Shown: piece after piece, positions 1 to 64,000 of the stretch
Layout: the number at the start of each line of letters is the position of its first letter
Position numbering within the stretch: the first letter of the stretch is position 1
Position numbers and translations under genes: made by a program
NCBI RefSeq assembly: GCF_013368755.1
Contig: NC_049561.1
Location: 2,108,001-2,172,000 of the forward strand
Direction of reading: 5' to 3'
Source of the DNA: Talaromyces rugulosus
Lineage: Eukaryota; Ascomycota; Eurotiomycetes; Eurotiales; Trichocomaceae
Length of the DNA stretch: 64,000 bases
Notes under the pieces: model-generated
Told to the model about the DNA's origin: nothing
The model's input: only the letters and a program-made list of their open reading frames with translations
The model's database searches: none

Positions 1-1273
1 GGGCTTGGGTCAGTATAACCGACTTGGCTGATGATATCCCGCAAGCGTGAAGGTAAATTGGACTCGTCCCATGAGCGCATCGGATTCGGTATGCTTCCAC
101 CCTTCGTACTGATGTTGAAGTCTTCTTTGAAGATTCGCCAGTCTCGTTCGCGCATCTGGTCGAGGCGTTTCTCGCTCCAGTGCTTGTCGATAGCACCCCG
201 ACTGCTCTCTTCCTTTCGCCGCCGCTCCATCTCCAATATCTCCCTAGCGCGAGCCGAGCCAGCTTCTTGGTCGCGAATTTCAATGGCCTTGACATAGTTC
301 TTCGTAGCGCTATCCACAGCATCTTCTCCAAAGCCAGCAAGACGACCCCGCCCAAAGAAATTGGCCTCTGCCTTGTGCTGATACAAAGGATTATAGTCGC
401 CGCTCGTATCCTCCTCTGCATTCCATTCAAAATTGAATTTCCTCTCCGTAGTGCGCTTGCGTTTCTTCTTCGCCGAGAAGTTCGATGTTTGGTCTGCGCC
501 CATATACCGTTGTCGAATCAACGCATTCTCTGCCTCTTCTTCTGAAATCGCGGGCTTTTTCCCTTTCGAGTCATTTTTCCCAAAGGCAATGCGTTTCGGC
601 GGCGGCGGCGGCGACATATCGTAGTCTCTATTGTTGTTGTTCGACTGTCCATTTCGCATAGCAGCAGGTCCCGTCGGGATATTATCACCAGTGCGCAAAG
701 CTCGGGGTCCGGTTGGAATAGATCTAGAAGCAGAATCGCCATTTTTCGAAACTCCATTTCCTGTATTCGAGGTATTTTGGCCGTTCGTCGGTCGACTCTG
801 CTCGATTTTCGCGCGTCGCTCCGCTTCGACCTCTTTGGTGCGTTTCTCTAATGCGAGGCGCTCACGTTCCGCTCTCGAAAGAAACTTGGGCTATACAAAA
901 TAGATAATATGTTAGCACTCAAAAAAAAAAAAAAGACACAGCCTGTAAAAGAAGAGGGGAAGCTCACCTTTGAAGCAGCCGCATCGGCCTCTCTCTTCTT
1001 CCGCAGCAACTCTTCCACACTCAGCGGTTTTGCAGCAGCAGCTTTGCCCGAGGAACCCCAGCCGGATTTATTCTTTTTGACGACACCATCACTGCTACTC
1101 GCGGGCGTAGGCGGGGGAGGAGGAGGGTATGCCTCTCCAGGTGGCGGAGGCGGCTCTATATCTGCTGGAGGCGGAGGAGCAACACCGTCCAACTCCATCG
1201 GCGGTGGCGGAGGGGGCGCATCTGCTAGGGGAGCAGGAGGAGGCTCCTGGCCGTTGATAGAAACGCCGTCCAT
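1..1273 (-). CDS. prp28: Prp28 DEAD-box pre-mRNA splicing helicase, N-terminal part (truncated by window edge)
   Basis: This is the N-terminal region of the U5 snRNP helicase Prp28, which swaps U1 for U6 at the 5' splice site. Exon 1 is 968-1273 and exon 2 is 1-890, with an intron at 891-967 (GTGAGC donor, TATAG acceptor). The protein opens with a proline-rich low-complexity stretch (PPPPPP runs, aa 10-60), followed by a charged arginine/lysine/glutamate-rich region. Near the edge it reads KHWSEKRLDQMRERDWRIFK and then FNISTKG, IPNPMRSW. That block precedes the helicase core in fungal Prp28 proteins. The DEAD-box core itself lies beyond base 1, so the catalytic motifs cannot be checked. The start at 1273 is the first ATG ahead of the proline-rich segment. 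It is transcribed in the same direction as prp39, another splicing factor. Confidence 0.93.
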
Positions 1274-1736
1274 GATGTGACCTCGTGTGTGATGAGTACT
1301 CTTTAAGTGAGACGCAAAGATTGAGAATCAAGCTTTGGGCTTGGCCATTGAATTTATACGGGAGCCCCAGCGGACCCGATATGCAGCCATCATCACGTGA
1401 TCTACATGCAATATTGAATATCGAATACTTATTATGAAGTCAGTCGGTTCATTATTTTACCAAGCGCAGTTTACCGGATCACCTTCAAACTTTAATACAA
1501 AATCGATTGAGAAAATTAACTATTAACGACAGAAACTGACAGTCTGACCAGGCTGCGCAGTTTACTCCACGAAAATGAATCATGTTCCAAGACACAGCTC
1601 GGGGGGTGTAAAAAGAGATAAAAAAAAATACAAACCATTTAGTTTCGTACTGCAATGTTCTATGATGGAAGAAAAAAGAAACAGCCGCCGATAGACATTA
1701 GTTAAAAGCACAAAAAAAGGGAGGGATTGGGGACAA
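1274..1736. other. Intergenic, prp28 promoter side and prp39 3' side
   Basis: No coding potential is seen. The right part (about 1610-1735) is A-rich on the + strand and probably holds the prp39 3' UTR. The left part should hold the prp28 promoter. No clear TATA box is visible. Confidence 0.5.
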
Positions 1737-4132
1737 TCAATATTGAGCAGGTTGAGCCTGTGTCACAATTAGTATGCAAAGCCAAATCTTTTAGGATATA
1801 AAGTAAAAACTTACCGCTCCTTCTGAAGCTGCTAGTTGTTGCTGCTGATAGTAAGCGTAGGCGGCCGCAGCTGGATCTGGGACTGGAGGCAGTTGAGGAA
1901 TGACCTCAGCGGCTTTACCTGACTCTTTCGCCTTGTTTGTGGGCGAAACAGAAGGGGGGCCATGCACTTCACGGTCCAAGGTTATGTATTCCTTGGCTGC
2001 GCTCTTTGTTCCTCGCTCAAGGAGATAGATCATATAGCTCTGCACGAGGTCCTTGACTATTTCTGAAGGCAGGTTGCTCTTGTTTTGGATGCCATCGACC
2101 ACGCCCTTGATCCTCTCGTATTGAGTGGATTCGGTGTCTGGGCTTGTGGGCTGCTCAAGCTCGAAAAGCAGGTACCGGGTCCAGAACGCAGGGCTGTCCA
2201 GATACTGCTGCTGGTTATTCTCAAACACAGTTCTCGCTTCGGTCGGAGATCCTTGGACCCGCCAAAGCAGAGTAGCCCATTCGGCCACGAGAGCTGACTT
2301 GGTGGCCACGTCACACTCAGGAGACTCTATATAGCTCTTGTAGACTTGGATAGCGTCGTCAACTGTGCCGTGGCGACGAGAAATATTGGCCAGAGAGACA
2401 ATGGTATCCACGTGGTTGGGAAGCGCGAAAAGAATTGCATAGTGGATGTCTTTGGCAATATCAACGCGGTCAGTCATCTCTTCAAAGTAGGCATAATGTA
2501 AGCGCACAGTGGGGTGTGCAATTGGAACGAAAACAGTGCTTGCTCGTTGATAGATGTTTCGGACCTCTTCCTCCTTTTCAGCCTGTGCGGACATCCACCT
2601 GGCATAGCGTAGCCAGAATTCATCGTAGTGGGCACATGTGACAAGGCATCGTTCGTATAAAAAGGTGATGCGGCTATAGGAGCCCTCTGATTCTTCAAAA
2701 TCGAGGTAGCGCCTCCAATTGGCAAGTTGCCCTTCATCCAACTCTGTCACGTGGAAGTACGGGCGTTTGATTTCAGACTCATAAGTCCAGCGCTTAGTGG
2801 TTTCGGCCTGTGTCTTGGAGAAAACCTCCAGATGGTATGTATCCAGGCGCATTCGAAGATCACGCTCAGTCTCCGCTTCAGATTTGGACCCTGGAGGAAG
2901 TTGAGCAGACTCAACTTCGGCTCTGAACTCGGACAAAGTCTCTGGTGGGGCCAACTCGTTCACAGGACGGTTCTGTGCCAGTTGACGAAACCGCTCGAAG
3001 TAGCGAGCATATTGATGCATTGGGATGTGAATAACCCGTCCAAGAATGCCGAAAATCTTGTCAAAGGCCTCAAGTCGCTCTTCGAACTCGACATACTTGT
3101 CCCAGAAGGGGTGAGCCAAGAAGTCCAGTCCAACGCAGTTTGCTCCTCTTTCAAAAAGCCTAATTCGAGAAATATTAGCCGTCAATTCTAATCATGCAGG
3201 AGAGTAGGAGGAGATCAGGAGGGGGGATTGGATAGTTGGCAAACATGAGAACTTGTTGTCATGAATTTTGGGTCCCCAAATGCGATAAGACTTGAGGGTC
3301 CTTCTGATGTCTTTTGAGTTTATGAAGCTTCGATATGACAAGGGGCAAGCTGGTGTTTCTGGATAGCTGGTGGTGAGATGCTCCAAAGGGGGAAGAGATA
3401 AGAGAGAAAATGAGCGCGCGCGCCTGAAAATTAATGGGTGAGAAGTAATCTCAGGTGGCAGGCGAGCGATCTCACCCAGCATCAAAAGAACTCCATTTCA
3501 TTTCAAACAATCACAGGCCTGAGTAACTGGCAAATCCGAGTCCCCGAAGAAAGAAGAACGGCGCTGCGTCGGTGAGGGTCAAGGGGGGAGAAGGGAAATA
3601 GTCCAGTCTACTTACTCTCTGATGACGTCCGAGTCATGGTTGGTCTCTACTTTGAAGGCGCAGTAGTTGGCCCACAAATCGACCGAGGTGGGTATGCTGG
3701 CGATACCACGTTCGTAGACCTATAATGAGGTTAATAACAAGCACCTTTGAGACAAGACCCTAAAAAAAAGGGACGTACCATCTCTGCAGCCTCCGTGCCA
3801 GCAATGGAGAATTCAAGGTCGGCATATTTTTTCCAGTACCCAAACAACAACGGAAACTTTGCAAGGAAGCGGTCGTATCCATTTCGAACTGTTGTGATAG
3901 CCTGAGGGTTTGAATTGCGATTGATTCCGCCTTCCAGCGCCTCAGCGCCGCGAACCAACTTCTCCCACGTCTCAAAATTATCTGGATCTTCAGCCTGTAG
4001 TTTGTCACCTTCGTTAGAAATACTGGGTACATTTTTGCATCGACGGAGATAGAAACCACTTACGAGTTCAATCTCGAGTTTTCTCAACTCCGCGTTCTCC
4101 TCCTCATTGCCGCCGAAAGAGTAGTCGGCCAT
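1737..4132 (-). CDS. prp39: Prp39, U1 snRNP HAT-repeat splicing factor
   Basis: A U1 snRNP-associated protein that helps commit pre-mRNA to splicing. Five exons: 4064-4132, 3779-3994, 3616-3719, 1815-3159 and 1737-1757. They total 1755 nt, or 584 aa. The protein is built from HAT (half-a-TPR) helical repeats; motifs seen include NFETWEKLV, FPLLFGYWKKYADLE, VYERGIASIPTSVDLW and LFERGANCVGLDFLAHPFW. A Gln-rich low-complexity stretch lies near the C-terminus. The start MADYSFGG is the first ATG with a good frame. The last exon is tiny (AQPAQY then stop) behind a 57-nt intron. The third intron is unusually long for this locus at 456 nt (3160-3615). Prp28 lies next door on the same strand. mL59 is divergent across a 409-bp promoter region. 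Confidence 0.92.
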
Positions 4133-4541
4133 GGTCGCGGGGTGCTCGGCGCCGACACAGAAAACAACAAATGAAGCGTAATACAAGACAAAGTGATCAA
4201 GAAGGATGTTGACTGTTCGATGATGCGAGGTAGGATTGTGTGGAATTGGAGATTGACAAGGAAGAAAGTCGAAGCTGGAGAGAAGGTTCAAGGTTGGAAG
4301 AGCGGAATCGCGGTTTTCCCAGCCTTGTTCCGGCGCTAAATCGCCGAATTTGGCTTAGCGTCGAGAACCCGCCCGGGCTTGATGCAATTTATTTTGTGCT
4401 CACGAGTTTCAACGATAGCAGTGTTTTTTTTTTGGGGGCACCACCAATCAATCACTCACGCCAATTGCCCACACACGCTCGTCGCAGATAGACACAAACA
4501 GACAGGGAGAGTCATCAATTACTTTCTCGTGACCTGGCAAG
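4133..4541. promoter_or_regulatory. Shared divergent promoter region prp39 / mL59
   Basis: 409 bp separates the two start codons, so both core promoters must lie here. A poly-T/G tract is present at about 4424-4438. No TATA box stands out. The function is inferred from gene orientation. Confidence 0.5.
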
Positions 4542-5556
4542 ATGTCGGCCACACTTGCAATCCGGTCAACAGCCAGGTTGGTCGCTACAGGGGCCGCCAA
4601 ACTGGCAAGAGGCAAGAGGCTCATCACAACAACGACAACAACAAAACCAAAACCAAAACCAACGAAGACGACGTTAAAGACGCCCGCGCAAAACCTGGTC
4701 AGCACAAGCGACCTCGGTATTGTGTCTACGCTGCCTCAGCAACTCCTCAATTTCCTCGCCAAATACCCGCCAGAGCATTATTCGGGAGCTGCTAGGCCGA
4801 GTTTGATGACCCTGCCGCCTGCCATGACAGAACCAGTGGAACCAGCTGCAGGAGAAGCAGAGGCAGAGGCAGAGGCAAAGGTAGAAGTAACAGGAGCAGA
4901 AGTAGCAGAAGCTGTGGAAGCCACAGTATCGGCAACAGAGGTCGTCATTGAATCAGAGGCAGAAAAAGTAGTCGAAGCAGGATCAGAAGCCGCAGAAGCA
5001 ACCGAAACGACCGAAACAACAACCACAACAGCAGTGCTCGACAAACTACCATCCCCATACACCCCCAACCGCGACGCCAAGGGCTCCAAAAAACCAGACC
5101 CAACACTATGGTCCCCATCCAAAGCGCTCCTCCAAACGTCCAAAGAATATCCCAACCCATTCCTCCCGGTGAAAAACCTCAAAACCGGAAAATGGTGGTC
5201 TCCTAAGTATAGTCTGCGCAGACAGGCCGACCTGGTGAAGATGGCCAAGAAACACGGCGTCGAAGAACTGTTGCCCATTGGCCGCAAGTCGACCATTTTC
5301 AAGGAAACGCGTCGTATGGAGCGTGGTCTCGCTATCAAGGGTACTGGTATTGGCCAAAAGGTCAAGGGTCACAAGTGGGAACGGCTGATGGAGACCAAGC
5401 TCGAGGACAGGAGGAAGGCCATGATGGAGATGCCGGAACTGATCAGATTATGGAAGCAGGTGAGTTTGTTTAAAATTTTCTTTTTTAGTGTCCCCAAGCT
5501 AACTATCCCTACAGAGAGGACATGGACGAGGATGGAAGAAGTGGCCCAAGCGGTAG
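4542..5556 (+). CDS. Mitochondrial large ribosomal subunit protein mL59 (MRPL25 type)
   Basis: A structural protein of the mitochondrial 54S large subunit. Exon 1 is 4542-5459 and exon 2 is 5515-5556, with a 55-nt intron (GTGAGT...CTACAG). Length is 319 aa. The N-terminus is rich in Ser/Thr/Arg/Lys with almost no acids (MSATLAIRSTARL), consistent with a mitochondrial targeting peptide. Family features are the LPQQLLNFLAKYPPEHYSG segment, then NPFLPVKN and GKWWSPKYSLRRQADLVKMA, and a basic C-terminus (GRGWKKWPKR) encoded by the last exon. An Ala/Glu/Thr-rich low-complexity insert (about aa 105-170) separates the two conserved blocks. Without the second exon the ORF runs into unrelated sequence, which supports the intron call. 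It is divergent from prp39. Confidence 0.85.
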
Positions 5557-5803
5557 TCTACTCGAAACAATTTTTTTTGGTCTCATTTGTCCAGCATACT
5601 TGTCGGCGAATTATCGTTTTTGTGTCGCAAAGATTAATTGATGGGATCTGGGCTAAGAAAAGGAACTGCCCTCAATGTCCTTGGTTGTATTATTATATGT
5701 ATAAATCTATTAGGAACGGATTGATCAATTGATAAATTTGAATATATACCTCACGTAGATACACCTTACTATGCAATGCTTAAAAACGTTAATCTAGTAT
5801 ATT

Positions 5804-8531
5804 TCACTCATAAGACGGGACAACCGCGTCTCCCACCCTCACCACTTGACCACCACCACCACCATCGTCATCACCTTCCAAGAAGGACAACCCAGCATGT
5901 CGCCCAAACAGCACTCTCCCGCCAATCCGCCTGGTCTTTGCCAGCGTCGAAAAGGGCTCCTCACGCTTTTCAGCAGTCATCTGATCGACACATACCATCT
6001 GACATCGCTGACAGGATCCGAATATATCAAATGATATATTGGCTGGCCCGATGGTGAATGATGACCATGTGTCTTCAATATATGGCTGTTCAGAGTTTAA
6101 TATCGACGGCCGAGACGAATCGCCGCTGCTGTTGAGAAGGGTGCTGTGCTCGGAGTATGCTGGTGGTAGTGGTTGTTGTAATGGGGAAGAGAGGTTCTCG
6201 GCCACAACAATGTTTGCTCGAAACACATCGGCTGCGACGGCCTTGTTTGTAGTCGTGGTAGTAGTAGAAATAGTCGTATTTGACGGTTTGGAGTTTGCTT
6301 TGATCTGCTCGTTGAGCCTGTTTACCGACGACCGAGAAACTAAAAGAATAGGACTGTCGTTGGACAGGCTTTGATTCTGGGCAGAATCTTTATGTGGAGG
6401 AGAAGGAAGGATTTGTCCAAAATCAGCTGGAAAAGAGCCAGGCATGAGGTCTCGATTCACCGACGTTGATTTTGTTGTCGTGGGCTTTGCCCCATGCCGC
6501 AGACTGTTGTTGTTGTTGTTGTTGTTGTTGTTATTATTATTATTATACGCAGGAGATCGCGCCAGAGTGCAAGGAACAGCAAGAAAATCCGAGAAAAAAG
6601 CAGATACTTCTCGTGACGAGTACACCTGCATCATGAGCTGGTCGCCACAGACTCGCGATGACTTGCGTTTGAACTCTTGCCAGCTACCTGCTGCGACGAG
6701 TTGCGGATCGTTGTGTCTGGAGAGTGGGATGTCTAGACTCGGTCCATCGGTAGAGGAAGAAGAAGCAGCAGTAGTAATGCGGAGAACCCCGTTTGCAAAA
6801 TCCATGTGTGGTTTTATCAGAGCCATTCGGGGGTATCGTTTCTGGCTGAGTGCAGCGCCGGTGCCCTGGTGGACGATGCACCATTCACGATCCCAGGCCA
6901 GCCCCTTTTGGTTCACTTGCCAGGCTACTCCAGGCGGGACTTTAAATCCAGAACAGCTTTTGATCGGGTAGACGCATAGGGTTTCAACGTAGAACCTGTT
7001 ATCAACCGGAGAGTCAATTTGTGTACTAGTTGGCGAAACAGCGGTTGATCGTAGACCCAAGTCGACGTAAAACTCTTGCACAAAGGAAACAAAAACATCG
7101 ATATCATGCGAGCTGCTCATGGCCCCGAGACTCAGTCGGAGTGCTCCCGTTGGTTTGCCGCGCATCACGTCGTTTTCGTCGCCGCAGCGTTGGCCGGCTC
7201 TATAATTTACTTCCATATCTTCATTGCTCAAACCGAGTAAACTGGCTGCGCCGCCCGGGTTGCAGAGGGTTCCAGACCGGATGTGAACACCCTTGATAGA
7301 GGCGAGCTTCTCGACTTCGGACTTGCCGATCCATTTGCCACTGCTGTCGAGAAGATTCAAAGCAATGATTGGACCCTGAGTAGTTGTGTCTCCGTACAAA
7401 CAACCAGGCGAGGTATAAAAATGGCATACGGGCGAGCCGTTTGCATGTTTGAGAGAAGAGAGCCGATGAAACAATTGCCAAGTTAGAAGAGATGTATGAG
7501 CCGAGACATTTTCTATAGAGCCGTATAGTCTTTTGTGCACGTTCAACGCCGAGTCCAGTGCTATGATATTGTGAAATGGAAGGGTGCCATCCTCGAGCCG
7601 ATCATGTATAGAAGCCTGCTTCTTTGCATGCCATTGGGCACCGCCATGTGCGATGACCATGTCGGCAGTTCCGCCGCCAAAGTACCGCCGGTGTTGGAAG
7701 ATATGGCCCACATCTTTGCGGACAATCAGCGCACCGAGGTCGGGAAAGCCAAAGATTTTGTAGAAGCTGAGCACCGCAAAGTCTGGGGAAACTAGAGGAT
7801 CACTGAGGTCTAGCGGTGTGGTTGTGACGAAGCTTGCGACATCGAGGAGAGTGAAGGTGTTTCGGCCTCTAGAGTTCCGGATCTGGCTGCACCATTGGAG
7901 CGGCAGACGTCGACCGTTCATATTTGACTGCGCAGGGTATGCGAATAGCCGTGTCGTATTGTTGTCATCTTCTGAACCACACTGGTCCTCGTCAATCCAC
8001 TGCTGCACTTCGCGATCCGACTCGAAACATCGGTGGCCCTGGTCGGCCACCTCGCGCACGCCGACCAGGCTAGTATGCGAGTCGACATGATAGCCATACC
8101 AAAAGCCCTTTTGATTACCCTCACTTTTATAGTCTCGCAGGGTGTCTGCGACTAGTTTGATACCCGCGGTCGTGTTGGCCACAAAAACGAGATCGTAGAC
8201 ATCCGGATCGGCGTTGAAGAAACGAAGCACGCGTAACCTGATATCATCCACGCGGCCTGTTGTCAGCTGCGAGGAGGCTGATGCAGAATGCGGATTGCCA
8301 AATATATTGGAGGTTAGATCGTGGCAGTATGACTCGATCAGTGATTTTGCGTATAGTGTGCTCCCGGCATGGTCCAGATAGGTGGTGTCTGGTGGCGAGT
8401 TAGATTGTACATCAATTTCAGCAAGCGAAAAGGGAATGTGTACCTTTGAGCAACGGGTATTCTCGATCCCGAAGCTGATCCAAAGCTTCAGGATACATGT
8501 TTGCCAAAGGCCTAGCGGTGGGATCGGCCAT
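5804..8531 (-). CDS. hxB: Molybdenum cofactor sulfurase (HxB/MOCOS)
   Basis: This enzyme adds the terminal sulfur to the molybdenum cofactor of xanthine dehydrogenase and purine hydroxylase. Exon 1 is 8444-8531 and exon 2 is 5804-8388; total 890 aa. The N-terminal two thirds is a NifS-like PLP cysteine desulfurase: TYLDHAGSTLY, FGNPHSAS, the Schiff-base lysine in SFYKIFGFPDLGAL, and the catalytic-cysteine block SGTLCNPGG, where the family's second cysteine is retained. HGKPTGA-type sequence appears as RGKPTGALRLSLG. The C-terminal part is a MOSC domain (VYPIKSCSGF, LVSRSSVNRLN, FRANIVV, GSCQRCQMVCVDQ). A run of consecutive Asn (encoded at about 6505-6546) interrupts the MOSC part. The start is the first ATG, MADPTARPLAN. 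The pathway assignment follows from the family. Confidence 0.94.
6505..6546 (-). repeat. AAC/AAT trinucleotide repeat coding poly-Asn in hxB
   Basis: About 14 tandem trinucleotides (ttg then tta/att on the + strand) encode a poly-asparagine tract inside the MOSC-side half of Moco sulfurase. Seen directly. Such tracts are slippage-prone and may vary in length between strains. Confidence 0.85.
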
Positions 8532-9266
8532 GTTGGTGTTGTTGAGGATACGGACGTTGATAAGGTGGCGCGGTGGTCATTGGAGGTGGTGGCGACGGTC
8601 GGCGTTCAATCAAGGGATAGGTTCTTTGAGTCGTAGAATTCGTTAAGTATAATAGCAAGAGCAAGGAGATAATTTCGAACATGAATATCGAGGTCGTGAA
8701 TGTTAAATGACGTGAGATTTCCCCGCATGTATCGTGAGCGTAACTGGCGACGGAGCACGCCGGTTGCTGTTCAAGCAGTATTTGTAAGAGTCTGGGCGAT
8801 CGAAGACTGGCTGCCGCAGTTGGAGAGATGGATCTGTAGACAGAGCATCAAGGACATGTCATCTGGTGATTATAATGCTGTTGTAGTATTATGATATCAA
8901 AGAGCGAAGTGATGGCAGTGGCGAGATACATCCGCGACGCCCTATCGCAGGCGGCCGCCGACAGCAGCAAGCGGAGATCGCCGTGCGGGGATGTCGATCT
9001 ATTTTTTTTTTTTTTTAATTTTCTATTTATTTTGGGGCACAGTACGTTGTCTATATATGAAAGTATTAAAACATGTTAATTCGTAGTATTCATCTAACTA
9101 ATTACAGGGTGCGCAATAAACAAACACACGTTGTCATCGCATAAAGTACATCAATGATTCATTGCTCATGATCCAGAACATTCCTAAATGTTTTCCTTCT
9201 TTTTTAACCTTTTTTTTTTGGACCTTTCCTTCATAATAATTTTTTTTCCCTTGGCATGGTTTCAGA
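8532..9266. other. Intergenic 735 bp
   Basis: The left half is the hxB promoter side. The right half (from about 9000) is rich in T tracts (9001-9015, 9210-9220, 9240-9248) and is probably the 3' UTR of the MARVEL gene. No supported gene. Confidence 0.5.
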
Positions 9267-9937
9267 TCAAACCACATAGTGTCGCCGACTCGACGAGCTG
9301 CGACGACCGCTGTGGTGATGGCCACGACGACTGCTATGGCTGCGTCGACGCACCACCGTCTCCTTGACAACCGTATCGCCACGATGATGATGGAAAATGA
9401 ACACGGCAAAGATGGCGGTAAGGAAGAAGAACAGAATCTGCATAATGCCAATGGCAAACGAAGCCTTGAGCATCGCACACGTCTTGTTCACATCGAGGCG
9501 TCTGCCGTTGTAGTCTATCGACCCAAAGGGACCCAGCGAGACCGTCACGCTGTCCACGTCCCAGCTGCTGCAGTCGGCATCGGCGATGAAGCGTAGCTGG
9601 TACACGGCGGCGATGAATGCGCCAAAGAAGCACAGGTCCATCAGCGCGACGAAGCCTCCAGAGCGCTTGGTGCTGCCGAAGCGGATCACGGTGTCGGCGC
9701 ACCAGAAGACGGCGATGGTGCTGACGATGAAGAGTACCAGGATGTACGGCGGGGTGAGCTGGTTGTTGTCGAGGAAGCCATGGACAAAGTATGCCTGTTG
9801 GTTGGTTGGTTGGTCAGTATTTCTTCTTATGGTTCTATCTAGTAGATAGATAGAGCACTCACCAGCATGCCGACGATGGGAATCAAAAAGGTGATTTCCA
9901 CCAGCCGCCAGAAGATGAACAGGACACTGCCGAGCAT
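9267..9937 (-). CDS. MARVEL-like four-transmembrane protein
   Basis: A small integral membrane protein of 200 aa. Exon 1 is 9863-9937 and exon 2 is 9267-9794; the intron is 68 nt. Four hydrophobic segments are visible: FIFWRLVEITFLIPIVGMLA (aa 7-26), YILVLFIVSTIAVFWCAD, FVALMDLCFFGAFIAAVY, and FAIGIMQILFFFLTAIFAVF. This spacing, with an acidic/aromatic residue pattern around the third helix and a cysteine-containing loop after it, matches fungal MARVEL-domain proteins. The cytoplasmic tail is very basic and His/Ser/Arg rich. The role is probably in membrane organisation, but no specific partner can be read from the sequence. The start MLGSVLFIFW is preferred because it gives an intact first helix. 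Confidence 0.78.
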
Positions 9938-10628
9938 CTTGACTGTGTCTTTTTTCTCTTAATAAATGATCAAAAGGGCTTGCGCTTGTTATGCGAGTTG
10001 CAGTGCACGGAGGCCTCTGTATGTATGTATTGCGTTTGCGGGGGCTCACAGCGTGGCTAGCAACCCGTTACTATGGGGCGAACTAGAGCAACAAACACAG
10101 AGTCGCAGCTGGTTTGGCAGGACAGCGCATAACAGGGCAGTTAGTACCCAAACAAGATAAAATGTGTATATTCAAAATGAAGATCGCAACGAGGAGATAG
10201 GAAGAGATGTGTTGTTTGTTATAGGTGAAGAAAAGTCGCAAGTGTCTCACCGGGGAGGCTGGGAAAAGCCGACAGTTAAATTAATGCGATGGCGGGGGGG
10301 ACGGTAGACCCAGCCTATGCACGTCAGAAGAGCGCCCTAATTGGTATCCATAAGCAACCAGCAGCCTAGCGCAAGGATCGATGTACTCGTCGGATAATTA
10401 GTCCGTGAGATTGTCCAGTAGCCTTGTCTCTGTGCGTCTATAAGGCGCAGGCCACGAGGCAGGGTGTTTATCTCCCATTTGTCTAGGCTGGGCTAGCCTG
10501 CGCTGGTTTCTTGTTCCCTTCCGGTGTAACCGCAGAGTAGTATGATAGTAAAGTAGTAGTCTGTGTGACAGATTTGGGTTTCTACACGAGCCTCCTTATT
10601 ATCTAAACAGTATAAACAAAATCATTCA
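9938..10628. other. Intergenic 691 bp
   Basis: MARVEL promoter side on the left and PAP2 3' side on the right. A (TG)TATG stretch occurs at about 10016-10030. No gene is supported. Confidence 0.45.
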
Positions 10629-12072
10629 TCATAGCTCCCCGGCCAAGTGCCTGACTTGACCGCTGTGCACAGCCGGCGGACTGGTAGGTCTGGCAGCAGA
10701 GTGATAGCCAGTGTCATAAGGCTGATACGAGGAGTCCACCTCGGCTGGTCGTCGCCCATACTGAGACGCTGTCATCTCAAATCCCTCATGGTCCTCCTCG
10801 CTCGACGAGGACGAGTATGTATCGCGGTCCCGCCGGCGGTTATACACGCTGACCGGTGCCGCCGCCGCGTGTGTGCTAGGGTCAATAGAAACGACGCCCT
10901 GCTCCATCATCCGTGGTTGACGATCGTTCAACTGCTCTTCATCCGTATTGCGCAAAGGCACGGCGTCGTCGTCCTCGTCCGGCACCAGGGGAACGTGGCG
11001 GGTTGGCTCGGTGCCCCAGCTTCGGATCGGGTATGCCCGCCCTTTCTTCCATGGTTCGGATAGCGGGGGGAAATACTGCCGGTACGACGCCCACGCCATG
11101 GCGACTCCAAGTAAAGAGCCGGTGATGACATCGAACGGGTGGTGTCGAGCGTCCATGATGCGGCTGACGGCGATCAGGGCGGCCCCGAGAGTAGGGATCA
11201 TGACGATTATTGTCTTCCAAACCTCACCGCGACTGTCCATGACGTGCATTTTGCCGCCGAGGTATAACGAGATGTAGAATAAACCAGCAAAGGAGGCTAA
11301 AGGCGTGTCAGTTTCTTTTTTTGTGTTTTTTTTATTTTATAAAAAAAGCCAATAAAACTTACAGCTACTATGACCAGACGGCCAAGAGCGGAATCCATCC
11401 TTGATCAAGGCCGGATCACCATGGCAGATGGTCGAATTAGAGAGACCAAAGACCGGCAAGTCCTGGCTTCCAACATCGGGCTGGCAGCGATCGATCAGGT
11501 CCGGACGAGGTTTCCCGCAGGCATTTTTCAGCGTTTGCGTGATTATAAAAGCCAGACCTTGCGAAAGCAGCAGGCCCAGTATTCCACAATTCAGCTCCCA
11601 CAGGCGATCTTTCAGTCGGTAGGGCCCCGTCAGCTTGCGTCGCTTTGTGTGGTCGGAGGGCGATTTATGGTGTGAAAAGAGTCCGTCGATCAACAGCGTG
11701 TACACGACGATAATGGCGATGGGGGAGAGGATCGAGATCATGAGTGCTTCTTGGATCGTGACGCGTTCATGTTCGGCATACGGGTACTGCAGGCTTTTGT
11801 TGTCCAACGAAAAATGCTGGTGGTAGGGCTCGATTCGGTCTAGGATATAGAATCCAATGGCAAAGGCACTGCAGTTGTTAGCCTCCTCCTCCTCTGCCTG
11901 TTTGGTGTAGGTCTTTTTCGACACTTACATGATGATAACATAGTCAAAAATATATCTGCAAATTAGTCAGTATCGACAAAATGACAAGTCGAGGGCCGAC
12001 ATACGAAACGACCACGCGAGCCGAAAGGTTCTTCTTGGAGAACACCGGGAGTTTGGAGGGCAGCCGGGCCAT
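10629..12072 (-). CDS. PAP2-family lipid phosphate phosphatase (DPP1-like)
   Basis: An integral membrane phosphatase that dephosphorylates diacylglycerol pyrophosphate or phosphatidate. Four exons: 12005-12072, 11929-11955, 11363-11868 and 10629-11296; total 422 aa. All three PAP2 signature motifs are present: KNACGKPRP (K-x6-RP), PSGHSS, and SRIMDARHHPFD (SR-x5-H-x3-D). Several hydrophobic helices surround them (IIIAFAIGFYILDRI, SILSPIAIIVVYTLLI, CGILGLLLSQGLAFIITQT). The C-terminal 150 aa is a hydrophilic tail rich in Asp/Arg/Ser with SSSSSEED, a likely phosphorylation-prone region. The second exon is only 27 nt. The start MARLPSKL was chosen because the short exons join in frame. This conserved gene marks the left border of the accessory region. 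Confidence 0.92.
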
Positions 12073-12982
12073 CACCACGAAAACAACGCCGCAAATGCAA
12101 AGTCAATGCTAAACGAAAGTAATATGCGAAGGAAAAACACTGTGTTTGTATTCAAGATGCGAGATACAAGTCTAGAGCATCGGTGTCGCGAAAATAGAAC
12201 AAAAACAATAATGCTGCCTAGAATCGCGTAACAGGAGTTGATCTCGATTGGTGGCGGTGGAGTTGAGGATAATGAATGCTGCGTGGCTGAGGCGGCCAAG
12301 AGTGGCTTGGGCCGTTTCCTTGATATGTCTTGGCACTTGCTTGATAATAGCGAACAAATTAGAGATGAAAATATATATTGAATTGGTCAAGTACAAGAGC
12401 CAATTATAAAAAATAAAAATAAAAATACGGGTCTATCTATTATGGTCTATCCGGGAAAAGCAATGCCATCAGAGATGGGTAATGCAAAAAGTTGGCCACA
12501 GGGAATTTCTTCCTATAAATTTCGCAGGGTCGATTATTGTGGCATGGTTAATAGTGTATTGACGGGGTCTTGTTATAAAAATCATTGTTATTTCGGGGTG
12601 AGCTGATGGAATTGCGAGGTGTTGAAGGTATGGTGAAAACTGGTACAGCCGATTGCCGTTATCAGTTATGGTGTGCAAGAAAGATAGGTGACCGTCACTG
12701 CAGAACTTGGAAAAGAAAAATGGAGTTGCACCCACCAAATAAAAACATTATATAGTTCTGTGATATAGACTGCTCTAAAATTTATAGGAAAGATGTGAAA
12801 CAAACGTCAAAAAGGAGCTGGCCAAAGATATTCTAGTGTCCGTGGCTATCAGTAGTCAATCTGCCGTTATCAAGCTTTTTATTACGTCGACTGGGTATAT
12901 GCGGTGCGAACCTAGTACCTAGTACTGGTAGTTTTCACAAGGTGTTGAAACTCAAATCTACATTGACCAATTACCCAACTGC
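12073..12982. other. Intergenic 910 bp between core gene and PP-motif cluster
   Basis: AT-rich, with no convincing ORF. It holds the PAP2 promoter on the left and the hydrolase 3' end on the right. Nothing else recognised. Confidence 0.45.
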
Positions 12983-13060
12983 CTAACCTCTTCCGAAACT
13001 GAACCCCTTCAGCGTTCCTACATTCTGCCCCAGCTGCAACCCAGAATTATGCGAGCCCGA
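12983..13060 (-). other. PP (RHIM-like) amyloid-signalling motif 1, hydrolase C-terminus
   Basis: The core is NSGLQLGQNVGTL, within the last 32 codons. The G-[LF]-Q-[IL]-G heart resembles the RHIM core of animal necroptosis proteins and the fungal PP motif. Confidence 0.85.
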
Positions 13061-14071
13061 AAACGTCGCATTCGACACATTAGCAGCCCCCTTCTCCTCC
13101 TCGGGAAGAACAATCTTGGACGCCCACTGCGTCAGAACCCGAACCACCTTTTTGAAATCCTTGTCGTCCTCAGCGTCGTACTGGCTCAGCCGCAGCTGGT
13201 TGCGCGCCAGGCGCTCCGGAGGAGGCGCATCGGGGCCGCGGGCCAAAGCCTCATCAACGATCTTGACGTCCTTGTTGGTATCGCCCAGCTTGGTGCCGGC
13301 TCCGGCATAGAAAGCTTCCACCTCGAACTCTGCGCCTGCTTGCTTGAGCTCGGCGAACCGCTGCGGGATGCCGCTGAGGCGAGTTAGCCGGTCTTTCAGG
13401 TCCGACTCGCTGGGCGTCTCAGCCTGAGCGACTTGGAGATACTTTGTGGCTGCTGCTGCCGATCCCGGCTGGAAATGGGGGGTTCCTAGCAGTAGTATAC
13501 CGTGGATATGCTCAATGAGCTCTTTTTTCCTGGGATGTTCAGCGGCGCGCACTAGGGCCTAGAGATGCATCGTTAGTAGTGGGGTTTCCCCATGGATTAA
13601 CAGCGAGGGTACCATACATTCTCCAAAACAACGCCCCCGAGACAATGTGCAACGAAAATGATTGGTGTTTCTTCCTATTTTTGCTTGGTCAATCAGCTGG
13701 ATCAAGACGCACGGGTGGCGGAGCTGGGAGGAACTACCTTGTCATTCTCAGTTCGATGGTCCATCAGCTCGTTGATCAGGTCGTTGGAAATGTCCGTGAT
13801 TTCGTCGTCCTCGTCGAAAAAGGGACCGACAGCGGCGTCATACTCGAACGACAGGATACATGCGTCGGAGATTTTCCCCGGGAGGAGCTTTTCAGGCCAG
13901 AAGACATCCGCCTCGGATGTCCATGGTGCTTGGTCGCCGTGCAAGCCGTGGACAAACACAATACTATTGGGTGATTTTGGGTAAGTACACTTATTAGAAA
14001 TGGGATGCTAGAGAAAAGAGATCTTACAAAACTTTGGCGTTGGCCGGTTCCCGAATCGCTCTGATAGACAT
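12983..14071 (-). CDS. SesB-type alpha/beta hydrolase with C-terminal RHIM-like PP motif
   Basis: A putative lipase/esterase-fold effector of the amyloid-signalling cluster. Four exons: 14028-14071, 13738-13963, 13618-13674 and 12983-13558; 903 nt, 300 aa. The fold is shown by IVFVHGLHGDQAPW (oxyanion-hole HGLxG), then the nucleophile elbow, then ILLLGTPHFQPGS, a sequence typical of fungal SesB-like proteins. The elbow reads FVAHCLGGVVLEN, so Cys101 sits where the family usually has the catalytic Ser of GxSxG. The C-terminus (aa 280-292) carries the PP motif NSGLQLGQNVGTL followed by a Gly/Phe tail. The gene is divergent from the Goodbye-HeLo gene, which ends in the same motif. The family role is known from Chaetomium SBP; its function here is inferred. 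Catalysis with the Cys is uncertain. Confidence 0.86.
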
Positions 14072-14704
14072 TTTGAAGATGGATATAGCAAGCAAGTGAT
14101 GATTCTTTGCGACTCCCAAGGGTCACTGACTACACAATGCAAAAGAAGGGACACATACGACCAAGGTAGGAGCGTGCAAAATTCACAACCAGACGAAAGA
14201 TTCACGTTGAGAATCTGCTTGCTACTTGTTTCTTAACTAGTCTACGGTTATTAGTCTACGGGCTGTATTTTCTCATTACGAAAAATACACAAAGCGGCTG
14301 TCATAGCTTTGCGCTGAGTCGGTCACCTGCATGGATGTGGCTCGCCAAAGCCTCGAATTTATGCAGAACGTTCAAACAGGCAAGAAGGGCAGTCATGCTA
14401 TTGGGCTAAATACGCTCGTTAATATCGCGTCTCGTATAAGTGGGGGGGGCGTCCTTTCCATGAGATCTCGCCTATCAATTATTACTACCGGATTGCGGCT
14501 ATTTACCGGTATTTTTCACTTAGGGCTATTGTCTGGTTGGAGCCAAGAGTTACAGCCGCAATTGGTTGGCCAGTTGACTTCCAGAGCTGACTCTGCTCTG
14601 TATAGTAGATGAGGCACTGGACTCTGCTGGCTCATTAAATAGTGTCCAAGTCCAAACAACATCTCAGTAACCAATTCAATCCCCCTCCAGCACTCCAACC
14701 CAAC
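14072..14704. promoter_or_regulatory. Divergent promoter region of the hydrolase and Goodbye-HeLo genes
   Basis: 633 bp lies between two head-to-head start codons. Shared regulation is plausible from geometry. A G8 tract is present at about 14442-14449. No specific operator was recognised. Confidence 0.5.
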
Positions 14705-16466
14705 ATGGGGGAACTCGAGACGTCCGACATCGCTCGACTCTGGCAACAAGCAGTCGAGGACTATGAGAAGCGGACCAACAAGTCTCTCCACCTGTCCCAG
14801 TTCAGCTCCATCGACCAAATAATAAAAGGCACCGAAGGGCTGTCGAACGAGTTCAAGGATTTCCGGCACGACCCATCGAAAACAGACAATGTGCGGACTG
14901 CATTGAAGAATAATCTATGGCTGATTCAGAAGGTCGTTAATACGGTTGAGGTGCTTGGGAATGCTGCGTCGGTATGTTTCTCTTATATGGAATTGATTTT
15001 TTATATTGATGCTGAATAGGCTTTTCCCCCCGCAATGCCAGCCAGCTTGATTTTCACGGCGTTTGGACAGGTTATGCAGGTACGAGTATTGATAACCAAA
15101 TGGCGATTTTAATTTCTGATCACGCCCCAAGTCTTTTGCCTCGGTATCCGCCGACTACGACAAGGTCATGGGGTTTTTCGACTTTACGCATCGCTTCTTC
15201 GACCGGCTCTCCATGATCGAGGATAAAACTCCCCAGCAAGCGCCGTTCCAGCGATGCGTTGCGCGCGTCTTCTCGGGCATGCTGACCATTTGTTCCGTGG
15301 CGCAGGAATATGCCGAGAAGAAAAGATTCAGTGAGCGGCTTTTCCTTCATCGCCTCTTTTTTTTTTTTTTTTTTTTTTTGTTACAGTGGAGTTAATCAAG
15401 ATTCTCTCATCTAGAAAAGTGGTTTTCCAATTTGGTCGATGGATCAGATGGGGCTCTTTCAGGCGCCATCCAGGAAATGGAGGAGGCCGTGAACGAGCTG
15501 ACGCAGGCCGTTGGCCTAGCCACGCTCCGCACCGTCGAGATCCTCGACGAGATCGTCCAAAGCATGAACGGAAACGTCGAGTTCCTCGTAGCGCAGGTCA
15601 CTGTAATCGACGGACGAATGGAGGCCATCAAATCTGACACGGGGACGCTCATCGAACAGACCCAGGCGCTGGAGCTGAAACAGGACGCGATGCTCCAGAA
15701 GCTGGATGAGCAATCGCGACTCTTCAACGACGCGGTGCAGAGCTTCGAGTATATCCAGATGGGGTCGAATTTCGGACAGCAGGGCTTCCAGGCCAGTTTG
15801 CTGAAACTGGACGTCGTCAGGCTCCGGCTGACGCGGTGGGGGCAGTCGGTTGGACTGGCGAATGTGAACGTGGACGACAGTCATGTGAAACAACTGCAGA
15901 TGACGAAGCTCGCCCCCGAAGACCAAGAGCAGGTCCAGGATCTGCTCGCTCAGATTCTGGAGCTCTTCGCCGAAGCCGAGGCGGCGTCGAAGCGATTGCG
16001 ACGACGGCATCCCACCTTGAAGGTGCTAGACCCCGTCGAAGAGCTCGACGGCGTCTCAGCCTCACTACATCAGAAGATGGCAGATCTCGCCAAGAAGCGG
16101 CAGGGAAAGTCCGAGCTGGAGCAGGACCAAGTCACTATTCTCTATGAGGAGAAGAATTTCGCGCGGCTGATCGAGGACATTGGCCAATTGGTGGACGGGT
16201 TGGTCGATCTTTTCCCGGGAATTCAGGAAGAACAGCGCAAGCTGTGTGAGGAAGAGGTGTCTGGGTTGAACACAAACGAGGGCGCTCTTTCGCTACTGAA
16301 GGAGGTCGCTGCTGGGCAGGACAAGCTGCTGAGTGACACGGTTGTCAAAGTCATCCAATCCACCACCACCTACACCAACAGTGTGGTGTTTTCGGGGCCT
16401 AACTCGGGCTTTCAGATAGGGAACAACTCCGGCAAGATTAGTGGTGTTCGCTTTGGTGGTTCCTAA
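14705..16466 (+). CDS. Goodbye-HeLo protein with C-terminal RHIM-like PP motif (putative cell-death executioner)
   Basis: 525 aa, four exons: 14705-14971, 15020-15079, 15132-15330 and 15415-16466. Residues 1-135 match the fungal Goodbye domain (DIARLWQQAVEDYEKRT, then LIFTAFGQVMQSFASVSADY, FDFTHRFFDRLSM). Residues 186-275 look like a helical/coiled-coil linker. Residues 276-495 resemble a HeLo domain: FEYIQMG (286-292), LDVVRLRLTRWGQSVGL (307-323), ILELFAEAEAASKRL, LHQKMADLAKKRQ, LTILKD-like LSLLKEVAAGQDKL. HeLo domains are membrane-damaging death domains, usually N-terminal with a hydrophobic first helix; here the domain is internal and that helix is not obvious. Residues 505-517 are the PP motif NSGFQIGNNSGKI. 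The gene is tail-to-tail with the NLR and head-to-head with the hydrolase. Domain calls are from recognition by eye; the execution role is inferred. Confidence 0.85.
16377..16466 (+). other. PP (RHIM-like) amyloid-signalling motif 2, Goodbye-HeLo C-terminus
   Basis: The core NSGFQIGNNSGKI (aa 505-517) is followed by a Gly/Phe tail (SGVRFGGS) that parallels the hydrolase tail (KGFSFGRG). Confidence 0.87.
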
Positions 16467-16727
16467 TTATGTCCGGCATGGAGTGATAGTTCAAGATAAA
16501 CAATGATTCCGTATTTATTTTCATCTACTATCATGAACCTTAGTGTTCTGGGTGTCCATAAAGAATAAGAGGCGACTGAGAGGCAACTGAGAGAAAGGAA
16601 ACAGGCGTGTAGCTTTTAAAATTTTATATTGAGATGATTGGGAAGAATTAACTGATGTAAACTCTCACAGCTGCTATTACAAGGAACAACATACAACAAG
16701 GATTATTAGATGCTGATAAATATACTG

Positions 16728-19700
16728 TCATAGCTCAAGTGTTTCCCAGTATGCGTGTAAGCTCCTTCGATCGATATTAAAGCTTGAGACTTGACCGTTG
16801 TCGCATCCGACAACCACTCGGTCGCCGTGCGTATCCCAACGAGTAGCATAAAAGTCAGGCGATAGCCGAAGGAAGGGCATGGCCCCATAGCATAACCACT
16901 GATCTCGGAGACAGAGGTTCTGCGATGAATCCGAATCCGACCTCTCTGGCAACTGCCCCTCTCCTTCTGCCGGGGTGCTCTCGAGCGCTATCGGTCCAAT
17001 GTCTGTTGCAAGGTATCGGTTGCCTGCGCTAAATTTTACGGTATACACCTGAGCGGATGTCTTGATCTCCTTCCATGGCCGGGACGACTTGATATGGCTA
17101 CCGACAGCGCGTCCCAGATACTTTGGGGCTTTGAGGGATTTTTTGATGCTCCAGACCCGGATGGTTTTATCGGCACTGGCTGCTGCGATATGCTGGCCGT
17201 CTGATGAAAAGGCCACTGAAAAGATCCAGTTTGAATAATCTGTGGTGGATAAATAGGCCTCAGTAATGATGTTGTCTGAATGGCATGGTAGTCTCTTCAG
17301 GAGGTCTCCTGTTGCAGCATCCCACAGCTTAAGGGTTTTATCAGTGGAGGTTGATAGAATTAGCTTGGCGTCAGGAGAGAAAACCAGCCTCGTGATTTGG
17401 GTTTCGAAGATCGCCTTTTGGAGTTGTTTATTGAAGATCTCCGTTGTCACCAGGGAGTCAAATTTGCTCCTGTAGCCTGCCATTATCTTCAGGAGACTGC
17501 CTGTGGCCGTGTCCCAGAGCCTAATCTTGCCATTACAATGGCCCGATGCGATGTGCTTGCCATCAGGTGAGACGGCCACAGTCGTGAACGCGTCGTCGCT
17601 CTCAACAGATGTCTGGACCTCACCCGTGGCAGCATCCCAGATTTTGACTGCCTCGGAGGAGCAGGAGACGATCTGCCTGTTGTCTAGTGAAAAGACCACC
17701 TTCTCTACTGTGTCTAGATGCCCTGCTAGAGGTTTTTGGAGATCGCCCGTTGCAGCATCCCAAAGCTTGATGGTCTTGTCAGCAGAGCCTGACGCAACCA
17801 CCTTGCCGTCTGGTGAGAGGACCATGGCTGTAACAGGCCTTGAGTGGCCCACAGCTTCCTGGATGCCACCTATGGTATTATCCCAACGCTTGATAGTCGC
17901 ATCAATAGAGCATGTAACAAGCTGCTTGAGGTCTGGTGAGAAGGCGATAGACGTAACTGTCCCTGCATGGCGTTTTAGCGTCTTCAGAAGAGTGCCTGTA
18001 GCGTCCCAAATATGGATCTTGCCATCTTCAAAGCCTGCTGCGATGTGTTTACTGTCGGGCGAAAAGACCACACTCCAGGAACAATCGCTTGCGAGTGTCT
18101 TGAGCAGGTCCCCTGTTGCAGCATTCCACAAAATGACGGCGTTAAAAGCTCCTGATGCAATTTGCTTGCCGTCTGGTGACATGGCCACACTCAAAACCCT
18201 ATCTGTGTGGCCAATGAATGTCTTCTGAAGGTCACCTGTGGTAGTATCCCAGAGTCGGACTGTGCAGTCTCCAGCTGCAGAGCCTGATACAAGCTGCCTG
18301 TTGTCTGATGAAAAGGCCAGAGCCGAGCATTCGTGTGAGTGGCTTTCTAGTATCTTCTGGAGGTCCCCTGTAGCAGTATCAAAAAGCATGATACGTGTCA
18401 TACCGCGCGACCAACCGAATGCTGCGATCTGTTTGCAATCCGGCGAGAAAGCTCCGGCGTGGAGGCCAAATCCGCCCTGTTCAGGTGGCTCCAAGTAGGT
18501 ATAGCTGGCCTTCGATGTGCCGAAGTGGTCGGCCATCTCTTGAGGGTCACCTGTGGTGGTATCCCAAAGCATAACAGAGCCATCATAATTGGCTGATAGA
18601 ATCAGCTTGCTATCTGGTAAGAAAGCCATCGCCGTGATGTGCTTCCAGGAGCTGGATGATGGCTTTTTCACGTGGTCCCCTAATAGTGTCTTCTGGAGGC
18701 TGCCTGTAGTAGCATCCCAGAGCTTAATCATACCACTGTCAGAGCCTGATGCTATCTGCTTGCCGTCAGGTGAGAAGGCGACGTTCCGGACAGTTTCTAA
18801 ATGGCCTGTTAGTGTCTGTATCATAGGTGTCCAACTATCCTCCATGGGAGGAGCTCTTCCCAGCCATGCAGGAGCTTTGTCAAGGTTTTCTCCTTTCACA
18901 ACACTTGATTCAGGACTGAAAATGACGGCAGAGCTGTAGATTTGCAGTGGCCAGTGCGACAAAGTGTGGTAGTGTCGCAGTAAAAAACGCATAGCATCTT
19001 GCACGAATGCTAAAGCTTGACAGTCAACCTTTGCCAACTTGATTAGTAAAGACGAGGACGTCAGAGAAAACATTAGGAACCCACTTTCAATATTTCTTCC
19101 AGGGCTCTCAACATGTCAATGGCCTTTGGTAGCCTGTCCAACAGACTCAGGCATTCTAGCCATTCCAACAACTTTGTGTGTAGGAATACGCTAGCCTGGC
19201 TCTTGTCGCTGTCGTTGCTTGTGTTTTTTAGATGTGACACCCAGAACATAGTCGCATAGTCCACGCGAGACAGAATCCCATTCTTCGGTTTATTTTCCAA
19301 ACCTTCCAAGGAGTCTCTCGTGGAATCGGGACGCGGCAGGTCGACCAGGTTGGGCTTGAGACATTCAGATAAATAGGACAGACAAGCGAGGACAATCTCT
19401 TCATGTCCAAAGCGTCCATGAGAGTCGAGTATAGACAGCCCATTCTCTCCGGCCAAGTAATCTCGCGCCGACTGATGAACAAACTCGATGTGGTCTTCGC
19501 GCAACCGGATGAATGAAGCACAGCAATCGACCAATGCTCGAATGGTGTCCTCATCATCGGTTAGGCCGATCACACTAGCAACTTCCGCCACTTTCAAAGG
19601 TCGGTATACCGTCATCATGGCCTTGAGCAGTCGCATACACTTCTGGACTTCAGCCAAATCGCCTTGGTTGAGCTGGTTCAATACCCGATCATAAAACGGA

Positions 19701-20773
19701 TGCAAACCCGGGGGTAAGCTTTGAACTGTGGACAGAGCGTCATCTCGGCAGACACTCTCGAGCGCCTTGCATACCAGGCTCACCCATAAGAAGGTCCCTT
19801 CTGATCTTTCAGTAAGCTCAGTCTCGATCTCGCTCTTCAGAGTCGCTCCATATTTGTGCTGGCGACTAAGCTCCTCCACTTTGGAAGCGATATACGCCTC
19901 CACAGCCCCAGAAACAGATTGGGAGTTGTGTTCCCCATCCAGATTGATTTGCACCTGGTCCTGACCAGCTAATAAGACCCGCTCTGCGCCGTCCCATGGC
20001 CGGCTTGTCAACATCCACTTGATCTTACCGGGATGATCCAGTCCCTTTCGCACGATGGACTTGAGAAAGTCAACCACGTCGTCATCCTGACATTCATCAA
20101 GCGCATCAACAACCATGTATACCCTAGAGTACTTGCACCGGGCCAGCATCTCGAAAAGAATGTTCCACAACGATTGCCACGAGGTTACATCCTCGCTGAA
20201 GGACTCCTGTATTGTGTCCCACCGGCGACGGAGCGACTCTTTCAGCTCCGGCTGCTGATTCGCCAGCTGCAGAATCAACCCCTTGAGGATGGCTTCCAGT
20301 GTATTGAGCTCGTAGTCGGCATTCTGGCAGAACGAATAAATCACCACGGTGGATTCATCCTGTGCTCGCGCCCGGGCGAGCTGCTCAATCAGCCCGATTG
20401 ACAACATGGTCTTGCCCTTCCCCCCGCCTCCCTTGATCCAGAGCAGACCGACCTCGTCCCCATTTGCCCAATCCTTGTACTGCGGGTCTTCAAGAATCCA
20501 CTCGATCGACTGGTGAACCAGCCTGTCCTTGCTCTCCTTCAGGCGATTCTTCACAGCCAGCGAGTCCGGGCAGCGCAGAGCGTGGAGACAGATTCGATCG
20601 ATGTCTTCGGTCGTGTACGCTGGAAACAGCGTTTAGCCTCCGTTAAATAAAACTGGAGAATCACATGGAAATATACCCCGCGCCACATGGAATTCTGCGG
20701 TGATGGAACCAGAATTGTTTCCAATCTGGAGGCCATGGTTTGTCGCATTAAACGCAGTGGACGTGTCCATCAT
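16728..20773 (-). CDS. NACHT-WD40 NLR with N-terminal RHIM-like PP motif
   Basis: A fungal NOD-like receptor of 1310 aa. Exons: 20677-20773, 19085-20619 and 16728-19028; they sum to 3933 nt. Exon 1 encodes almost nothing but the PP motif NHGLQIGNNSGSI (aa 12-24). The NACHT ATPase follows: Walker A KGGGGKGKTM (glycines and Lys at aa 96-103), Walker B YMVVDALDE (about aa 200), and LTSRPW sensor-like sequence. Twelve or thirteen WD40 repeats fill about aa 613-1190; their joints read LWDATTG, LWDTATG and similar. A 56-nt intron (19029-19084) with an ACTAAT branch site joins NACHT to WD40 (ILK/VDCQALAFVQDA). Without it the two halves look like separate genes. Family knowledge: WD repeats sense ligand, NACHT oligomerises, and the N-terminal motif nucleates amyloid. 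Partners here are inferred from the shared motif and clustering. Confidence 0.94.
20700..20740 (-). other. PP (RHIM-like) amyloid-signalling motif 3, NLR N-terminus
   Basis: The core NHGLQIGNNSGSI lies wholly inside the 97-nt first exon. It differs from the HeLo-protein core at only four positions, although most codons differ synonymously. Confidence 0.88.
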
Positions 20774-22065
20774 CGAAGCATTCACTGATGCAAGATTGTG
20801 CTGAAGGGAAGCTACGGCTCAGCCAGCTGAATGAGCGCCTGCCTTTAATTTCTAGGGATGTCAGGTGATGTGTTATTTTGCAAAGTACAGTTGCAAAGAA
20901 ATGATTTGGGAGTTTCCGCTGTTGGGCACTAGTAACGCTAGGTGATTCTATCTGTAACAAATACAATAGCCAAGGGCTTGGAACATCCCTTCTGCTTCTG
21001 CCTTCTCCCCCACATCGCTCTGTATTCAGCCGCGAACATGCCGATTAGTAACGGTTCTGAGGGCTTTGGTAGCAAAGTCTCAGGCTTCTGCCCGCAAGCA
21101 AAGAGCAATCAAAAGACAATATAGCATCATTGAAGGGTGAGGACGGAGAACCTTGTTGTCCCGGCCCTAGCGAGGCGGGGCCAGTGGGGGATTACAAGGG
21201 CTGGAAAGTAAGCTCTGTGACAGGAAATTGTTTCCCAGCCTTGTACTTGTACACCATGTGAGCCACTTGAAGATCTCCCCCAAAACGCCATGGTCGTGTT
21301 CTAGCCAATTAGCCAACGGTGGGATTGGAGGGAAGAAGATGAGATAATTACCAGTTCTAAAATATCATAGCAACTGCTATTTGACCATAAGAAGGAGAGA
21401 TAAAGAATCAAAGAAGAGATTATCATCAACGTCATGGCAGTTTAAATTAATTATTTTCAGGTTGAGTTATATCTAAAACCAGCCAATTCGATCTAACGAT
21501 GTCAATGTTCCTGCGTTACTTTGTTATTAATAGCCTAGAAATATTCTAGACCTTATAAGATTATTCTGACTAAGCCAGTCATAAACTACAGGTTCAGCTC
21601 TATAAAGAGATAACATCAAATATAATCTACCAGGTCCCATCACTTCTGTCTTATTTTGATAATCAAATACTATGCTGAGCCGCTTAGCCTCGCACATATA
21701 GGTAAGGCTATTCCTAGGTTAGGATTGTTACCCTTCCTGTCTAAGGTTCCTACTAGGCTCTACCCTTGGGGATAGCAATAGGCGAGTGAATACATATCAG
21801 TTGAACAACAATTAGGTGGTCAAGCAACTGAAAATTGCAAAAAAATGAGCCACACCGACCTGGATAAGTTCAAGTGGGTAGAAGGTGATAGGACGGCGCT
21901 TCTGTATTCATAGTCGGACGATCTCCATCTTTTGAAGTTAAGGCGCTTCATCAAGAAACTTACTACCGTGGCGGGTGGTATTGCTCATGTATTTAAAGAT
22001 GAAACTGCAAGAATTACCCATTAACAACAAGCTTATACCTCTTAAGAAATTCAGGGATCAAATTC
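20774..22065. other. Gene-poor accessory stretch, 1.3 kb
   Basis: The first 200 bp or so should be the NLR promoter. From about 21340 the sequence becomes AT-rich with repeated short motifs and no long ORF, as in decayed mobile DNA. One short degenerate ORF at 21845-22024 is listed separately. Confidence 0.5.
21845..22024 (+). pseudogene. Degenerate short ORF with in-frame TAG, unknown family
   Basis: Reading from the ATG gives MSHTDLDKFKWVEGDRTALLYS, a TAG at 21911-21919, then about 36 further open codons (DDLHLLKLRRFIKKL, then GGIAHVFKDE) to TAA. Protein-like composition on both sides of a single stop suggests a decayed coding fragment, but 59 codons is short and chance cannot be excluded. 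The family was not recognised. Confidence 0.3.
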
Positions 22066-24042
22066 TCAAACCAAAGAGACTAGCTGTACAAACAGGATAA
22101 CGAGCATGCATAGCAAAACGAAACCACCCAAGAAACCAGCCCCCCAAAAAATACACCATGACCGATAATCCCTGCGATCATACCAAAGCTGACGGATTGT
22201 ACGTGGCTGGCGCGAGTCCAGATACGTTTTTAGCCGGCGGAGCCGAGGTGCAAAATAGGGGAATTGTACAAAGGACTCCATATCTGCGAAATTTTTTTCC
22301 ATGACAGAAATAATCATGAATTTGAGATCTTCCGGATAATTCGGTGCAAGGTCTAGAATGTGTTTCATTGACGTTGGCGTAACTTTATGTTGGTCCCATC
22401 GCTTAGTGAATCCCTTGACTGCTCTGAATGGATTTGCAATATCGAACGCCACTTGTGTGCTCGGTGGAAGGGAGCAACGGTAAAAGCTCTCCGAGAGTAT
22501 CTCTTTGGTTGGACTTTGTAAGGGGTTGATGGACAGTAGTTTCAAGTTATTATTAACCTCCTTGTCCTCAGGGAGTGTAAACCGATGGATTGGATGGCCA
22601 TTAAAGGTGACGCAATTATTCCAAGGTATTTGCTGGTTCTCTCCAGCGGTGACATACTGTCCTAGTCGTCGGAGATTGACAGATGATATTGGTCGAAATA
22701 AGAGAGCGTAAGTCAGAGACAGCTCAAGGTATGTTGATTCCATAAAGTCGCGCTTGTCTCTTAAATAAAATTTAATTAGCAGATATTTACTATAACTTGT
22801 CAGCTAATTGGCACTTACTGATGTAAATCAATGCCATTATAGAAAAAAGTCGGATGAGCAAAAACCCTGATAGCGTTCCGATTTGCATAAATCTTTAGAT
22901 GTTCATCTAAACAATCGGTCCACTCTATATTCAGCTGCCCAAACTCCCGTAGGTATGGAATGGCAAAAATATCGGGATGAAACATTGAATCCATATTCTG
23001 TTCTAAAGGTAGTTCTGGATAAGGGTCAATTCCAATAGTAGCGTCTTCATGGATTCTCACATGCTCAAAGAGCATATGAATCGAATCAGATTTGTACCGC
23101 ATGTAAAACAGTGAGCATAATGGTTCTCTGATTTCTCGAAACTTTCTCGTAAAATCTAGAGCTGTCATACAATCATATATTAGATCAAATTGTTTGTGGT
23201 AAGTGTCGACATCGCTATCACCAGGCTGCTTGAGAACTTGGCGTGTGTAGCACTGATGAAGTAACTTTTCCATTGAAAGCGAAGTCATGTTAAAGCCCTT
23301 CAACTTGCGTGCAACGATTGCTAGCACACGGACCACCGTGAAAGCATCAAACATCCTTTTTTTGATGGGTTTCTTTGGCCCACAAGCACCGACAACATAT
23401 ATCTGTCTACAAGCAATTCTAACGAGAATTATCAGTAGTCGAGGAAGACGAGAAAGTTCGAACAGCATGCGGGATTTTTCGGAAAATTCGCCGAATCGAG
23501 ACATTTGATATGCCTCAATTCCAAAGATTGACTCGATCAGAAGATCGCGGGATTCTGTGAGGACAGGCTTATCAAACATTGGATCCTCATCATCAGCGTC
23601 ACACCATCCGATAAGACGGTATATCTCTTCAAAACGGCTGAAAGCTGACGTATAGGCTTGAATAGTAGTTTCCTTTTCCAACTGGGTTGATTCATCAATG
23701 TCTTTCCAGAAATCTGTCAGATATATATGTAAGTATACGTTATTGTTAAAGAGACGATTTTGTGAAATAGAGCAACCCACCCTCGTACTTCTTTGCGTAT
23801 TGCTTATTCTTCATCTCAATTTCGCATATGGGTGTCGGCTTTACTTCCTCCCAGTCCATGATTTTCTCCGGTTGACCTTTGCTTCTTTGCTCGAGAATTG
23901 TATTCAAAATCACATCCCTAGCCTTGAGCTCTACTCGAGATTTATTGGGCTGAAACTTGTATTCTGAGTTGATGGTATTGCAGAGGTCCTGGACTGATGC
24001 TGTGAGTTCGCATAGAGACTTGACTACGTCTTGGTCAGTCAT
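22066..24042 (-). CDS. Unrecognised protein with single C-terminal transmembrane segment
   Basis: 616 aa in three exons: 23781-24042, 22819-23713 and 22066-22759, with splice sites in frame. I do not recognise the family. The N-terminal 90 aa is hydrophilic and begins MTDQDVVKSLCELTASVQDL, helical in character. The middle (aa 90-385) is mixed alpha with RLPRLLIILVRIACRQIYVV and FDAFTVVRVLAIVARKL. The C-terminus ends in a strong hydrophobic stretch (FWGAGFLGGFVLLCMLVILF and onward) only a few residues from the stop, typical of a tail anchor. Two His/Asn-containing segments (VFAHPTFFYNGIDLH, FNGHPIHRF) are notable. It lies beside the NLR cluster in an AT-rich accessory zone. A recent or lineage-restricted gene is likely. 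A role in the death module is only a guess. Confidence 0.7.
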
Positions 24043-24378
24043 CGTTGTAGTCTTGCTGTTGGCCGAATTTTGCTCTGATAATTCTCTTGTCTGTAAATAG
24101 ATATGTAATTGATGCCATTACAAAAAATTTTGACCGTGGAAATGGCTCAACATGACGGGCGGGGTGAAGTTTATATAACGGCGTTGTCATACGACAACGT
24201 GGCCAGGATCTACTGTCAGACTTTTTACCACTACCCCAAAAAGGGAACCCTTGTGGGGATTCTTGTAAGTGGTAGTAATTTCAGTTTGACATCTACGTTT
24301 TCTTATCTGTCAACCAATCAACTCACTAACCCGGTTTATATGGTCAATTACCGTGCAATTACATGTATTCGGAAGGGA

Positions 24379-24495
24379 ATTGATACAGACACCCCTCCCT
24401 CCTAAATCGTCATAGTCTTGAAATCAAATTTTCTAGTAAATTCTTAGCAGTTCTAATTATTAAATCCTGGTAAGTAGGGTGGTGTCCGTATCAAT
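24379..24495. repeat. Imperfect inverted repeat, arms 24379-24400 and 24476-24495
   Basis: The left arm reads ATTGATACAGACACC then CCTCCCT. The reverse complement of the right arm reads ATTGATACGGACACC then ACCCT. Fourteen of the first fifteen bases match. The arms are 75 bp apart, which would suit a hairpin or the ends of a tiny MITE-like element. Confidence 0.6.
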
Positions 24496-24538
24496 CCGGA
24501 TCTATTCGGAACGACCACCGGATTACGACTGCCTAATC

Positions 24539-24554
24539 TACTAGTTAACTAGTA
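24539..24554. repeat. Perfect 16-bp palindrome
   Basis: TACTAGTTAACTAGTA is its own reverse complement. It lies about 45 bp right of the inverted repeat. Function unknown. Confidence 0.75.
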
Positions 24555-25015
24555 ACCAACATATAATTTAGGAACAGGGTAAAATCGCAGGGCTCTTAGT
24601 GCTCCTATAAGGATACCTCCTTTAAGGCGCCCTCTCCAAGGCGCCCAGTATTTCCTATTTAATATCATTTTATATAATAATAACATGACTAATTTGACAT
24701 AATAGGATAAGCTATTATATAGGCTAACCCTATTATAAATAATTTTAGAAAATATAATCGGTGCGTGGAAATAGTTTATAATTATGTAGAAATAATAAGT
24801 ATTAATTTCAGCCATTTTGAAAAAAAAAAAAACGAATTTTGGCAAGGTTGTACATATAGGCCTCTTACACACCTCGTACAGAGCTTCTTTCTTTATCTAG
24901 TTTGCATCGAGACCAGCGACATCGACACTAAAATCCAAGTAAATTTTCAATTTTCATTTTGAAAATTAGTTTACACTGCCCAAACCTTTAAATCAAAAAC
25001 TCCGCGACATGCGAA

Positions 25016-25399
25016 ATGACATTCGTATTTGATCCCCCCTATGCCAGAGTGATGTTTGCGAAAGGAATAAACAGGCACAACCCAGAACTCAAGCTGTCTG
25101 AACATGAACCCGCCGGTGATTGGCTGGTGGCCTATGACATCGTCACTGTATTGACAAAGAGGACGGGATATTGCTCCAGTTACGGCTGCTATTACGATTC
25201 GGACTGTGTGGTGCAGTCTGGTGGCGTATGTACCTTGTGTCAACATTATAGAGTTGACAACTATTGTTCGGGAGGAATGACCAACGCCATCGGCATATGC
25301 CATCCGAAGGGGTGCTTGAAGGCGGTCGACACGCCAAAGAAGGATGGTGAGATGGACGCCAGCTACTACCAACGGATGGACGAGTTGCACTGGACGTAA
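25016..25399 (+). CDS. Small cysteine-rich protein, unrecognised
   Basis: An open frame of 127 codons. The C-terminal two thirds holds nine cysteines in a regular spacing: CSSYGCYYDSDC, then CTLCQHY, then YCSGG, then GICHPKGCL. This resembles disulfide-stabilised small secreted proteins, but the predicted N-terminus (MTFVFDPPYARVMFAKG) is not a classical signal peptide. An upstream signal-peptide exon may have been missed or lost. An AT-rich region precedes it. I do not recognise the family, and the gene call rests on the cysteine pattern and ORF length. Confidence 0.45.
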   Translation: MTFVFDPPYARVMFAKGINRHNPELKLSEHEPAGDWLVAYDIVTVLTKRTGYCSSYGCYYDSDCVVQSGGVCTLCQHYRVDNYCSGGMTNAIGICHPKGCLKAVDTPKKDGEMDASYYQRMDELHWT

Positions 25400-25547
25400 A
25401 GTAACGGTGGCGAGTGTGAAACCGGGTGTTAAGAGACTTTCACTATCTCGGTAGAGGCCCGGTGACAGCACTCTCCTCATAGTCTTATGCTACTCTATAT
25501 TTAGATGCTTGTCTGCTACTTAGTACTCCGTAGCGTCTGCTCTTTCA

Positions 25548-27572
25548 TTAGCTATAGAGTGGCGGGTCGAGATGGAACCAGTCGAGGCTCTCCAAATCAT
25601 TGCCCATAAACGCGAACGAGTCGGTGATATCGAAAGGCAGAGCCTCGTCTGCATGACCGTGGTCTGCTTGTAGAGACAGTGTTTCCAGGTTGATTCCGCC
25701 TCGTTGAGGCTCAGCTGTGCCAGGTGCTGAAGCGCCATTCAAAACGAGACGCAACACGTGCGAAACTCGCTGTGCATCTTTGCAGACTGGACATTTCTCC
25801 ACGCAGATATCAAATGACTCCTGGAGTAGTTGGAGCAATTCGCCCTCAACAAAGGCGTCGATGACAGGGGACTGTAGAGTCCCTTTCCGGTAGGTATGCA
25901 CAGCCAGACACAGCACCATGACGCCGAGCAGGAAATCGTTCATGGTAAAGTTGGTGAGCATCCAACGCGTGGCATATAGGCGACCCCCAGGCGATATTTC
26001 CTTGTGCATCTCGATGAACTGGCTGACTAGCTGTCTTCCGGAGTCGATACAGATCTTGGCGCTAAAAATACTACCTCGAGCCATGTATTTGCGGTGTAAA
26101 ATACATAAACTTTTGAGATGGATAAATTCAATATAAGTCCGGGTCATGATGAGAAAGGGGTCATCTGTGATTGATTCTGAAAGTGGGCGTGTTCGAAGAA
26201 TATCTGGCACCGTCGTATGCGTCTGTCTGACCTCTTGGTCTAACTGGAGAACTTCCGCTTCGGACTTTTCCGTGAATGAGAGCGCATCTTGGCAGATCTT
26301 GCAGAAGCTGAAAAGTTGCCGGTCCTTGATAATAAACCACAACAGTTTCGTGGGCTCGTTCTCGGATCGAGAAGCCGGTAGGACTTGGGTGTCAACGTCA
26401 AAGTCCGAGTCTAAAAGATTTCTTGGTGACTTGGTGTCGCAGTTCTCCGGACAGATATTGCTTGGAAGGCCAAGTTGAAACGAGATCATCACATCGACCT
26501 GCCTGGTTACCGCCCAAAATCGTCGCCGCATTTCACCTTCAAAAACGGTCAGAGACCCGAAAGAGTCCGGATCTCGGTGATAACCCATTTGGTACGCCAT
26601 GCGTACAACCATGCCTATGATTGTCCCGGCTTCTCTGGAAGGATCCAAGGATCTCAAGTTCTTACAATGGGCGTATACCGCGAGTGATTCTACCGCATAA
26701 GGCTGTGGCCGATGGTACTCCCCGACGACCAGGCAGCATCCGGCCGCTGTATGAAGTCTAGCGCTCTGAGAGGCCATAAGTGGTGGAGATAGTCCGCTAG
26801 ACTCGGACTTTTCCCTGATGAGAGATGCCATGCAACAAATGGAAAAAAGGATGGAAAGCCACAACGGGTTGACTGCTTTAGGGTCTTCCCAAAATTCTTG
26901 ATAGGCGCGCTGGAACTGAAAAGCATGAATGAATGGGACAATAAAAGTCTCGCCCTGAAAGTATATCGAAAGAAGGCGATCCGTGTCAATTTTTGCCGGT
27001 AGATATTCATCAATGATCTCTTGCAGACTATAGGAATCTGGAGACCCGAAGATCGGATCTCTGCTTGACGTGAGCACAGATTTTGAGGGAGCAGGCGATT
27101 CACCGCGAGGTCCACCTAGAACAGCCTTCAGTTCGTGGATGTCGTCCAGGACTGCAGACCAGTGAGTGAACCCGGCGTATTCCGGCGCGTCTGACTTTTC
27201 CTCTCTCGAGTGATTTCCCGCCACCTCTACGGACTCTTGGGAAGCCAAATACTCCTGGGACGAGCTAAGATCCCGTTGGCTCAAAAAATCCGTAATCAAA
27301 GACTCCAGATGTGCCAGCCTGCTTTCAACGGCCGCTTGATGGCCGCCGCTATGTCGTGAATTTGCATTCTGGCGATACGAGCAGAAATGTGGCTCGTTTC
27401 TTTTCAAACAACTAGTACACGGCTGCCCCCGATCGCAGCGAAGTTTGGATTTTCTGCACTGGTTGCAGACATGCGATTCTCTTTGTCGTTTCGTGACCTT
27501 GGGAGCGGACGAATATTGTGCGGCGTTTGTATGGGCTCGGAACTTGCCCGTGAAGCTCGAAAAGTCAGACAT
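25548..27572 (-). CDS. Zn2Cys6 transcription factor with fungal-specific regulatory domain
   Basis: A single-exon gene of 674 aa. The DNA-binding binuclear zinc cluster is at aa 36-64 (CNQCRKSKLRC, then CTSCLKRNEPHFC; spacing C-x2-C-x6-C-x5-C-x2-C-x8-C). A short linker follows with a leucine-containing dimerisation-like helix (ESRLAHLESLITDFLSQ). The middle homology region lies at about aa 190-450 (YFQGETFIVPFIHAFQFQRA, GMVVRMAYQMGYHRDP, EGEMRRRFWAVTRQVDVM), as in Fungal_trans proteins. The start MSDFSSFTG at 27572 is the first true ATG; the frame extends only through a TTG upstream. It is codirectional with the SDR gene just upstream (261 bp apart). Local control of that enzyme is possible but unproven. 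Confidence 0.93.
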   Translation of the reverse strand: MSDFSSFTGKFRAHTNAAQYSSAPKVTKRQRESHVCNQCRKSKLRCDRGQPCTSCLKRNEPHFCSYRQNANSRHSGGHQAAVESRLAHLESLITDFLSQRDLSSSQEYLASQESVEVAGNHSREEKSDAPEYAGFTHWSAVLDDIHELKAVLGGPRGESPAPSKSVLTSSRDPIFGSPDSYSLQEIIDEYLPAKIDTDRLLSIYFQGETFIVPFIHAFQFQRAYQEFWEDPKAVNPLWLSILFSICCMASLIREKSESSGLSPPLMASQSARLHTAAGCCLVVGEYHRPQPYAVESLAVYAHCKNLRSLDPSREAGTIIGMVVRMAYQMGYHRDPDSFGSLTVFEGEMRRRFWAVTRQVDVMISFQLGLPSNICPENCDTKSPRNLLDSDFDVDTQVLPASRSENEPTKLLWFIIKDRQLFSFCKICQDALSFTEKSEAEVLQLDQEVRQTHTTVPDILRTRPLSESITDDPFLIMTRTYIEFIHLKSLCILHRKYMARGSIFSAKICIDSGRQLVSQFIEMHKEISPGGRLYATRWMLTNFTMNDFLLGVMVLCLAVHTYRKGTLQSPVIDAFVEGELLQLLQESFDICVEKCPVCKDAQRVSHVLRLVLNGASAPGTAEPQRGGINLETLSLQADHGHADEALPFDITDSFAFMGNDLESLDWFHLDPPLYS

Positions 27573-27832
27573 TGTCAATTATGGAGTCGATTTTGGTTGA
27601 TTCAAGACTCTGGCAGTCTATTTGCCTAACATCGTCGTGTCCGTGAGTATTTACAAAGTACAAAGGTTGCTCCTTCCGGGTGAGCCACTTGGCGCCGGGC
27701 AGTCGCTGAAGTCAGGTGACCGTTACTCGACTCTCCAACGTTTTCTCTCTGTACCTGGGACCAAGACTTAAATAAAAAAAAACCATAGAGGAAACTGTGG
27801 GTATATTCATTCATCTAATCTCTAAATGTAGT

Positions 27833-28687
27833 CTACCATGGCTGAATGCCGTCGCGACGGACCACCTTACCAGTGTCCTGGTCACGGCCACCTTCGACCA
27901 CCTCTCGCAGCAAATTCGCACCGATAGTTGGATCCAGAGCGCCCATCTTCTTAAGCAACTCCTGGTTCCCGCCCAGGCCAGTGGCGAGAAAGCCAGGCGA
28001 GACCGCCCAGACTTTGACTCCGTCTACAGTCAGGAGCCTATGCCATTCGCGCATCATCATGGTCATACCGGTCTTGCTGGATCGATAGGCGACGACTGAC
28101 GGGCCCTGCTTGGGCCAGCCCTTTTCAGGGACGCTGTTAACTTTGAGGGCTCGGTTGTCAGACTCGGTCAGCGTCGAGGTGCCGCTCGCGATGAAGATGA
28201 GTCTTGGGTCTGCCGACTTGAGGAGTAACGGTGCAAAGGTATGCGTCATGATCCAAGTCCCGGTGACGTTGACGTCCCATGACTTGTTCCACGCTTCTCG
28301 CACGGAAAGCTTCCCGAGGGCCAGGTCTTGGTCAAATGAAGCTCCTGTACATGTATCTGTTAGCTATGGGCATGTATATTGATAAATGACGTCATCCTCA
28401 CCTGCGTTATTAATCAAGATATCAACACGGCCAAATTCGCCGGTGACGTGCTCGTACGCTTTGGCAATGGAGTCGTCGTCCTCAATGTCCACCTGGATGG
28501 TCTTGATAACGCTAGGGCTCTGGGCGAATTCCGCTTGAAGCTCCTTGGCCGCGGCGTTGGCCTTGTCGAGGTTCCGGCCTCCCAGCAGGATAGTGTATGT
28601 TTTGGAGGACTGCAACAGGGATCTTATAGTTTCGTAGCCTAGTCCGGTGTTGGCTCCGGTGATCAAGACGATTGGGTTGGATGCCAT
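27833..28687 (-). CDS. Short-chain dehydrogenase/reductase
   Basis: An NAD(P)-dependent oxidoreductase of 265 aa. Exon 1 is 28402-28687 and exon 2 is 27833-28344; the intron is 57 nt. The Rossmann cofactor motif TGANTGLG is at aa 10-17, followed by NNAG at the exon junction (NNAGASFDQDL). The catalytic Ser lies in FIASGTST and the Tyr/Lys pair in YRSSK, all as in classical SDRs. The C-terminus VSPGFLATGLGGN is the usual substrate-side loop. GGRNLDKANAA after beta-2 gives an Arg close to the cofactor ribose and suggests NADP preference, which is inference. The substrate is unknown. It lies between the Zn2Cys6 gene and the divergent ric8. Confidence 0.93.
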
Positions 28688-29285
28688 TTTAATGTTTAGA
28701 TGTAAAATGTAGTCAGAATGTCGTTAAACTGTTGTTTGAATGTAGTCAAGGAGACGATGCTGCCATATCGACAGACAATGGCCTTTTATACCAGCAAGCT
28801 GACTGAACAGCGCTCATAGACAGCTCGGATTTTAATCGATACCCCCGACATTCTTACCGTATGAAGCTAAAAAAAGGTGGTCTGTCGGAGCTATTCACTG
28901 TTGAGAGAGCGGCGCACTCGGATTTCGGAGAAAGTGTAGAAGAGGATTTCCGCGCTGGGAAGTAGCGCCGGCCGAGAGAAATTACCGCATTGGGTGCGAT
29001 CGACATGGCAAGGGCCCGTACAGCGCTAAGCCCAGATAGGAAAGGCGCCAATGCAGGAGCCGCGCGGGGGAAGCAATATTGAGAGCGGAGTTATGCTTGT
29101 CGTTAACAGGTTTCTGATGCTGGTGGCTTTGTCTGCCAGCAAACACTCTGCAGACTCACGTCCATACATCTCTTTGTCTCTGTTTCTTTCTACTCTTTGC
29201 TCTATATGTGACTGACTGACTGACTGTGACAACTGCTGAGGAGTTGCTTTGGTTTTGTGCATGACTTGGCAACCATATTAACATC
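28688..29285. promoter_or_regulatory. Divergent promoter region SDR / ric8
   Basis: 598 bp between the two start codons, with no coding potential. A tandem tgac repeat occurs at about 29210-29225. No known operator recognised. Confidence 0.45.
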
Positions 29286-31053
29286 ATGATGCTGGGCAGT
29301 GGCCTGCAGGGCAAAGGTGAGTCTAGTCGCCGTCACAGCACCAACCTAATTCTGTATCTGACTGCAGCCTCTGTCGATCTAGAGAAGCTCAAGGAGGTAG
29401 CTCGCCTGGTGGAATTGCTCGAAAATGATTTCTCTGCAAAGAAGCTTTCATCTGCAGGTAAACCCCCTCTCTCCAACTCTCCATGCATATATGCATACAC
29501 AGTGAACATAAATGCTAAGTCTGAATCATTTCCACAGAACAAGTGCAAACACTTTTGACCTTGCGTCAGCATGGCACAGACCCGACAAATGCAGACCCCA
29601 TTTATTCAGACAAGGTACTGAGAGTCGTGAAAATTTGACGTCACCGTTACTGATTTCGTTAGGGCATCAATCTTTTGGCCAGATATGGATTGGACGGCGA
29701 AACCGTCGACATCAGAAGGGCTGCTTTGCGCTGCATTGCTAACGCGCTCCTCCTGAACCCGAACATGCGCCAAGTCTTTGTCAACACAGGATATGCTGGC
29801 CGTGTGGCTGAGAAGCTCAAGGTAAGACACCGTTCACATAACCATGGTTTTGTTTGCTAACCCTTGGTACAGACAGATAGTTCAGATGATGAAATGATCA
29901 TGTCGCGGATTCTCTTTCTGACGACTTACGGCACCGATATTGAATTTAGCACCCTTATTACCAAGCATTCGTTGGCCGATAATGTCTGCTATGTATGTGC
30001 TGAACACTCCAGGCCCAACACTTTTTTTTTGTTCTATTGCTGACTGGGCGTAGCAAGTGACTCGTCACGCGAAGCAATTCCCCAAAGGCGGTCAAAAAGA
30101 CCTACCGCAGATGGACGAACTGGCCTTGACAGATACCCTGAAACTGGTGTTCAATGTGGCCAAGCTCTACCCCAGCCTGGCAGATTCCTTTGCTCCTCTA
30201 ATTCCTCACATTTTCAAAATCATCAGTCGCATTGATATCCCCGCAAAGCCGCTTGACGGCCTAATTGGCTACCTCGTCAATGCCCTGTCGACGCTCGATC
30301 TGGAGGAAAAGCCGGGCAAGTTTGAAAGCAGCCCGTTGTTCCCGAAATTTAACCAGAACTGTAATGTCGACAAGTTAATTAACATACTAGATGCCGCCGT
30401 TCGGGTGTACACGCCAGACGAGTTGGAGCCTCGTGTCGTGCCCTTGCTGCATTTGCTGATTACGATCCACGAATTTGCCCCAGAAGGCCCAAGGAAGTAC
30501 ATGAAATGGCTCCTTTTGCCCGAAGACAACGACCGAAGCGCCCCAATTGGGCGTAGCGATACCCTATCGTCTAAGCTCCTCAACCTGTCCACATCGCCGT
30601 CGGTTCACCTCAAGACAACCATTTCAGAACTGATGTTTGCACTGTCCGACAAGGATCCGGAAAACCTGACAAAGAACATTGGCTTCGGTTTCGCAGCAGG
30701 GTTCTTAGCGTCTCGTGGCATCGAGATCCCGCAGGATTCCCAAGAGGCCTTTGCAACGAACACAGAGGCCGGAATCAACCCCATCACGGGCCAGCGGTTC
30801 GATGCAGAACCTCAAGATCTTGGGCCTCCCATGTCCCAGGAAGAAAAGGAACGAGAGGCGGAGAAACTATTCGTACTTTTTGAGAGGTATGTTTCTCTGA
30901 ATATCTTATAATCTACTTGCTTTATTTATGCTTACTCTTCATCACAGAGCCAGGGCAAATGGATTCATCACGGCAGAAAACCCCGTCGCCCAGGCAGTCC
31001 GAGAGGGCAGATTTGAAGAACTCCCAGACGACGCCGACAGCGATCTCGATTGA
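29286..31053 (+). CDS. ric8: Ric8 / synembryn, G-alpha chaperone and exchange factor
   Basis: A cytosolic protein that folds heterotrimeric G-alpha subunits and stimulates their nucleotide exchange. Seven exons: 29286-29316, 29368-29457, 29538-29614, 29663-29821, 29873-29992, 30054-30886 and 30948-31053; total 471 aa. The body is an armadillo/HEAT-like helical array (DIRRAALRCIANALLLNP, LPQMDELALTDTLKLVFNV). The C-terminal signature NPITGQRFD, then PMSQEEKEREAEKLFVLFER, then NPVAQAVREGRFEELPDD is diagnostic for Ric8. The start MMLGSG is the first ATG whose short exon splices in frame. In filamentous fungi Ric8 acts upstream of growth and development via G-alpha proteins; that role is taken from the family. 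Confidence 0.93.
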
Positions 31054-31516
31054 TTTCCAGCAACTAAACTACTCTCGTTTGGCTGTTTCAACACTCGTGC
31101 ACATTTTGAGGGGCGTCAATTGCTGGTTTGTACCGGAAAGCATCAGATATCCCATGGGCGGAGCTCTTCTGGCAGCATTAATACTTTTTGTACATTCACA
31201 TTTATAATAATGAAGCCATTTTCAGTCTATCAAAACCAAAGTTCTCTGTTTTCATCGCTTACAAAGATAAAATCCTCAATAGTATGACGTATGGCCAGGC
31301 AGTTGGAGGGGCAGCGCGGGACAAGCCAATCGGGGCGGCAGAAAAAAAAATCCCACGGCAAAGCGCGGGGAACGAGAACATTCTGTCTTGCAACACTACT
31401 AGTAGTTCATCTTGCGACTGGAAATTTTGCGCGCATCCAATTTTTTTTTTATCATCTTTCACAACGATTACACAGTACATTTTTAAAGCAAGTGAACATA
31501 CATACGCCCTTTCAAA
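31054..31516. other. Intergenic 463 bp
   Basis: ric8 3' UTR followed by the promoter of the PBDC1-like gene. A T10 tract lies at 31440-31450. No gene is supported. Confidence 0.45.
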
Positions 31517-32203
31517 ATGTCGAAGCCATTTGACCCAGAGACGGCGGAGAACTTGGATGATGTGAGTACTCCTGTGTTGAATCTCAAAAAAAAAAAGCCA
31601 TCTTGCTAATTTCTTCACAGATGGAGAAGCAGTTTGCTGTGAAAGGTACTTATACCGCCCCTCCCCTCGACAAAAACCACCGCTAAACAAAAAAAACCCC
31701 CGTCAAACAGCCGTCGAACATCTTATGACATACTGGTCCATCCTCGAAAAAGTCCCCGGCTCCAAACTGCGCCTCACAAAAATGGACGACGAGATCTACG
31801 AGCACTTCAAGCGCGAGTTCCCCGACTTCAATCCGGCCGACAAAATCAACGAAGATGACATGAAAAGCAAAGCGGGCAAGGAGCGATGGCGCAACTTTAT
31901 GAACGAGTATGAGGAGACGATCAATGATTATAACTTTGGAACTATGCTGCGTGCCGACGCCAAGTCGGAGTATGACCAGGAGACAACTATATTCGGTGAG
32001 TAGCTGTGTCTTAACGAGAGAGGGGGGGCTTTTTATTGATACCAAATTTTCTAGCGATGCGGATGCAGTTTTATGCAGTTGAGATTGCTCGGTGAGTTTC
32101 TGAAGCAATGTCTTATTTCTCTCTCCCTTTCTAATAATATCGCAGAAATCGTGCTGGCCTGAATGACTGGGTTTACGAACAGGCGCAGGGTAAAAGTCAG
32201 TAG
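31517..32203 (+). CDS. PBDC1 / yeast YPL225W homologue (eEF1A-folding chaperone family)
   Basis: 149 aa in five small exons: 31517-31561, 31621-31645, 31711-31995, 32055-32091 and 32146-32203. Strong family blocks: DDMEKQFAVKAVEHL, TYWSILEKVPGSKLRLTKMD, DEIYEHFKREFPDF, KERWRNFMNEYE, DYNFGTMLR, and the invariant-looking MQFYAVEIARNRAGLNDWVY. The old Pfam name is polysaccharide biosynthesis domain, but the yeast member has been reported as a co-translational chaperone for translation factor eEF1A. Cytosolic location and function are taken from that family. The protein is compact, with no added domain. Exons 2 and 4 (25 and 37 nt) are very small and easy to miss in automated annotation. Confidence 0.9.
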
Positions 32204-32782
32204 TAGTTGGGATGGAGTCAACAGATGGATCCATGAAATCAAAAACCTCTGCCGGAGATTACGGCACTCGCTTCATCTCGTGTTTTGCATTAGATGCTTG
32301 CTCCATGCAGGCTTATTTCTTTTTTTCTCTTTCTGTTGGAGAGTCTGGAGCACAGATATCTGTGCAGCACAGCAGCGAGGCCTCTCCGTTAGCGTCCAAT
32401 GTCGTTTTGTCAACTGTACAACTACTATACCCTTGCTCTTTAGACCTTCATCCACAAAACATTGCATTCTTCATGCGCCTCTCTCATTTTCTAATTCAAT
32501 AGAGTTAATATGTTGTTAGAATAATAAGACGGATCACATGATCCGAGATGACGAGTGCAGACAAAGAGAATAATAGTAAGGCCCGATGCGGACGAACCAT
32601 TGTCCTCGATAGCGACTTCATATTATTAAGAACGACACAGCGATTGACACGGACGTACGCGTCTGCAGAAATCCATCTCGCTCCTGGCGATCTTATTTCT
32701 GTGCTGCGATGTTGCCAACCCGGCCAAAGAACCTTGACTGACAGCAATATCGACTGTGGATGAAGACAACCCGCTGTAAACC
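32204..32782. other. Intergenic 579 bp
   Basis: 3' end of the PBDC1-like gene and promoter of the ABC transporter. Short ORFs are present but none has recognisable features. Confidence 0.45.
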
Positions 32783-35700
32783 ATGACAGAAAACAAACAA
32801 AAGCGGATCTCTCAGACGAGACCATCTAACAGCAACCCCATGGCAGAGCCCAAAAAGAACAACGAAGACGCTCCAGTCAAAGTAAGATGGAGATCGCTCT
32901 TTCACTTCACAACAATCCGCCAGCTCCCACTCATCCTAGTTGCGTTCGCTATCACAATCGCGACCAGCGCCACCAAAATCGTGTTTGCGTTCTATCTCGG
33001 TCAGCTTTTTGAGCTCTTTACGCAGCTTGGCAATGGAACAACCAAGGGCCCGCAGATGCTTGAAGGGGTTCGATCGAATATTCTGATTCTGCTTGTTATT
33101 GGAGGTCTATCATGGGTGTTGAATGCTGGGTTTTTGTTTATTTGGGTTACGTTTGCCGAGTTCCAGGTCAGACGTGCGCGGCAAGAGCTGTTTGCAAAGC
33201 TGTTGGACCAGGATCTCTCGTGGTTCGATATGAAAGAACAGGGGATGGGCTCGTTCTTGTCGCACTCTCAGAAGCAAGTCTCCATTATCCTCCCCTCAAT
33301 GGCGATACATTCTTGTTTTGAGATTCTTCTGACCGTCTTAATAGACAACTACGTGAACTCCAGATTGCTACAGCCCAGCCTCTAGGATTCCTCTTTCAAC
33401 ACACTATTCAGGTCATTTTGGCAGTGGTGCTCGCTCTCTACATATCGTGGAAAGTGACTTTGATCACATTGGCTGGAATCCCCGTTTCTTCAATCATCAT
33501 ATCAATCGTCTCTTCGAGAATGAACCCTATAATGAAAGCCCAACAGTCGGAGCTGTCCGAAGCTTCCAAGTTTGCATACGACGCGTTCACCTCCATTGAT
33601 AGCGTGAAATGCCTCAATGGAGAATTTTCTACCTATTTGCACTTGGTATCACACATACGGGCTGCAGCTCGGTGGTACTTGAAACTGGCGGTTCTTACTG
33701 CCATTCAACTGGCCTTTGCCCGATTGACAACATTTGCAATGTTTGTTCAAGGGTTCTGGTATGGCAGTTCCTTGGTTCAGTCTGGGGAATTGACATCTGG
33801 CGACGTCTTGACGACTTTCTGGGCATGCTTGATCACTGTGCAGTCCATCGAACTTGGTGTTCATCAACTTGTCATATTGGAGAGAGGCAAGATTGCTGGT
33901 GAGACTCTGCGATCGTATCTTCTTTATCGAAGTGCCGAACGGCCACCGCTTAGAGTACGACGAGACCGATATCCAGACCTGCGCACTGAGGATATCAGGT
34001 TTCAAGATGTAAGCCCCCTCCGAGATCTTATCGTAGTTCCTAAACTCTGACTGCTGCGATAGGTCTCGTTTGCCTATCCTTTCCAACCCGACAGGCTTAT
34101 TCTCAAATCCCTGAATCTAGTATTCCCAGCCGGTAAAACCGTCTTCATTGTCGGACGCAGCGGAGCCGGGAAAAGCACGCTGACGAATCTTCTTTTGCAA
34201 TTCTATGCACCTACAGCTGGAGGAATCCTGGTCGGGGGTGTTCCCTTTCGCGCAATCGATACGTCTTGGAGTCGCAAAAGCTTTACCATGGTTCAGCAGA
34301 ATAGCTATCTGTTCAACGAGACCGTTTCTACTAACATTGCATTTGGAAGTCACGATCCCTCAAATGTCACGAGTGACAGGATGCGAATGTGTATAGAAAT
34401 GGCAAGTCTAGAAAGCACTATTAACAAACTTCCCAAGGGGTTGGATACTGCTGTTGGAGTAGAAGGCAACCTGCTGAGCGGTGGGCAGAAACAGAGGCTG
34501 GCTGTTGCTCGAGCTAGAATGAGAGACAGCGCGGTTCTGATTCTTGATGAATTCACTAGTGCTTTGGATTTCGAGAATAGGGTTGCCGTTATGAACGCTG
34601 TTCGAGAATGGAGGAAGGGGATGACAACTATCATTATCACGCACGATACGTCCAATATTCTTGATGACGACCTTGTTTACGTTTTGGAATCTGGAAGTGT
34701 GGCCGACTATGGACTCAAAAAGGATTTGATGAGAAAGGGCCTACAAATATTCACAGCCACAGAGACCTACGAAGACGAAGTCGAGAGCGAGAGCTTTATA
34801 GAATCCCCATCATCCCCATCATATCTGGATCATTTCTTTGCTGAAGACGACCCGGAAGACTCGTGGCTAGCATCCACTGATGACAGCGAGACAGCAAGTC
34901 TGATAGAACTTGTTGAGTCAGACGAGAGAAGACTGCTTCCTCAGCAAACCTCGTGGCTTTCAGAATATGATGCCAACGCCGCGTCGGATCCAGTCAAATT
35001 TGTTGATTCTGGCGAAAGACATTATTTTCATCAGGCAAATGAGTTTCTTCCGCTGGGCAGGATGGCTCGAGATTCGATGGTCGTTCCTATGCCTCGTGCT
35101 GCTACTCGTCGTCAGTCGACTCTTCCAGTGTACTCTGATGATGCTGGAAATGGCTATAAACAAGTCACATCTAAAAGACGGCGTGCGTATGATAAGCGTT
35201 CAACATCTAAACGCCATGCCTTTAAACGCCTTTTTAAAGCCGGCCAACGCAAGACCGAAGCAAAACAAACGCTACCGCTACACAAGACATTACTCAGTAT
35301 ACCCTCGGTATTAAACACAAAGCAAAAGGTTCTTCTCGCAGCTAGTATGGTCCTGGCCACTTTGCATGCAGCCGCCAGTCCCATTTTCTCTTATCTTTTG
35401 TCGCAGCTGTTTGAGTCCTTTTATTCTGATGCCAATCGATCGACTGTAGCGAAGAAATGGTCCATAGCCATCTTGGGGTTAGCCGTCTGTGACGCTTTTA
35501 TCACATTTATCATGCATTACTTGCTCGAATACTGCAGCCAAGCCTGGATGGACCAGCTGCGCACAAAATCCATGCGTCGGATACTGAATCAGCCTTGTTG
35601 CTGGTTCGACGAAGAGAAAAACCACCCCATGCAACTGACAATGTGCCTAGACCAGAATGCCGAGGAAATCCGTAATCTTGCAGGCAGGTTTGGAGGGCTG

Positions 35701-37180
35701 GCAATGATCGCCGCGATGACCTGCATTATTGCCATTGCGTGGAGCTTTGTTCTCAACTGGAAACTTACCTTTGTCAGTCTTGCGTGTGCGCCGGTCTGGT
35801 ATGGAATCAGCAACGGGCTGGACGTGGTGAATAGGAAGTGGGAGAAACGGACAAACGATTTGAATGAGCTCGTGGCATCGGTGTTTTCCGAAACTTTTGT
35901 GGATGTTCGCACCGTGAGGGCGTTTACTTTGGAAGACCATTTCCAGTATAAACACTCTCGTATCTTGAAGACGGCTTTGGGAGTGGGATTGAGACGAGGG
36001 TTTTACTCGGGAATTGTCTTTGGTCTGACCGAATCGTCTGTGATTTTTGCAAGCTGTGAGTATTCGTTTCCCCCTTAACAGAACATCTCCCCTTAGAGTA
36101 GAAGTTTAACTAACGTCTTTAGCTTTGCTTTTCTACTATGCGGCTGAACTGGGAGCTTCGGACAGCTCTAAAATTACGCCCATTATATCCGTCTTGACGA
36201 TGATTTTGTTTAGCTTGGGATATGCCGTTTCGGTGATGTCGTGGAGTATGTCTATCTTCCTAGCAAACCCTCAAACACAGCATCTAACTCTTCGTGTAGT
36301 TCCTCAAGTCAACTCAGCCAACGACACAGCTACTCAACTGATTGGACTGTCCCGTCTGCCATCTGGCTCGTCGCATGAGCAAACTGGGAAGCTGCGGGTC
36401 TTTGAACCGCTTCCGATTGAATTCAAAGACCTGAGCTTCAGCTATCCGGGACGACCAGAAGCCAAGGTCCTGAACCGCATTTCCCTCACGATCCCAGGCA
36501 ACAGCTGCGTCGCGCTGGTCGGGAGCTCTGGTTCTGGAAAATCAACCATCGTCTCCCTCCTCCTCGGTCTATACGCTTGCCCCAACCCAACGCGAGGCAA
36601 AGCCGCTGCGCTGACGCTGGGCGGCGTGGACATTCGACAAGTACACATGCCAACACTGAGAACGTTAATCGCCTACGTCCCACAGCACCCACGTCTCTTT
36701 GCAGACACAATCCGCGCTAACATCACCTACGGCCTGAACTCGTACTCGCGCCTGCGCAACATGAAGAACATCGAAGCCGCGGCCGAAGCAGCAGGGATCG
36801 CCGAGTTCATCCGGTCCCTGCCAGAGGGTTATTCTACAGTGGTCGGCGAAGGCGGACTGTCTCTATCCGGTGGCCAGATCCAGCGACTGGTGATTGCGCG
36901 AGCGCTGGTGCGGCATCCGCGAGTGCTGATTCTCGACGAGGCGACGTCGAATCTGGACGCGGAGAGCGCGGCGGTGATACGGCAGGCTGTGCAGAGTTTG
37001 CGAGCATCGGCGCGGCAGAGCCTAACGGTTATCTTGATCACGCATGCGGTGGAGATGATGCAGATTGCGGACAGTGTGGTGGTGATTGATCAGGGCAGGG
37101 TGGTGGAACAAGGGCGGTATCAGTCTTTGCTGCAGCGCGCAGATGGACGGCTGCGAGATATGCTTGGGGGGAAGGGTTAG
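32783..37180 (+). CDS. Ste6-type full-length ABC-B transporter
   Basis: 1401 aa in four exons: 32783-33273, 33345-34008, 34063-36055 and 36123-37180. The architecture is TMD1-NBD1-linker-TMD2-NBD2. NBD1 has Walker A GRSGAGKST, signature LSGGQKQR, Walker B VLILDEFTSALD and H-loop IITHD. NBD2 has GSSGSGKST, LSGGQIQR, VLILDEATSNLD and ILITHA. Both ATP sites therefore look competent. The overall layout and the long acidic/serine-rich linker (about aa 610-730) resemble the a-factor pheromone exporter Ste6 of ascomycetes. In filamentous fungi the substrate is probably the farnesylated mating pheromone, but multidrug export cannot be excluded. The first intron is best explained by a GC donor (GCAAGT at 33274), because only that choice keeps the frame (QKQLRELQIATAQPLG). 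Confidence 0.94.
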
Positions 37181-38117
37181 TTAGTTGATTGTCTTTGACT
37201 GTCTCGGAGATTATTTTTTGAGTTTTTGTTTCAATGATCTGATGAAATTGACGTGTATGATCAGCGCCCGCCCTTGGGTCAGTCATCCCATGTGGACATC
37301 TGGAATGTAGAACAAGCTTCCCAGCCACGTGGGTGTGGTATGGTTCTATAAACCTACACAGGGTGGTATCAATTGAGTGAGCACGCTGAAGTGACACAGC
37401 TAGAAGACAGTCAGTATGCTCCTCGAGAACAATACTATGTTGCATCAATATCATCATAGATGCAATAGAAGGAAGAACTAATACGTGGCTGAGCGCAAAG
37501 TTAAGGCTGAATCAGGGCAGTGGGGCCGCCCGGGGGATCTCCGCTAATCAGCACCGCCCGTGGGCCGCCATGTCTTATACGGTTTTATACGGTCTTATAC
37601 GCACGGTGACACCCATGGGCCAATCGCCAGCCTCGTCGCCGGGGGCAGCGCGTATTACGCGCGTTACACCCAATCGACTGGTCTAGGTTACTTCCTGTCA
37701 GTGACAGTGGGAACATCCTTTTTCTCCTGATTAATAGTAGAGAACTTTTCTTCTTGTAGTCTCTGGTAGTCAGTCTGCACTGCTGTAGAGTCCGCACACA
37801 CAAACACAGTCGGTACCAGAGAAGAAAAAGGGAAAAAAGTGAAAAAAGCAGCGGCCAAAGCGACTCTCTTGTGCCAGCGGTCGAGGACTCGAGCCTACGC
37901 AAGCTGCAGGCTCCACCTCGTCTTTTTGCAGTTAGAGATCCGATCCGACTGCTCCGCCATCTTATTACTCCCGTGGACCACTATTTACGAACTTCTTCCT
38001 TCACCTGCACGTGTGTGTCTGTGTTGGCTGTCTTCTTCATCATTGCCTCCATGGCCTTGTGATTGCCATTTTACTTCTTTTTTAATATATATATTTATAT
38101 ATATTGAAGGTGCAGCA
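37181..38117. other. Intergenic 937 bp
   Basis: No coding potential is supported. Three copies of a TTATACGG-like element occur at 37573-37602. An alternating AT tract at 38083-38104 lies just before the next start codon. It holds the promoter of the PPxY membrane protein. Confidence 0.45.
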
Positions 38118-39478
38118 ATGTATCTCCCGTCTGGAGAGCTCACGGCGCGTAGCACCGACGGCTCTGGCTCTTCGTCGGTCCCGACGGGTCTTTGGGTGAG
38201 TCTTGAGACCGGCGCCAACTTTTTTTTTTTTTTTTTTGGGTCAAGATTGGATGGCAATTTACTAACTTTTGATAATTATTCTAGGTCGGAGTTGGCGTCG
38301 TAGCGTTTATAATTGCCTTGCTGTTGGCCTTTTTTATTTCACGGCGCTTACGACTCAAAGATGCGGAGCCAAGGCTGTTGCCTGGAAACTACCTAAAGGG
38401 CGTCTGGTGGAGATGGAATCCGGGGAAGAAAAGTAAGCCTGTCTGTGTCCTTTCGCGAGGAATAATACTGACGAGAATGACTTGAATAGAGAGGTTTATT
38501 GGCGATACGGCGTCGATCTCGCAGCGTCAAAATGTGTCCACCACCACACTTAATAATACCGCTCCACAGACCGCCACGAATGCCAATGAAAGTGCCCCCC
38601 AGCGAGGACCCTCGATACGGTCGATCATCACTCTGCCATCCTACAGCCGTCTTCCCAAGGAGGAAGAACAGGTCATCGGCCGCGAGGGCGAGCGGGCCGA
38701 CATGGATATGGTGCTCGAATTCCCCGAGACGGCCGACGAGGAAGAAGACCGCCGCGAAGGGGAAATGGAGTCTCTGTATCAGATTCGACTCCGACGCCGG
38801 GAGGAACTCGCCGAGCGAGAAGAACGCCAGCGCCAGCGCCGTGAAGCCCTCGCGACCAACGACTTTGCTCGTCTCCAGCAGATCACCCGCGACAGCCAGA
38901 CTGCTCGTGAGCAGAACCAAAACAACGGGACGTCAGCCCGGGCTATGCTTTTAGAACATCAGTCTCAATCCCGTCACCAGCGGTTCTCCTCGGTTAGCTA
39001 CGCCGAGGTTGGACATGTGCGACACGACGGCTCGCGGATTCGCGCCAATTCGGCGGAATCAGAACAGCGCCCACTGCTCAACAGTGACGCTCGCAACTCG
39101 ACGCACTCAATCCTCACAACCAACAGTCAAACGCCATCGTCGGGCTTGACCCTGACTCACACGCTCAGCGAAAGCATTCACTCCGGGCGAGATACGCCCC
39201 CTGAAGCAGCCGACGGCGATATGAGCTCAGTACATATCCCTCCTCCTCCCATGTACGACGACTATTCGGATTGGGCCGAAGCGCCTGCTTATGAGAGCCC
39301 CATTACCGGCAATCATTCCATGCATTTGGTTCCCCAGATTCGCATCGACACTGGGTCTCCTGCCAACAGCATGCCGGCCACCCCAGCTCCAGACACTGAC
39401 GACAATAGTCGTCAATCACACGCTGAATCAGAAGAGCCTCAGCCAGGCATTTCAATAATCCACCACGAGACTTCGTGA
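38118..39478 (+). CDS. Single-pass membrane protein with C-terminal PPxY motif
   Basis: 404 aa, exons 38118-38195, 38285-38432 and 38490-39478. A short Ser/Thr-rich N-terminus precedes one transmembrane segment (VGVGVVAFIIALLLAFFISR, about aa 27-46). A long hydrophilic cytoplasmic tail follows. The tail holds a highly charged helix (YQIRLRRREELAEREERQ), then Ser-rich disorder, and near the C-terminus IPPPPMYDDYSDW, which contains a PPxY-type site (PPMY). PPxY sites bind WW domains of Rsp5/Nedd4 ubiquitin ligases, so this may be a membrane adaptor for ubiquitination. That role is inference; I do not recognise a named family. The first exon is required to give the protein its initiator ATG and membrane segment. 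Confidence 0.75.
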
Positions 39479-40400
39479 TTGTGTTGTCTGGTCGTCGTCT
39501 TTTCCTCCTATTTTAATTTCCCACAGCCCTCCGGCATTATACGAGTCTTTAAACGAGACTCTTCTCCGATTTTTGTGCATTTGAGTTTGTTTTCGCGAGA
39601 AGCATGGCGTTGGAAGGGAAAATTTGGGTTGCCAAATTTTTTTGAATCATTATTCCTTTTGAATTTTAATGACCTTTTCAGGCCAGGTAACGATGTTCAC
39701 GAGCAGCCTTGTTATTTTCTTCTTGCTCTCTTTCTTTTTGCACATATGATTCATGTGCGTACTTGTGATTCAGAAGCAGGCGTTGCTTTTTGCTGTCATC
39801 AGGTACGATAATCCCAAATTGATGCGTGCCGCTTGGTATGGAATACGGGGTCGGATGCTGGCTATTGACCAGACTGTACGGCCGTGTGTTCAATGTAGAT
39901 AGGTATATAGACAAATAGCTAACATTATTATTGTTATTATTATTATTGAATAAGAATAATAGAGAGAAAATACGTACTGTAGAAAAGAAGGGATCGGCCA
40001 ACGGCGCGCCTTCCCGCTTCGGGATCGCCGGACCCGCCGGGTAAACAAAGACAAAGACCAGTGCCAATCGCAAGCTTGGATCGTGCTTTATCAACACCGT
40101 CTTGTTTACCTCGTCTCTGTTGTTGCTTGCACACACCACGCCATTGGGACCTGTTGGGACAGTTGCTGCTCTCAAGTATTGCCCTCCCTCGACTTGCACG
40201 CATACTGTATCTTCTACTTTCTCAGTTCACTGTTTGTTTGGAGTCTCCTAGCAACGACACGCTGCTTCAAACGTGCCAAAACGCGCGTGTCTAACACCAC
40301 GTTCTGGTCAGCACAGCAGAGACACAACAAACAAAGAAGCATCTTTATGGATAGTTCTTGAACTCCATAACTATCCCTATCCCCACGCGAATCCCTGAAG
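39479..40400. other. Intergenic 922 bp with ATT microsatellite
   Basis: Holds the 3' region of the membrane protein gene and the promoter of the spindle-pole gene. An (ATT)n/(GTT) microsatellite lies at about 39924-39950. No gene is supported. Confidence 0.5.
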
Positions 40401-43400
40401 ATGACGCGTCCGTATACCACGCGACGCTCTCACCAGCCCCCAGCATCCATTGGCGGCGATTCCACCATGTCCGACTTTGACCCAGAACACGAAGCCATGG
40501 TCTCGACTAGACAGCTCGACCACAGCGATAGGCTGCCAGAGATCCCCGCCTCTCTTCGCACAACACCGCGAGGCAAGTCCCCGGTCCTGGACCCAGAATA
40601 CACCGTCGACACGTCCACCATCCAACACACATTCCCCCAAATATCAGATGTCGAGTCCTCTGGAGACGACATAACGGATGAGTTCTCCATCGAAGTCGGC
40701 CGTGGAATAAAGAAACAACATCAGTCGCTTCACAGGGTTGACGATTCTCGCAACTCAATGCTCAGCAGCATTGGGAACCCCAACATTCGTTCCTCTTCTC
40801 CTGCGATCAAACTCGACTTTCCCGCTACAAGCACACCGCCCCGGTCGGCTCTGCGTAATGCTAAGCGCGCTGCCGCGGCTGAGGGTAGCAATTTGCGCAA
40901 AGATGCCCAGATCAGACGCGCAAGCCAGATGCAAAAGGAAAATGTCGACCCTCAGCCGAGTCGCGTCAGGAACTTGTCCGGCATTCCTACAGAAGCTCGC
41001 CATACCCTGTCTGAAATGCATATCATGGCTCGTGATGCATACGATGGCTCTTTTATTGGCGATGAGCGGCCTAGGAATATCTCGGTCAACACACGCACCA
41101 CTCGTTTTGGAAATGTCTCGAGTCAAGTGGCAGCTGCCATGGAAAATGCCCAGCGCGAGGGCCAGCTAAAGGAGTCTCGTCGCGGTAAACACTCTAGCTC
41201 GAGTCACCCACCCGCGAACCCTACTTACACGTTTGATACTGCGAATTCGTTTCTGCTCCCTGACATCCCAAACATTTCTGAGCTCGTATCTGGCGTGTTG
41301 GAAGATGGCACCCCCGTCTTCCCACGCCAGACGAGACCTCGTACGACCCGATTCGTTTCACCTCCTGTAGAAGACCACGATGCATCCCATCATCACGGCC
41401 ATATTCCTTTGGAGGCAGTTCCTATTCCAGAGGATGAGAAAGTGCTGTTTGTTTCTTTGAAGCTTTTGCAGGACAAGGTGGCTGATTTGGAATTTGCCAA
41501 GTCAGAGACGGAGAGGAAATTGGATGATGTCCGTCAGGAGAATCACATTTTGAGGTCAGAGAAGTCTCGACGACAAAAGGAACAGCACGACCGGATGAAG
41601 ATGTTTGGCGGCGACGAAGCCGAAGGAAGGAGCAGCGGCGCAAGATCGCTGCATGAGAAGAATAGTTCGTATTCTGCAAACCGTTCTTTGAACGATACAC
41701 TAACTCTTTTTTTTTTCAGAACTCGAAGCAACAACTTTGGCACTGCAGAACAAACTTGATATTGCCGAGCGAAAGATTCAGGTTCATGAAGGAGCGCTCA
41801 AGTCTCTTAGTCACGAACGTGACTCGGCCATAACGCAACTCGGAGTCGCATATCTCAACACGCAGGATGTCAGGAGGGAAAATGAGACTCTGAAACAAGA
41901 GAACACCGATCTGAAATCTCGACTTGTGACATTAACCGCATTTGCTCGACAATTTGCCGGAAACGACACCGAGACTCACCAGTCGCTCACTAGGGGCTAT
42001 CTGGATACAGAGAATACCGATGAAAACGAGGGTCTCACTCAGAGAACGTCTGATTCGGTACAGTCTCAAGGGAAATCCACCAAGGAGCAACGCACCCGTA
42101 CTCAAACAATACGTGATGAGCAACGCGGTGGAATCTCTGGTCAGATTGAGAAGGAAATGCTAAAAATGGCCAAAGAACGCGAAGAAGAAGACCTCTTTTC
42201 TCTCAACCTATCTCGACCCAGCCAGGCAAATGCCAAAGGAACTCAATCTTCGCTTCGTTCAAAGGTGGAGAAAGTAGCAAACAAAAAGCCCAATACTGGA
42301 AAGCAACGAAAACGTGTGATAGTGGAGGATGTCGATACGACGGAAGTTGTGGAAGATTTCTCAGAGCAAGTCAAATCTCAGACAGGTGCAGCTGAGGATT
42401 TCACTGTGCTCAGCTTTATTGACGACCGCGAGATCGCCCAATTGCGTAGGCGGCTGGAAGCTGAACGGGCTGCACGCAAGCAGCGTCAGTCTATATCCAA
42501 AGACACAGCTGCAACTTCATCTGGGATATCTAAGCGAGTTGTTTCAGACCCCCCGCGCAAGTCTTCTTTGAAAGAGCCAAAGGATAAATTCCCTCGCCCA
42601 TCTTCAGCTATTGATGAGACAAGCATGACTGGCAAGACCGACTTGACCGAGTTTGAGGAACACGGTACTACGCGTCGACGACGTCACTCAGACCATTCAG
42701 TTGCCAGCCAGCACCGTCTCCGAAAGCCAATTCCTGAATTGACTTCTGCCTTTATTCTTCCTGACATAACTCTACACCACGCAGACATTGCAGCCCAAAA
42801 GCCAGTGCGCCTTTCCGAGTCTGCCCAAAAGGTTTTGGATAACATTGCTCGACATGATGGCAAGAACTGCACGGTTTGCAAGCGACTCTTGCCTGACGGA
42901 GTTACGCACGACCACGACCGCGATGACACTCCGCGAGAAACAATCACTGTCCCCAAGCCAATTCCAGTATCGGAACGTATGCCAGAGCCTTCGGTTTACA
43001 ATGACGAGCCGACTATGCGCCCTTCCCAGCCACCAGCCTTGGCACTAGCTACAGTTCTCAAGGGTCTCGAGGACGAGCTTTCTCACCTCAAGATGCAGTT
43101 GACGACTGTGCAAAACGCATACACAAAGCACGATGCCTCGCTCAGCAAGCGGCAGAGAAAGTCTCTTTCTGCACGAATTGAGACGCTTGTCAAGGAGATC
43201 GATACCAAGTCAGACCAAATCTACGCGCTATACGATGTCCTCGAAGGACAGAAGCAAGACGGACACGAGATGAACGAAAAGGAGGTAGAAATTACCCTGC
43301 AGTCTATTGGAATCGATGTCCAAGGCGGCAGACTGGCCGATGTAACCGGCACTACCGACATGTCCGCAAAGAGGACACAGCCACTGCAAGACTCAGACGA

Positions 43401-43485
43401 CGAAGACGACGAGTTGCCATGGGAAGGCATCGAGAGCACTGGAGAAATAACGGGACGCACGTCGGGAAGCCGCAGATATTTATAA
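40401..43485 (+). CDS. ppc89: Cep57/Ppc89-like spindle pole body protein
   Basis: A coiled-coil protein of 1009 aa. Exon 1 is 40401-41664 and exon 2 is 41720-43485, joined as HEKN/KLEATTLALQNKLD; the donor is the weak GTTCGT. The N-terminal 300 aa is disordered (Ser/Pro/Arg rich). Coiled coils span about aa 350-520 (LKLLQDKVADLEFAKSETER, ENETLKQENTDLKSRLV). The C-terminal block NCTVCKRLLPDGVTHDHD followed by ALATVLKGLEDELSHLKMQL and a long helix matches the Cep57 microtubule-binding domain found in fungal Ppc89-type spindle pole proteins. It is expected to act in centrosome/spindle-pole organisation. The symbol is by family resemblance, not verified by search. Confidence 0.75.
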
Positions 43486-44072
43486 AAGTTTCATCCAGTC
43501 ATTCGCACTGTTTTCGACGTTTCGATCATGCAGATGTTTTTATACCTTGAGTTCGAATATATACTCGCGTTGACTGACTTCGGTGTATGTCCGCGAGTAT
43601 TTATTCTTGAGTTCGGTATAGAGTATCGATGATCGGACTGTTGAATCCAATAATTTCTGCATGAGCAACTGCGGACTTCCCAACCGAGATTTTTCTTTTG
43701 GAGTTGTTTATTTTTCCAAGCCGAAAAGAGATATTTCTTTGCATTTGTATCTTCAAAGCATGGCGAGCCTACAGAGGTGATTCTTTTGGTCGAAGCCATT
43801 TTTTTCTTCTTGTATGTGGTAAATTTACAGATTGTTCACGTTGTTGGGTTTGTTGGATAGGAGTTTTTGTTTTTTGATGATGGGGATCGTTGGTGTTAAT
43901 TAATTGTTGTATGGATTTTCAATTGAATTGCATGATTGTTTTATATTTCATTCTACTAGCATATTGAAGTAGGCTATAAACCTGTAACCATAATCTATTC
44001 CAAAAAAGGAGTCCGTAACGCCACGCAATGCTCGCTTGTTCCATGCAGAAAAAAATACCAAAAACAACAAGA
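43486..44072. other. Convergent intergenic region, 587 bp
   Basis: 3' ends of the spindle-pole gene and of tfb3 face each other here. T-rich on the + strand. No gene supported. Confidence 0.5.
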
Positions 44073-45332
44073 TTAGAAAACATCATCAGACCGTTTCACC
44101 GCAGCAGATCCTCGATTCACAAAGCCAAACGGCTGAGACACAGCGTCCCGCTTGGAGACTTCCTCTTCGATAAAACAGCCCAGCCCAGCAAAGGCCTCGA
44201 ACAACGTGCGTGAATAGTATTCCTTGATATCGAATCCCCCCGCAGCCTTGGTAGTGCTGGTACGCGCCTCTTCAAGCCACTGTGACGGATACCGGTCCTG
44301 CAGGACATAATAATCTTTCTTGTCGAGTTCCCCGAGCCCACCAAAGGGATCGTAGGGTTTCTCTGGTTCGGGGATAGACACCTTTTTGAGGCCCTTGATG
44401 AGACTCGGCTCGATGTCCGAATCGCCACGGAAAGCAGCGCCGCTGGCGAGTGCCGATCCCTTGCCCTTTTTCTTCTCGCCGCGCAAAGCAGCTTGCTTTT
44501 GTCGAAGTCGCTCTTCTTCGCTGCGCCGTGCCGAGGATTTTTTGAGAAGCACTTTCTGGCCCTCGCGCGCGATCGAGGCTGCGTCGCCGGGACCGCCCGC
44601 GGCAAGACGAGAGAGAATGTTTTCGCGGCCGGTGACGAGGTCGTTTTGTTCTCTTTCGTACTCTTCGCGCGCGGCTTGGCGGCGGAGCCGCGACTGTTCT
44701 TGTTCAAAGGATTGTTGCTCCAGGAAGGATGAGGCTTCTTGGGTTTCGCGGGTTTTGTTGGCGCGGATAGAGTCTAGGTGGGAGGTTTCGTATTTTCGGA
44801 GGTTGGCTTCGGTTTTGGCGACGTCTACCCCCGTGACGAGGTTCATGATCATAGTCTCGCGTTGTTCGAGGAAGTTGTCCCAGTCGAGTTTGCTGTCGAA
44901 TTCGTCTTCGCGGCGGTTCAGACTAGTTCCATCCTTTGTTAGAACTATTTTTTTTTATAGCTTTGGAGGATGAAAAGCTTACATTCCCATCACTCGCTTG
45001 CGAATATCAACCTCCCGTTCAACGCCGATATCCTCAAACGTCTGTGTTCGAAAGCGCGCTTTTCGTAATGTCTTCTTGCAGCCGATCACTGGACACGCGT
45101 TCGGACCAGACGAGAAGATGCGATCAACACACGATTCGCACATGCGATGATAGCACTCCGGGTTGATGAGGAAACGCATGTCTGGGTTGAGATATCTCGA
45201 GGATTTGCAGATTGGGCACACCTCTGTTATCCAGGGTGGCGTGGGTTAGCTACAAGTCTTCCCTTTGTTACATGGGATAGAAAACTTACCGTCCTCATCC
45301 CGACGAGGAGCATCGTCATCATCGCTGGCCAT
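44073..45332 (-). CDS. tfb3: Tfb3 / MAT1, TFIIH and CAK assembly factor
   Basis: The RING-finger subunit that bridges core TFIIH to the Cdk7-type kinase (Kin28/cyclin), acting in Pol II transcription and DNA repair. 377 aa in three exons: 45290-45332, 44983-45223 and 44073-44922. The N-terminal C3HC4 RING is seen as VCPICKSSRYLNPDMRFLI, then CYHRMCESCVDRIF, then CPVIGCKKTLRKARF. The MAT1 core follows: FEDIGVEREVDIRKRV and NRREDEFDSKLDWDNFLEQRE. A central basic coiled coil comes next, and a C-terminal region (FEAFAGLGCFIEEE) contacts the kinase-cyclin pair in the family. The start MASDDDDAP lies just upstream of the RING. It is divergent from the URI/Bud27 gene. Confidence 0.95.
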
Positions 45333-45588
45333 ATTGACTAACAGGGCAAAGTTGTGGAGGTAATTGTTGTTGGAGATGAAGTCGCGAGGCCGCGAGGCTT
45401 GAGCAATGACGATGGACGACGGCGGAGCTGGGGGAGGTGCTGACCAATCGGCGTGCACAATTTCGTCCGCGCTTTTTTTTTTCTTTTTCCCTCTTGCCTT
45501 TCAAGTTTCTACAACATTCTTCCCTTTCCTTCCCCTCGACACTCTTCAAAATTTTGACAGATTTGTCACGCCTATTTCTGAAAATAAA
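45333..45588. promoter_or_regulatory. Short divergent promoter tfb3 / URI
   Basis: Only 256 bp separates the two start codons, so the genes must share a compact bidirectional promoter. It contains T- and CT-rich tracts (45474-45500), common near fungal transcription starts. Confidence 0.55.
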
Positions 45589-47451
45589 ATGGCGGCCTCA
45601 AACGAGCCCTTGGCCGACCTGGAGAGGCAGCGTCTTGAACTAGAAGGAAATGTACGCAAACTACGCCAGTCCCTGTACGACTGGCGCATCAGGGAAGCCG
45701 AATACGATGAGCTGAAAGAAGGCGTTGCCTCGTTAGAGGCAGACTGCACAAAAGATGATATGATACGATTTGGAATGGGGCTTGAAGCGACAGTCCTCGA
45801 CGAAAAGGAACTCAAAGACCTCGTTGGCAATAACCCCGCCATCTCTCGATCAAGAGACCAGGTCATTCAGCACATTTCAAGGAGGCTAGACTATGTGAAG
45901 CAGAATGTCGCATCGCTAGAAAGACGCTTGGAAACGGTGGAAACCAACTTGGATAAGATTTTGGACGTTGAGCGACCTGCGCCAAACGCCGCCGATGAAC
46001 GTTATGCTGTGTCTGAGATTTTCGAGGAGCTGGACGAGGACGGCAATGTTCTATCGAGTAAAGTCTCTAAGCCAGGAGACCAGGCGCCGGACATTATGGA
46101 GATGCTACAAAATGCTGGTGTTGAAGTTCCGCAAAACTCTGCAAAAACTGCTACGACTGTCGGGAAAGTGGACGTTAAAGACCAGCAGAATGTTGATAAT
46201 ACCGCCCAACACCAGGAGACAGTGACGACAGAACCAGAAGAGCCAGCTCCTGTTGACAAAACGGATATTTCTGTGGAAGAAGCACAAGTACCTACAACCA
46301 AAACTGTTACTAAGACAGAAGATAAAAAGACAGACGACTTGAACGACTCCGACTCGGAACCGCTTATTTCCGAAGTCGATGAACCCGCAGAGGATGCAAA
46401 ATTGCGCCGCGAAATGATCGAATACGGCTTCCACGAAGTAGGCAAAGTTGTCGCCGAGCTCGAGATGGACGAAGAAGGTAGCGACTTTTCTTATGATGAT
46501 GATTTCGACGACGATGACTTTGAAAACGAGGAAGATGAATATGGGCGTACGACAACTGCAGTTCTCAGCGAGGATTACCATAAACGAATGAAAGAGTTGG
46601 AGAAGAAGCTCAAAGATGGTGGCTTCATCAATGTTGGCCCTGCCAATACTGCTCCTGTTGAAGATTCCAAAGAGCAGATTGAACCCTCCGGAATTATGAA
46701 AACCACGTCCACCAAGGAAGATGTCGATGAGACACAGCCGGAGAAGAAGAAAACGAAGAAGAAAGTGGCATTCGCCAGTGAACTTGATATTGCCGATGAG
46801 ACAACGCCAGCAACATCCGAACGCAAAATTGAGCCCACGAAGCCGGAGGCTACCCCTCTTTCTGACTCTGTTGTTGAGAGATCTTCCTCGAAACCAACGG
46901 TGAATGAAAATGACAAGGCTCCAGATGCTGCATCTAAGAAAGCATCCAGATTCAAATCTGCTCGCACTAAGGGTCTTCCTTCACCTGGTGATTCCACCAG
47001 TCCAGGACTTGGTCTGCGACAATCGGCTGTCAAGCAACCACAGGTGCCAGAACCATCTTCCTCATTGCCACTATTCCCCGCCACTCCCAAGGAACCGAAA
47101 CCATTTTCTCAGCCAATTGTCGTAGGCGACATCTTCGCCAAACCTCCTCCATCTACGAAAAGTGAACCACAACCACCACAAGGCAAAACGCTCGCCGAAA
47201 ACCTCGTCGAACGGCCAGCAGTCCACAAGGACAACGCCCTCCCTCCAGACCCTGACGAAATTGACGATAGCATCCACCGCAAAGAAATTGCATCTGACTA
47301 TTATCGAATGCGCAATCGCAAAATACGGCAGAGTGGCGGGTTCATGAATGATGAAGAGGACGGCGACGACCGCGAACTTTATGAGCTCGATGAAAATGAC
47401 CAGCCCAAGAGGCGGGTAAGCAAGTTCAAAGCTGCAAGACTGCGGCCTTGA
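45589..47451 (+). CDS. bud27: URI/Bud27-type unconventional prefoldin
   Basis: A single-exon gene of 620 aa. The N-terminal 150 aa is an alpha-type prefoldin: two long heptad helices (LERQRLELEGNVRKLRQSLY; VIQHISRRLDYVKQNVASLE) flank a beta-hairpin segment. The rest is acidic and disordered with DEEGSDFSYDDDFDDDDF. It ends in the conserved block DDSIHRKEIASDYYRMRNRK followed by RRVSKFKAARL, as in DUF3835/Bud27 proteins. Family role: scaffolds assembly of RNA polymerases through Rpb5 and links to TOR signalling. The ATG at 45589 (MAASNEPL) is favoured over an upstream in-frame start because it directly precedes the prefoldin helix. Confidence 0.85.
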   Translation: MAASNEPLADLERQRLELEGNVRKLRQSLYDWRIREAEYDELKEGVASLEADCTKDDMIRFGMGLEATVLDEKELKDLVGNNPAISRSRDQVIQHISRRLDYVKQNVASLERRLETVETNLDKILDVERPAPNAADERYAVSEIFEELDEDGNVLSSKVSKPGDQAPDIMEMLQNAGVEVPQNSAKTATTVGKVDVKDQQNVDNTAQHQETVTTEPEEPAPVDKTDISVEEAQVPTTKTVTKTEDKKTDDLNDSDSEPLISEVDEPAEDAKLRREMIEYGFHEVGKVVAELEMDEEGSDFSYDDDFDDDDFENEEDEYGRTTTAVLSEDYHKRMKELEKKLKDGGFINVGPANTAPVEDSKEQIEPSGIMKTTSTKEDVDETQPEKKKTKKKVAFASELDIADETTPATSERKIEPTKPEATPLSDSVVERSSSKPTVNENDKAPDAASKKASRFKSARTKGLPSPGDSTSPGLGLRQSAVKQPQVPEPSSSLPLFPATPKEPKPFSQPIVVGDIFAKPPPSTKSEPQPPQGKTLAENLVERPAVHKDNALPPDPDEIDDSIHRKEIASDYYRMRNRKIRQSGGFMNDEEDGDDRELYELDENDQPKRRVSKFKAARLRP

Positions 47452-49055
47452 TTACTGACTATCATTCCTTTTCTTCGAATATAACTGGCTTGCTCTACAA
47501 TGTATTAGTAATGAGAATTTCTTCAATTTTCTACGACCTTGGCCGTATAAAAGCGGTAGTACACCATTCCAATACAACCAGGAACTTTCTTGTGCTGGCT
47601 TTCTTGTCATCTTTTTGATAAGCAAGTCCTCACAACTCTGCGATCAGACACAAGTTCTACGTCTTGATTGCTCATAGAAAGTTCCAAGATTGAATACAAG
47701 AAGGCTCTCTGACGGCGCCATAACTCTCTTCTTTTGAAGGGATCATGGAGGCGTGGTACGTTTCACCTTCTACACTCTTCTTGTAGTTTAAATCAACAGA
47801 TATTCTTTTTTGCAGATATTTCAAGTAATTCATTTTTTTCTAGCCTACATAGCTATATAGTTATGGCGAGCTGAGGCGACGATGTCAAATTCGTAGCCTG
47901 GAATAGCATCGTGCTAGTCGCACAAGGTGTTGTCCTCGTCTGGTTGGAACAAGGGCGTTAAGAGAAGCGCTTGACCATCGTGTGATCGATTTCAAAGCCA
48001 TAGGGATTATGGTCGCGTGGCCGATTTATAACTTATGCTTACCTGCCATGTCCATGATGCTATGCAAAAAGCCTTGTCTGCGGGATGCGTCGGGACCATG
48101 GACAACATTGAATCCACCCGCCTATATATGCATGCCCCTACAATATTCTGTGATCATTCACATTTAGTCACTCACTGCTCGCTCTACATGCATTATCTCG
48201 TTGGATTAGGTGTCCTCTGTTTCTACGCCTTGACCGATTACCCGCCACGTTTCTTCCACCAATTGTTACATCAATCTGAAGATACGTGACAACTATGTCC
48301 AAGAAACCCATATTGTATCGAAGGAGGACAATTCTCGCCATAGGAGTGATAAAATTTTTGTCACTAGTGTCTCTATACTACATACATAAACCAGATGACC
48401 TATATCCTCCGACTTATGTTCGTGCTCGCCCTTTGCTACTTAGTCTTAGTTCAAACAATAAGGACTGACAAACTAACCGAAGGCTTTTTTGGTTAGTAGT
48501 TAACATGCTGAGAGAAGATACCGCGAATATGGCTGATTTGGCCTAGCAAGTGATTTTAATATCAATTGATAGCTAGGGAAAATGTTTCTGCATTCGTGCA
48601 CTTTTCACGAAACACTTTACTTTTTAACCCCATGTCGACATTATGTCGGTCAGCATTCACTGAAATGATATCGAGAGGAATCAAGGTAGACCGCCAAAAG
48701 AATACGAATCATAAGAATATCCATGAAATTCGCATCACTATGCCCCTCGAGGTGAATGAGGGCTCGTTGTATCACGTGATGATCACTATACACGCGATGT
48801 TGAACTGTTGAGCTTTTTACCACATGACTAAAAATTATCAGTAAGGGGTTCTTAGTTACATTTTGTATAACTATAGGCTGACAATTTTTGTCAGCCTGTC
48901 TAGTAGTACTCGGGTGGAGCGGCATATACTCGGCCAGCATAAAGGAGCGAATTTCTGCGATCCTTCAACTTTCGTCTGAGGGGGTATAAATTCGACTAAA
49001 TCCGAGGAAACAGTTCTGTACAGTATTTCATCCCCATTTTCTTTTATCATTCAAG
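47452..49055. other. Long intergenic 1.6 kb with possible gene fragments
   Basis: No intact gene. One short frame near 48035 reads CHVHDAMQKALSAG, which vaguely recalls the mid-part of amidohydrolases and may be a fragment related to the broken gene downstream; low confidence. The rest is AT-rich. This marks the left border of the diterpenoid accessory region. Confidence 0.4.
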
Positions 49056-49618
49056 ATGCCAAGAACAGTTATACACTCTGCTGCTCTTTTCGATGGGGTT
49101 ACCGTTCATCATTGGTCGACAATAACGATCAACAGCACTTCACTTCCGGGTTGATAGAATCTGTTATCTTGGACCCGTCAGATACGAAGCCAAACCGTGA
49201 CGACGACGATATCGTTATCGATGGCTCGGGCTGTACGCTGATGCCGGGGCTGATTGATGCCCACATACATGCACATGATATGTGTCTTCCGGCCGGCTTC
49301 AATGCCGATGATATACTCAAGCAAGCCTTGCGTTGCGACGTCACCACCGTGTGTTATATGCATACTGAGCCCTGCTTATGGATGGAGTTGGAGCAATACG
49401 TACGTAGATGTGGCATGTCACCTGTTGAAGCACTGCGCACAGCAACTGAGGTCAGTGCCAGAAGACTTGGATTCACAGACCGAGGTATAATCAATGTGGG
49501 AAAAAGGGCCGACCTTATTTTGGTCAAAGGAGAGCCTTTTCAGAAATTACAGTGTCTCTGGGAGGGTGAGGGTATACTGGCTATTTGGAAGCAAGGTCTG
49601 GAAGCTCGTGTACCCTAA
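49056..49618 (+). pseudogene. Broken amidohydrolase (imidazolonepropionase-like) gene
   Basis: Starts with MPRTVIHSAALFDGVTVHH (49056 onward), then shifts frame near 49112 and continues as a second open frame to 49618. The N-terminal metal site DAHIHAHD is followed within about 55 residues by the C-terminal block SPVEALRTATEVSARRLGF and GKRADLILVKG, which in intact members lies some 200 residues later. The middle of the TIM barrel, with the metal-bridging lysine, two further histidines and the catalytic aspartate, is missing. A 1-nt-type frameshift plus internal deletion make it non-functional as a metallohydrolase. A TATA-like GTATAAAT sits about 70 bp upstream. Confidence 0.72.
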
Positions 49619-50297
49619 GCATTAGTGAAGTATTGTCATTAAGTAACAAGAAACCACAGTCAGTGAATTGAAGAAGTCGCCTTATGAGGTAGACAGGCAT
49701 TAACAGCTAGTATCGGGCAGTATCTAAAATGAATACAAGGGAGTGAATGTCCGAGCAGCAAAGATATGAGAATAGTTTGCTTATTAGGTGGACCTCGACG
49801 CTTGACGGATATTGGAAAACCCGATAGTTCCATGGCCTTCATTCTCACATCTGGGGAACATATTGTGCTGAAATTAAGTATAATGTAGGTGGCGTCGCTC
49901 TCAGGCCCGGCACACAAAAAGGTTTTATTCTAAAATCTCTAGTATACTATTTAGCATTTTTATAATTAACTAATGGATTTTAAAAATGTCCTTTTAGAAT
50001 CATCAATCATGAAGAATTGAGGTGAAGTTAGTATGTAGCATTTCATCTTTGTAAAGTCAACTCATGGTTCAAGAGACAGTGCTGTTACGAGAATCGACAA
50101 ACCGTAGTCAATAATCAGGATTTATGCCAATGATGATGATACATATGCATACCAATGTTAGGGTAAGTCAACCAATAACTCTGTATATCTCAATTCTGTT
50201 TTAACCTTGTTCGTACTATTTTCTAGTCTGACATTGACAACAGTGTCTATGAATTCCTTGCATTTTGGTTGATAGACATGAGCTTGACTATAAAATG
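49619..50297. other. Intergenic 679 bp
   Basis: AT-rich, no gene supported. 3' side of the GMC oxidoreductase on the right. Confidence 0.45.
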
Positions 50298-52198
50298 CTA
50301 AGTGCTAACTAGATCATGCTTGATCAGATCCACGGCCCGTTCTGCGATCGCATAGACAGAGCTCTGTGTATTTCCTCTCGTGGCAATCGGGATGACACTG
50401 GCGTCAACGACTCGCAGATTTGTCGTTCCCCATACTCGGAATCGAGAATCAACTACTCCTCCTTTCTCTCGCGGCATCATGGCACATGTGCTTGTCGGGT
50501 GCCAGGTACTCTTCGCAGCTGATTTCACATAATCTTTCACCTCCTCAAGGGGCGCCTTACGCAAATCATCTGGGACTCCAGGACTGCGTTTCCCACCAGG
50601 CTTCAAAATGGAAGCCAACGGTGGAGAGGCAACGATAGATTCAATATAACGCGTGTGACGGGCCAGCAACTCAACATCAAGAGGGTGTGTCAGGTAACGC
50701 GGGTCAATGGCGGGAGAATCGGCGACATCACTGGAAGTAATATGGCTGCTGCCACGCGACAGTGGATGCAATAGACTCACTGCAACAGTGATGTAGTTCT
50801 CGGGGAATTTGGTACGCAGAACTTCATCTCCAGCACCAGAGCCCTTGAAATCAGATTGTGCGGGATATGTAAAATAACCACCAGTGGCCTCATGAGGGTT
50901 GGATAGGAGGGTGCGGACAAAGGAACCAAGGTCAGATGAAAATGAATCTTCAGAAGACTCGGGAATCAAGTTCAGAACCTGCAAGAGCTCACTTTTGCCT
51001 GTTGCGGGATTAGAAAAGTCGGGGATGGGAAGCAAAGCAGAAGAATAATTCCCGCCAACCGTGAAGGGGCCGAAACGATTGGTTTTATATTCCTCCATTG
51101 CGGCACCCAATGCCGCAGGAACACGTCGCATGAGGTCATCTTTGGTGTTGATCGAATCTTGCACTTCGAAACTGAGTCCGGCAAGAACATGATCCTGCAA
51201 GTTTTCACCAACATTAGGATTGTCGATTAGTACCTCTATTTCATGTTTCTCCAGGATAGCATGAGATCCGATGCCTGAAAGCTCCAAGATCTTAGGGGAG
51301 TTGAATGCACCCGCAGAAATAATCACAGTCTGACGAGCGGTAACAGTGTGTGAAATGCCATTGTTTCGGTACTGGCATCCCGTTGCTACGATGTCTTCAT
51401 CAGGATCGGTGTGTCGAAAGAGGATCTTCTCAACCAATGCTCCGGTTATTATTCGCAAATTGGATCGGTCTTTGATGGGCTCATAGTAGGCAGTCTGTGA
51501 ATAACTCCGAGTCTTTTCAACGGGCTCGATGGTCGCAGCATTAATATAGCCTCCAAATGCATTTCCGGAGAAAGGGTCACCAGACATGGGGAAGCCTAGA
51601 CTTCGCAGAGATTCAATCCATGCGTTAGCTACCGGATCTTTGATAGCATCCGGGTAGGATGCATGTAGTGGACCCTCGAATCCGCTCGTTTGTCTATCGA
51701 CATATTCCAGCCCCAATTGTTTTTGCTGCTCCTCCGATGGTAGCGTGAGCGTGTACGTCTTTTTATAGTAGGGTTCTAGGGTTTTCCAATTCCAGTCGGG
51801 ATTGCCTAGCTTCCCCCAGGCATCAACATTCACTTGCGAGTTGGCAATGAATGCCATACCATTGATGGCACTGGAACCGCCGATGAGTCGTCCTTGGGGG
51901 AGGGGGAGTTGCTTCCCATTCAAAGCTTCCTTCGGCGAGACACAACATTAGCTCATTCTATTAGATGTCTGTATGGTCTTACTTGAGGCAACGTCACAAA
52001 GCCCCAGTCAGATTCCGTGCCAACAAGACCAGGCCACAATGCAGGCGTCTTCACTCGAGGATCATCTTTCTGATCCAAGCCAGCTTCGAGCACTAGGACG
52101 TTAATGTTGGCATCCTCAGAGAGACGCGCAGCCAGTACAAGGCCCGCCGTTCCACCGCCGATGACAATAACATCTGCTTCCACGGGTGACGACATCAT
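50298..52198 (-). CDS. GMC-family FAD oxidoreductase
   Basis: A glucose-methanol-choline oxidoreductase of 615 aa. Exon 1 is 51983-52198 and exon 2 is 50298-51929. The FAD-binding Rossmann motif VIVIGGGTAGLVLAARL lies at aa 9-25, followed by the acidic end of beta-2 (LVLEAG). GMC signature 1 appears around GRLIGGSSAINGM and signature 2 around SAGAFNSPKILELSGIG. The C-terminal catalytic His region is STWHPTSTCAM and the usual Asn/His partner region is GNTQSSVYAIAER. No secretion signal is visible, so an intracellular tailoring role is likely. Placed beside the diterpene cyclase, it probably oxidises an alcohol on the scaffold; this is inferred from context. The start MMSSPVEAD is the first ATG; the frame upstream has only a GTG. 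Confidence 0.93.
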
Positions 52199-52712
52199 AA
52201 ACTCCTGGAGAAGGAAAGGTTTCACGGGGCTGGGGGTAGAAGGGAGAGCTGTAACAATGATAAGAGTGTTACGCAGGGAATCGAGAGACTCGGTGAACTA
52301 GAAGAAGACTTGCCCCTTAGTTCTTTGTCTCTTAGCTAGTTCTTTGCCTTTCCTATCTGTATTTAAAGATGAGGTGGGGCGGTATTTTAATATACGATAT
52401 TTTACCATGGTATTTGTATTACCTAGCGCGACGCATGGTCCACAGCGGGGGACGTCGGATGCGCGGGTATTAATTAGTTACTTCTTACCATCTGACCTAA
52501 GAAGTAGGGGCATAATCTATTCGTTCTCGGGGAGTAAACAGGTTCTTGCATACAGCATCATGCAACTCAATGCACATCTTCATAGTGCCCGAAATCAAAA
52601 CCCATGAGTCATGGCCCTGCCTCCCTTGTCATTTATCGCACACGTCATCTGGTGAATATGGTTGCCTGTGTGATGCAGTAAAACGCCGCTAAAGCTGCAT
52701 GTGCGTTTTATT
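52199..52712. other. Intergenic 514 bp
   Basis: GMC promoter side on the left and diterpene cyclase 3' end on the right. No gene supported. Confidence 0.45.
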
Positions 52713-55700
52713 TTATTTCTTATCCTGCTTACTTGGGGTCCGTGGCGTGTGGTCTTTGAGAATGTACATCTGCCCATACATATCGACTGCGGTGCTAAAC
52801 ATCTCGAGAGCCGTGGCCACACGCCGACAAACGAGGCCATCAAGGGCCTCATGAAGAATTGTGTCGATCCTTCTTTTTTCGTGTTGAACGATACTAAGAA
52901 GCTCCTCTTTATGCGTTGTTAGTACTGGGTCTTTATCTGTCTTTTCCTTGCCGCTGTATTCCCTGATCACCCGACTTTCATGGGTGGGATCAACACTTCC
53001 AGGAGAGGTGAAGAAATCAACACTGTTCAAATTGCCTTCAGCATGATCACGTTCTATGGACCCGTAGTCGTTGCTGAGTCGTGAGAATGCCGCTATGTGT
53101 TGGGATAGCTGCTCTGCAAAGTATTTAGCTCGAATAGACGGAAGGGCCTCGGTTCCGGAAGCAGTCAGGCAAAGTAAGAAGAAAAAGGCCATAGGTCCAC
53201 CGGTGTGATGACCAGAAGTGGTTTGGATCCAAGAGTATAGAGAACCATAGTGGTTGTCGCATGGCGAGGATATTCCGGTGCAAAGTTTACTTGATGGGCC
53301 CGTATCCTGTGGATTGGCAAGTCTCTTCTCATGCTTCTGACTTTGGAGATGACAGTTATCTTCAACCTGATCCAGGTGGGTGAGCAAAAGAAGGCGCAAA
53401 TGCAATAGCAGCAATCTCTTGTCATATTCTGCCGCCGATCGGACTTTTGGGTGCTCCCAAACATATTGAACGAACTGGTAAAAGATTTTATCCAGTTTTG
53501 CTATGTCTGGTGCAGGCAAATGACCATATTGTGTGATATAGTCAAATTCATCGTTGACTGCCATCCTAACGGCTCGTCGTTGAATAACGTTCTGTGATGC
53601 AATGTCGTGTTCCACGTGTGAATCTAGTGTGTAAAGAAACGAAGATATGGCCATCATGTCTTCTAGTATATCAGCCCCGATGTCCGCGTTGACAATGCGA
53701 GCCGAGATAGTCCAGGTAAAAGGCACGAAATCCAACTGTTTCCCGATTGTTTCTAGATTCCCAAAGACTTGCATGTGTTTTTGTTTCAGTTTGGAACGGA
53801 AAGAATTGGCTTCCATGAGGGTGGCCTGTATCAACCACTGGGGTGTATTCTGCAAGAGGGGAACTGCGCTATAGGATTTACCACTGAGGCGCAGCTTAGC
53901 AGTCGCCGAAAGGTCCGTTGGTCCGATGTTGCAGACATTGTTTGAGGGCGACGAAGCTTCACTCCTGAAGTTTTTAGGCGATGAACACCATAGCGCGGCG
54001 TAAGTGTAGGCATTTGACAGCACTTTAGAGCCGTATGTAACCTTTTCTACCCAAAGATAGTCCGGGGTGTTAAGGCCATTCTCATCATCAAAAAATGCCA
54101 ACAGAAACGATCTTCCGCGTTGCAAGGCAAGTTCTACTTGTTGCTGCCAGGCTTTTCCAAAATCCTTGACGGCATTGATAGTAAGAAGGGCATATGCAGT
54201 GGTTTCTCTCGATCCACCCCATGCTCCGTCTGACTGCTGTCCCTGAAGGGTATTGATCAATATTTGTAACAAAACCAGGGGGACATCGTTCTCGAAGAGT
54301 TCACGATCGTGAACTAGTAGCACATCTTTATTATCGCTAAAGACTGACAAGACTTGGGATAGAGCTTGTGCCAATAACATGATAGTATAGAAGGGGGAGA
54401 TATTCTTAGATAGAATTCATATCAGTATAAAGTCAATTTAAAGATAAAGGTCACATCTCACATACCCATTTATCCTGAAGCGCTGGTGAGTTGTACCATT
54501 GACAGCAGAGGAAGCGAGTCACTTGAACGATTGTAGAGCTATGTGACCTTATATCATTGTCGTTTGATAAAAGTGCAGCCAGTACGTTGCAGTTGGAGCT
54601 TATACTAGCATTTCTCTCTTTGGGGTAAGTCTTAAAGTAACCCCTCGTGTCCCAGAACTCATTCACTAAGGCGGTAGCGGATATTTTGACTCCGAGGAGA
54701 TTCAGACAAACGATCGCTTTCGCAGTGTCATCGGCGTCAGGTTGAATCTGTGGAGCTGTATTATGTGAATTAATACGCTGGTTCCATTTACTTGATACAT
54801 TGAAGATTATTCACTCACCAAAGCCGACTAAACCATGCCGCTTGTGGAATTCGTCCTCAATGATGGTCCGAAATACGTCCAACTTGTCTTTCCCAATGCT
54901 CTCTTCCGTAAATCCACCAACAAATAGGGTTGTCAAGGCCTTTCGTGGTTAAGTGAGTCTAAGATTCAAAAAGAGATTGGGGGAGAGATAAATAGAACCA
55001 ATTAAGACAATGCAACTCACCCAATTATATTCAAAGAGCGTAGTTGGAAATGCACTAGGAACACTACCATTACCTTTTCCGTACGACTTTGAAACGACAT
55101 TCCGAAGATACATTTCTGCTTCATCATCCCATATGGAGGCACGGGTTAAATAGGCTGATGTAGCTGCGGGCGATGCCATAATGCTGCCCCGTACTTTGCG
55201 AAAGGCAAGTTTATCATAATTGACCCAACCTTCCAAACCTTCAAGTGAATGAAGGATAGAATGGGCTTTTCCATTCTCATCCTCGATCTGACGGAAGTCG
55301 ATCATCGACAGTTTTTTTGCTCGGATGTCAGATAGTTCATGTTGGCCATTAAATTGAAAGAGCAGGTTATATTGCTTGAGCGATTCCAGTAAGGCTGGAA
55401 CCAGAATTTCATATCCGACATGCAGAGTTGACGATACCTCCCATTTCAATAGCATGTCTTGGAGAGCCACTTTGGCGGACGAAATTCGTTGGTCGAGGTT
55501 GTACCCTGTTGTTTCGATCTGGTAGGGTGCTTCGCGATGCTGGCACAACGCAAACAACGCTGCGGCAGTGTTGAGGATGCCATCAATTGGAGATGCATAG
55601 GCTTGCCATCCCCCTGAGTCTTGTTGTTGGTCCAGAATAAATTGAAAACTATCTGGAAAAAGCCAGATATTGGCACCTTCTTCGGACTTCTTTACCATTG

Positions 55701-55815
55701 ACAGCCATGCTGTATCGTAGACGGAGCACGTCATAAATCCACAACCATAGTGCGGGTCATAGCCATCGACGAGATTTTCGATGAACTGACATACTCGAGA
55801 ACTAAGGTTATCCAT
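52713..55815 (-). CDS. Bifunctional-type diterpene cyclase (CPS/KS family)
   Basis: 965 aa in four exons: 55021-55815, 54819-54939, 54466-54755 and 52713-54404. Fungal CPS/KS enzymes first protonate GGPP to a copalyl-type diphosphate (class II site), then ionise it to a hydrocarbon (class I site). The class II acid DxDD is intact: PDADDTAKA at aa 312-315, with VYDTAWLSMV and QQQDSGGWQ upstream as in the family. The class I alpha domain is present (DFVPFTWTISARI, EDMMAISSFLY). The usual DExxE at aa 663-667 reads DSHVE, so the second acid is Ser. The second metal motif NDYGSIERDHAEGN (about aa 847) looks intact. The class I step may be altered or lost. MDNLSSRVCQF is the first ATG. It is the core enzyme of the neighbouring cluster. 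Confidence 0.94.
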
Positions 55816-56544
55816 AAGCAGATACAATTTCCTTGTTGTGATGAAGAATTGGTGGAGCAACAACAGAAAGGCAAACAATGATCTTAGGCTCCCAGCAGCG
55901 AGATAAATTTTAGTGCCGAAGTCCAAGGGTTTCTAGTTATCTGCCGATGCTGCTTACCCCCCTCACCCCCTTTTCTTTTCCTTTTTTTTAGGGTCCTGTG
56001 TGGAGATGGAATCCCATCTCCCCTGCTCAGCCGCAGTGGGCGGGAAACCCTGTAGCGCTCCGATGCTACCTGGTATATATGTGTAACTGGTTCTAACTGG
56101 TAGACACGTGTAACTGATTATGTCCGTCGTATAAGGACCAATGAAAGTCATAGGAAAGGCTCCGGCTCGAACCGAAACTTGCTTAGGAGCTTTGACAAAT
56201 AAGTAATGCCTGAAAAAAAGCAATTTGTAATGTTGTCACATAAATTACGCCCTGTATAGTTTTGGTATTCAATATCATGACCACATATGTAGCTAATATA
56301 GATGTAGGAATTTCTTCCGCTACTTATCTCTATTTAGCAGTAGTTTTGATCATCATTCCTAAAGCTACTCTCATAGAATGTGGGAAAGATTTTATGAATG
56401 TTCCTAGCTAGAGACTACAAAATATTGTCCATATCACCTCTGTCATGATAGACTTCACTAACGGACAATCATCCTTGATCCTTATCTTTAGGATAGATTG
56501 TTTGTCCCCGGCGCGGGACAGGGCAAACATCTCGGAAGAGAGGG
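55816..56544. other. Intergenic 729 bp
   Basis: Contains the promoter of the diterpene cyclase (reading leftward) and the 3' end of the rhodopsin-domain gene. A TATATA-like element is at about 56083-56092 on the minus strand. No gene supported. Confidence 0.45.
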
Positions 56545-58107
56545 TCAATGGCCCTTTCCAGCCAAATGATCCTCTGAAGCATCAATGGTTTCTGAGTGTT
56601 TCCATCCTTGCTGTACAGTCCTCGTTGGCCAGGTCTCGTTGTGGCCCCTCTCCACGTCAGCGATTGGCAATGGGTCATCAGCCTCGCCTGTTTGTATAGT
56701 GACTAGCTGGATGTTATCAGAGCTGTTGTTGACAACATTTCGACGATTTCTACCGGTGGAAAAATGTGATCGACTCGACTTGTTTGATGATGCTGTAGAT
56801 GAAGGGGTAGATCGGACCAAGAATGTGCGTAATGATCTCATACTAGTCAACCACCACGATTTCTTCATGTTGTTTCGAAACAGAGCTGCCATAACCGGTA
56901 GACAGGTACAGATTATACCAATGTCAACTTCGACAGTGCTGTTGATGCCTGTTAGTCGCAACGCTAATACTCTTTCTAACCAAATCAGACGTTCGACACA
57001 CGTACTTGACGATATAAATACTCAGCAGTGAATACGTGTTGTCCTTTATGTCGAACTGAAAACGATAAATGCAGCCCAGGAAGCTCATAACGACGCCTCT
57101 AGAATAGTACAAGAATCAATTAGTACAAAGCTTGGAAACTCTGGTAGAGGAAATATCCTTACAGAAGACCAGTCAGGAAGACGGTAGCGACTCTCCATTT
57201 TCGAGCCGTATCCAGATGCAACTGCGTGACAGCTACCAGCGGGAGGCAAATGATATAAACATCGCTGACTACACCGATCACTGCAACGCTGTAAGTCAAA
57301 AGTGTGAGCTTGTGGTTATCCTTCACAAAAATAAAGAGGAAGAAAACAATCGTATAATAGATGCTGCAAAACACAATTCCTGCCCAGATTCCAATGTTGA
57401 CACCTTGATTCAATGAGAACAATCGTAGGTACAGTAACAAGAGAGTCAACTTGGTAAAGTAGATGGCAGGTGCAGTTAAGATCGCGGACGGCTCTGCATA
57501 CTGAATTAAAGATTAGAATGAAAACATATCAGTTAGCCAGCTCTATATTACTAGAGAAGAATTTTGTGATTGAAAGAAGGGGTCGTTAAATTCTCACTTT
57601 GTAGAATTCAAGTGCTTTGGCCAACGTCAAATCCCAGGCATGGGTTCCTAATCCTAGGGTTCCCTCTGTGGAGATCGAGTCATTACATGGATATTCATAG
57701 GTCAGTTTGTTACAATACGAACCCTGAATGACCAAGCCAGTGTAAGCGGCCTGGGAAAGCTGTCGAGAGCGCAAAAGAATGAGCACGCAAGTTAGTTTAG
57801 GCAAGAATATATTCTACTGTACCAATGCTAGAACCGCTGTAACTGCAAGGTTATTAATATTATTGTTAGCATTTTCATTGTTGTTCGAGACAGCAATCGG
57901 AGCCTTACGGTCGTCCCACCATAGCGCCCGTGTAATTCTTGATCGAACATAGAGGCGCAATATGACGAAAAATGTCATTAGAGCGGTAGATATGCTCGCG
58001 ACGATATAGTAAATAAACGCCTTGCTGGGCGGATTATCGAAGTTAGGCTTCACTCCAGTCGGAGGCGTGACCGATGGGACTTTTGTAGGATCCAGTCCAC
58101 TCGCCAT
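56545..58107 (-). CDS. Rhodopsin-domain (PTH11-like) seven-transmembrane protein
   Basis: 401 aa in six exons: 57909-58107, 57823-57842, 57598-57759, 57163-57500, 57006-57098 and 56545-56938. The second exon is only 20 nt. The fungal rhodopsin-domain pattern is clear: a first helix (AFIYYIVASISTALMTFFVI), the conserved WWDD before helix 2, the LTLLLLYLRLF segment, CSIYYTIVFFLFIF, and a late EVDIGIICTCLPVMAAL helix. The cytoplasmic tail is Ser/Asn rich. These proteins are common and often unassigned membrane receptors or cluster accessories in fungi. A sensing or export-related role in the diterpenoid cluster is inferred from location only. Confidence 0.87.
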
Positions 58108-59127
58108 GACTGATGGATAGAATCCGCTGGAGATTAATGTGAAAATGAAAACGAGCGAAGTAGCCAGCTATTGGACATGAAAGAGTGGAAGGGGCGAGAC
58201 CAAATGAGAAAATTCTGTCGAATCTAGAAGCGAGATATATTGACGGTGAAACTCCATGATCCATTTCACTCCATGCAACTGTATCATTGATGCTGTCTCC
58301 CCCCCACCCCCCCTTCCTGTCCCCGACATATTGGGGAGGGGTCGGGCTATATCTTTTCCTCTCTTTTCCCTTTATTTCTTCTTCCTAATCCGTGCATGTT
58401 AATGGGGGCGATTGTGCTAGGCGCATGGGTGTAACTTTGCGCCATGCACTTCATTTGGCCCGACAAGTTCAATTGAACAGGGAATCGAATAAAAAAAGCG
58501 AAAAGGTCTGACTACTGAATAAGGGCCCAATGAGGTGGCATAATAAGCTGGGGCTATTTTCAGCTGAGGGTGGGCTGAATTCGAATAATTGCATAGTCAC
58601 CGAGCATTGGTTTGTTAATCCATTTCCGGTGTGCATCCCTGCATGTTCTGTATTACAGATTCCAAGTTGTTTTTACACAGTACCGACTAGTACAAGAACT
58701 AACGGGTGATCGACACGGCTAAATGAAGATAAGCTCCGAAATACAGACAACTAAAGCGGCTCGGCGAGTATGGATTATTACAAGTTTAGGATCCACGTAC
58801 CAATCCATGTATCAATCCATGTGCATATGCATATGCATGCACGGAGCACCGTAACAAGGATGGGATTGCACACTACCCTCATTTGGACATCGTTGAGAAG
58901 GTCTGTCTACACGACAGACTATTATAACCATGTTCAAAATGTGATGCCCCTTGTTTTCATCCCCACTGCTTGCATGACTCTGATCTGCAATCGTTCAAAA
59001 TGAGCCCAGGGTGTGGAGCAGCAGCCATCAGCTCCCATGAAGGGGATAGATCTTTTCGCATATAGTAGCTCCGTCCATCTTCGTAATATTTCGCCCTGTG
59101 ACTTGAGCAGATCAGAATACCCAAGCA
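58108..59127. other. Divergent intergenic region, 1.0 kb, rhodopsin-domain gene / MFS
   Basis: Both genes start from this region. A C-rich tract at 58297-58313 and short ATGCATATGCAT-like repeats near 58810-58840 are visible. No gene supported. Confidence 0.5.
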
Positions 59128-60950
59128 ATGGCTGACTGGGAAGGGACAATTGAAAACTTAGGCTCAGAGCTTGTCGACTTCAATGGACCTGATGACCCAG
59201 CCATCGCCCGCAACTGGCCACCACGGCGTAAATGGGCGATCATCGCTATCTTGTCCACCATGTCATTTGTCACGTAAGGTCTAGCCCCAAGGTTTTCCTT
59301 GTTCAAGGGACACGTCAAGAGGCAATGAATGAAGTGAAAACAGTTGATTCTAATTCACCTACAACCAGGCCTCTTGCATCCTCCATTTTTGCGCCTTCTG
59401 TGCCACAATGTCTTGCAGAATTTGGTTCGAACAGCACAATCCTTGGATCTCTCGTGGTTTCTATTTACATTCTCGGATATGCCGCAGGACCCTTGGCCAT
59501 TGCACCACTCTCTGGTATGTGCTGTTATCAAAGGAACAACAACGTTGAAGTGGGCAGAGGCTACTTACTGATATCTATCACCAGAGCTTTACGGACGCTC
59601 ACCAATGTACCACGCAACCAACATCGGCTTTATAATTTTCACAGTCGCATGCGCAGTCAGTACGAACCTCACCATGTTGATCTGTTTTCGTTTTTTAGAA
59701 GGCGTGGCCGGATCTGCCGTTCTTACTATCGGGGGTGGCACGGTGGCAGACCTCTTTGTGCAGGAGGAACGTGGCAGAGCGCTCGCTTTCTGGACCCTTG
59801 GCCCGATACTAGGACCTGTTATTGGGCCAGTTGCCGGCTCATTTCTCTCGGCATCCAAGGGCTGGAGATGGGTGTTCTGGCTCCTTGCTATTGTGGTATG
59901 TTGTTGGTTTGGATTTCTTTCCTTTCTTCTCTCTTCTTTGCTTTTCAACCCTGCTATCAACCCGGACAAAGAGGGAAAGAAAAAATATCCAGCGAGGGCT
60001 AACAAGGAACAGTCCGGATCGATCACTGCTTCCTTTCTCATCCTGCTGCGCGAGACGTCATCGACTGCAATTTTGAGGAAGCAAGCCAAGAGAGCGCGAA
60101 AGACCACCGGTAATCCCCATTTTCGATCTTGTCTTGACGGAGACCAGGCTACAAGACAAGCGTTCCATAAAAGCATTATTCGACCGATTAAGCTCCTTGT
60201 GGGATCTCCCATTGTAGCTTCAATGTCAACGTTTGCTGCAATTATCTACGGTTACCTATACCTGCTTTTTACCTCCTTCACACCCGTGTTTGAGCAGTCC
60301 TACGGGTTTTCCCCAGATGTGGTAGGGCTTTGCTATCTGGGCACCGGGTTTGGCATGATCGTGAGTCTCTTCGGATTTGGCGTGATCTCTGACCGGATGA
60401 TCAAGATGAAATCTATCAAGAATAAAGGGGAGATGAAGCCAGAGTACCGGTTGCCGCCGATGATCCTTGGGGGGATATTCGTCCCTATAGGTCTACTACT
60501 TTACGGCTGGTCGGCCGAGAAGCAAGTGTTTTGGTTTGTCCCGATCTTAGGAACTGCGTTCTTTGGTTTTGGTTTCATGGCGTCTTTCGTAAGACTGATC
60601 TTTTTACTTTGCCTTTACGTTGAATTATTTCGTCTTTACCTTCCTTGTGATGAAATTCCTATAGCTAATCTTCGATCCTGCTTTCATTGTAGATGCCGAT
60701 ACAAGCCTATCTTGTGGACGTTTTCACCGTTCATGCTGCCTCCGCTCTCGCTGCTGCCACAGTGTGGCGCTCCATTGTTGGAGCATTGCTACCACTTGCA
60801 GGCCTCCCGATGTACAATGCTCTGGGTCTTGGATGGGGAAACACTTTACTTGGGTTGTTGGGTGTTGCAATGATACCGGTTCCCTTTTTGCTCATAACAT
60901 ACGGAGAGCAATTGAGGAGCAACCCACGATATCGAGTTGATTCATGGTAA
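59128..60950 (+). CDS. MFS (DHA1-type) efflux transporter
   Basis: 478 aa in five exons: 59128-59273, 59369-59514, 59585-59895, 60013-60588 and 60693-60950. An N-terminal hydrophilic segment with NWPPRRKWAIIAILSTMSF precedes the helices. The antiporter family signature is seen as ELYGRSPMY, then LEGVAGSAVLTIGGGTVADLF and LGPILGPVIGPVAGSFL (motif C of drug/H+ antiporters). The C-terminal half has FGMIVSLFGFGVISDR, GWSAEKQVFWFVP and IQAYLVDVFTVHAASALAA. This matches polyamine/multidrug DHA1 exporters. In this position it most likely exports the cluster product, an inference from context. The 117-nt third intron contains in-frame readable sequence that can mislead gene finders. Confidence 0.93.
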
Positions 60951-61823
60951 TCTTTATATATGCCATAACACACTAATTATCGAGAAGCTCCATATAAGTA
61001 GAATATTATTGTTCTCTTCAGGAGCTTGGTGCATTACGCTCTGCGTACATTTTCATATATCTATAGATCCGGGCATATGTAGATGGGTATTGATGTATAC
61101 GAGTGGGGAATTCGGTTTTGAATCTATTTTGAGGGGTTGTCTGGAAATATGATATTACAGGTGCCTTTGAACATACAATTACAGATGGATTCCTACTGAA
61201 GTTGTAAAAAAATCATTATATATACGTAATGTAGGGATAATCAAACCTCGACCGAGCATAGTGCTTAGAATTAAGGCCTAAGGTGTATGCATGGGGCCAA
61301 CCTGATGCAGAAAATCCCTGTGATTACTGCAAGACAACGAGCTAATAACGCTCTCCCTCCAGCTAGTCAAGTTTTAGTGTTGATAATAGGCACCTAACTC
61401 AATCAGGCAGCCTCCGCGGCTGTTGACGTTCGCATTCGTGGGTTCGGGGGCGATCGCTGCACCTGCTCCTGCATAATTAGACTACTAATACAAGGTAGCG
61501 GTATGGTATTGAAACCTGACCACCCGGGTTCTTCGGCGTCTATTCAAGTTTATAGTAGACAAGTCAAGTTCCTATCATGGAATAGCCCTAGCCAGCTGAG
61601 TGTTCATACTTCGGCTAGTATTTGCAACACAATGTAACAACGAGGCTGCCACTCATTCTCGAGTGATACACAGGTGGTAGGTGACGGGGAGAAAAATAAG
61701 TATAAAAATTTCTAGCAAACTTAACATACTGTTAAATGCCCAACGTCCACACTGCCTGTCATTCCCTTATCCGACTAATTTTTGAACATCTTGTAGGCAT
61801 TGATTCAATTCCTAACCAACATC
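60951..61823. promoter_or_regulatory. Intergenic 873 bp with P450 promoter
   Basis: No coding potential is supported. A TATAAAAA box lies at 61701-61708, about 115 bp before the P450 start, a plausible core promoter element. Confidence 0.55.
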
Positions 61824-63475
61824 ATGTCTACAAATTCATTCCTGTGGCTGTTGGTCGTTACGTTTTTCCTGGTAAGATCGCACGGCTACAACTGTATGAA
61901 TGTGAAGCCGCTAATCATCGCTGGTGATAATATGTAGTGCATTGCAGCTCGATTACTTTACAATGTATACTTTCACCCTCTGTCCAAATTTCCCGGTCCT
62001 ACCCTCTGGGCAATGACAAGACTCTGTTTTGTCACATCACTTGTTCGCGGTGATTTGCATTTAAAAATAAAGGATTTCCATGATCGATACGGAACTGTCA
62101 TCCGTGTTGCCCCGAATGAGCTATCCTTCATTGAAGGATCAGCATGGCAAGACATGTACACTGGACACAACAAAAACAAAGGATTCCCCAAAAATGCCGT
62201 CGTTTTTGGAGCCCAGCAATTTCGCAGCATCTTAGACGGTTCTGAAGAAGACCATACCAGGATGAGGAAGATTTTGGCGCATGCATTCTCCAACCAGGCG
62301 TTAAATCGACAAGAGGGGCTACTGCACCGCTATATCGATATCCTGCTGCGCAAGCTGGGCGATGTTGTCGAGAGTGGTCAATCTATCAATATTGTGGAAT
62401 GGTATAATTGGCTGTCCTTTGATCTTACTGGAGAACTAGCTTTCAGCGAGTCATTTGATCAGCTCGAGCAAAAGGCTTACCACCCATGGGTGAAGATGAT
62501 TGTCGGTCACTTGAAGTATTCAGCGTTGAGTATCGGTCTGCGATATTACTCCCCATTGAATGAGTTAATGCCTTATATTACCCCACGCCATCTACATCGC
62601 TTGAAATGGTCATTCGTCACAATGTCGCGCGAGAAGGTGCTCCGACGCCTTGCTCGACCCGAGTCGAAAACACTTGACGACATTCTGGGTGCATGTCTGT
62701 CTCCGGACAGTGGAGAACCTATGATGACAATGGAAGAGTTAATAGGCACCTTCACCTTTCTCATCGTGGCAGGCAGTGAAACCACGGCGACAGTGCTGGC
62801 AGGCGTCACGAATTACATCTGCCGCAATCCCAAAGTGTTTCAACGCTTAAAAGATGAGGTTCGCGCAATAAAAAGTGAAAAGCAAATCACCATTACTTCC
62901 ACAGCAACGATGCCATATCTGAATGCGGTCATCAAGGAAGGTATGCGTATGTGCTATCCTATCCCTGGTGCCCTCACTCGGGTTGTTCCTCGCGGAGGAC
63001 GACTCGTCAGTGGTCATTTCATCCCTGAAGGAGTGAGTTATATTTTTTCCCCTCTTACTTTCTTTGATTATTCCTTTGTTTGCATTTTGTGAATTGCCCA
63101 ACTATCTATCAGAAACTGCTGTGCCATTTAATGTCGGAAACATTAAAGCTAACAATTTCACAGACTCTGGTAGGGATTCCTCAATTCGCCGCACATTATT
63201 GCGATGTGAATTTTGAAAACCCTTATGAATTCATTCCAGAGCGCTGGACACAGATCTTAGATGATGATAGCAGGAGCATCTTTCAACCCTTTGCCATCGG
63301 TGGCCGCAATTGTATTGGTCAGAATCTAGCTTGGGCAGAGATGCGACTCGTTCTTGCAAGAGTTGTGTACAATTTTGATTTAGAACCGGCCGACGATCTC
63401 TGTTGGTTGGACCAGAAGTCATATTATCTGTGGGAGAAGGAACCATTTTTAGTCCGAGTCTCCAAACGCTCTTAG
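61824..63475 (+). CDS. Cytochrome P450 monooxygenase
   Basis: 484 aa in three exons: 61824-61871, 61938-63032 and 63164-63475. An N-terminal membrane anchor (SFLWLLVVTFFLCIAA) precedes the proline-rich hinge FPGPTLWA. The I-helix oxygen-activation motif reads AGSETT, the ExxR motif is KEGMR, PERW is present as IPERW, and the heme-binding loop is FAIGGRNCIGQNLAWAEMR with the Cys ligand. All catalytic elements are therefore in place. The sequence resembles the isotrichodermin C-15 hydroxylase-like group of fungal P450s. As the last gene of the diterpenoid group in the window, it probably hydroxylates the cyclised product. The second intron is rather long (131 nt). Confidence 0.95.
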
Positions 63476-64000
63476 AGGACGTGCATTGAAATTGCAATGC
63501 CCTGGGTACCAGTTTATCTACGAAGATATGTTCTACTTCATGAGTATATTGTTTTCAGAAAAAGAAAGAAAGAAAAGAAAAACAAGAAAGGTTAGGAAAA
63601 TAGTGTAGACATGCACTATAAAAGTCCTTTTAACTATTCATAATATCGATACATGGGAGTTCCCTAACACCATTTACATAGTAGCAATGAGGCAAGAGAT
63701 CTAAGACAACCAAATGCCATGAACAGGTTGTTACTCCCATCGTAATAAACATCGTATCTAGTGTGCATGACGAAAATCTGCCATCGTAGATTTAAGATGA
63801 TCCTTCCAGCCGCCAGACCACCACCTTTTTACATCATTCAGCCTTGTCCCAGAGATCCTGTCTCGACGTGGCATTCAGTGCGAATGGACATGCTCATGGA
63901 GAAAGGTTGGCTCACCAGATCCCACTCATAGTTCGTGACGGGAGTGCTACGCAAAAAGTTGCCACAATTTGTTCGCCCATTTCGGCGGAGATTGGGACAG
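63476..64000. other. Right-edge intergenic sequence
   Basis: No supported gene up to the window end. An A/G-rich tract occurs at 63557-63590. A further cluster gene may start beyond base 64000. Confidence 0.4.

Follow-up and report, generated by a model that had tools for sequence, protein, structure and literature searches.

In 2012, the Goodbye domain was named from triads of a Goodbye-HeLo protein, a sesB protein and a STAND receptor, which were also among the examples behind the name of the PP motif (Daskalov et al., PMC3321046, section 8). PP is a fungal motif that clearly resembles the RHIM of mammalian necroptosis: the two have a G-hydrophobic-Q-hydrophobic-G core in common, but in RIPK1/RIPK3 it is carried by different pathway proteins. 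The experiments on PP found in the part of the literature consulted concern the HELLP/SBP/PNT1 type, in Chaetomium and Podospora; in Podospora, PP regions give rise to prions, and HELLP is activated by them (PMC7885112). In HELLP/SBP/PNT1 (Chaetomium globosum) and HELLP/PNT1 (Podospora anserina), PP lies at the C-termini of the effectors and at the N-terminus of the receptor (PMC7885112; PMC5485727), and in the Chaetomium system a single receptor serves two effectors, of which one is a putative SesB-type lipase. Two further systems use other motifs. In HET-S/NWD2 (Podospora anserina), a NACHT-WD40 receptor with an N-terminal amyloid motif stands beside a HeLo protein, the motif being the HET-s repeat. 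In the sesA/sesB/het-eN set of Nectria haematococca (sigma element), a NACHT receptor shares its motif with two partners, one of the SesB type.

We analysed a window of 64 kb (the whole stretch of DNA) from Talaromyces rugulosus, in which a six-frame scan with the strict PP pattern NxGxQxGxNxG gives exactly three occurrences. Each lies at one end of a gene, and the three genes, here called A, B and C, are neighbours:

12983..14071, minus strand: gene A, encoding a 300-aa SesB-type protein with an alpha/beta-hydrolase fold (spliced model, introns of the GT-AG type)
14028-14071, 13738-13963, 13618-13674 and 12983-13558, minus strand: exons of A (splice model)
13618..13674, minus strand: exon of A with the nucleophile elbow AHCLGG, in which Cys101 replaces Ser
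13016..13048, minus strand: PP motif at the C-terminus of A, core NSGLQLGQNVG; Ses_B 50.7 bits on the terminal peptide
14705..16466, plus strand: gene B, Goodbye-HeLo-PP protein, 525 aa (splice model, confirmed by a database protein)
14705-14971, 15020-15079, 15132-15330 and 15415-16466, plus strand: exons of B (splice model)
16401..16433, plus strand: PP motif at the C-terminus of B, core NSGFQIGNNSG; Ses_B 36.7 bits on the terminal peptide
16728..20773, minus strand: gene C, NACHT-WD40 receptor (NLR), 1313 aa (splice model)
20677-20773, 19085-20619 and 16728-19037, minus strand: exons of C (splice model)
20708..20740, minus strand: PP motif at the N-terminus of C, from residue 12, core NHGLQIGNNSG; Ses_B 28.0 bits

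Simulating the window 300 times with a first-order Markov model yielded no occurrence of the strict pattern at all, and all three terminal peptides pass the Pfam cut-off for Ses_B (PF17046, 23.2 bits). Position 8 of the motif is gene-specific, with Q in A but N in B; the motif of the receptor agrees with that of B. Among the segments of B compared across 42 non-redundant homologues, the motif is the most conserved. The model of B is identical to TRUGW13939_00719 (T. rugulosus; 100% identity and coverage); no identical T. rugulosus protein was among the matches listed for A and C, so that these two models rest on their own splice sites and on close homologues.

Profile searches place Goodbye (PF17109, 50.3 bits) at residues 13-135 of B, HeLo (PF14479, 118.4 bits) at residues 278-470 with a match that begins at profile position 12, and Ses_B (29.9 bits in the full-length protein) at residues 493-519, so that Goodbye lies N-terminal to HeLo within one protein. 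In A, the matches are Ses_B (46 bits), DUF676 (35 bits) and Abhydrolase_6 (28.8 bits). C has the NACHT-type domain NPHP3_N (131 bits, residues 70-239), which follows the motif, and WD40 in 11 stretches; among the best 25 of 67 families, it shows no effector domain of its own. An earlier note made from the sequence alone had read the three genes in this way, as a hydrolase with the motif at its C-terminus, a Goodbye-HeLo partner and a NACHT-WD40 receptor, and the profiles bear it out on each. The peptides it named are the exact sites of the three strict matches, its interval 12983-20773 has the stop of A and the start of C as its exact ends, and the profile search it proposed recovers Ses_B at every terminus. 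Its description of the motif as RHIM-like holds for the common GxQxG core; the search with the three peptides (E ≤10, with HMMER filters that drop weak matches) listed Ses_B only and no RHIM profile.

The same note took the locus for a variant of HELLP/SBP/PNT1. The locus does hold a related PP triad, whose receptor is NACHT-WD40 and one of whose partners is Goodbye-HeLo, but the receptor of HELLP/SBP/PNT1 is of the NB-ARC-TPR type and its executioner is HELL-type (PF17111), whereas B combines Goodbye with HeLo. Neither a PF17111 executioner nor an NB-ARC-TPR receptor is found at the locus, and we reject membership of that system. The Nectria set differs by its sigma motif, by sesA in place of Goodbye-HeLo and by ankyrin instead of WD40 repeats. 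The Goodbye-HeLo/sesB/STAND PP triad (PMC3321046, Figure 6B), on the other hand, has the same three partners with Goodbye ahead of HeLo, the motif likewise at two C-termini and at the receptor N-terminus, and likewise clustered genes. The T. rugulosus locus agrees with it in all three features tested (motif placement, Goodbye-HeLo order and neighbours), and the section 8 text reveals no architectural difference. By that text, the locus is a triad of a kind already described in 2012; since such triads were among the cases from which PP was named, it is not a fresh variant. This kind of triad also occurs in the laboratory standard Aspergillus nidulans, where AN2021, the homologue of C, adjoins AN2022, the homologue of B, by locus tag.

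The triad genes are linked in other fungi too, and the gene tree mixes genera. The closest homologue of A among the matches listed is from Penicillium canescens (93%), with T. marneffei at 84%. This pattern could have arisen by movement of the gene set between distant fungi, or from old alleles or hidden paralogues kept under balancing selection. Allorecognition genes often retain old alleles, A. navahoensis and A. spectabilis have two copies of some members, and genus labels are slightly less scattered on the tree than by chance (14 changes against a shuffled mean of 16.1, with a value as low in 23 of 200 shuffles), all of which is in keeping with old alleles. However, B is 93% identical to its P. 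canescens homologue and 81% to that of T. marneffei; a Fusarium receptor homologue of C (89%) and Trichoderma evansii proteins lie on larger contigs (1.07 Mb and 483 kb, respectively); and a sequence from the Hypocrealean Clonostachys groups with an Aspergillus at 95 SH-aLRT, on a contig of 24 kb only that could be contamination. We hold the old-allele explanation to be somewhat unlikely. As to a possible vehicle of movement, a Starship would be recognized by a DUF3435 captain gene lying on the contig of its cargo. The genome has at least 25 DUF3435 matches and none on contig C1, where the locus lies, although a decayed gene could escape such a search; we reject this candidate.

In HET-S, residues 1-34 form a hydrophobic N-terminal helix that enters membranes (PMC3531502). 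The HeLo fold, the same as that of HET-S, is well kept in B, but the domain lies inside the protein, after Goodbye, with a match that begins at residue 278 of 525, and it opens with a charged helix: the segment that matches the HET-S membrane helix has 3 to 8 charged residues out of 22 in all 42 homologues, and a mean hydropathy of -0.65 (a hydropathy measure only). On this measure, the membrane helix of HET-S is replaced in the 42 homologues by a charged, internal one, which is new. The HeLo domain of B would for this reason not be able to enter membranes in the manner of HET-S.

Gene A also departs from its type. The usual catalytic Ser and His of SesB-type hydrolases are absent, Cys101 and Gln230 standing at these sites, whose catalytic roles are assigned by alignment to Ser-type relatives. 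In the 49 of 71 alignment rows with letters at both sites, the pair is Ser and His in 7, Cys and His in 18, Cys and Gln in 20, and another residue with Gln in 4. It is possible that the Cys-His pairs mark a Cys hydrolase in a sister clade. The alpha/beta-hydrolase fold is present in the model of P0121, a homologue 93% identical to A (mean pLDDT 83.5), which gives 270 PDB matches at E ≤0.001, the best being thioesterases and monoglyceride lipases, with query-side TM-scores of 0.37 to 0.48 among the 50 matches listed. The claim of a complete cell-death module, made when the locus was first read, goes beyond this sequence, as B has no hydrophobic free N-terminal segment and A has neither catalytic Ser nor His. 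Section 8 and the accompanying text of Daskalov 2012 (PMC3321046), in the part compared, make no mention of an altered HeLo N-terminus or of altered SesB catalytic residues.

Starting from the observed genes, domains, conserved motif and linkage, we favour the view that the receptor switches on its partners through a predicted self-copying amyloid passed from its N-terminus to their C-termini, by which a cell-death signal would probably be relayed, and that Goodbye is the likely acting part of B, which it heads as in all-in-one Goodbye-NACHT receptors. A ligand would bind the WD40 repeats of C, which would oligomerise; the clustered N-termini would nucleate an amyloid, and this would template B, whose motif is the closest, and A. 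The HeLo domain of B may then act as a switch between amyloid and Goodbye, and A may be a motif-carrying partner devoid of ordinary serine-hydrolase activity. The full scenario is more tentative, and we regard it as possible: throughout the Goodbye-HeLo family, HeLo would have turned from weapon to switch, an amyloid-triggered clamp that frees Goodbye as putative executioner; the neighbour would be a pseudo-hydrolase with a gene-specific PP, one receptor amyloid would have two addresses (N or Q at position 8), and the gene set would have moved between distant fungi. The replaced helix makes testable both the function of Goodbye and the idea of an amyloid switch that fires something besides a HeLo pore. 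Should the SesB partner prove to be a pseudoenzyme, the notion of lipase effectors in PP systems would have to be reconsidered.

Alternatively, the HeLo domain of B may still be a pore former, another segment of B inserting once conversion of PP unfolds it, and A may have lipase activity, which has been proposed for SBP. HeLo proteins do serve as executioners in HET-S, Goodbye-HeLo and sesB proteins are listed as effectors in the part of Daskalov 2012 compared (PMC3321046), and the kept fold of B and the 18 rows with a Cys-His pair agree with such activities. We nevertheless consider this unlikely: the inserting segment is charged and internal in every B homologue, a single modelled helix (residues 237-288, first part low-confidence) continues into HeLo and leaves no free end, and A belongs with the 24 of 49 rows that have Gln, 4 of which have D, G or N as nucleophile (one being a fragment).

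The T. rugulosus genome has five PP loci. On contig C5, one of the others places a TPR receptor next to a HELL-type start (PF17111), near which lies a PP-like sequence; PNP_UDP proteins are found among the rest. That B and A are amyloid-competent brakes or decoys with disabled effector domains, absorbing or limiting PP amyloid from their own and these other loci, would fit the missing HeLo and hydrolase features and has a precedent in HET-s, a prion form of HET-S that occurs naturally and is not toxic (PMC7885112), but is quite improbable, as Goodbye is conserved (0.758 over the 42 homologues) beyond the needs of a plain decoy and a dedicated receptor is kept adjacent to B. Activation of both partners by the receptor remains our preferred reading.

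The segment 12983-20773 of the window is filled by three adjacent genes, A and B being transcribed divergently and B and C convergently:

A, minus strand, 4 exons, 300 aa: SesB-type protein whose fold is of the DUF676/Abhydrolase_6 type and whose C-terminus matches Ses_B (Pfam PF17046)
B, plus strand, 4 exons, 525 aa: Goodbye, HeLo and Ses_B, in this order
C, minus strand, 3 exons, 1313 aa: receptor with the motif from residue 12, followed by a NACHT-type domain and by WD40 in 11 stretches

The splice model of B is identical to TRUGW13939_00719 over 525 aa; its third intron (15331-15414) holds a run of 23 T (15357-15379), which may hamper gene calling. The models of A and C were drawn in this analysis with GT-AG introns, and close homologues have similar lengths, 300 aa for A and about 1290-1316 aa for C. 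No T. rugulosus protein identical to either was found among the homologue matches listed (70 of 70 for A, best 120 of 378 for C).

The earlier note had claimed that one motif lies at the ends of three adjacent genes, and this observation is confirmed, because in a six-frame scan of the window the strict PP pattern NxGxQxGxNxG occurs three times, only at these ends of A, B and C, is absent from 300 Markov simulations of the window, and all three terminal peptides score above the Ses_B cut-off of 23.2 bits (A 50.7, B 36.7, C 28.0). The names PP and Goodbye come from Daskalov et al. 2012 (PMC3321046, section 8), who describe there four Goodbye-HeLo proteins whose genes lie next to those of STAND and SesB-type proteins, a single terminal motif being common to them; the T. 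rugulosus locus is a further member of these triads. The earlier note's interpretation of it as a variant of HELLP/SBP/PNT1 is partly supported: the two would work alike in outline, but two defining features of the latter, the HELL executioner and the NB-ARC-TPR receptor, are missing here as judged by Pfam domains, and the system is of a kind already known.

Among the matches listed (for B, the best 120 of 122), Aspergillus, Penicillium and Talaromyces have many homologues with this domain make-up; others come from Polytolypa, Clonostachys, Trichoderma, Fusarium and Oidiodendron. In these tables, read by eye, homologues of A and B from one organism or sample lie on equal-sized contigs in 27 cases, and those of B and C in 9; in A. 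nidulans, AN2021 (C type) adjoins AN2022 (B type) by locus tag. An Oidiodendron maius protein of 798 aa (P0039), annotated as a SesB-like and Goodbye-HeLo-PP fusion with one Ses_B match at its end, could be real or a joined gene model. The first 114 homologues of B yielded 61 of nearly complete length for an alignment, of which 42 remained after filtering to <90% identity. Averaged over these, identity to B is 0.879 for the 13-residue motif, compared with 0.758 for Goodbye and 0.645 for HeLo. F501, G503, N505, G507, Q509, G511, N513 and G515 of the motif are invariant in a 28-row alignment.

Of 70 A homologues examined, 57 have a recognisable motif, and 55 of these carry Q at its position 8; among B homologues (best 120 of 122 examined) the residue is N in 106 of the 110 that have the motif. 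For NACHT homologues (best 120 of 378), 39/120 carry the motif in the first 75 residues, with N in 30 of them. Across six triads (three others, with one gene model lacking its motif, were excluded), 9-10 of the 13 residues of the C motif agree with the B motif, and 7 with the A motif. PP versions thus group by gene and not by cluster, whereas extensions of the sigma motif are reported to group by cluster (PMC3321046, section 9). The sequences hint that receptor C may address B before A. Protein A would probably still be within the receptor's reach, since PP prions cross-seed between two species whose PP regions are 36% identical (PMC7885112).

SBP of C. globosum is termed a putative lipase in PMC7885112. 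The model of P0121, 93% identical to A, has a pLDDT of 83.5 (last 38 residues <50) and matches alpha/beta hydrolases in a structure search, with modest TM-scores. At the two presumed catalytic sites, assigned by alignment with Ser-type relatives, A has Cys101 and Gln230. Letters were present at both sites in 49 of 71 aligned rows: Ser+His in 7, all <40% identical to A, Cys+His in 18, Cys+Gln in 20, and another residue with Gln in 4, one of these a fragment. Gln is found in 20 of the 24 such rows at least 69% identical to A (A counted). From these residues, A is unlikely to be an active serine lipase; the sister clade, which retains His, might have a Cys-based activity. The interest of the locus lies in two partners without their usual working features, which poses a clear bench question; in the parts of the open-access literature searched, we found neither the altered HeLo helix nor the altered SesB residues commented on.

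Taxonomy is barely visible in a tree of 35 B homologues (quick method, SH-aLRT support only): it requires 14 genus changes, against a mean of 16.1 after shuffling, and 23/200 shuffles were as low. Grouping T. rugulosus with T. marneffei, a pair chosen after the identity table was seen, was rejected (p-AU 9.4e-5). A Clonostachys homologue stands beside an Aspergillus one (SH-aLRT 95); its 24 kb contig could be contamination. Transfer between fungi and old alleles both fit, and a profile search of the genome found no DUF3435 gene on the window's contig.

In the 35.8 Mb genome (6 contigs), Ses_B gives 10 matches above the cut-off at 5 places, three of these matches being in the window, and one below it. 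PP loci elsewhere are:

Contig C4, 2653001-2673000 (2.66 Mb): second PP triad, made up of A and B paralogues plus a NACHT receptor
Contig C5, 3391397-3395000 (3.39 Mb): HELL-type start (PF17111, 36.6 bits) with a hydrophobic N-terminus
Contig C5, 872987-874600 (0.87 Mb): PNP_UDP phosphorylase-like protein with a PP motif, adjoined by a receptor-like gene
Contig C5, 3255914-3257023 (3.26 Mb): PNP_UDP phosphorylase-like protein with a PP motif, lone

At 2.66 Mb, the B paralogue is about 58-61% identical to B, and its motif was located by a script, not by Ses_B. The receptor's motif, NKGLQMGQNYGNM, is nearer to the A type than to the motif of this neighbour; we infer that a very short first exon carries the receptor's start and motif. 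At 3.39 Mb, a PP-like sequence closely follows the PF17111 stretch, with stops in between (intron or decay), and an upstream exon of a TPR protein carries NRGVQVGYNAGNV; the pair is HELLP/PNT1-like, and Pfam finds no NB-ARC there. The 0.87 Mb protein and its receptor-like neighbour have NSGFQVG...GPIY in common; the 10 kb examined at the 3.26 Mb protein hold no further PP match. Across loci, cluster-wise grouping of PP motifs was not significant (p 0.21, eleven motifs compared).

On contig C2 (1631500-1635000), a NACHT-ankyrin receptor has as its neighbour a canonical HeLo protein whose N-terminus is hydrophobic; the two may form a HET-S/NWD2-type pair. Elsewhere in the window (50298-63092), translations of neighbouring ORFs, judged by eye, resemble a GMC oxidoreductase, an MFS transporter, a cytochrome P450 and, split over two ORFs, a copalyl/kaurene-synthase-type terpene cyclase, a possible diterpene cluster.
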